Positions 1 to 37,183 of a stretch of DNA of 37,183 nt are shown here, piece by piece (the first letter of the stretch is position 1; every line of letters begins with the position of its first letter). The notes beneath the pieces were generated by a model that was not told where the DNA came from, did not search any database, and was given only the letters and a program-made list of their open reading frames with translations. Source of the stretch: Lysobacterales bacterium (GTDB lineage Bacteria; Pseudomonadota; Gammaproteobacteria; Xanthomonadales; Marinicellaceae); assembly GCA_020442725.1 (NCBI GenBank), contig JAGRJO010000003.1:1-37183 (forward strand). Direction: 5' to 3'. The position numbers and the translations under genes are program-made.

Positions 1-204
1 GCTATTTGTGTGAGTATTAAAACCACTGATCACTCTTCTTAGTGATTTGGTTTGAGTAATCTGTCCGTAAAGCAATATGTGTAATAAATCCCAGGTTTTG
101 AATGATTTTAGGTATCTGTCTGCTTTTTCGTTGGCAATTATTTTTTTAAATGCATTTTTGGGGAAATGGTTCAATAACTGAGAAAATCGTGTCATACTCT
201 TCAT
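1..204 (-). CDS. IS4-family transposase, DUF4372-type N-terminus (partial)
   Basis: An open frame runs from ATG at 204 to the window edge (68 codons, no stop). It begins MKSMTRFSQLLNHFPKN and continues with WDLLHILLYGQIT and SLRRV. This pattern (FSQLL near the start, then a W-D...LxGQ(L/I)T block, then SLR) is typical of the N-terminal DUF4372 domain of one IS4 transposase group. The DDE catalytic core would lie left of the window. No good Shine-Dalgarno sequence precedes ATG 204; a second ATG lies at 195. Whether the transposase is intact cannot be judged from here. Confidence 0.7.
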   Translation of the reverse strand, partial: MKSMTRFSQLLNHFPKNAFKKIIANEKADRYLKSFKTWDLLHILLYGQITQTKSLRRVISGFNTHTNS

Positions 205-312
205 AGTTGCAATGTTTGTGTTTTTTAAGTCTGAAAACTTGGTTATATACCGCAAAACCAAACATTGCAATGCTTTCAGAACATACTCTAAAAATTTAAC
301 CGGACACTAGTG
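1..312 (-). mobile_element. IS4-family insertion sequence, right end (partial)
   Basis: The first ~310 bases hold the start of a transposase on the minus strand and its leader. They end near an IS-like terminus that reads TAGTGTCCGGTTAAA on the minus strand (about 296-310). The rest of the element lies left of the window, so the left inverted repeat and target duplication cannot be seen. A perfect 12-base inverted repeat (TTGCAATGTTTG at 207-218, CAAACATTGCAA at 259-270) sits in the leader just before the transposase start. The element lies about 22 bases beyond the roxA stop codon and does not disrupt that gene. The family is assigned from the transposase N-terminus; the exact boundary is an inference. 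Confidence 0.65.
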
Positions 313-333
313 GAAACAAATTCAGCATGACAA

Positions 334-2851
<2,518 letters not shown>

Positions 2852-3745
2852 TTATACTTTAATTGCGCTGATTTTTGGAACATTATTCAAACTCCAGTGT
2901 TGAATCGCATGGTTCCAGAATTGTTCCAGCGTCTTTGGTTTTTCGATAAAAGGTTGCTGCTTTAAGTGATTATGGACAAACAACAATGTTTCAATAGGGT
3001 TTTCATTTTCAATGGTTTGAGCAAATGTTTGTTTGCTGAGTTTTTGTCCTTGGTTATTTACAAAAACAGGGATGTGAGAGTATTGAAGTTGAGGAAATCC
3101 TAATAATTCATTCAAATAAATTTGCCACGGTGTTGAGTCGAGTAAATCAATTCCACGAACAACATGTGTGACACCTTGATAAAAATCATCAACCACCACG
3201 GCGAGTTGATAAGAATAGAATCCTTCTTTGCGTTTTAGCACAACATCACCACAATCATTGAGTAAATGTTTGCAAATTTGTCCCTGAATCATATCTTCAA
3301 AACAAATGATTTCATCAGTTGCCTTTAGCTTGACACTAAATTCAATTTCAGGTTGTTTGGATTGAAACCGGCAGGGATGTTCTAATATTTCAACTCCTTT
3401 AAGTTCGGTTCTGGAACAGGAACAATTGTACACAGCAAATTTTTTTTCGAGGATTTCGAGTGCTTCTTGATAAGCACTCTGTCTATCATTTTGGCTCTGG
3501 AAAATGATGTTTTCGTCAAATTGAAAACCATACTTCTTTAAAGTTTTTATAATTGATAAACTGGCACCGGGTTGTTCGCGAGGCGGGTCTAAATCTTCAA
3601 TTCTGACTAACCATTGTCCGTTGTTATGCATGGCGTCACAATAGCTCGCATAAGCCGCCATAATTGAACCTAAATGTAATGGACCGGTTGGTGAAGGAGC
3701 AAATCGTCCGATATATTCCGATGATTTGTCGGAACGAGGAATCAT
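2852..3745 (-). CDS. gluQ: Glutamyl-Q tRNA(Asp) synthetase
   Basis: GluQRS is a glutamyl-tRNA synthetase paralogue lacking the anticodon-binding domain. It attaches glutamate to queuosine-34 of tRNA(Asp). The 297-residue length matches this truncated form rather than the ~470 aa GltX. The class I HIGH-like motif is in GRFAPSPTGPLHLGS near residue 20, and the KMSKS-like motif is QKLSKQ. A zinc site is suggested by CSC and the following C in HPCRF (around residues 108-126). The ATG start at 3745 leaves seven bases to the upstream fimX-like gene, and purB follows 27 bases downstream. The neighbourhood (roxA upstream of the IS, EF-P genes to the right) is rich in translation-modifying enzymes. 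Confidence 0.92.
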   Translation of the reverse strand: MIPRSDKSSEYIGRFAPSPTGPLHLGSIMAAYASYCDAMHNNGQWLVRIEDLDPPREQPGASLSIIKTLKKYGFQFDENIIFQSQNDRQSAYQEALEILEKKFAVYNCSCSRTELKGVEILEHPCRFQSKQPEIEFSVKLKATDEIICFEDMIQGQICKHLLNDCGDVVLKRKEGFYSYQLAVVVDDFYQGVTHVVRGIDLLDSTPWQIYLNELLGFPQLQYSHIPVFVNNQGQKLSKQTFAQTIENENPIETLLFVHNHLKQQPFIEKPKTLEQFWNHAIQHWSLNNVPKISAIKV

Positions 3746-3752
3746 TAATTGT

Positions 3753-5810
3753 TTAAGATTCTTGAGTCATCACTTCGGAAGCCGGAGCAATGAAATTACC
3801 TTGAACAAAGTTAGTAGAATATTTCCACAAAATACTCATTGTTGCTGCATCTTGTACAAATTCGCAAATAACCAACTTGCTTTGTGCGTGAGCTAAATCA
3901 ATGATTTCTTTGACTTTCTTCTGATTTTCATCATTGGATGCAAATTCGCTCATAAATGCTGAATCAATCTTGATGTAGTCCGTTGGATAGTGCTTGAGTA
4001 AAGTGAATGAATTTAATCCGGAACCGAATTTCTCAATGGCAAATTTGCAGTTAAGAGCACGAATGGCTTGAATCACCGGTTTCACAGTTTTAGAGTGAGT
4101 AATCAACTCACTTTCAGGTGTTTCAAAAATAATACGGCTTCCCGGAATTCCAGCAAGTTTTAATTCTTGAGCTAACCATTTAGGGAAAGAAGAATTCGAT
4201 AATGTATCAGTGGACATTTTAACGAATAACGCCACTTTTTTACTGGATTCTTTGATAGACTTAATGGCATTGCGAATCACTTTTCGGTCGATATCTAGTA
4301 TGAGTCCGTATTTTTTGGCGACAGGAATGAAGTCAGCGGGCATAATGATTTTATCATCGTCTTTTAATCGAACCAAAGCTTCATAGTGCTCTGTTTCTTC
4401 GCCTTGAAGGCTAATCACGGGTTGGTAATGCAATACGAATTTGTCTCCATGAACACCGTCAGTGATTAAATCAATCCACTTTTGGTTAGCTGTGCGAGCT
4501 TTTTTCTCTTCTTCAGCCGGATCGAATATTGCAACCTGAGCCCCACCATTTTCTCTAGCAACATCAATTTCCTGATGCAGAACTTTCATAATCTCAGAAC
4601 CGGATTCTGTCTTTTCGATGATCTGTGTCACACCGATACTAATTGTACAAGCCAGTGTTCTTTCACCGGCACTGAACAAATGATCATTTATTTTTGAAAC
4701 CAGATGCTTGGATATTTGCTCCGCTTCCTCGATTTGTCGATCCATAACTACTATGAAGACCGAATCGTCATAACGATAATAGCTGAATTTTTCTCCAACG
4801 ACTTCTTTAATAAACGGCGCCATATCTGACATCAATAAATCCAAATTACCTTTGCCAAGTTCTTTTTCCAGATTCTTATCATCATCAATTTGAATAAACA
4901 ATACTGAGTAGCCTTTGGACTTTCCGGAGCGAACACTATTTATTTTGGCAACAATGTCTTTGGTGAAGTAGTTTCGATTGAAGAAACCAGTGAGTAAATC
5001 TTTATTTTTGATATTTTGAAGTTCAAGTTCAGCTTCCTTATTAACTTTTGGAGGTCTCACTAGAAACTGTACACAAGGTTCACCATCAACTGTTGCCTTG
5101 TTGAGACTGACGACTGCTTTTAGTTCATCGCCTTTTTCGGTTTTTAAAACCATATTGATATCGCCGTCAGGAATTTTATCCGCAGCAATATCTTTTAATA
5201 GTTTCTTAGCATTGGCAACTTCGTCTTTGCCAACCAAATTTAAAAATGGTGTGACTTCGAGTTCCTCTGCATCTTCGTATTTGAAAAATTCCAGATAAGC
5301 GTTATTGGCATAAACATGCATTCCGTCATGAATATAAGCGATTGCATCTTTTGAACTGTCTAAAAGCGATGCGCAACGTCTCTCTGCATCATTCAGCTCG
5401 GCTTCAACTCGTCTCAGTTGCCGTCTTTTATTCAGGCTGTTAAATACATTAGTCACTTCTTTACAGAGTTGCTCAGGAATACTGTCAGTGCAGAAATATT
5501 TCATTCCGGCTTCATAGGCTTCGGAAATTGTATCGTTGTTGAGATTATCCAATAAAGCGATTAAAGGGATATCCTTTCCGATTTTTTTGACACAAGCATG
5601 AACGGTATCCATTGGCAGTTCGGTTTGCATGGACTGAATTAGGATAATGTCGATTTTTTTGGTGGAAAGCAACTCAAGTAACGAGTCTTCATCAATGCAA
5701 CGGCTAGGGCGAACCGGAATTTGGGCGTTTCTGAGAATAGATAAAATTCGTTCGGCTTCTTCTTCCAATTTATGGACAATCAATAATCGAATGGTTTTAT
5801 CTTGTGCCAA
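3753..5810 (-). CDS. fimX: FimX-like REC-PAS-GGDEF-EAL protein with degenerate catalytic sites
   Basis: The 685-residue protein has four parts. A receiver-like domain (about 5-125) lacks the phosphoacceptor: the acidic pocket reads IVHK and the expected Asp position reads IQS. A PAS domain follows (about 145-255). The GGDEF domain (about 265-430) has YRYDDS at 345-350 instead of GGDEF. The EAL domain (about 440-680) keeps EALVRL at 477-482. It has Lys531 in VKMS where Asn binds metal, FETPES where EITE is expected, and EKFGSG instead of DDFGTG. This is the pattern of FimX (P. aeruginosa, ~690 aa), a c-di-GMP receptor that controls type IV pilus twitching and not an active cyclase or phosphodiesterase. 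The start is TTG at 5810 with GAGA seven bases upstream; the next Met is residue 61. FimX identity is likely but rests on architecture. Confidence 0.75.
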   Translation of the reverse strand: MAQDKTIRLLIVHKLEEEAERILSILRNAQIPVRPSRCIDEDSLLELLSTKKIDIILIQSMQTELPMDTVHACVKKIGKDIPLIALLDNLNNDTISEAYEAGMKYFCTDSIPEQLCKEVTNVFNSLNKRRQLRRVEAELNDAERRCASLLDSSKDAIAYIHDGMHVYANNAYLEFFKYEDAEELEVTPFLNLVGKDEVANAKKLLKDIAADKIPDGDINMVLKTEKGDELKAVVSLNKATVDGEPCVQFLVRPPKVNKEAELELQNIKNKDLLTGFFNRNYFTKDIVAKINSVRSGKSKGYSVLFIQIDDDKNLEKELGKGNLDLLMSDMAPFIKEVVGEKFSYYRYDDSVFIVVMDRQIEEAEQISKHLVSKINDHLFSAGERTLACTISIGVTQIIEKTESGSEIMKVLHQEIDVARENGGAQVAIFDPAEEEKKARTANQKWIDLITDGVHGDKFVLHYQPVISLQGEETEHYEALVRLKDDDKIIMPADFIPVAKKYGLILDIDRKVIRNAIKSIKESSKKVALFVKMSTDTLSNSSFPKWLAQELKLAGIPGSRIIFETPESELITHSKTVKPVIQAIRALNCKFAIEKFGSGLNSFTLLKHYPTDYIKIDSAFMSEFASNDENQKKVKEIIDLAHAQSKLVICEFVQDAATMSILWKYSTNFVQGNFIAPASEVMTQES

Positions 5811-5868
5811 CTGTTATCTCAGAAATATTTAAAGTAGGAATTTTATCAGAATTTTGAGGTTATGTGCA

Positions 5869-6828
5869 TTAAATTATTGGAGTTTTATTCGATTTGCCGG
5901 CGATTTCCTGAACTAATTTGGGGACTAAATAGCCGGGTAATTGACTCATCATTTCTTTATAAATCAATTTAGCGTGATTATCTGATACTTGAAAATGGCT
6001 TGCACCGGAGACCTTGTCCAGTTGATGCAAATAATACGGTAGAACGCCTAAATCAAACAATTTATGCGAAAGTTCGCAAAGTGTTTCGGCATTGTCATTG
6101 ATTTTTTTGAGTAGAACACTTTGATTGAGTAGGTGAGTATTTGTGTTTTTAATTCTTGAGAAAACTTCTCTGTGGCTTTCAGTCAGTTCGTTGGGGTGGT
6201 TTGAATGAATAACAATCACTTTATTTAATTCAATTTCATTCAACCAATTGAGAAAGTTGGTTGTGATTCTTTCCGGTGAAACTACCGGCATGCGAGTATG
6301 AATTCGTAGGGTTTTAATGTGTTTAAGATTGACTAATTGTTCGGTGAATTTCTGCAATACGGATGTAGAAAGCATCAACGGATCGCCACCACTGAGAATC
6401 ACCTCATGGAGACTGGTTTCAGCAGAAATGTATTCGATAGCGTGCTTCCAGTTTTTTGCGCTGGCATTATTTTCAGTGTAAGGAAAATTTCTTCTAAAAC
6501 AATAGCGGCAATTAATCGCACAAGCACCGGTTGCAATCAACAAAACACGTCCGTGATATTTATGAATCACTCCTTTAGTTTTGCGTGATTTTAAGTCTCC
6601 GACAGGGTCATTTTTGTAGTTTTCATCCTTTTGTGACTCCAGTTTATGCGGTAAGATTTGTAAGAGCAAAGGATCATTTTTATCGGCAAAGTTAATACTT
6701 TGTAAATAACTATGGGGAACTTGCAAACTAAACAATTTCTCACTCTCCTCGGCATAGTTTTCCAACTTAAATAGTTCGTTACTATCAAGTTGATTTCTGC
6801 ATTGATGGCGCCAATTGCTATTGTTCAT
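5869..6828 (-). CDS. epmB: EF-P (R)-beta-lysine-forming lysine 2,3-aminomutase
   Basis: EpmB (YjeK) is a radical SAM, PLP-dependent enzyme that converts L-lysine to (R)-beta-lysine, the substrate of EpmA. The 4Fe-4S motif is Cys103-xxx-Cys107-xx-Cys110 in GACAINCRYCFRR. A GGDPLM block follows, along with RIHTRMPVV and the late KVSGASHF region that includes the PLP lysine segment of this family. At 319 residues it is short, as for EpmB, compared with clostridial KamA at over 400. It is transcribed away from efp-epmA. A -10-like TATACT (minus strand, 6853-6858) lies about 25 bases before the ATG. The three genes form a complete EF-P lysylation module; EpmC, the hydroxylase, is not in the window. 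Confidence 0.93.
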   Translation of the reverse strand: MNNSNWRHQCRNQLDSNELFKLENYAEESEKLFSLQVPHSYLQSINFADKNDPLLLQILPHKLESQKDENYKNDPVGDLKSRKTKGVIHKYHGRVLLIATGACAINCRYCFRRNFPYTENNASAKNWKHAIEYISAETSLHEVILSGGDPLMLSTSVLQKFTEQLVNLKHIKTLRIHTRMPVVSPERITTNFLNWLNEIELNKVIVIHSNHPNELTESHREVFSRIKNTNTHLLNQSVLLKKINDNAETLCELSHKLFDLGVLPYYLHQLDKVSGASHFQVSDNHAKLIYKEMMSQLPGYLVPKLVQEIAGKSNKTPII

Positions 6829-6949
6829 TCACGAAAGAATCAAAAAAGTGCTAGTATACAGGATTTAGGGTCATAACTGCATTGATAATCTTTATCTCAA
6901 GGTCGTCTGTATGGTATTATTCGCCGCAAATTTTATATTCGGAGCAAAT
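6829..6949. promoter_or_regulatory. Divergent epmB / efp promoter region
   Basis: This 121-base gap separates divergent epmB and efp. On the plus strand an extended -10 (TGG TATTAT, 6912-6920) lies 30 bases before the efp ATG. The GGAG at 6941-6944 is a good ribosome binding site for ATG 6950. On the minus strand TATACT (6853-6858) is a plausible -10 for epmB. No strong -35 boxes are evident, so promoter positions are tentative. Confidence 0.4.
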
Positions 6950-7519
6950 ATGGCAGTTTTAGGTATTAATGATTTCAAAACAGGGTTAAAAATTCTTATC
7001 AATGATGAGCCCTGGAACATCACTGAAGTTGATATGGTGAAGCCCGGTAAAGGACAAGCATTCACTCGTATTAAAGCTAAACACCTGCGTACGGGAAGAG
7101 TCGTTGAGAAAACCATTAAGTCAACAGATAAAGTGGAATCAGCCGAAGTTATGGAAACTGATTATCAGTATTTGTACACAGACGGCGAGTATTTTTATTT
7201 CATGCACCCTGAAACTTTTGAGCAAATTGAAGCGGATAAAAATGCCGTTGGCGATAACGATAAATGGTTAGTTGAAGAGTCACTTTGCACAATCACACTT
7301 TGGAATAACTCTCCTTATGTTGTCGTTCCGCCAAATTTTGTTGAGATGAAAATTGTTGAAACCGATCCCGGTTTGCGTGGTGATACTTCCGGCGGTGGTG
7401 GAAAACCTGCAAAACTGGAATACGGTGCAGTAGTCAATATTCCTTTGTTTGTTCAGGAAGGCGAAATCATTAAAGTTGATACTCGTAGTGGCGAATACGT
7501 TTCTCGTGTTAAAGAATAA
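6950..7519 (+). CDS. efp: Elongation factor P
   Basis: EF-P (189 aa; E. coli 188) binds between the ribosomal P and E sites and rescues ribosomes stalled on polyproline. The modification loop VKPGKGQAF places the acceptor lysine at position 34, the residue beta-lysylated by EpmA in E. coli. The C-terminal OB fold and [14 protein letters not shown] block are canonical. The frame extends upstream to ATG 6911, but ATG 6950 is preferred: it has GGAG six bases ahead, gives the family N-terminus [12 protein letters not shown], and puts the acceptor at Lys34. The epmA gene follows after 20 bases in the same direction. Confidence 0.96.
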
Positions 7520-7539
7520 TCACTATCACTTTTAAAATA

Positions 7540-8508
7540 ATGCCTCGAAATTGGGAATCCAAATGCTCGTTGCCAGTGCTAAAGCAACGGGCATTTTTAA
7601 TGCGTCAAATTCGTGAATTTTTCCACGAAAAAAATGTATTGGAGGTTGAAACGCCCATTCTTTCATCAGCAGGAAACACTGAAATTAATATCGAGAGTTT
7701 TACCTCTGAATCTATCAATCAGGATTTTCCTAGAAGCTATCTGCGCACTTCTCCTGAATTTCCGTTAAAACGCTTGCTTTGCTCTGGCTCGGGAGATATT
7801 TTCGAGTTGGGGAAAGTTTTTCGTAAAGGCGAAACCAGCAAAACTCACAATGTTGAATTTACAATGCTGGAATGGTATCGGCTTGGGTTTAACTATTTGC
7901 AGTTGATTGAAGAAGTGAACGAATTGCTGATTTCTTTGATGCAAGATTTTGGTTTGTCAGAACCTCAAATTCAAAATTTGACGTTTAATCAATGTTTTGA
8001 AGATTATTTAGAGATTAACTTATCTGAAACCTCTACCACACAGCTCAATCAAATTTGTCAGCAGCATAATTATGATGGCAGTGAATTGAACCGGGATGAA
8101 GCTCTGGATTTTCTATTTTCAATGCAAATTCAACCTCGGTTTCCCAGAGGAAAGATTATCAATGTCACGCAGTTTCCTGCATCCCAGGCGGCTTTGTCGA
8201 TGATAAACCCTGAAGACAATAGCACATCACTGCGCTTTGAGACTTATTTCAATGGTTACGAGTTGGCAAACGGTTATCAGGAATTAACCGATGCGGTTGA
8301 ACAGAAAAAACGATTTGATCAAGATAATGTGAAGCGTAAAAAAGTTGGGTTAAACGAAATTGCAATTGATGAAAATCTGTTAACAGCTATGCAACACGGA
8401 ATGTCGGATTGCTCCGGAGTAGCCCTAGGTGTTGATCGTTTGTCAATGTTGCTGTTGGATAGAAAACAAATTGATGAAGTTCTATCTTTCCATAGTAAAA
8501 ACGCATAA
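7540..8508 (+). CDS. epmA: EF-P lysine lysyltransferase (EpmA/GenX/PoxA)
   Basis: EpmA is a class II lysyl-tRNA synthetase catalytic-core paralogue that ligates (R)-beta-lysine to EF-P Lys34. The 322 residues lack the N-terminal anticodon-binding domain of LysRS, as expected for EpmA (E. coli 325 aa). Class II motif 2 is seen in FELGKVFRKGE followed by FTMLEWYRLG, and motif 3 in GVALGVDRLSMLLL. It directly follows efp, and a strong hairpin terminator overlaps its stop codon. The pairing of efp, epmA and divergent epmB makes the functional assignment firm. Confidence 0.95.
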   Translation: MPRNWESKCSLPVLKQRAFLMRQIREFFHEKNVLEVETPILSSAGNTEINIESFTSESINQDFPRSYLRTSPEFPLKRLLCSGSGDIFELGKVFRKGETSKTHNVEFTMLEWYRLGFNYLQLIEEVNELLISLMQDFGLSEPQIQNLTFNQCFEDYLEINLSETSTTQLNQICQQHNYDGSELNRDEALDFLFSMQIQPRFPRGKIINVTQFPASQAALSMINPEDNSTSLRFETYFNGYELANGYQELTDAVEQKKRFDQDNVKRKKVGLNEIAIDENLLTAMQHGMSDCSGVALGVDRLSMLLLDRKQIDEVLSFHSKNA

Positions 8509-8534
8509 AAAAAGCTCCGATAGCGGAGCTTTTT
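8507..8534 (+). terminator. Rho-independent terminator of efp-epmA
   Basis: A perfect seven-base stem (AGCTCCG 8513-8519, loop ATAG, CGGAGCT 8524-8530) is flanked by an A-run on the left and a T-run on the right. It can act in both directions and directly follows the epmA stop. Confidence 0.85.
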
Positions 8535-8549
8535 GAAATATTAATTTTA

Positions 8550-8710
8550 GAGACCTTTGCTCAATTCGTACGACATGAAAAACATGACTCTAAAACAGCA
8601 TCTTTGCGTTATAAATCTTGCCAATAACGCGTTATTGACTGCAATTCAAGCCTTAATCTGCAATTTTATAGCCAGGTTTTATCAAAGCCATAGAATCGAG
8701 CAAAGGTCTC
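8550..8710. mobile_element. MITE-like palindromic element, 161 bp
   Basis: Perfect 13-base terminal inverted repeats, GAGACCTTTGCTC (8550-8562) and GAGCAAAGGTCTC (8698-8710), bound a segment that is itself a long imperfect palindrome. Its centre is the perfect 16-mer CAATAACGCGTTATTG at 8622-8637. Similarity between the arms continues between the ends and the centre, for instance CTCTAAAAC against the complement of the ATTTTATAG stretch. The element is flanked by TTTTA on both sides (8545-8549 and 8711-8715), a likely target duplication. If the repeats are counted as 14 bases the duplication would be TTT. It codes for nothing convincing and lies between convergent epmA and the cytochrome c gene. 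The GAGACCTTTGC-type ends recall IS5-superfamily termini (recollection, not checked). Confidence 0.7.
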
Positions 8711-8719
8711 TTTTACGAA

Positions 8720-9025
8720 TTATTTTTGGCTTGCAAAATAAGCCGCTAAATTGTCGATATCAGCATCAGTTAAACCTGCTACCATAGGTGACATTGATGG
8801 ATCTTTTCTTTCGCCATCACGGAAAGCCTTGATTTGTTTTGCAAGATACATTTCTTGTTGTCCTGCAAGATTAGGCCACAAAGGGTTTACCGAATGACCT
8901 GTCGCGCCATGACATGCTGCACAAACGACAGATTTTGCTTTTCCGGCTTCTGCATCGCCAGCGAAAGAGTTTGAAACAGCTAATGTTCCAGTCAGAGCCA
9001 AGCCTAAAATTAATGCTTTTTTCAT
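8720..9025 (-). CDS. Monoheme class I cytochrome c (c553/c4-like)
   Basis: A 101-residue periplasmic electron carrier. A Sec signal peptide (about 1-22, ending NSFA) precedes the haem site Cys35-AA-Cys38-His39. Met81 in SPMVAGL, or nearby Met78, is the likely sixth ligand. The order (GDAEAGKAKSVVCAACHG, then NLAGQQEMYLAKQIKAFRDG, then the Met loop, then DIDNLAAYFA) is that of cytochrome c5/c553 and half a c4. The frame is open further upstream to 9097, but ATG 9025 is chosen because it starts the signal peptide and has AAGAGA upstream. It lies 84 bases after tldD on the same strand. Redox partner is unknown. Confidence 0.9.
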   Translation of the reverse strand: MKKALILGLALTGTLAVSNSFAGDAEAGKAKSVVCAACHGATGHSVNPLWPNLAGQQEMYLAKQIKAFRDGERKDPSMSPMVAGLTDADIDNLAAYFASQK

Positions 9026-9109
9026 ATCAATATCTCTTGTTAAATTAGAAAGCGCTAATATAGCACAATAAAACTGAATTGCAAATGAATCAAGCAAAGT
9101 TATAAAAAA

Positions 9110-10546
9110 TTAGAACTCAGTGCCACCAACAGTTAATTCATCCACTTTTAGCGTTGGTTGACCGATTCCGACTGCCAATGATTGTCCGTCTTTACCACAA
9201 ACACCCATGCCTTGATCGAATTCCAGATTGTTTCCCACCATTGAAACTTTGGTTAAAACAGTTGGGCCGTCACCAATTAAAGTTACACCTTTAACCGGTT
9301 TGGTGATTTTGCCATTTTCAATTAAAAAAGCATCACTGGCTGAAAACACAAATTTACCGTTGGTAATATCAACTTGTCCGCCTCTGAAATTTTCTGCATA
9401 AATTCCTTTTTTAACCGAAGAAATGATTTCATCGTGTTCGTATTTACCGTTCTTCATGTATGTATTGGTCATTCTCGGAATCGGTAAATGAGCAAATGAC
9501 TCACGACGACCATTTCCGGTCGATTTTGTCCCCATCAAACGAGCATTGAGTTTATCCTGCATATAGCCTTTGAGAATGCCATTCTCAATCAGAACGGTTT
9601 CTTGCGATGGCGTTCCTTCATCATCAATGTTGATAGACCCTCTGCGATTCGCAAGATTGCCAGAATCAACAATCGTGCATTGCTCACTAGCGACTTTCTT
9701 GCCGATTTTCCCTGAAAATGCAGAAGTGCCTTTGCGGTTGAAATCACCTTCCAGTCCATGCCCGATAGCTTCATGTAAAAGCACTCCCGGCCAACCCGGA
9801 CCTAGAACAACCGGCATCACTCCGGCAGGAGCAGCAACCGCATCCAGATTGGTTAAAGCTGATTGAACCGCTTGATTAACAAATTGCTCATTGACGCTTT
9901 GTTTGAGTAACTCTTGCAAAGTCAATCTTCCGCCACCACCGGAAAAACCAACTTCCATTCGACCTTTGCCATCATTGGCAATCACCTGAACGCTCAACTT
10001 GACCAACGGACGAATATCCGCCGCAAAAGTACCATCTGTCGCAGCAACCAAAACATAATCTTGCGAAGCAGCCAAAGAACAAATCACCTTTGCAATACGA
10101 GGGTCCGCTTTACGAGCCAGAGTATCCATCTGATTCAACAGAGCAATAATCTCGCGATTATCCACAGCACTTAAAACATCATTCTGTGTGTAATAATTGG
10201 CATAACCTTTTGCTTGAACTTTTTGTGCACGATGCGATTGTGACGCAGCAGCAATTGAACGAGCCGTTTCGACAGCATCTGACAAACCGTCATTAGTTAA
10301 AATATCTGTATAGGCGAAGCCGGTTTTTTCTTGATGATTCACTCTGACACCGACACCCCGATCAATACTGTGAGTTCCGGTTTTGACTTTTTGATCTTCT
10401 AAAACCCAGCTTTCAATTCTGGAAGATTGAAAATACAAATCAGCAAAATCTCCACCGGTTGCCAAACAATTTGACAATGCAGTGTTAATTCTGTTTTCGT
10501 CCAAATCGCCCGAACTCCAAAGATGGTCTTTAACGCTCTCTAACAT
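9110..10546 (-). CDS. tldD: Metalloprotease TldD
   Basis: TldD forms a heterodimer with TldE (PmbA) that digests unfolded peptides. It is known for CcdA antitoxin and microcin B17 processing. The zinc motif HExxxH is His258-Glu259...His263 in LLHEAIGHGLEGD. Length (478 aa) is close to E. coli TldD (481). Other family blocks include IDDEGTPSQETVLIENG and RRESFAHLPIPRMTNTYM. The partner pmbA is not in the window. Upstream is a short divergent gap to yggX, and downstream is a cytochrome c gene. Nothing unusual is seen. Confidence 0.95.
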   Translation of the reverse strand: MLESVKDHLWSSGDLDENRINTALSNCLATGGDFADLYFQSSRIESWVLEDQKVKTGTHSIDRGVGVRVNHQEKTGFAYTDILTNDGLSDAVETARSIAAASQSHRAQKVQAKGYANYYTQNDVLSAVDNREIIALLNQMDTLARKADPRIAKVICSLAASQDYVLVAATDGTFAADIRPLVKLSVQVIANDGKGRMEVGFSGGGGRLTLQELLKQSVNEQFVNQAVQSALTNLDAVAAPAGVMPVVLGPGWPGVLLHEAIGHGLEGDFNRKGTSAFSGKIGKKVASEQCTIVDSGNLANRRGSINIDDEGTPSQETVLIENGILKGYMQDKLNARLMGTKSTGNGRRESFAHLPIPRMTNTYMKNGKYEHDEIISSVKKGIYAENFRGGQVDITNGKFVFSASDAFLIENGKITKPVKGVTLIGDGPTVLTKVSMVGNNLEFDQGMGVCGKDGQSLAVGIGQPTLKVDELTVGGTEF

Positions 10547-10636
10547 AATTGCCTGTAACTACAAATAAGCCCGATATTATCTTTGATTTACCACTGATAA
10601 ACCATAAAATACCTGCAATTAATCCAGAATCAATTC

Positions 10637-10900
10637 ATGAGAACCATAAACTGTATCAAATACGGAGAAAATCAACAAGGACTCGATTACGTCCCTTATC
10701 CGGGTGAACTCGGACAGAAAATCCACAACCAAGTTTCATTAAAATTCTGGCAGGAATGGCTTCAGTATCAAATCATGTTTATCAACGAAAACAGACTCTC
10801 TCCAATCAATCCAAGCGACAGAAAGAAAATTGAACAGCAAATGGAGAAATTCTTTTTTCAAGGTGGTGCAGACAAGATTGAAGGTTATCAACCGGAATAG
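10637..10900 (+). CDS. yggX: Fe(II) trafficking / oxidative protection protein YggX
   Basis: An 87-residue cytosolic protein of the YggX family, which is linked to iron handling and protection of Fe-S clusters from superoxide. Visible family features are the N-terminal cysteine in RTINCIKYG, the block YPGELGQKIHNQVS, the W-x-x-W pair FWQEWLQYQ and MFINENRL, with a C-terminus IEGYQPE. E. coli YggX is 91 aa. It diverges from tldD (90-base gap) and stands alone before tRNA-Phe. In many gammaproteobacteria yggX sits beside mutY, which is absent here. Confidence 0.93.
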   Translation: MRTINCIKYGENQQGLDYVPYPGELGQKIHNQVSLKFWQEWLQYQIMFINENRLSPINPSDRKKIEQQMEKFFFQGGADKIEGYQPE

Positions 10901-10920
10901 AAATTATTTGGAAATAAAGT

Positions 10921-10949
10921 TTGACACTGTGTTTCAAGCTAAATATAAT
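10921..10949 (+). promoter_or_regulatory. Sigma-70 promoter of tRNA-Phe
   Basis: A -35 box TTGACA (10921-10926) and a -10 box TATAAT (10944-10949), both exact consensus, are separated by exactly 17 bases. They lie about 39 bases upstream of the tRNA. The GC-containing stretch GCTCGCTC just after the -10 could act as a discriminator typical of stringently controlled stable RNA genes. Confidence 0.9.
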
Positions 10950-10963
10950 GCTCGCTCAATTTG

Positions 10964-10978
10964 GGTCAGCATCTGACC
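10964..10978. repeat. Palindrome in the tRNA-Phe leader
   Basis: GGTCAG-CAT-CTGACC is a perfect six-base-arm inverted repeat between the tRNA promoter and the tRNA 5' end. It may form a small leader hairpin. The half-site GGGTCAG also appears in the REP-like sequence at 12768-12774. Confidence 0.55.
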
Positions 10979-10987
10979 TCACCGAAT

Positions 10988-11063
10988 GCCCAGTTAGCTC
11001 AGTCGGTAGAGCAGGGGATTGAAAATCCCCGTGTCCGTGGTTCGATTCCGCGACTGGGCACCA
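10988..11063 (+). tRNA. tRNA-Phe (anticodon GAA)
   Basis: A 76-base tRNA with CCA encoded. The acceptor stem is GCCCAGT (10988-10994) with ACTGGGC (11053-11059). The D arm is GCTC/GAGC. The anticodon stem GGGGA/TCCCC encloses loop TTGAAAA, placing anticodon GAA at 11021-11023. The T loop is TTCGATT. ACCA occupies 11060-11063. It appears as a single gene with its own promoter and no tRNA neighbours. Confidence 0.97.
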
Positions 11064-11214
11064 TTTTCGGGTGATATCACTTCATAAATTGCACATCTTG
11101 AAATCAAAAAATCACTCACTTATTCCAACATAAGCTCGTATTTTTTAATTCCAACCTGTATCAATTTCTAAAGCAATTTAGACTCCAAAAACTTAAAAAT
11201 AAACTCGCTTTTTA

Positions 11215-11244
11215 TTGACTCGACCTTGAAAGTTTCTCAATATT
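11215..11244 (+). promoter_or_regulatory. Possible promoter of the chimeric secreted-protein gene
   Basis: TTGACT (11215-11220) and AATATT (11239-11244) are 18 bases apart, about 40 bases before the ATG at 11284. The rest of 11064-11283 is AT-rich and shows no gene. Confidence 0.35.
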
Positions 11245-11283
11245 ATTGCGATAATGTTGCATAGTCATCTAATAAATACTGAA

Positions 11284-12705
11284 ATGGCACGATTATCAAG
11301 ATTGAATTTACCAAATATTACTCAATATATTATACAAAGAGGTAGTAATCGAAGGAAATTCACTTTGGCCTCATTCTTGATTCCATTGATTCCTGTCCTG
11401 ATGTTTATCGGCGAAGTACATTCAGCTACCATAACGGTCGATGGCTCAGATGGCGCTGTTGCTATGGATGGCTTTTGTTCTATTTCTGAGGCAATACAGG
11501 CAGCTAATTCCGATTCAGCAGTCAATGAATGTGCAGCAGGCAGTGGCACAGATACCATCAACTTGAGTACAAATATTACTTTAACCGCTGCATTTGATGA
11601 AGATGCAACTTATGGCAGCACAGGAACCCCGGCTATCAGCAGCAGCCTCTTCATTAATGGTATGGGATTTTCTATAGAACGGCAGTCATCATTAATCTGT
11701 AATTATGATTTTAATAACGACGCCGATGAGTTTCGCCTTTTGCGCACCACTCCATCAGCCAACTTAATCATAAGTCACCTCACTTTAAAAAAAGGTTGTG
11801 CAGATGGCGGTCTTACTGACGGTAGTGGAGCCGGGATTCACAATCTGGGTCATTTATCGATTGAAACAACTGTTATTGCTCTCAACACATCTATTGCAAG
11901 AGGTGCTGGAATTTTTAACCTAGGAACCATAAGCACTATTAAAAACAGCACATTATTAACCAATTCAGCAGGCTATGCAGGAGGTGGAATTTATAATGAG
12001 GGAACCATAGGTACCATCCTCAATAGTACCATCTCAGATAATTATGTAGATGATGGTTCTGGTGGTGGAATATTAAATAACGGAACCGTTGCTGCCATTC
12101 AAAACAGCATCTTCTCGCTTAATGTTGCTAATGAAGGAGGAGGGATTTTAAATGCCGGAATCACAACAACCACGATTCAAAACACCACATTTTCAGGAAA
12201 TTCTGCTGTAAATGGAGGCGGGATTTCTAATCATTCAACCATTGGTGCTATCGAAAACAGCACATTCTCAGGCAATTCAGCAACTTCTATAGGGAAAACC
12301 ATTCGAAATATTGGTATCATTGAAAACCTCAGAAATTCTCTATTTCACAATAACACAACCTCAGGTGGTGCAAATGAGTGTGAAAATAATGGTAGTGCTA
12401 TAATTACTAACAGCAATAACAATATATCTGATGATGCATTCAGCAACTGCCCTGGTGCTTCCACAACACTAACCAGTGCCACAGTAGGTTCACTGGCTGA
12501 TAACGGCGGTCCAACCATGACTCATGCACTTTCAGCTGGTAGCGAAGCGATTGATGCTAGTGGCGTGGGTGCAACAACTACCGATCAACGCGGGTTTTCT
12601 GCGTTTAATGCACGAGATATGGGTGCTTTTGAATACTTAGGTATAGACAATGATCTGATTTTTGAAAATGGTTTTGAAGCTGTCACAATAAATATTATTG
12701 ATTAA
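11284..12705 (+). CDS. Secreted beta-helix (CSLREA / choice-of-anchor Q-like) protein with a RAYT-like N-terminus
   Basis: From ATG 11284 the product has 473 residues. The first ~25 (MARLSRLNLPNITQY, then IIQRGSNRR) match the start of REP-associated Y1 transposases, whose usual form is MARLPRLNLP...QHVIQRGNNRQ. A secretion signal follows directly (FTLASFLIPLIPVLMFIG, cut near VHSA), giving an abnormally long n-region. After it come a CSLREA-type block (FCSISEAIQAANS) and parallel beta-helix turns with repeated GGGI(Y/L/S)N and NSTxSxN units (about 180-360). Next is NGGPTMTHALSAGSEAIDA, as in choice-of-anchor Q domains, and the tail contains NDLIFENGFE. No in-frame ATG lies between the transposase-like part and the signal, so translation probably begins within mobile-element sequence. 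An earlier ATG (11254) is possible. Function is unknown; surface or extracellular location is inferred. Confidence 0.75.
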   Translation: MARLSRLNLPNITQYIIQRGSNRRKFTLASFLIPLIPVLMFIGEVHSATITVDGSDGAVAMDGFCSISEAIQAANSDSAVNECAAGSGTDTINLSTNITLTAAFDEDATYGSTGTPAISSSLFINGMGFSIERQSSLICNYDFNNDADEFRLLRTTPSANLIISHLTLKKGCADGGLTDGSGAGIHNLGHLSIETTVIALNTSIARGAGIFNLGTISTIKNSTLLTNSAGYAGGGIYNEGTIGTILNSTISDNYVDDGSGGGILNNGTVAAIQNSIFSLNVANEGGGILNAGITTTTIQNTTFSGNSAVNGGGISNHSTIGAIENSTFSGNSATSIGKTIRNIGIIENLRNSLFHNNTTSGGANECENNGSAIITNSNNNISDDAFSNCPGASTTLTSATVGSLADNGGPTMTHALSAGSEAIDASGVGATTTDQRGFSAFNARDMGAFEYLGIDNDLIFENGFEAVTINIID

Positions 12706-12720
12706 TATTAATGACCAATG

Positions 12721-12783
12721 GGGTCTGACCATAAACTGACCCTAAAAAACAGTCACTTGGACCAAAAGGGTCAGAGTCAATTG
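12721..12783. repeat. REP/RAYT-associated sequence remnant
   Basis: Just after the chimeric gene are GGGTCTGACC (12721-12730), ACTGACCC (12735-12742) and GGGTCAGAGTCAATTGA (from 12768). The CTGACCC and GGGTCAG half-sites are inverted with a 25-base spacer and can form a hairpin. GGGTCAGAGTCAATTGA-type sequence commonly accompanies RAYT genes of the MARLPRL type, and a CTCAATTGAT echo occurs again near 12812. The rest of 12784-12921 holds no recognisable gene. Confidence 0.5.
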
Positions 12784-12921
12784 ATATAGAGACCGAATCA
12801 AAGGGGGCGAACTCAATTGATAAAAATAATTGAAAACGAGAATGGCTAATTTTATCTATCCTTTTCCAATATCAACTTTTCATTATCTATTGAAATGTTC
12901 ATATTGATTATGAAGTTTGAG

Positions 12922-13257
12922 TTATTGCCTCAGGTTTTCAACACACCTATTCTTTACCCATTCATTGATACTCACATCTTCCGCCTTTGCAGCGAGTGCA
13001 ATCATGTGGTGCAATTCCGGGTCAACACGAAGATTGAATTTACCTGAATAGGTTTTTTCCGGTTGAATACCTTTTTCCTGACAAACATCAAGAAATACTT
13101 TTAAAGAGGTCTCTGCTTCTTTTTTCAAGCTATCAATGTCTTTAGCGTAAAAATCAGCTCCACCGTTTAAACCGATAAACTCACCTCTGAACATATCAAT
13201 TTCAGGGTCATAGCTTATGTGCGCTTTGTATTTGCCAATTTCTAAAATATTATTCAT
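12922..13257 (-). CDS. hicB: HicB-family antitoxin
   Basis: A 111-residue antitoxin. The N-terminal partial RNase H-like fold (IGKYKAHISYDPEIDMFRGEF, with GADFYAKDIDSLKKEAE) would bind and block HicA. The C-terminal part (SGKFNLRVDPELHHMIALAA, then INEWV) is a ribbon-helix-helix DNA-binding domain, so this protein should also repress its own operon. The ATG comes one base after the hicA stop, giving a toxin-first coupled pair. Functional class is clear from sequence, but activity is not known. Confidence 0.9.
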   Translation of the reverse strand: MNNILEIGKYKAHISYDPEIDMFRGEFIGLNGGADFYAKDIDSLKKEAETSLKVFLDVCQEKGIQPEKTYSGKFNLRVDPELHHMIALAAKAEDVSINEWVKNRCVENLRQ

Positions 13258-13258
13258 A

Positions 13259-13507
13259 TCAATACCCGTTATTCTCTAACCAGTTTCTAATTGAGGACAC
13301 AGCACCTTTATCGGTATTAGGACTTGGGTGCGGTCTGTGAAAGACTCTGACCTCATCAAATAAGTACACAGCAATCCTGGATCCTTCTCGTTCTGTTATC
13401 TCCGCTCCCAGTTCCAGAAATAAAGCCTCAATCCTTGACCACTTGATATTTCCACTCACTGGTCTGGATTTGATTAGCTCTAACGTTTTCCTGTGTTTTG
13501 CTTTCAT
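13259..13507 (-). CDS. hicA: HicA-family mRNA interferase toxin
   Basis: An 82-residue toxin with the small dsRBD-like HicA fold, expected to cleave mRNA and be neutralised by HicB. The sequence follows the subfamily that begins KHRKTLE and carries LGAEITEREGSR and VRVFHRPHPSPNTDKGAV. A His in the FHRPHP segment is the candidate catalytic residue, since the short-HicA GSxH motif reads GSR here. It precedes hicB, as is typical. A repeated operator lies directly upstream. There is no other mobile marker next to the pair apart from the REP remnant at 12721. Confidence 0.9.
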   Translation of the reverse strand: MKAKHRKTLELIKSRPVSGNIKWSRIEALFLELGAEITEREGSRIAVYLFDEVRVFHRPHPSPNTDKGAVSSIRNWLENNGY

Positions 13508-13512
13508 ATATT

Positions 13513-13535
13513 AATAGTACCATATAATAGTACCA
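13513..13535 (-). promoter_or_regulatory. hicAB operator/promoter with direct repeats
   Basis: AATAGTACCA occurs twice (13513-13522 and 13526-13535), 13 bases apart, immediately upstream of the hicA ATG. The sequence between and around them supplies TATTAT/TATATG -10-like boxes on the minus strand. Bound HicB would therefore block transcription. Autoregulation through the RHH domain is an inference from the family. Confidence 0.55.
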
Positions 13536-13639
13536 AATAAAGTTATTTCAATAAAATGATGTAAAGAAATTCACTTTGCGATTAAAAAATAAAAATCTAT
13601 TTGATAATGATTTATTAGTGCAAAATTAATAAGATTTTA

Positions 13640-15247
13640 CTAAATAGAGCCCTGAATAAACTCTAACACCGATTGCAGAAATTCGGAGTCAGAATCAGTT
13701 GAATTGATTTGTCCGGAGATGTCGCGGGTTTCGATTTCTTTGTTGGCAATGGGTTGATTGGTTGTTAAATCACGCAGTGTGAGGATAACGGTGATTCGGT
13801 CTTTGCCCCAAGTCATTTTAGAGATAACCTTAAATTTACTGCTTTTTTTGTAATCGGATATTAGCAATGACAGTCGGTAAGGTTGTGAATAATTAACACA
13901 TTCGTTTTGTATTTTGGCAAAATGCGAATTGATTGACTTATCTTTTCCAAGTTGCTTAACTAAATATTGACGAATGTCTTCAAGCAGTGTATCCGGAGCT
14001 TCATTATCTTTTTTTCTTATCTTATCGGAGTCTTGTTCTAAAACAGAGAGGTGAGCAATTTCGAGACATTTTCCTGTAATGATTGAGTTTTCATCATCTG
14101 TCTTAGCGCTCAAATCATTATTTTGGTCATTTGTTTGCTCATCAATTTGGGTCTTTGATGCATTTTTATCTTTCTCTCCAATATTATTTTCAGCAATAAA
14201 TTCAGTTAATGGGTCGACTTTTTTTTCTGAAGAGCTGTTGCGGGTGTAATTGTACGCCAATGCTGAAATAGTTATTATCGCAACGGCAATTATTGCCAAT
14301 GAAATTTTCTTTTTTCGTTTCCCGATTTGTGTGGGCTGGCTGATTTGTGTGAGCTGATAGCTGATCTTTGAAGTTTTTTCAGCGATTGGATTAATTCTGG
14401 AGCGATGTAAAATCGACTCAAGGTCGCTGTTTTTTTCAACTTTACCGAGTTCGTCCAGAATTTCCTGACAACTTTGACAACGATTCTCAGGATTTTTATC
14501 AATCATTTTCAGCAAAATAGCTGCTGTTTTGTCATCGACTTTAGGGTTGACTTCCTGAATGTTTGCGATATCAGATTCGACGATATCTTTGAGCAAACGG
14601 TAAGGTGTTGTGGTGTCAAAAGGAACATCACCGGCAAGCATTTGATAAAGAACAATGCCCAATGAATAAATATCCGAGCGTTTATCAACGATTTGTCCGG
14701 TGCAGATTTCCGGAGAAAGATATCCGGGTGTCCCTATGACTTCACCTGTTTGCGTGAGATTGCTATCAAAAGTTTTGGACTGAGCAATACCAAAGTCCAT
14801 GAGTTTGAGAAAACCATTGTTGGAAATCAGAATGTTTCCGGGTTTGATATCTCTGTGTATCAGACCGGACTCATGAGCGGCTTGTAAGCCTTCACAGGCT
14901 TGATGCAAAATGTTTTTCGCATGTTCGACATCCAAGGCTCTGTTATCACGCAAGATTTGTGACAGTGATTGACCTTCTATGTATTCCATAGCGAAAAAAG
15001 GCAAACCATTCTCTTCACCAATAAAATGGACGTTGATCACATTTGGATGACTTACCGCTGCCATAGACTTGGCTTCGCGGAAAAATCGTTCTTTGATGTC
15101 ATTGTCCGTAGCCAACTGTGGAGATAAAACTTTTATCGCAACAAAGCGGTGCAGGGCTTCTTCCCAGCATTTATAAACAATAGCCATTCCTCCTCTACCG
15201 AGTTCGGAGCGGACTTCGTAATGACCAAATTGTTCAGGTAACGCCAT
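13640..15247 (-). CDS. Membrane-anchored Hanks-type Ser/Thr protein kinase
   Basis: This 535-residue protein has an intact N-terminal kinase domain (about 8-270). Features are the glycine loop GRGGMA, Lys39 in VAIKV, the alpha-C Glu58, catalytic HRDIKPGN (Asp133), DFG at Asp151 and SPE at 178-180. A cytosolic linker ends in the basic stretch GKRKKK, and one transmembrane helix spans about 315-333. The ~200-residue C-terminal part (acidic, Lys/Asp/Asn-rich, then a compact segment with TWGKDRITVILTLRDL) would be periplasmic. It lacks PASTA repeats and I do not recognise its fold. There is no adjacent PP2C phosphatase. Substrates are unknown. It lies between hicAB and the ribosomal run and appears monocistronic. 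Confidence 0.88.
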   Translation of the reverse strand: MALPEQFGHYEVRSELGRGGMAIVYKCWEEALHRFVAIKVLSPQLATDNDIKERFFREAKSMAAVSHPNVINVHFIGEENGLPFFAMEYIEGQSLSQILRDNRALDVEHAKNILHQACEGLQAAHESGLIHRDIKPGNILISNNGFLKLMDFGIAQSKTFDSNLTQTGEVIGTPGYLSPEICTGQIVDKRSDIYSLGIVLYQMLAGDVPFDTTTPYRLLKDIVESDIANIQEVNPKVDDKTAAILLKMIDKNPENRCQSCQEILDELGKVEKNSDLESILHRSRINPIAEKTSKISYQLTQISQPTQIGKRKKKISLAIIAVAIITISALAYNYTRNSSSEKKVDPLTEFIAENNIGEKDKNASKTQIDEQTNDQNNDLSAKTDDENSIITGKCLEIAHLSVLEQDSDKIRKKDNEAPDTLLEDIRQYLVKQLGKDKSINSHFAKIQNECVNYSQPYRLSLLISDYKKSSKFKVISKMTWGKDRITVILTLRDLTTNQPIANKEIETRDISGQINSTDSDSEFLQSVLEFIQGSI

Positions 15248-15396
15248 GCTGAGAATTCTATTTCAAATCGTGGGTTAATTCTATAATTCCTCTCCAAGAA
15301 AGTCGGAATAAGTTGATTGGTTTAATGCTGGAGAGCGATTGATAATTAATTACAAAGCCATTTATATCATCAGAATAAGATGTCTGATTAAATATA

Positions 15397-15424
15397 AAAA
15401 AAACCCGCATTGGAGCGGGTTTTT
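15397..15424 (-). terminator. Bidirectional terminator after rpmG
   Basis: Stem ACCCGC (15403-15408) / GCGGGT (15415-15420) with a six-base loop is flanked by a seven-A run and a T-run. On the minus strand it follows rpmG and ends the long ribosomal transcript. Confidence 0.85.
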
Positions 15425-15447
15425 GTTGTTTTTGCAAAGAATATAAA

Positions 15448-15627
15448 TTATTTGATTTTGTATTCTTTGTAAATCACATGCTTACGAACAACCGGATCGT
15501 ATTTCATGAACTCCAATTTGTCCGGAGTCGTTTTTTTGTTTTTGGTTGTTGTGTAATAATGACCCGTTTTTCTTCCCGGAAATTTCGGATGCTCGGCTGT
15601 TGATACTAATTTAATTTTGTCACGCAT
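15448..15627 (-). CDS. rpmG: 50S ribosomal protein L33 with an N-terminal insertion
   Basis: Read directly from the minus strand, this gives a 59-residue protein starting [10 protein letters not shown] and ending [14 protein letters not shown]. It is clearly L33 ([10 protein letters not shown], then [13 protein letters not shown]). Usual gammaproteobacterial L33 is 51-55 residues, with about S-S-A-G directly before TGH-(F/Y)-YTT. Here EHPKFPGRK occupies that site, a gain of about eight residues. It is the cysteine-free form. The start lies three bases after the rpmB stop, and the terminator at 15397 follows. Confidence 0.93.
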
Positions 15628-15630
15628 AAC

Positions 15631-15867
15631 TTACACCTTTAAACCATTTTTACGCAAATCAGCAAGAACTGCATCAATGCCTTTTTTATCAATAATACGC
15701 ATACCTTTTGATGATAAACGCAGTTTAACCCAACGGTTTTCACTTTCAACCCAAAACTTGTGTTCGTGCAAGTTTGGCAAGAAGCGACGTCTTGTTCTTC
15801 TTAATGAGTGAGAAACATTGTTACCCGTGATTGGTTTTTTTCCTGTTACTTGACATACTCTTGACAT
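15631..15867 (-). CDS. rpmB: 50S ribosomal protein L28
   Basis: A 78-residue L28 of standard length. It begins [20 protein letters not shown] and continues with the basic block [20 protein letters not shown] and [17 protein letters not shown]. It is paired with rpmG as in most proteobacteria. Here it starts only two bases after rplS, so L28 and L33 appear to be expressed with the rpsP-rplS transcript. Confidence 0.97.
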
Positions 15868-15869
15868 GA

Positions 15870-16235
15870 TTATGCTCCCTTTTTCTTGCTTGTTAGTTTT
15901 TCTTTAATTCTAGCAGCACGTCCTTCCAATCCACGTAGATAGTATAGTTTAGCACGTCTAACGTCACCACGTCTGACAACATTAATACTTTCAATTAATG
16001 GACTATAAGTTTGGAATACACGCTCAACTCCTTCACCGTAAGAAATTTTACGAACGGTAAATGCAGAATTCAAGCCTCTGTTTTTCTTAGCAATAACCAC
16101 GCCTTCAAAAGCCTGAACACGTTCTCTTTTGCCTTCGATAACTTTAACACCAACAATCACGGTGTCACCCGGGCCGAACGAAGGGATTTCTTTGCCCATT
16201 TGTTCAGCTTCTAGCTGTTTAATAATATCACTCAT
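15870..16235 (-). CDS. rplS: 50S ribosomal protein L19
   Basis: A 121-residue L19 located at the 30S-50S interface. Typical blocks are [52 protein letters not shown] and [18 protein letters not shown]. The frame is open to 16310, but ATG 16235 gives the family start [12 protein letters not shown] and has AGGAAA upstream. It is separated from trmD by 148 bases, which contain a perfect TGAACTTAAGTTCA palindrome at 16367-16380 directly after trmD. Confidence 0.97.
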
Positions 16236-16383
16236 TGCGATTTCCTGATTTTCTTGATGGTTATCGTTTCTGCGATAATCATTCAAGGTTAAACATCTCA
16301 GAACGTACATTCTACAAACTTGTTTTCACAAGCGATTAATCAGAGGTTCTGCCATTTTAAATTATTTGAACTTAAGTTCATTT

Positions 16384-17079
16384 TTATTCTGATTCACCAT
16401 CCAGTAAATCAGGTCTTTTAGTCTTTGTTACAGAAATTGACCGTTGCTGTCTCCACTTTTCAATTTCTGCATGGTTACCGGATAATAATACTTCCGGAAC
16501 TCCTTCTTGTTTCAATTCATCCGATCGCGTGTACTGCGGAGTTCCTAACAGGTTGTTCATGAAAGAATCAGTCTTTGCAGATTCTTCATCTCCCAACACT
16601 TCGGGAATCTGTCTGCTAACAGCATCAATAATGACCGCCGCCGCCAACTCGCCTCCGCTGATAACATAATCCCCAATAGAGATTTCATCATCAATAAATT
16701 CATCCAAAAATCTTTGGTCTATCCCTTCGTACCTTCCGCATAACAAAACAATGTGTTGTTGTTGTGCCATTTGGTTAATGGAATCTTGTTTGAGTTGTTT
16801 TCCGTGGGGTGAAAGATAACTCAATTTAATTGATCCATCCTGTTTTCGCAGATGTCTGACGGTTTCTGCCAGTGGGTCATACATCATAACCATGCCGGCT
16901 CCGCCTCCAAAAGGTCGATCATCGACTCTTTGGTGTTTATCTTTACTGAAGTCTCTTGGATTAAGTACTTGCAGTTCGATAATGTCTTTTTCCAGAGCTT
17001 TTCCAATCACTCCGTATGACATAACATCCTTGACCATTTGCGGGAAGATTGTGATGACAGTGAATTTTATTTTTGCCAC
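16384..17079 (-). CDS. trmD: tRNA (guanine-37-N1) methyltransferase
   Basis: TrmD methylates G37 next to the anticodon and prevents +1 frameshifting. The 231-residue SPOUT protein shows FTVITIFPQM, DDRPFGGGAGMVMM, the knot segment LLCGRYEGIDQRFLDE and SIGDYVISGGELAA, with the catalytic Asp region NLLGTPQYTR. Slightly shorter than E. coli TrmD (255) at the C-terminus. The rimM stop lies two bases upstream, so the two are translationally coupled. Confidence 0.96.
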   Translation of the reverse strand: MAKIKFTVITIFPQMVKDVMSYGVIGKALEKDIIELQVLNPRDFSKDKHQRVDDRPFGGGAGMVMMYDPLAETVRHLRKQDGSIKLSYLSPHGKQLKQDSINQMAQQQHIVLLCGRYEGIDQRFLDEFIDDEISIGDYVISGGELAAAVIIDAVSRQIPEVLGDEESAKTDSFMNNLLGTPQYTRSDELKQEGVPEVLLSGNHAEIEKWRQQRSISVTKTKRPDLLDGESE

Positions 17080-17081
17080 TT

Positions 17082-17576
17082 TTAATCATCCTCGTGCCAG
17101 TCCACCAGCATAGTTTTATTTTCTAAATCCACATTCAAAACTGTCTCTGGAATCAGAAAAGGAATCAATCGTTCTCTATTTCCTTTTACTATCAGAACAT
17201 CATTAACGCCGGTTTCCATCAAGTTGACAATTTCTCCGAATGAAATGCCATTTGTGTTACTGACGTCTAATCCTATTAAATCATTCCAATAGTATTCATC
17301 GTTTTTTAGTTTTGGAAGTTGCTGCTCTGTAATCTCGATTTTTTGCCCAATAAACATTTGAGCTTCTTCGATACTGTCAACATCTTTCAACTTGGCAACA
17401 ATGTTCTTACCATGTTTTTTTGATTGAACCGATTTGAATAAAGTTCCATCAATCAGCCAATCTTTGTAGGTGCATATATTTTCCCTCGGATTGCTATAGG
17501 AAAAAACTTTCACCCAACCTTTTATACCAAAACAGCCCGATATTTTTCCAATTAATATCCGGCCGTTATCAGTCAT
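17082..17576 (-). CDS. rimM: Ribosome maturation factor RimM
   Basis: RimM assists assembly of the 30S head and binds S19. The 164-residue protein has an N-terminal RimM barrel (ILIGKISGCFGIKGWVKVFS) and a C-terminal PRC barrel (YYWNDLIGLDV to LIPFLIPETVLNVDLENKTM). It lies between rpsP (16-base gap) and trmD (two-base gap) in the classic rpsP-rimM-trmD-rplS order. Confidence 0.95.
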   Translation of the reverse strand: MTDNGRILIGKISGCFGIKGWVKVFSYSNPRENICTYKDWLIDGTLFKSVQSKKHGKNIVAKLKDVDSIEEAQMFIGQKIEITEQQLPKLKNDEYYWNDLIGLDVSNTNGISFGEIVNLMETGVNDVLIVKGNRERLIPFLIPETVLNVDLENKTMLVDWHEDD

Positions 17577-17592
17577 TTTTTTTACAGATTAA

Positions 17593-17844
17593 TTAAGCAG
17601 CAGCTTTTTTTGCTTCTTTAATTAAATCTCTTACACGATCAGTCACTTGAGCTCCTTTAGCAACCCAGCTATCAACCTTAGCCAAGTCCAATCTAAGTCT
17701 TTCTTCCTGACCACGTGCAACAGGATTGAAAAATCCAACTTTTTCCAAGTTACGTCCATCACGAGGAGAACGCTTGTCAGCAGCTACTATGTAATAGAAA
17801 GGTGCTCTTTTTGCACCGTGTCTTGATAATCTTATTGTTACCAT
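17593..17844 (-). CDS. rpsP: 30S ribosomal protein S16
   Basis: An 83-residue S16 beginning [20 protein letters not shown], with [20 protein letters not shown] and a C-terminal [13 protein letters not shown]. It is the first gene of the ribosomal run, with a good ribosome binding site (AGAGGAAA) before the ATG. The 159 bases upstream should hold the operon promoter; I see a TAATAT-like -10 near 17882-17887 but no convincing -35. Confidence 0.97.
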
Positions 17845-18003
17845 GTTTTCCTCTAAATTTATTTATTTACAGACCAGAAAATATTAGTCCGCTTCAACGA
17901 GCCGGCGATTTTAACTTATTGATAGGCTTGGAAACAAGTTTAAGATTGTTTTTTTCTTCAAAAAAGGAGTTTTTTGATGTAGTTCGGCGTGTACTGTGTC
18001 TTT

Positions 18004-19890
18004 TTACCAGCCGCCTCCACCGCCTCCGCCTCCGCCGCCACCGGAAAATCCACCGCCACTAAAGCCGCCACCTGAACTGGATGGCGGCGTGGATGCGGCA
18101 ACAGCTGCACTCGCCAATCCGGAGCCTATTGAGCTGGCTGTTGTTGAAAAATTCGAATGTGAGAAATTATCACCAATATACCATGAGGGGTGATAGGTTG
18201 TTGGCTCTTTACCTTGAACTTTCATAGCGGTATTAAATTGCTCCGACCATTTGTTTTCTACACCCAAGGCAAGAGCATAAGGCAGGTATTTTTCAAAAAG
18301 TTCCGGTGTCATTTCCGGTGGATGCATAATTTCCAGTCGATCTTGCTCCGCCGTTTGCAAATACATTTTAAACCCTTCAATTTTATCGAGTAGTTTTCTA
18401 CCAAAAACTGTTGGAGCCTGAATCAAATAATAAAAAACACCATTGCAGACAACAACAAATAGTATAATCGCCAAATAAGCCACAAAAATATTATCCCTTT
18501 GTGAATAAGAAGCAAATCCCAGAATAATTGCAGGAATAATAACAGCTAAAACTTTTTGATAAGTTTTATTGCTTAGCAAAACAAAAGCCGCTGAAGCAAA
18601 TGTAACAACTATGGGGAATATTAAGAATGGCAAGGCTTGTGAGGAAAAGTTAAAAAAGTGCATCCAGTTTAAAAGAATGACCACAGCGCCAATCGCAACA
18701 CCGAATAACCATGACTTGACATTATCTTTGTAACATTTATTTTTGAATTCTCCGGTGACGGTCAAAGAAAGCATATTGTCTGCAGTTTTGACTTTGCTGT
18801 TGTATTTTTTACCAATTTTGATACTGTTACTGCTTCTGAACAGATAATGATAAATTTTGCTTTCACCTTTAGACATTGTCGAATCAGTAATTGAGTTTGA
18901 CTTTGTCAACAAGTACTCTTTTTTTGAAAGTTGTTCAATGGTTATGAATTTTTTCACAGCCAGATTCATAATAGCTACTGAAAAGCCCTTTGTGTCGTGA
19001 TGTTTTTCCCAAACAAATCGCATAGCAGCCGGTGAAATATCATCAGGAGGTGCAAAAATCGGATAAATAGGTCCTTTTGGCGGGTCTATGCCAACTTCAT
19101 TCCAAGTTTTTAAATAGTAGATAGGATATAACAATAACAATAATATTGAGAACATCCATAAAACATTATTTTTAATGAAATGCCATGTTTTGTTTTTGGG
19201 ATTTGTGATTAATCCTTTTTTCCAGGTCGCTTGAATGGTTAACCCCTGATGTTTATTGAGGCGTTTTGTTGTTTCAAAGCGGATATGTGTTGGAAATATT
19301 TTTGCCGTGTAGTTTTGCTCGGTGCTTCCTTGATATCCCGTCCAACCTTCATATTTCTGAATACTAATGTCATTATCAGTTGGTAAATAAACATCGGCAC
19401 TTGCAGAATAAATCGGAAACTGCCAGTTGTTGCCAGTGACATTCCAGTAAATGCCATCGTTATCCTCCAAATCAACAACCTGTTGTTCTGAAACATACTC
19501 AATTTGGTAGGTGTGGATTCCTCGACTCACATAACTGTCTTTAGAACCCAGATAAATGCGGATGCCATTCGTCAGGTTTTCGGTGTGATAATCAACAGTT
19601 CTATTATCCAGCTTGGTGCTGATAATATGAATATCCGAATTTCTGTGAGAAAAAAATACTCCAAAATAAATTGTCGGAGCATTTCTGTATATTCCATGAC
19701 GAATTTGTTGATTTTCAACGTTAACGGTTATGGTTTCAGTAACATGTATATCGCCGTCGTCCAGAACATTGATGCGGGAGTGAAAATTTTGAATATACTC
19801 TTCAGCATGAATGTTCATGCTGAAAAGCACAATAATAGAGAGAATAATTCTAATCAAAGTCAACTTTTGGAACTTCTCTGGCTTTGTCAT
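18004..19890 (-). CDS. DUF2207 family membrane protein (LemA partner)
   Basis: A ~628-residue predicted inner-membrane protein. After a signal peptide (LIRIILSIIVLFSMNIHA) comes a beta-rich extracytoplasmic DUF2207 domain with DGDIHVTETITVNVENQQIRHGIYR. A first transmembrane helix lies at about 242-262, and four further hydrophobic segments lie at about 400-510. The C-terminus is a glycine-rich tail (SGGGFSGGG repeated, then poly-Gly-Trp), as in many TPM/DUF2207 proteins. It follows and overlaps lemA, a widespread pairing of unknown function. ATG 19890 is preferred (GGATGAT upstream); ATG 19905 is also possible, and both overlap the lemA 3' end. Confidence 0.82.
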   Translation of the reverse strand: MTKPEKFQKLTLIRIILSIIVLFSMNIHAEEYIQNFHSRINVLDDGDIHVTETITVNVENQQIRHGIYRNAPTIYFGVFFSHRNSDIHIISTKLDNRTVDYHTENLTNGIRIYLGSKDSYVSRGIHTYQIEYVSEQQVVDLEDNDGIYWNVTGNNWQFPIYSASADVYLPTDNDISIQKYEGWTGYQGSTEQNYTAKIFPTHIRFETTKRLNKHQGLTIQATWKKGLITNPKNKTWHFIKNNVLWMFSILLLLLYPIYYLKTWNEVGIDPPKGPIYPIFAPPDDISPAAMRFVWEKHHDTKGFSVAIMNLAVKKFITIEQLSKKEYLLTKSNSITDSTMSKGESKIYHYLFRSSNSIKIGKKYNSKVKTADNMLSLTVTGEFKNKCYKDNVKSWLFGVAIGAVVILLNWMHFFNFSSQALPFLIFPIVVTFASAAFVLLSNKTYQKVLAVIIPAIILGFASYSQRDNIFVAYLAIILFVVVCNGVFYYLIQAPTVFGRKLLDKIEGFKMYLQTAEQDRLEIMHPPEMTPELFEKYLPYALALGVENKWSEQFNTAMKVQGKEPTTYHPSWYIGDNFSHSNFSTTASSIGSGLASAAVAASTPPSSSGGGFSGGGFSGGGGGGGGGGGW

Positions 19891-20413
19891 TATCATCCAG
19901 TTCAAAAAATTCGGCTTCGTTAAATCCGAACCTTTGCGCGATTAACATCGCCGGAAAAGATTGAATCAGTGTGTTGTATTCACGAACCGCTCCGTTAAAG
20001 TAACGTCTGGCATATTGGATTTCGGTTTCAATGTCAGATAACTGCTTTTGCAAATCACGGAAGTTAGCATCGGCTTTCAATTCCGGATAGGCTTCAACCT
20101 GAACCATTAAACCGCTTAAAGCTTTGCCAAGAAGTTGTTCCCGGTTGGCAGAGGGTTCTCCATGAGTTGATGAAATATTGCGAAGTTTGGTGACTGACTC
20201 CATTACTTCTTTTTCATGAGAAGCGTATTTCTTCACGACATTGACTAGGTTTGGAATAAGGTTATGTCTCCGTTTAAGCTGAACACCAATTCCGCTCCAG
20301 CCATCCTCGACATGGTTGCGCCGTTTGACCATTTTGTTGTAGAGAGAAATCAACCAGATTCCCACAACAGCACAGCCTATCAGCAACACCCAAAACAACA
20401 TTGTTAGTCTCAT
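19850..20413 (-). CDS. lemA: LemA family protein
   Basis: A 187-residue protein with an N-terminal transmembrane helix (about 4-24) followed by a long alpha-helical domain. The signature is WSGIGVQLKRRHNLIPNLV, with YASHEKEVMESVTKLR, RRYFNGAVREYNTLI and the FPAMLIAQRFGF motif near the C-terminus. LemA proteins are widespread, and their biochemical role is not established. It is encoded upstream of, and overlaps, the DUF2207 gene, which suggests the two act together at the membrane. Confidence 0.93.
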   Translation of the reverse strand: MRLTMLFWVLLIGCAVVGIWLISLYNKMVKRRNHVEDGWSGIGVQLKRRHNLIPNLVNVVKKYASHEKEVMESVTKLRNISSTHGEPSANREQLLGKALSGLMVQVEAYPELKADANFRDLQKQLSDIETEIQYARRYFNGAVREYNTLIQSFPAMLIAQRFGFNEAEFFELDDNDKAREVPKVDFD

Positions 20414-20438
20414 TGTTTGATCTCAATTTTTAACAGTA

Positions 20439-21815
20439 TTAGTGTATCACACTCAGAATTATTGCCATAGAAAAAACCATAATTACCGGAATTACCAGCG
20501 ATACCATGGCGATATCTTTGTAGGATTGCTTGTGTGAAAGTCCGCAAATTGTCAGAAGTGTAATCACTGCTCCGTTATGCGGCAGACTGTCAAAACCACC
20601 GGATGCCATAGATGCTAAACGATGCATCCACTCTAAGGGAATTCCAGCAGTTTGAGCCATTTGATTGTAAGTTTCTCCCAATGCACTGAGAGCAATGGTT
20701 AATCCGCCCGATGCCGAACCGGTAATACCTGCTAAAACATTGATGGCAACTACTTCTGAAATCATCGGATTACCCGGAGCAATGTTGATAACGGCTTCCT
20801 TAACAATGGCGAATGCTGCCAAAGCTGCGATGGTAGCACCGTAGCCAACTTCCGAACCGGTATTAAATGTTGGCAATAATGAACCAAGTGTTCCGTCGGT
20901 CAGTGTTTTATTTAGGTTCTTGAATTTTTTAAAAAATAAAGCAATCACAACCAGATTGGCAGCTAATAGGGAGATAATCATTGCCCAAATGCTTGAAACC
21001 TTATTGAGCGGAACTGAACCAAATTTTGAATCAGATAAATATTCCACATTCCATGACGGAATTAAATATTTTGTGAACAGGTAATTGGATAAAATGACTA
21101 CGACTATCGGAAGTATGGCTAAATAAAAAATCGGTAAACTTTTTTCGGAATGAATTTCCGGTTCATTGGTGTGATTCTCTCCATAGCCTTTGGCTTTATC
21201 TTTGTTGATTCGATAATTGACCCACAAGACTCCCAAAATCATGATAATTGCTCCTGAGATGATTCCAACCACTGGAGCGGCATAAATATCAGTTCCGAAA
21301 AAAGACGAGGGGATAATGTTATGAATTTGATTGGTTCCCGGCAAACAAGTCATGGTAAAAGTGAAAGCTCCTAATGCAATGGTTGCCGGAATGTATTTTT
21401 TCGGTAAATTGGCTTCTTTAAACAAAGCAGCAGCCAAAGGATAAACCGCAAAAGCAACTACAAAAGCCGAAATACCACCGTAAGTCAATAAACCACATGA
21501 AAGCACAATTGCCAAAGCCGAACGTTTCTCACCAACTGCCTTTATGATGCTACGAGCTATGGATTTGGCAGAGCCAGAATCTTGCATGAGCTTGCCAAAT
21601 AATGCTCCAAGCAAAAAGATAGGGAAATATTTTGCGATAAAACCAACAGCCTTCACCATGAAAACTTGAGTGTAATATCCCATGATGTGCGAGGATTCTC
21701 CCGAAAATACCACCGCAAACATCGCGAGAAGAGGTGCTAAAATAATAACGGAAACACCTCGATAGGCAAAATACATTAATAAAACCAGTGAGACAACTAT
21801 CGCTGTGACACCCAT
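20439..21815 (-). CDS. GntP-family organic acid permease
   Basis: A 458-residue inner-membrane transporter with about 12 hydrophobic segments. Family hallmarks are FPIFLLGALFGKLMQDSGSA, LLTYGGISAFVVAFAVYPLA, FTMTCLPGTNQIHNIIPSSF and a late SMASGGFDSLPHNGAVITLL. GntP relatives import gluconate, glycerate, 3-hydroxybutyrate or similar acids; the substrate cannot be read here. GGGGA precedes the ATG. The lemA gene begins 26 bases after its stop, so co-transcription is possible but a functional link is not evident. Confidence 0.85.
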   Translation of the reverse strand: MGVTAIVVSLVLLMYFAYRGVSVIILAPLLAMFAVVFSGESSHIMGYYTQVFMVKAVGFIAKYFPIFLLGALFGKLMQDSGSAKSIARSIIKAVGEKRSALAIVLSCGLLTYGGISAFVVAFAVYPLAAALFKEANLPKKYIPATIALGAFTFTMTCLPGTNQIHNIIPSSFFGTDIYAAPVVGIISGAIIMILGVLWVNYRINKDKAKGYGENHTNEPEIHSEKSLPIFYLAILPIVVVILSNYLFTKYLIPSWNVEYLSDSKFGSVPLNKVSSIWAMIISLLAANLVVIALFFKKFKNLNKTLTDGTLGSLLPTFNTGSEVGYGATIAALAAFAIVKEAVINIAPGNPMISEVVAINVLAGITGSASGGLTIALSALGETYNQMAQTAGIPLEWMHRLASMASGGFDSLPHNGAVITLLTICGLSHKQSYKDIAMVSLVIPVIMVFSMAIILSVIH

Positions 21816-21950
21816 AGATTTTCCCCTGAAAAATTCAATTGCAGAGGATTATACGATATTTGAAGGGTTAGTTTGAAATAAAAATTATATGCTGAAATCT
21901 ACAGACGTTTAAACCTCTTATTTATAAGTATCTTTTTTTTTACATTATCC

Positions 21951-21959
21951 TGCTATAAT
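21951..21959 (+). promoter_or_regulatory. Extended -10 promoter of the OPT transporter
   Basis: TGC-TATAAT is an extended -10 element 32 bases before the ATG at 21992. The region around -35 is a T-run with no consensus box. The ribosome binding site AGGGGAGA follows at about 21979-21986. Confidence 0.6.
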
Positions 21960-21991
21960 CAATGTTAAATTTCTAATAAAGGGGAGAAATA

Positions 21992-24013
21992 ATGAAAGAG
22001 AATCAAGTTGATGTGCCTTTGGTTGGTTCTGATAAAAATTTAGCTGAGTTGACAATAAAGGCATTGGTACTCGGAGCTTTGTTGTCAATGGTTTTAGCTG
22101 CTGCCAATGCTTATATTGGATTGTTGGTTGGTTTAACTGTATCGGCTTCAATTCCGGCAGCCGCTGTTTCGATGGGAGTGTTGAGATTATTTAAAAGGTC
22201 AACAATTCTTGAAAATAATATGGTGCAAACTTCCGCATCAGCCGGTGAGTCACTTGTTGCCGGTATTATTTTCACCATACCGGCACTGGTCATGATGAAA
22301 GCATGGTCAGGTTATGATTATGGTCCAATGGTGGCTATTGCTATTATTGGCGGTGTTTTAGGAGTGGCATTTACTATTCCATTAAGAAAAGCACTCATTG
22401 TTGATGCCAAGTTGATGTTTCCAGAGGGAGTGGCAACAGCCGAAGTGTTAAAAACCGGTGGTATTGAAACAGATAAGTCTCATAAAAGCCATTCAGAAAA
22501 TGCAACATCCGGATTGGCAACTCTTATGAAAGGAGCGTTGATTGGAGGAGTTGTCAAAATATTGGAATCCGGTGTGGGTTTGTTGTCTGCCGGAGTAGCG
22601 ACTGTTAAACCTCTTTTTGCAGGCAAGCTCCTGTTTATGGGTAATATCACTCTTAGCCCGTCATTGTTGGGTGTTGGTTATATCGTTGGTTTAAATATTG
22701 CTTTCCTTATTTTTCTGGGTGGAGCTATCGGTACTTTGCTTGGCGTACCTCTCAATTGGGCATTTAATTCCGATGCAATCATGCTGGCAACCGGAATTGA
22801 CTCAACAAAATCTTTGAGCGACTTAACGTCCGGTGAGTGGGGTCAGATTGCTAATCAGTCGTGGCAGAATTGCCGCAGAATTGGTGTAGGAGCCATGATG
22901 ATTGGTGGTTTGTGGTCATTGATTAGTTTGGCTAAACCATTGTGGCAAGGGATTAAATCGAGTATTTCAGCGTATAAATCCAGCTCTGATCATCAAGGTT
23001 CAATTCCAAGAACTGAGTTTGATACGCCAATTCATTTTGTTGGTATTGTAATTTTAATTGCAATAGTGCCTGTTTTTCTGGTTTTCAAAAATGCTTTGGG
23101 CGATTATCCTAATGCCAATATGATTTCAGTGATTATGACTGTTTTGATGCTTGTTTTTGGCTTTGTCTTTTCTTCTGTTGCCGGATATATGGCAGGTTTG
23201 GTTGGTTCTTCGAACAATCCGATTTCAGGAGTGACGATTGCAACAGTTATTGTCTCTGCCTTGATTTTATTGCAGTTAATGGGGAATGAGGGATTAGCTG
23301 CAACATTGGGTCCGATTGCTGTTATTTTCCTTGCTGGCTTGATTTGTTCGGCAGCCGCTATTGCCGGTGATAACATGCAAGATTTGAAGTGCGGACATGT
23401 CTTGGGTGCGACGCCCTGGAGACAACAAGTGTTTCAGGTTGTTGGTGTAGCTGCTGCGGCTTTGGTCATTCCTTTTGTTTTGAACATTCTTGATCAGGGC
23501 TATGGAATTGGGAGAGTATCTCCACTAAATTCTGATGCTACACCATTGGCTGCACCGCAGGCTGGTCTCATGCAGGCATTGGCAAGTGGAATCTTTGGTG
23601 CGGGAATCGAATGGAACTTTATATATATGGGTTTTGCATTAGCTGTCGTTTTGATTGTGCTGGATAAGATTCAAGAAAAAAGAGGTTCAGATTTTCGTTT
23701 TCCTGTTTTAGCGGTTGCCGTTGGCGTTTATTTGCCTCTGGGATTGTCCGTTTTGATATTTGTTGGCGGTATTCTGGCTCATATTCTTAATAAAAAATCC
23801 AAATCTAAATCCAAACACAATTCCACAGGTCTGTTATTGGCTTCGGGTTTGATTACTGGTGAGGCATTGATGGGTGTGCTCGTTGCTGTTGCTGCGGTGA
23901 GTTTTCAGGGGATGGTTCCTATGATGGGGTCATTTGCTGCTGCCGGTTGGCTCGGTGTGCTTGTCACACTAGCGGTTATTTATTATGTTTACAATAAAGT
24001 TAGAAAGAATTAA
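21992..24013 (+). CDS. OPT-family oligopeptide transporter
   Basis: A 673-residue polytopic protein of the OPT family, which takes up small peptides or metal-chelate complexes by proton coupling. Typical blocks are the N-terminal LGALLSMVLAAANAYIGLLV, NNMVQTSASAGESLVAG, the MFPEGVATAEVLK segment, and GDNMQDLKCGHVLGATPWRQ in the second half. Around 15-16 hydrophobic segments can be counted. It has its own promoter and terminator, so it is monocistronic. Substrate is unknown. Confidence 0.93.
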   Translation: MKENQVDVPLVGSDKNLAELTIKALVLGALLSMVLAAANAYIGLLVGLTVSASIPAAAVSMGVLRLFKRSTILENNMVQTSASAGESLVAGIIFTIPALVMMKAWSGYDYGPMVAIAIIGGVLGVAFTIPLRKALIVDAKLMFPEGVATAEVLKTGGIETDKSHKSHSENATSGLATLMKGALIGGVVKILESGVGLLSAGVATVKPLFAGKLLFMGNITLSPSLLGVGYIVGLNIAFLIFLGGAIGTLLGVPLNWAFNSDAIMLATGIDSTKSLSDLTSGEWGQIANQSWQNCRRIGVGAMMIGGLWSLISLAKPLWQGIKSSISAYKSSSDHQGSIPRTEFDTPIHFVGIVILIAIVPVFLVFKNALGDYPNANMISVIMTVLMLVFGFVFSSVAGYMAGLVGSSNNPISGVTIATVIVSALILLQLMGNEGLAATLGPIAVIFLAGLICSAAAIAGDNMQDLKCGHVLGATPWRQQVFQVVGVAAAALVIPFVLNILDQGYGIGRVSPLNSDATPLAAPQAGLMQALASGIFGAGIEWNFIYMGFALAVVLIVLDKIQEKRGSDFRFPVLAVAVGVYLPLGLSVLIFVGGILAHILNKKSKSKSKHNSTGLLLASGLITGEALMGVLVAVAAVSFQGMVPMMGSFAAAGWLGVLVTLAVIYYVYNKVRKN

Positions 24014-24038
24014 TTAACTTTTTTATCCCGAAAAGAAG

Positions 24039-24064
24039 CACCGCTTTGAGCGGTGTTTTTTTTT
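24039..24064 (+). terminator. Rho-independent terminator of the OPT gene
   Basis: CACCGCT (24039-24045), loop TTG, AGCGGTG (24049-24055), then a run of nine Ts. It begins 25 bases after the stop codon. Confidence 0.93.
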
Positions 24065-24136
24065 GAAAAAAATTTGACCCGGTTTTGTATGTTATTTCGA
24101 TGGTGTGAATAAGTCATAATTTTATTGAGGACTATT

Positions 24137-24403
24137 ATGAAATTTAAAAACATAAAAACTAACAACAAACTCCTAATCGCCATTGGTTTGCTCGTTCCAA
24201 TCAGCGTTTTAGCGGATTATCAAATCAGAAAGTTTTCTGTTAATAGTGCATCAGGTTCGAGTTACTCAACACGATTTGATGTCTCCGGCAGTGTCGCTCA
24301 GGTCGATGATAGCAGTATTTTAACAGGAGGAAATTTTCAAATAAATGGTGCCGGTTTCTGGCATCAAAATAACGATTTAATTTTTAAGAATGATTTGGAG
24401 TAG
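24137..24403 (+). CDS. Small secreted protein with NDLIFKN-type C-terminus
   Basis: An 88-residue protein of unknown function. A signal peptide (about 1-26, ...IAIGLLVPISVLA) is followed by a ~50-residue domain (YQIRKFSVNSASGSSYSTRF, then DVSGSVAQVDDSSILTGGNF). It ends GFWHQNNDLIFKNDLE. The last ten residues resemble the tail of the beta-helix protein at 11284-12705 (NDLIFENGFE), suggesting a common C-terminal signal. The frame extends to a TTG at 24125, but ATG 24137 with TTGAGG upstream is chosen. The next gene starts ten bases after its stop, so the two are probably co-translated. Confidence 0.75.
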   Translation: MKFKNIKTNNKLLIAIGLLVPISVLADYQIRKFSVNSASGSSYSTRFDVSGSVAQVDDSSILTGGNFQINGAGFWHQNNDLIFKNDLE

Positions 24404-24413
24404 GGGTTAAAAG

Positions 24414-25868
24414 ATGAAAAAAATTATTTATATATTGATGATGGTTTGTGTGACAGCAAATGCAGTTGAAGTTGGCAGTGGTTTTAGTTATCAAGGTGAG
24501 TTGTTGGATAATGGTTCGCCGGCAAATGATGACTATGACTTTTTGTTCAGAGCTTATGATGCCAGTGAAGGTGGTACTGCCGGAGCTGTTGAACCGACAG
24601 TTGATCAGGTATCTGTAACCAACGGGTTGTTTTATATAGAGTCAATTGATTTTGGAGATATGCATTTTACCGGTGAAGCGGTGTGGCTGGAAATTAATGT
24701 CAGAAAGACATCTGAAGGAGGTGCTTATACAACGCTTACTACCAGACAAAGAATCAGTGCGGTTCCTTATTCTGTGCAAGCAGAATTTGCCGTAGACGCA
24801 CTATCTGCGGCAAATGCAGATAATGCCACGAATGCAAATAATGCAACAAATGCTACAAACGCACAAAATGCTGTTGTAGCTCAATCATTAGCTGCGGGAG
24901 CTGCGAACTCAGGAGACTATCTGAAATTCAATGGTGTAAACTGGGTTCCTGAAGCCTTATCAATCACACCTTCGCCTTGGAGCGAGAATGGTAATGATGT
25001 CTATATTACCGGCAAAGATATAGGAATTGGCACTGCTTCACCATCTGTTCCACTCCATGTAGATTCCAACAATGGTTTCGAACTGGCGCGATTTGATGGC
25101 GGCAACCAAATGTTTAATACTTTTTATGAAAATGGCGTTTATCGGGGATATATCGGAAGTTATCAGGATGGAACAATTCCCGGGACTTCATCTAATGATT
25201 TTGAAGTGGGTACAGGTTCCAGTTCAACAGGTTCGATGCATGTTGTGACAAAAGCCACTCCCAGAATAACGGTTAAAGATGATGGGAAAGTTGGAATTGG
25301 GCAAACATTGCCATCAGCTCGCTTACAGGTTGACGGCGCAAACGGAGAAACAGCAATGCAAGTCAGATCAAATGGAAATACAAGTTTTTCAGTTGAGTCA
25401 GACGGTTCAGTGAATTCCATAGCAGATTTTTATGCTTATCAGGATGCAAATGTTACGGGAAATATTACCGTATATCAGGAAATTAACGCCAAGGGAGATA
25501 CCAGACAGGACTATGGTAACAACGGTATGATTAAATTTTTGGTAAAAGCACGTTGTCGTACGGATAATAACGGAAATCCAAATCCGATATGGCAGATTAT
25601 CAGCCAATACAATGCAACGAATACAGCTGGGACAGTAACGATTACAGATTCGACAGAAGGATATCATTGCCAGTTAAGTTTTCCGGTAAATGTCAAAGAT
25701 CGTTATTGGACTGTGAGTCTGGACGATCCGTGGGGTGTAAGAAGTGTTAGTTGTGGAAGTGATCCAGACCCGCTAAAAACAAACATTCTGCATTGTTCTG
25801 CTTATACGAATTTTGAAGACTTATCAGCAGAAATAACTGATTTCAGAATAAATGTGATTGTGTATTAA
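24414..25868 (+). CDS. Secreted fibre-like protein
   Basis: A 484-residue secreted protein of unknown role. The signal peptide (about 1-17) is followed by a domain beginning FSYQGELLDNGSPAND and ending in TTRQRISAVPYSVQAEFA, a layout seen in many predicted extracellular proteins. Next is a low-complexity Ala/Asn/Asp stretch with ADNATNANNATNATNAQNAV (about residues 135-155) that could form a trimeric coiled stalk. Then come tail-fibre-like repeats (DIGIGTASPSVPLHVDS; DGKVGIGQTLPSARLQVDG). The C-terminal ~110 residues, with several cysteines, are not recognised; no S74 autoprotease dyad is visible. A surface or extracellular fibre is inferred. Confidence 0.7.
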   Translation: MKKIIYILMMVCVTANAVEVGSGFSYQGELLDNGSPANDDYDFLFRAYDASEGGTAGAVEPTVDQVSVTNGLFYIESIDFGDMHFTGEAVWLEINVRKTSEGGAYTTLTTRQRISAVPYSVQAEFAVDALSAANADNATNANNATNATNAQNAVVAQSLAAGAANSGDYLKFNGVNWVPEALSITPSPWSENGNDVYITGKDIGIGTASPSVPLHVDSNNGFELARFDGGNQMFNTFYENGVYRGYIGSYQDGTIPGTSSNDFEVGTGSSSTGSMHVVTKATPRITVKDDGKVGIGQTLPSARLQVDGANGETAMQVRSNGNTSFSVESDGSVNSIADFYAYQDANVTGNITVYQEINAKGDTRQDYGNNGMIKFLVKARCRTDNNGNPNPIWQIISQYNATNTAGTVTITDSTEGYHCQLSFPVNVKDRYWTVSLDDPWGVRSVSCGSDPDPLKTNILHCSAYTNFEDLSAEITDFRINVIVY

Positions 25869-25889
25869 GTTTACACAATGGTGTGGTGA

Positions 25890-25925
25890 GAAAGCTCTGA
25901 TATAAAATCTTTTATCAGAACTTTC
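25890..25925. terminator. Hairpin between convergent fibre gene and cbbR
   Basis: GAAAG-C-TCTGATA (25890-25902) pairs with TATCAGA-A-CTTTC (25913-25925) with one mismatch. It sits between convergent genes and touches the cbbR stop. There is no long T-run, so terminator function is uncertain. Confidence 0.45.
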
Positions 25926-26824
25926 TATCTAGCTCTGAAGAGTATTTGGTTGGTTACGAAATCTTTAAATAGCTTTGCTACTGCCGGAAGGTGATAGGAT
26001 TTTCGATTGACAATATACCATTCCTTAATAAGCGGAAAATGCTCGACATCCAATTGGACTAAAGATTGGTTTTTCAGGTTTTCTCTAACAGTATGAATTG
26101 AAACCACGCCCAGCCCAAGCCCGGCTTCAACACAAAGTTTAATCGACTCATTATTATTGATAGTCATATATTCCTTTAAGTCCAAACCATGTGAGTTGAG
26201 CAGATTTTTAAAAGCCATTCGTGTTCCTGAGCCTTTTTCGCGGATAACGAAAGTCTCTTTGCTGAGTTCTTTGAGTTTGATATTTCTCTTTTGAGCCAGA
26301 GTATGATTTTTAGGGGCAATGACAATCAAAGGGTTCTCCTTAATGACATGGAATTCTAAATCCTGATCTAGAGGTGGTTTGCCCATCAGTACAATGTCGG
26401 TTGATGAGTTTTTTAAGTTGTTGAGCAAGGTGTCTCGGTTGGTGACTTCAAGCCGAATGGTGATTTTTGGATATTTGGTCTTGAATTTTTTTATGGTTTG
26501 AACAGCAAAGTGGCTTAAGGTACTGGCAACTGAAATGTTGAGAGTCCCACGCTTTAAACCTTTGAACTCTTGCATCAGTTCTGAGGCTTCCAATAAATCA
26601 TTTTTAATTTTTATACAATATTTTAAGAACTCCTCTCCCGCTTGTGTTAGGGTAATTTTTTTGCCGGTGTGGTGTAAAAGCGGAATATCCACCATGTCTT
26701 CTAATTGTTTGATTTGCATCGAGACCGCTGGTTGTGTTAAAAATAGTTTTTGGGCGGCTTTAGTGATACTGAGATGTTTTGCAACTTCGATAAAAATATT
26801 GATTTGTCGGAGAGTTATATTCAT
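25925..26824 (-). CDS. cbbR: LysR-family regulator CbbR
   Basis: A 299-residue LysR-type regulator. The N-terminal helix-turn-helix spans about 1-60 (LSITKAAQKLFLTQPAVSMQ IKQLE region). An effector-binding domain follows (about 90-299) with FVIREKGSGTRMAF and LCVEAGLGLGVVS. It is transcribed divergently from cbbM over a 107-base gap, the standard cbbR-cbb arrangement. It should activate the RuBisCO genes in response to metabolites. Family membership is certain; the cbbR identity comes from position and from typical motif wording. Confidence 0.9.
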   Translation of the reverse strand: MNITLRQINIFIEVAKHLSITKAAQKLFLTQPAVSMQIKQLEDMVDIPLLHHTGKKITLTQAGEEFLKYCIKIKNDLLEASELMQEFKGLKRGTLNISVASTLSHFAVQTIKKFKTKYPKITIRLEVTNRDTLLNNLKNSSTDIVLMGKPPLDQDLEFHVIKENPLIVIAPKNHTLAQKRNIKLKELSKETFVIREKGSGTRMAFKNLLNSHGLDLKEYMTINNNESIKLCVEAGLGLGVVSIHTVRENLKNQSLVQLDVEHFPLIKEWYIVNRKSYHLPAVAKLFKDFVTNQILFRAR

Positions 26825-26844
26825 AAAAATATCTTATGTTGTTT

Positions 26845-26865
26845 ATAAAATAACGTTACTTTTAT
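26845..26865. promoter_or_regulatory. Candidate CbbR operator upstream of cbbM
   Basis: ATAAAA-TAACGTTA-C-TTTTAT is an imperfect inverted repeat centred on AACGTT. Within it TAA-N7-TTA (26846-26858) fits the published CbbR TNA-N7/8-TNA pattern. It is centred about 77 bases before the cbbM ATG, compatible with a LysR recognition site near -65. A clear -35/-10 pair for cbbM is not obvious; TATAAA lies at 26909-26914. Confidence 0.45.
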
Positions 26866-26931
26866 TTATTATATGTTTCATTTACACTATGTGCAACTAA
26901 AAAATTTCTATAAATAACTGAGGTATTCACT

Positions 26932-28311
26932 ATGGATCAATCAAATCGTTATGCTGATTTATCTTTGAAAGAAGAAGACTTAATCAAAGGGCAAAATCAT
27001 ATTCTGGTCGCTTATAAAATGCGCCCGGTCGATGGTTACGGTTATCTTGAGGTTGCGGCACACATTGCTGCTGAATCATCAACCGGAACCAATGTTGCTG
27101 TTTCTACAACTGATGACTTCACCAAAGGTGTGGATGCTTTGGTTTATGAGATTGATGAAGTTGAAGGATTGATGAAAGTTGCTTACCCATTTGATCTGTT
27201 CGACAGAAATGTGACAGATGGGAAGGCGATGGTGGTTTCTTTTTTAACATTGGCAATTGGCAACAACCAAGGTATGGGTGATGTTAAGTATCTGAAAATG
27301 CTGGATTTCTGGGTTCCTGAAACAAAATTGCATTTGTATGATGGGCCTTCTGTTGATATATCAAATTTATGGAGACTCTTGGGTCGTCCGCGTGAAAATG
27401 GCGGATATATTGCAGGTACAATTATTAAGCCAAAACTGGGTTTGCGTCCTGAACCCTTTGCAGAAGCTGCTTATCAATTCTGGTTGGGTGGTGATTTTAT
27501 TAAAAATGATGAGCCTCAGGGCAATCAGGTTTTTTGTCCGATGAAAAAAGTGATGCCTCTGGTTGCTGATGCTATGAAAAGAGCGATGGATGATACCGGT
27601 GAGGCGAAGTTGTTTTCAGCCAATATTACAGCGGATGACTATCATGAAATGATACACCGAGCGGATTATATTCTGGAAACTTTTGGTGAGAATGCTCCTT
27701 ATGTTGCTTTGTTGGTTGATGGTTATGTTGGTGGACCGGGAATGGTGACAACTGCAAGAAGACAGTATCCATCTCAATATTTGCATTATCATCGAGCCGG
27801 TCATGGTGCTGTAACATCACCTTCATCCAATCGAGGTTATACCGCTTTTGTACTGGCTAAGTTATCTCGTTTAATGGGAGCATCCGGTATTCATGTCGGC
27901 ACCATGGGCTTTGGTAAAATGGAAGGTGAAAATGATGATAAAATCATTGCTTACATGATTGAAAGAGATGAGTGTCAAGGTCCGTTTTTTTATCAGAAAT
28001 GGAATGGCATGAAGCCAACGACTCCAATTATTTCCGGTGGAATGAACGCATTGAGATTGCCTGGCTTCTTTGAGAATCTGGGACACGGTAACTTAATTAA
28101 CACTTCAGGTGGTGGTTCTTACGGACATATTGACTCTCCGGCTGCCGGAGCAACTTCACTCCGTCAGGCGTATGAATGCTGGAAGCAAGGTGCTGATCCG
28201 ATTGAATTCGCTAAAGAGCATAAAGAGTTTGCACGCGCCTTTGAGTCTTTCCCTCATGATGCGGATAAATTGTATCCGGGTTGGAGAGAAAAACTCGGTG
28301 TTCATAAATAA
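26932..28311 (+). CDS. cbbM: Form II ribulose-1,5-bisphosphate carboxylase/oxygenase
   Basis: RuBisCO large subunit of form II (dimeric, no small subunit), which fixes CO2 onto ribulose bisphosphate. The 459-residue sequence aligns with Rhodospirillum rubrum CbbM without offset. It has Lys166 in TIIKPKLG, the carbamylated Lys191 with Asp193 and Glu194 in [10 protein letters not shown], His287 in HYHRAGHGA, His321 in GIHVGTM and loop-6 Lys329 in GFGKMEG. All catalytic residues are present. A good GAGG precedes the ATG. The cbbQ and cbbO genes follow, with no phosphoribulokinase here. Form II enzymes suit high-CO2, low-O2 conditions. Confidence 0.98.
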
Positions 28312-28328
28312 CAAAAATAAATATCAAC

Positions 28329-28354
28329 AACTCCCGGTCATCCTGCCGGGAGTT
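28329..28354 (+). terminator. Hairpin between cbbM and cbbQ (attenuator or processing site)
   Basis: AACTCCCGG (28329-28337) and CCGGGAGTT (28346-28354) form a perfect nine-base stem with an eight-base loop. The following sequence is only TGCTTT, so termination would be partial. A stem here could also protect the 3' end of the cbbM message. Confidence 0.65.
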
Positions 28355-28370
28355 TGCTTTGGGGGAAATA

Positions 28371-29171
28371 GTGGATATCTCACAATATAAAATCAATCAA
28401 GAACCCTATTATAAACAAGTCAACAAAGAAGTTGATTTGTACGAAGCCGCTTATGGGGTCAAACTTCCTGTAATGCTGAAAGGTCCTACCGGATGCGGAA
28501 AATCACGCTTTGTGGAGTATATGGCATGGAAATTGGACAAACCAATTATTACAGTTTCTTGTAATGAAGATATCACCGCTTCTGATTTGGTTGGTCGTTA
28601 TTTGCTTGATGCTAACGGCACCAAATGGGTTGACGGTCCATTAACAATGGCTGCCCGATATGGAGCGATTTGCTATCTCGATGAGATTGTCGAAGCTCGT
28701 CAAGATACAATGGTTGTGATTCATGCTTTAACCGATCACCGCAGAGAGCTTTCTTTGGATAAAAAAGGCGAACTTGTTAAAGCACATCCGGATTTTCAAC
28801 TGGTGATTTCCTACAATCCGGGTTATCAGTCTTTGATGAAAGATTTAAAACAATCGACTAAACAACGATTTTGTGCAATGGACTTTGATTACGCTGATGA
28901 ACAAACCGAGGTTGAAATCGTGATGAAAGAAGGTCAGGTTAAGCAGTCAACGGCAGAAAAGCTCGTACAAATTGCACAAGCAGCCAGAAATTTAAAAGGT
29001 CACGGTTTGGAAGAGGGGATTTCAACTCGTCTGATGGTTTATGCGGCGAAGCTGATTGAACAGGGAATTGAACCACATGAAGCTGCAAAAATGTCAATGG
29101 TTAGACCAATTACCGATGATGCGGATATCAGAGAAACATTGGATAATGCCATTGATATGATATTTGGCTGA
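28371..29171 (+). CDS. cbbQ: RuBisCO activase AAA+ subunit CbbQ
   Basis: CbbQ is a MoxR-type AAA+ ATPase that, with CbbO, remodels RuBisCO to release inhibitory sugar phosphates. The 266-residue product has Walker A GPTGCGKS (residues 38-45), Walker B CYLDEI (Asp104, Glu105) and a sensor-like SYNPGYQ. The GTG at 28371 is chosen, with GGGGGA five bases ahead and the family N-terminus xDISQYKINQEPYY. An in-frame TTG at 28359 would include the ribosome binding site and is rejected. The start of cbbO overlaps or closely follows its stop. Confidence 0.95.
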   Translation: MDISQYKINQEPYYKQVNKEVDLYEAAYGVKLPVMLKGPTGCGKSRFVEYMAWKLDKPIITVSCNEDITASDLVGRYLLDANGTKWVDGPLTMAARYGAICYLDEIVEARQDTMVVIHALTDHRRELSLDKKGELVKAHPDFQLVISYNPGYQSLMKDLKQSTKQRFCAMDFDYADEQTEVEIVMKEGQVKQSTAEKLVQIAQAARNLKGHGLEEGISTRLMVYAAKLIEQGIEPHEAAKMSMVRPITDDADIRETLDNAIDMIFG

Positions 29172-29178
29172 AAAAATT

Positions 29179-31449
29179 ATGAGCCCTGAAGATTTCTCAG
29201 AATACAGGCAAAAATTCACTTGTAAATTTCCACAAGCGATTGATTTTTTTGACGAAAATATCGAAAAAATTACAACAAGATTGACCCAAGAGCAAATTGA
29301 ACAATATTTCCAAGCAGCTAATTTTTTGTGTTCTTTAGGGCAGGGAGTTGAACCTGTTCTAGCGTTTTTGAAATACTCGCCTGATTTGATTGAAAAGTTG
29401 GGAGTGGATGTCGCTCAAATACTAAAGGATTTTGGTTATAAACTGGCAAGAAGTCCTGATAAGAATGCTTTAGTTCCATTTTTTGAAGCGATGCAAAAAA
29501 TCTCTTCACATTTGCAAAAACCGGATGATTTGCAAGAAATCATCGGAATTATGGAAAATTTCATAGAGTCAACACGAACTGTCATTCATGCTCATCAACT
29601 GATTCACTCCAGCGAAGGTTTGATTCCGCTATTGAAAAATTTGGCTGAAATCATGTCCAAACTGGATATCGAAGGTCTGAAAAATTTTATTGAATACGGA
29701 ACCAGAAATTATCGGGATACGCCTGAACAATTAGTGGAATATTTCAGTTTAAAATCACATGATGCCAAAAGCATTATTCTCAGAGAGAGAAAGGGTACAA
29801 CTTTCCGGTCTGTGGAAAATAAATTGTATTTGTTTTTGCATAGTCATTGGAATAGCGAATTTGCATTATCAGCTTTTAGTACCGGAATTCATTCAATTAT
29901 TAATCCTGAACCGTATTTGGATGAAGAAATGATGGCATTACCTGATGTGTATGATGATACGAGAGGCGAGAATGGTGAATTAATCAGCGGAATTATGCAG
30001 TATTATGCAACCTTATCTCACTTGGCTGCCCATAGCCTTTGGTCTGAGAAATTAATGGCAGATAACTATGCGCCGCAACTTAGATTGTTTGTTTCTGTAT
30101 TTGAAGATGCCAGAGTTGATACGTTGGCAATCAGGAAGTTTCCGGGATTGAAAAAAATCTTTCTCGCATTGCATCCTTTCCCTGAAAAAAATGCTTGTGA
30201 TGATTTAAAAGTTTCGACTTTAAGATTCAAAGCCGCTCGATTATCCCGTGCATTGCTGGATAATGACTTTAATCCGGAAGATGAATTGATGAGTGAATTT
30301 CGTAATCAGTTCAAAGCATTATTATCTGATAACAAACAATCATCAACTGCGGAAATGTCAAAACTGGCAACTGATTACTTCGTCAAATCACGATTGAAAT
30401 CCGATAGTTTACCTGATGTCTATTTTGAAAATACCAAAGTCCATTATCGGGATGATAACCGCCATATTTGGTATCACTATGAAGAGTATGACGAAGCAGA
30501 TGAAGTTCCGGCTAATGAATATAAAAACGATTCTGAAATTTTGGATAACGATAGCTTGCCACCTCGATATTATCACGAGTGGGATTATGTGTCTGAAAGT
30601 TATCGACCGGACTGGAATACCGTTTACGAGCGACTTCATCCATCAGGTGATTCTTCGGTTGTCGAAAGTTTGATGACTAAACATAGTGATTTGGCAAAGA
30701 GACTTAAACGATTGATTGAAATCATGCGACCACAGAACAAAACACGAATTCGCTTTCAGGAAGACGGTGAGGAGTTGGATTTGGATATAGCATTGAGGTC
30801 TTTTATAGATTTGAAATCAGGTCAAATTCCTGATTTGAGAATAAACAATAGCTATAAACCATTTAACAGAAGTATCGCTGTGATGCTGTTAGTCGATTGC
30901 TCGGAATCATTGAATGATACAAATCAGGAAACCGGGCAAATTCTTCTGGAATTATCCCAGGAAGCACTGGCAATTACTGCCTGGACAATGGATCAACTTG
31001 GAGATAATTTTGCAATCGCAGGATTTAGCTCAAACACTCGAAATGAAGTCAGATATCAACACATTAAAGGATTCTCAGAGAATTATGATGAGGTGGTGAA
31101 AGCCAGAATCTCATGCATGGAAGCCGGATATTCAACCCGTATGGGAGCTGCAATGCGACATGCGGCTCATTATTTAAAGAATCAACAAGCAGAAAAAAAA
31201 CTACTGTTGGTTTTAACTGATGGTGAGCCTGCCGATGTTGATGCTAAAAATCCGCAGACATTGATTAAAGACGCCAAGAAAACTGTTGAAGAATTGAGAA
31301 ATGATGGAATTTACTCTTATTGCATAACTCTTGATAAAAGAGCTGATGACTATGTTCATGAAATTTTTGAAAATCATTTTACAGTGATTGATAAGGTTGA
31401 GAAACTTCCGGAGACATTGCCTCGTGTCTTTTTAGAACTGACAAGTTAA
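29179..31449 (+). CDS. cbbO: RuBisCO activase adaptor subunit CbbO
   Basis: CbbO is the von Willebrand factor A-containing adaptor that links the CbbQ hexamer to RuBisCO. The protein (756 aa from ATG 29179) has a long helical N-terminal region and an acidic central part (YEEYDEADEVPANEY). A C-terminal VWA domain has an intact MIDAS motif DCSES (about 573-577), a later TRMGAAMRH and VLTDGEPAD. The length fits CbbO proteins (~750-800). A TTG at 29164, overlapping the cbbQ stop, is an alternative start; neither has a strong Shine-Dalgarno sequence. Linkage to form II cbbM matches the characterised Acidithiobacillus CbbQO activases. Confidence 0.94.
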   Translation: MSPEDFSEYRQKFTCKFPQAIDFFDENIEKITTRLTQEQIEQYFQAANFLCSLGQGVEPVLAFLKYSPDLIEKLGVDVAQILKDFGYKLARSPDKNALVPFFEAMQKISSHLQKPDDLQEIIGIMENFIESTRTVIHAHQLIHSSEGLIPLLKNLAEIMSKLDIEGLKNFIEYGTRNYRDTPEQLVEYFSLKSHDAKSIILRERKGTTFRSVENKLYLFLHSHWNSEFALSAFSTGIHSIINPEPYLDEEMMALPDVYDDTRGENGELISGIMQYYATLSHLAAHSLWSEKLMADNYAPQLRLFVSVFEDARVDTLAIRKFPGLKKIFLALHPFPEKNACDDLKVSTLRFKAARLSRALLDNDFNPEDELMSEFRNQFKALLSDNKQSSTAEMSKLATDYFVKSRLKSDSLPDVYFENTKVHYRDDNRHIWYHYEEYDEADEVPANEYKNDSEILDNDSLPPRYYHEWDYVSESYRPDWNTVYERLHPSGDSSVVESLMTKHSDLAKRLKRLIEIMRPQNKTRIRFQEDGEELDLDIALRSFIDLKSGQIPDLRINNSYKPFNRSIAVMLLVDCSESLNDTNQETGQILLELSQEALAITAWTMDQLGDNFAIAGFSSNTRNEVRYQHIKGFSENYDEVVKARISCMEAGYSTRMGAAMRHAAHYLKNQQAEKKLLLVLTDGEPADVDAKNPQTLIKDAKKTVEELRNDGIYSYCITLDKRADDYVHEIFENHFTVIDKVEKLPETLPRVFLELTS

Positions 31450-31670
31450 GGTTTTTTGTAGGAGATTTTCAAAGCAATGGGCTAATTGGCTGTATCAAAT
31501 GATGATTTTAATTGTTTGTAGTTGAATTTGTTTCTGAGCTTGGTAAAATCAATCACAGGTAGAGTTGGTTTTTTGTGACGTATTTTATAATTTTATGAAT
31601 AAAATTCGTTTCTTCACAATTTTTAGCTATAAAAAATAAATATCATTTTCCCCGAGATGAGATAAAAGTT

Positions 31671-32444
31671 ATGAGAATTGTATTATTAGTTTTAAGTGTT
31701 TTCTTTTTTAGTAGTGTTTTTTCACAAGACAATGACAAGCCGTCTTGGTATCAACAGGTTCCGGAAAAAAATGATGCGCCTGATATGGATATTGATAGTG
31801 ATATGGACATGGATCTTGATTTAGATTTGGGAATTGAAAGAAACAATATGACCAATCAAGACGAAGAAAACAAGAAGCAACAAGAGGCTGAACAAAGGCG
31901 TTTGGCTGAAGAGGCGGAAAAAGAAAGGTTGGCAAAAGAAGCTGAAGAAAAACGCCTTGCAGATGAGGCTGAACAAAAAAGACTAGCGGAAGAGGCCGAA
32001 AAACAAAGATTGGCTCAAGAAGCCGAAGAAAAAAGAATTGCTGAAGAAGCTGCCCGCCAGGCAGAACTTGAGAAAATAGCGGAAGAAAAAAGGCGTGCCG
32101 AGGAGCAAGCGGAAGAAGATGTGACTGATTCAGACCCTGAAATCACAGCTGAACCCGAAATACAGGCAACTGCAGATTATTCATGGCAAAAAATCAAAAA
32201 TGTATTACCAAGATATCCATCCCGTGCTGTCAGATCTCAAATCGAAGGATGGGTTGATGTTTCACTCACAATCAATGCTGATGGCGATGTTATTAGTACT
32301 GAATCTGTAGGAACCTTACGAAACCAGAAAATATTCATAAAGTCTGCGTTAGATGCGGTCAACCAGTGGAAATTTGAACCGCCCAGGAATTACGGTATCA
32401 CAGATACATTAACTACAGAAGTAAGAATTGTATTTGAATTGTAA
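31671..32444 (+). CDS. Secreted TonB C-terminal-domain protein with charged repeats
   Basis: A 257-residue protein with a cleavable-looking signal peptide (MRIVLLVLSVFFFSSVFSQ). An Asp/Met repeat follows (DIDSDMDMDLDLDLG, about 40-55), then a long Glu/Lys/Arg/Ala coiled-coil with repeated EEAEKxRLA units (about 66-145). The C-terminal TonB-like domain (about 170-257) has YPSRAVRSQIEGWVDVSLTI and SALDAVNQWKFEPPRN. Ordinary TonB is anchored by an uncleaved N-terminal helix with a Pro-rich spacer; here the spacer is charged and the N-terminus looks cleavable. It may therefore be a periplasmic TonB/TolA-like protein. No exbBD gene is nearby. The 220 bases before it contain no recognisable gene. 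Confidence 0.8.
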   Translation: MRIVLLVLSVFFFSSVFSQDNDKPSWYQQVPEKNDAPDMDIDSDMDMDLDLDLGIERNNMTNQDEENKKQQEAEQRRLAEEAEKERLAKEAEEKRLADEAEQKRLAEEAEKQRLAQEAEEKRIAEEAARQAELEKIAEEKRRAEEQAEEDVTDSDPEITAEPEIQATADYSWQKIKNVLPRYPSRAVRSQIEGWVDVSLTINADGDVISTESVGTLRNQKIFIKSALDAVNQWKFEPPRNYGITDTLTTEVRIVFEL

Positions 32445-32510
32445 CTGACTCTATCAGCTTAAGTTAGGCTGTGTTAGAATCTTGAATTAACAGTAAATTT
32501 TACTAGCGAT

Positions 32511-33485
32511 ATGAGATACTACGCAGCTTCCATTCAAACAGATTTTCCTGCTCCAAAGAGTCGAAAAGAAATTCCTCAGCGAGTTCGTTCAATGTGTATG
32601 ATGATTGAACAAACACTGCTGGGTTATGAGCCATTTTTTGATGTTCGTCTGTTCGTTCTACCTGAGTTTGGTCATCAAGTACCAATTTATCAAACGGCTA
32701 AAGAGCTTCATAAGGAACTGGCTGTTGAATTGCCCAACGAATACACTGATTCTTATCACAAACTCTGTAAAAAATACGGAATTTATATTCAAACAGCCAG
32801 TTTTCTGGAGAAAGACAAAAAGTATCCCGGGCATGTTTTTAACACCACGTTACTTATTGGACCGCAAGGTATTTTGTCCAAATATCGCAAGATTAATCCG
32901 TGGATTCCTTGGGAAGTTCACACATCGCCGGCCGATTTACCGGATTATGATTTGCCGTTATTTCCTGTTGTAGAAACTGAGATTGGAAACCTGGGAGTTG
33001 CAATCTGTTACGACTGGCTTTTTCCGGAATGCATTCGGCAAATTACAGCCAATGGTGCTGATGTCATCAATCGGGTTTCAGCTTACATGGATCCTTGGGG
33101 AGCGGAATCTCCGATGGAATGGTGGACCTTGGTTAATCGCACTCGTGCGTTGGAAAACATGGTTTATGTGGTTGCTGCCAATCAAGGAGCTCAATTTGCC
33201 AATTATCCGCCATTCAGTTGGCCCGGTGGCTCTATGATTGTTGATTTTGATGGCAGAATCTTAGCAAGTACCGGTTCTAATTCGGGAGAGAAAATAGTAG
33301 TTGCACCGATTGATATCGGCGCATTGCGAGAGGAACGCAAAAGGCGAAAAGGCCACGACATGCAGTCACACTTTAGAAAAAATGCTTATAATTACCAAAA
33401 TGAAATCGGCTTTAACCCGATTGCGAAAATCCCGACTATCGAATCATTAAACAAACGAATTCAAAATGCTAAAAAGAACTCATAG
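32511..33485 (+). CDS. Nitrilase-superfamily (carbon-nitrogen) hydrolase
   Basis: A 324-residue cytosolic amidase-type enzyme. The catalytic triad is Glu52 (VLPEFG), Lys127 (KYRKINPW) and Cys166 (VAICYDWLFPE), with NRTRALENMVYVVAANQG after it. This places it among aliphatic-amidase or carbamoylase-like branches rather than true nitrilases. The substrate cannot be inferred. Its last 20 bases overlap the start of the large TPR/VCBS lipoprotein gene, so the two are translationally coupled, an unusual pairing. Confidence 0.9.
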   Translation: MRYYAASIQTDFPAPKSRKEIPQRVRSMCMMIEQTLLGYEPFFDVRLFVLPEFGHQVPIYQTAKELHKELAVELPNEYTDSYHKLCKKYGIYIQTASFLEKDKKYPGHVFNTTLLIGPQGILSKYRKINPWIPWEVHTSPADLPDYDLPLFPVVETEIGNLGVAICYDWLFPECIRQITANGADVINRVSAYMDPWGAESPMEWWTLVNRTRALENMVYVVAANQGAQFANYPPFSWPGGSMIVDFDGRILASTGSNSGEKIVVAPIDIGALREERKRRKGHDMQSHFRKNAYNYQNEIGFNPIAKIPTIESLNKRIQNAKKNS

Positions 33486-36400
33486 TTTTTTCCAAATAAT
33501 TTTAATCGGGTTATTGTTGGGGTTGGCAGGTTGCTCATCGGACAATCAGGAAACAACAATCTCAGCAGCGCCCACAGAAAAGTTTCAGCCATCAGACTCA
33601 CAAATCAGCCTGAACAATCAGGGAGTTGGTGAAATGGGTTATTTTGACTATGATAAAGCCAGTCAAACTTTTCAAGAACTGGTGAATTCAGCTCCCGATT
33701 GGGATTTGGCAAAACAAAATCTCGCAATCGCTTTGTTAAACAGACAAAAAACCGGTGATGAAGAAAAATCCATAGAAATTTCACAACAACTGATTGCAGA
33801 AAACCCGGATAATATTGTCGCACACTACATAGTAGGAATTCTTAAATTCAATCAGGGTGATTGCGAAACGACCTTACAAAGTTTGCAGATTGTCGTTCAA
33901 AAAGATTCTCAGGACGCTTATGCGCTTTATTTTATGGGGCAATGTTATTTGCAAAATGCTGATTCACAAACGGCGTTGGACTATTATCAAAAGGCGATTT
34001 CGGCGAACTCTTACCTCAGAAGTGCTTATTATGGTGCTTTTATGGCTTCGCAAAGATTGGAACAGACAGAACAAGCAACCGAATATTTGGAAGCCTATAA
34101 AAAGTTAGATAACAATCCCAAAGCTGTTTTGGCAGAAATCAAATACACTCGCATGGGTACAAAGGCAAATGCACAACCTTATCCCGATGATAATGGAAAA
34201 AAATCTGAACTCTCTGAATTTATCCCACCATTCTTTTTAGAAAAAAACGAACTGAATATCGACTCATCAAAAACGATTCAAACCTTTGGTTTAGTGAATC
34301 TCAACCGAGATGCCAAAACTCAGTTGTATGTGGTTTCGGATAACACTCTTAAAATTTATGACGATTTCATAACTAATCCCAAAGAATTAGCGACTTTGAC
34401 AACTAATCTTCAGACAAATGCTGAAAATTTGGCTTGGGGTGATATCAACAACGATAATAAAATTGATTTTTATGCAACCGGATTAACGGATCAGTTATAT
34501 CTACAAACTGACTCCGGCTTTGAGAAAGTTGATATGAATGGTGCTAAAATGCCGGATTTGCAGTCAAAAGCGGTGAGATTCATTGATGCTGATCATGATG
34601 GTGATTTGGATATTTTATTGCTCAATACCGAGGGTCGATTTGAAATATGGAATAACAATCTCAACGGTACTTATACGGCTTTATCAAGCCAAACCAATTT
34701 AGCAAATGATTCGGGTTATCTACAAATTTATGCTCATGATATAGATAATGACCGGGATACTGATATTGTTTTGCTGGCAGAGAATAATATATCCATACTT
34801 TTAAATGACAGAATGTGGGATTACCAATATATTGAGTCTGAGATATTTTCAAACTCACTCAAAGGACTCACTTTTGCTGATAATGATGTTGATGGAGTCT
34901 TGGAAATATCTGTTTCGGGTGAAGCGGGTAAAACTTATGTTTTACAATTTGATCAGAGAAAAATTAAAAGAACCGGTGAATTTGATACGAAACTCAAGTC
35001 GCAAATGATTTTGTCTGCTGATGTGAACGGTAATTCACAAAAAGAATTTTTGCTGGCAGATAATCAATCCATCAATATAATCAATCAAGCAGGAAAAACC
35101 ATTGAACAAATCTCGGTTGATAATATTTCCGACTTCAAAATTTTTAACACTATCAACGGGGCTGATATTATTGCTTTAACTAACAATCAGTTATGGCATG
35201 TTCCTGCCAGCAAAAATCGAGGAAAATTTATGTTACTCAATTTTTCCGGCAAAGAAGATCAGGCTAATTCGGTTCGTTCCAATTATTCAGGTATCGGGAC
35301 TTCATTCACGCTCAGAAGTGGTTCGTTTTATGCTGCTGGAGATGTTTTTTTTAATCAAAGCGGAACGAGTCAGGATTATCAACCGATTTCGATCGCCGGC
35401 GGAATGAAACCAACCATTGATTATCTGGATATGGAATGGTCGGATGGTGTTTATCAGTCTGAAATTGGGCTTGAAGTCGGAAAATTTCATGCCATTACCG
35501 AAACTCAAAGACAATTATCAAGTTGCCCGGTTATATTTGTAAAGAACAAAGGGAAGTATGAGTTTGTCAGTGATGTTTTAGGGGTTGGAGGAATAGGTTT
35601 TGCACTTGGCAGGCATGAATACGGTGAACCAAGACCTTGGGAGAATTATTTGTTGAATGACGGACAAATCAGTTCTGAAAACGGTTATTTCAAAATTCAA
35701 TTTACCGAACCAATGGAAGAGTCGGCGTATCTGGATTCCATGAAACTTGAAGTGATAGATGTTCCTGAAAGTTATTCGGTAGTTTTGGATGAAAGAATGG
35801 TTATCTCAGAACCCAAAGCAAGCGGAGTTCCTTTGTTTTACAACGATTTGATACGTCCAAAACGAGCCTTTAACAAACATGGAGAGGAAATAACATCAAG
35901 TATTCATTCAACTGATAAGGTTGCTGCTGAAATTATTAACGATGATCATCGCTTTTTAGGTTTGGTGGATGAACAAATAGTAACATTGGAATTTCCAGAA
36001 GAATTGTTTGGAGACTATCATTTGCTGATGAGTGGTTGGGTGGAATATGGTTATTCACAAACGATGTTTGCTGCGTGGCAAGCCGGAAAAGTGGCACAAG
36101 CTCCGACAATTGAGTATTTCCATGATGGTCAATGGAAAACAATCCTTTCACAATTCGGCTATCCGGCAGGAATGCCAAGGGTTGCTTCAGTTCCTTTGAA
36201 TATTCCTGAGAAAACTAACAAAATTAGAATCCGAACAAACATGGAAATCTATTTTGATGAGTTGGCAGTGTTTCAATCAAAACAAGCAAATGATGTTGTT
36301 TCTCACAAACTTTGGCTTACAGATGCTCGATTGTTTCAGTTAGGTTATCCGAAACGTACTGATAATGAACAACGTGTTCCAAGTTATGACATGAATAATG

Positions 36401-36726
36401 TGCAACCGTTTTGGGACACTCGATATATGAAAGGAGCATACACTCGTTTGGGAGATGTTAGCGAATTGGTTCAGAACAAAGACAATGCTTTGGCGATTAT
36501 AGGAGCCGGAGAAAGTATTGAACTGAGCTTTAAAGATGACTTGCCTGAATTGCAGGAAGGTTTTAAGCGATATTTTCTATTAAAATTTCACGGTTGGGCG
36601 AAAGATATGGATATTTTAACTCATAACGGTGAAACTCTTGAACCGATACCAAGTTCCGGAAATGTTTCAGCAAAATCCAAAAAATTGAATCAAAAATACA
36701 ATACAAGATATCAATCAGGGCGTTAA
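33466..36726 (+). CDS. Large lipoprotein with TPR and VCBS/FG-GAP repeats (CRTAC1-like)
   Basis: A 1086-residue outer-membrane or periplasmic lipoprotein with lipobox LAGC (Cys23). Residues about 50-215 form tetratricopeptide repeats (NNQGVGEMGYFDYDKASQTF; YALYFMGQCYLQ; ALDYYQKAI). From about 270 to 540 are VCBS/FG-GAP blades with calcium-type loops (GDINNDNKIDFY ~326; DADHDGDLDILL ~374; DIDNDRDTDIVLL ~426). A segment like ASPIC/UnbV (LDMEWSDGVYQSEIGLEVGK) follows near 655. The C-terminal ~380 residues, rich in Trp/Tyr, are not recognised. The domain order resembles CRTAC1-family proteins. It overlaps the hydrolase gene by 20 bases and is followed two bases later by a membrane-protein gene, so the three look like one operon. 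Confidence 0.85.
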   Translation: MLKRTHSFFQIILIGLLLGLAGCSSDNQETTISAAPTEKFQPSDSQISLNNQGVGEMGYFDYDKASQTFQELVNSAPDWDLAKQNLAIALLNRQKTGDEEKSIEISQQLIAENPDNIVAHYIVGILKFNQGDCETTLQSLQIVVQKDSQDAYALYFMGQCYLQNADSQTALDYYQKAISANSYLRSAYYGAFMASQRLEQTEQATEYLEAYKKLDNNPKAVLAEIKYTRMGTKANAQPYPDDNGKKSELSEFIPPFFLEKNELNIDSSKTIQTFGLVNLNRDAKTQLYVVSDNTLKIYDDFITNPKELATLTTNLQTNAENLAWGDINNDNKIDFYATGLTDQLYLQTDSGFEKVDMNGAKMPDLQSKAVRFIDADHDGDLDILLLNTEGRFEIWNNNLNGTYTALSSQTNLANDSGYLQIYAHDIDNDRDTDIVLLAENNISILLNDRMWDYQYIESEIFSNSLKGLTFADNDVDGVLEISVSGEAGKTYVLQFDQRKIKRTGEFDTKLKSQMILSADVNGNSQKEFLLADNQSINIINQAGKTIEQISVDNISDFKIFNTINGADIIALTNNQLWHVPASKNRGKFMLLNFSGKEDQANSVRSNYSGIGTSFTLRSGSFYAAGDVFFNQSGTSQDYQPISIAGGMKPTIDYLDMEWSDGVYQSEIGLEVGKFHAITETQRQLSSCPVIFVKNKGKYEFVSDVLGVGGIGFALGRHEYGEPRPWENYLLNDGQISSENGYFKIQFTEPMEESAYLDSMKLEVIDVPESYSVVLDERMVISEPKASGVPLFYNDLIRPKRAFNKHGEEITSSIHSTDKVAAEIINDDHRFLGLVDEQIVTLEFPEELFGDYHLLMSGWVEYGYSQTMFAAWQAGKVAQAPTIEYFHDGQWKTILSQFGYPAGMPRVASVPLNIPEKTNKIRIRTNMEIYFDELAVFQSKQANDVVSHKLWLTDARLFQLGYPKRTDNEQRVPSYDMNNVQPFWDTRYMKGAYTRLGDVSELVQNKDNALAIIGAGESIELSFKDDLPELQEGFKRYFLLKFHGWAKDMDILTHNGETLEPIPSSGNVSAKSKKLNQKYNTRYQSGR

Positions 36727-36728
36727 AT

Positions 36729-37183
36729 ATGAATCAACCAGTAAAAAGAAGAGCCAGACCGGCAGTCGGTCCCAAATTAAAAATTTTATTGAAAATATTA
36801 TTTGTTGCATTTGCAATACTGGTAATCAATTCAATTTATCTTTCATTAATTACATTGACAGAATGGTTGAGTGGCAGAATTTTGCAAGACCAGATTTATT
36901 TATACATGTTTTTGTTGCATCTGGTTTTGGGTTTGCTGATTGTGATACCGGTCATTGTCTATGGCTGGATTCACATCAACAACACCTTTGATCGCCCTAA
37001 TAGAAGAGCGGTTAAGGCAGGATACGCACTTTTTGTTTTTGCCATTATTTTGTTGATTACCGGATTATTACTTACACGAGGACTACCGTTTTTTGAAGTT
37101 AAAAACATACAGGTAAGAAAAATCTTATACTGGCTGCATGCGATTGTTCCTTTATTAGTCATTTGGCTGTTTATCATGCATCG
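36729..37183 (+). CDS. Polytopic membrane protein, N-terminal part (truncated by window end)
   Basis: An open frame from ATG 36729, two bases after the preceding stop, reaches the window end (151 codons). It starts MNQPVKRRARPAVGPKLKIL, with a basic cytosolic N-terminus. Four hydrophobic helices follow: about 22-43, 58-80, 98-114 and 134-149. Histidines lie within helices (MFLLHLVLGL; YWLHAIVPLL; FIMH), which would suit b-type haem binding as in small cytochrome b domains. That reading is tentative. The rest of the protein lies beyond the window. Confidence 0.6.
   Translation, partial: MNQPVKRRARPAVGPKLKILLKILFVAFAILVINSIYLSLITLTEWLSGRILQDQIYLYMFLLHLVLGLLIVIPVIVYGWIHINNTFDRPNRRAVKAGYALFVFAIILLITGLLLTRGLPFFEVKNIQVRKILYWLHAIVPLLVIWLFIMH

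Follow-up and report, generated by a model that had tools for sequence, protein, structure and literature searches.

Organization of the locus

The window, i.e. the whole stretch of 37,183 nucleotides that was analysed, is part of contig C333 of a 2.38-Mb MAG (74.5% complete), which was compared with ten relatives from the same genus. Downstream of yggX (10637-10900) and tRNA-Phe (GAA; 10988-11063, forward strand), an ATG at 11284 opens an ORF of 473 aa on the forward strand (11284-12705), as the first-pass annotation had described; an alternative in-frame ATG further upstream, at 11254, would give a product of 483 aa. The ORF comprises 24 codons that resemble the start of a REP-associated tyrosine transposase (RAYT/TnpAREP; 11284-11355, MARLSRLNLPNITQYIIQRGSNRR), a hydrophobic, predicted signal segment (11356-11427, KFTLASFLIPLIPVLMFIGEVHSA) with likely cleavage after HSA by inspection, and a predicted mature CSLREA/choice-of-anchor Q beta-helix protein (11428-12705) that ends with DLIFENGFEAVTINIID. 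Downstream of this gene, the other strand encodes HicB and a protein kinase. At 12922-13510, HicB (Pfam HicB, 76 bits) is accompanied on the minus strand by a small HicA-like ORF immediately upstream, recognized by reading the sequence; the two are a predicted toxin-antitoxin pair adjoining the variable locus.

The remainder of the ORF matched the choice_anch_Q profile (NF041518) with 58.5 bits against a cut-off of 25, and the body of the protein aligns over its full length with relatives at 41-47% identity. All of the ~450 host codons are intact and the family's invariant residues are kept. An AlphaFold2 model gives a right-handed beta-helix, mostly confident for residues ~43-360 and not so for residues 1-42, with Rhombotarget A (PDB 9CDU, 9CDV) as the top match among solved folds (E 7e-5). 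The body is predicted to be an ordinary family member with a Sec-type signal segment, and the earlier description of a RAYT-type start running in frame into a Sec signal and a beta-helix protein holds. The protein shares with CSLREA/choice-of-anchor Q proteins the family domain, the fold, the predicted signal segment and the presence of paralogues across the genus; it differs from them in its transposase-derived N-terminus and in a C-terminus (DLIFENGFE...) at which no GlyGly-CTERM, the rhombosortase signal, is visible by inspection. Rhombotarget A itself has a C-terminal GlyGly-CTERM signal for rhombosortase. A C-terminal motif close to DLIF(E/K/I)(N/D)GFE is common to this protein, to 24125-24403 and to relatives at four loci (L004, L005, L008, L009), and it is possibly a sorting or secretion tail of secreted proteins in this lineage. 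In Acinetobacter, a CSLREA-domain protein is among the putative substrates listed for type II secretion (PMC9245377).

RAYT origin of the N-terminus

As a 25-residue query, the N-terminus matched a RAYT from genome G027 with 71% identity over 24 aa (E 2.8e-7), and other RAYT N-termini with 67% (G023) and, for G009 from the same genus, 70% over 23 aa. A scan of a collection of 84,980 species returned a sole relative, a true and intact RAYT of 237 aa from another MAG (L148:3001) in which 19 of the 24 residues are identical. At the DNA level, 11265-11354 aligns with the start of the G009 RAYT over 91 columns at 75.8%, the E value of 2e-11 being against a small database of selected loci. The homology ends at codon 24 (position 11354), so that it takes in a leader of ~19 nt (11265-11283, forward strand) having no Shine-Dalgarno sequence, followed by codons 1-24, and residues 1-24 follow the RAYT-conserved N-terminus MARxPRLxLPGxPQHVxQRGNNR. 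This likeness is far beyond chance, and on these alignments the segment is almost certainly derived from a RAYT (NCBIfam NF047646, Pfam PF01797), as had been proposed for the first ~25 residues.

It may be noted that what the locus shares with RAYTs is limited to these residues, the leader and RAYT-end repeats nearby. Full-length reference RAYTs score 51.2 and 57.6 bits for Y1_Tnp (cut-off 23), whereas the 473-aa protein gave no match to Y1_Tnp or any RAYT domain and has no Y1/HUH catalytic domain; neither was Y1_Tnp matched elsewhere in the source genome at its 74.5% completeness. Four residues of the fragment (T13, Y15, S21 and R24) each occur in 0 of 41 intact RAYTs, two of them at near-invariant positions (H15 in 41 of 41 and N21 in 40 of 41 intact RAYTs). 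Such drift fits a fragment that has been freed of transposase constraint; the sites are too few to test selection formally.

Choice of the start codon

All of the ten relatives start with ATG and have K or R near the start, their signal peptides are 17-30 aa long, and in 8 of them the Shine-Dalgarno energies range from -3.9 to -7.8 kcal/mol. The relatives' own ATG falls at the join, at about codon 24, where the RAYT homology stops. Counting back from the HSA site leads to the same place, which is now AGG (11353-11355, forward strand) followed by KFTLASFL, and where the native start would have been MKFTLASFLIPLIPVLMFIGEVHSA. Since family members start with ATG there, the join appears to have destroyed the native ATG and the RAYT piece to have replaced the native start; we infer this loss from the family, the closest homologues found being ~48% identical and none of them an unfused orthologue.

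The first-pass annotation had stated that no other ATG is available before the signal peptide. This is so between 11284 and the hydrophobic core, but a TTG at 11365-11367 (forward strand), 7 nt downstream of an AAGGA Shine-Dalgarno sequence (-5.7 kcal/mol), offers an alternative start, from which the signal peptide would lack a basic n-region. No Shine-Dalgarno sequence was found upstream of ATG 11284, which gives no support to the idea of a ribosome binding site supplied by the RAYT. However, many genes of this organism, yggX, epmA and rimM among them, also have none, and ATG 11284 would therefore be workable. The RAYT ATG is most likely the start in use, with TTG 11365 as its main rival.

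Upstream sequence and promoter candidates

The DNA between tRNA-Phe and the RAYT-derived leader is largely made up of a genus-typical repeat. Copy 1 (11074-11192, forward strand) was recognized by its match to relatives, where the same sequence follows tRNA-Val in three genus genomes and lies near tRNA-Lys and tRNA-Leu in others. A partial copy 2 (11193-11240, forward strand) scored higher against trailer repeats in six loci than all of 300 shuffles. This genus-specific repeat of ~120 nt is often present as two tandem copies directly 3′ of, or near, several different tRNA genes; its loci are 11074-11240 in the window and L128, L129, L130, L131, L132 and L137, and Rfam gave no match in the window region besides the tRNA.

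A candidate promoter, TTGAAA-18-GATAAT (11226-11255), begins inside copy 2, its -35 box (11226-11231) lying wholly within the tRNA-trailer repeat, which speaks against the earlier claim that the RAYT supplied the promoter. The region as a whole has 7 promoter-like sites against 6.6 in shuffles, i.e. no excess. A 12/12 match to the sigma-70 consensus (TTGACA-17-TATAAT; 10921-10949, forward strand) is the predicted promoter of tRNA-Phe by consensus match alone, and it may also serve the gene through read-through, no terminator-like site having been found between tRNA-Phe and the gene. So what can be credited to the RAYT is the start codon, the ~19 nt leader and the 24 codons, in frame; its supply of a promoter or a ribosome binding site finds no support. 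Two candidates for RAYT-derived DNA further upstream were dropped on the ground that the tRNA-trailer repeats match better: a likeness of 11215-11265 to the sequence upstream of the G023 RAYT (p ~0.01, one of nine tests), and an inverted RAYT-end repeat seen by eye at 11213-11237.

Repeats downstream of the gene

The REP/RAYT-like sequences reported just after the gene, GGGTCTGACC (12721) and GGGTCAGAGTCAATTGA (12768), are both present. The former, together with CTGACCCT, makes up fragments resembling RAYT-end repeats at 12721-12743 (forward strand). The latter is the RAYT-end repeat type of the lineage, with copies in G009 at -47 relative to the ATG and immediately behind the stop, and it belongs to a tandem pair with 36-nt spacing (12762-12822, minus strand) whose reverse complement matches the tandem repeats that follow the RAYT stop in G009 and G023. 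These are real RAYT-end repeats, but at the right end of an element with this forward-strand gene inside it such repeats should have the opposite orientation, and so they do not fit one single element. A RAYT gene typically stands between two repeats that are inverted relative to each other (PMC2817692); here there is no inverted pair around the gene, the repeats being present only downstream while a tRNA-trailer repeat lies upstream. The likeliest reading is that they were left behind by RAYT-related activity nearby. Genome-wide, GGGGTCAGA was not enriched (5 sites against 5 for the control), and a near-exact repeat of AAGGAAATTCACTTTG at 11352 and 13563 was judged a likely chance match.

Distribution of the fusion and related joins

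Only one MAG contig is known to carry the fusion locus. No other fusion of a RAYT start to a CSLREA gene was found in 11 genus genomes, nor, among the matches listed, in 398 genomes of the order. The sister genome G001 is 99.7% identical over 8713-11035, through yggX and up to tRNA-Phe, inside which its contig ends; at the kinase (13641-14762) the identity is 90.5%, and a different CSLREA-type gene lies beside it (contigs C251 and C252 were assumed to be neighbours). For these reasons G001 could not be used as an unfused reference. This fall in identity across tRNA-Phe, with different genes in between, looks like a recombination or gene-turnover boundary at the tRNA.

In ~760 genomes of the order and class, we found two in-frame joins of a RAYT to another gene among the matches listed, both to RHS. 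In G340 (L202:567-5555) a RAYT N-terminus stands in frame before a secreted RHS-repeat protein of 1663 aa that has its own internal start, MTMKL, and in G565 (L271:394-1695) 40 residues of RAYT sequence continue into an RHS core fragment (434 aa). About 40 of 150 of the matches listed have open frames of at most 165 aa, many of them truncated RAYTs; when examined as possible RAYT N-termini before other genes, most odd open frames proved to be truncated or frameshifted RAYTs. The suggestion that such surface proteins are being spread finds no second copy in the genus and only these two joins, both RHS, among the matches listed.

Further RAYT 5′ pieces were also seen. At L254 (G432:C51:17000-20883) a 182-nt unit is present in four copies (1016-1197, 1912-2093, 2183-2364 and 2520-2701), each consisting of ~100 nt of leader and 25 RAYT codons with 82-90% identity to one reference copy; in 3 of the 4 the codons are directly followed by a stop, beyond which lie RAYT-end repeats or a palindrome, GTGGGAGCGAATTC, of REP-like type. 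This is a RAYT-derived mini-unit that has multiplied. At L255, L256 and L257 (G439, G554 and G520), partial duplications of a RAYT 5′ end (39-83 codons) lie directly upstream of an intact RAYT and 250-350 nt apart from it; the three genomes belong to different families, and the pattern is a recurring tandem left-end duplication.

Discussion

We propose that a RAYT element decayed and that its 5′ end, the ~19 nt leader and codons 1-24, remained downstream of tRNA-Phe. A deletion or insertion would then have fused this piece to the part of a CSLREA/choice-of-anchor Q gene that encodes the signal peptide, with the native ATG removed or mutated at the present codon 24. Translation from the RAYT ATG would yield a signal peptide of ~48 aa whose n-region, basic and unusually long, derives from the transposase; signal peptidase would cut this off and leave the mature exported beta-helix unchanged. 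Transcription would probably come from host sequence and not from the RAYT, either from the promoter in the tRNA-trailer repeat or by read-through from the tRNA-Phe promoter. This whole chain, from decay and join to the use of the RAYT ATG, is in our judgement more likely than not, and it looks more like a one-off product of genome debris than like a system that spreads. As a caution on any functional reading, an in-frame join without any function has a one-in-three chance.

In the main rival reading, the gene starts at TTG 11365 and the RAYT sequence before it is a remnant, untranslated or incidental, that is in frame by chance. The spacing there is ideal and the duplex is in about the best 10% of random 20-mers, while ATG 11284 has none; the relatives employ strong Shine-Dalgarno sequences, and the RAYT N-terminus in G340 precedes a protein that still has its own start. 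Yet the resulting signal peptide (MASFLIPLIPVLMFIGEVHSA) would have no basic residue, against K or R near the start and an ATG in every one of the ten relatives, and we consider a TTG start unlikely. It is still less likely, though conceivable, that the start was lost to RAYT debris and that the gene is poorly expressed or becoming a pseudogene, its frame open only by recency: the missing Shine-Dalgarno sequence, the drifted RAYT residues and the gene-turnover locus adjoining tRNA-Phe would agree with this, but the intact host codons and conserved invariant residues argue against it.

The first-pass annotation had pictured a RAYT element with the beta-helix gene as cargo, giving it promoter, ribosome binding site and start and spreading surface proteins. 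A RAYT start 5′ of the gene and RAYT-end repeats 3′ of it are what such an element would show; however, the DNA upstream is tRNA-trailer repeat as far as 11240 and lacks a left-end repeat, the reversed downstream repeats speak against a composite element, and neither the genus nor, among the matches listed, the order sample holds a second copy, so that this model is highly improbable. An assembly chimera is more improbable still. A single incomplete MAG and a sister contig that breaks at tRNA-Phe might suggest one, but no long shared word is evident at the junction, both sides form one open frame, and RAYT is otherwise absent from the MAG.

The preferred reading, a RAYT fragment turned into a host gene start, has a partial likeness in large autotransporters, whose extended signal peptide region has a long basic N-terminal extension; the sequence and origin are unrelated, and there is no autotransporter barrel here. 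In a literature search of partial coverage, a RAYT N-terminus joined to a signal peptide did not turn up in any publication. An exapted N-terminus would be tolerable because the signal peptide is removed. The two RAYT/RHS joins and the many RAYT 5′ fragments suggest recurring debris that is occasionally exapted. It is doubtful, though worth stating, that in gammaproteobacteria RAYT 5′ ends, comprising the leader and the first 24-40 codons, are shed and duplicated often enough to provide nearby host genes repeatedly with start codons and N-termini, in this case a surface beta-helix gene and elsewhere RHS genes. If translation does start in the RAYT segment, the locus would be a clear bacterial case in which a piece of a mobile element has been exapted and forms the translated N-terminus of a host protein that is exported. 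The locus also draws attention to RAYT 5′ fragments as under-annotated debris of genomes, which can obscure gene starts and may on occasion rewire them.
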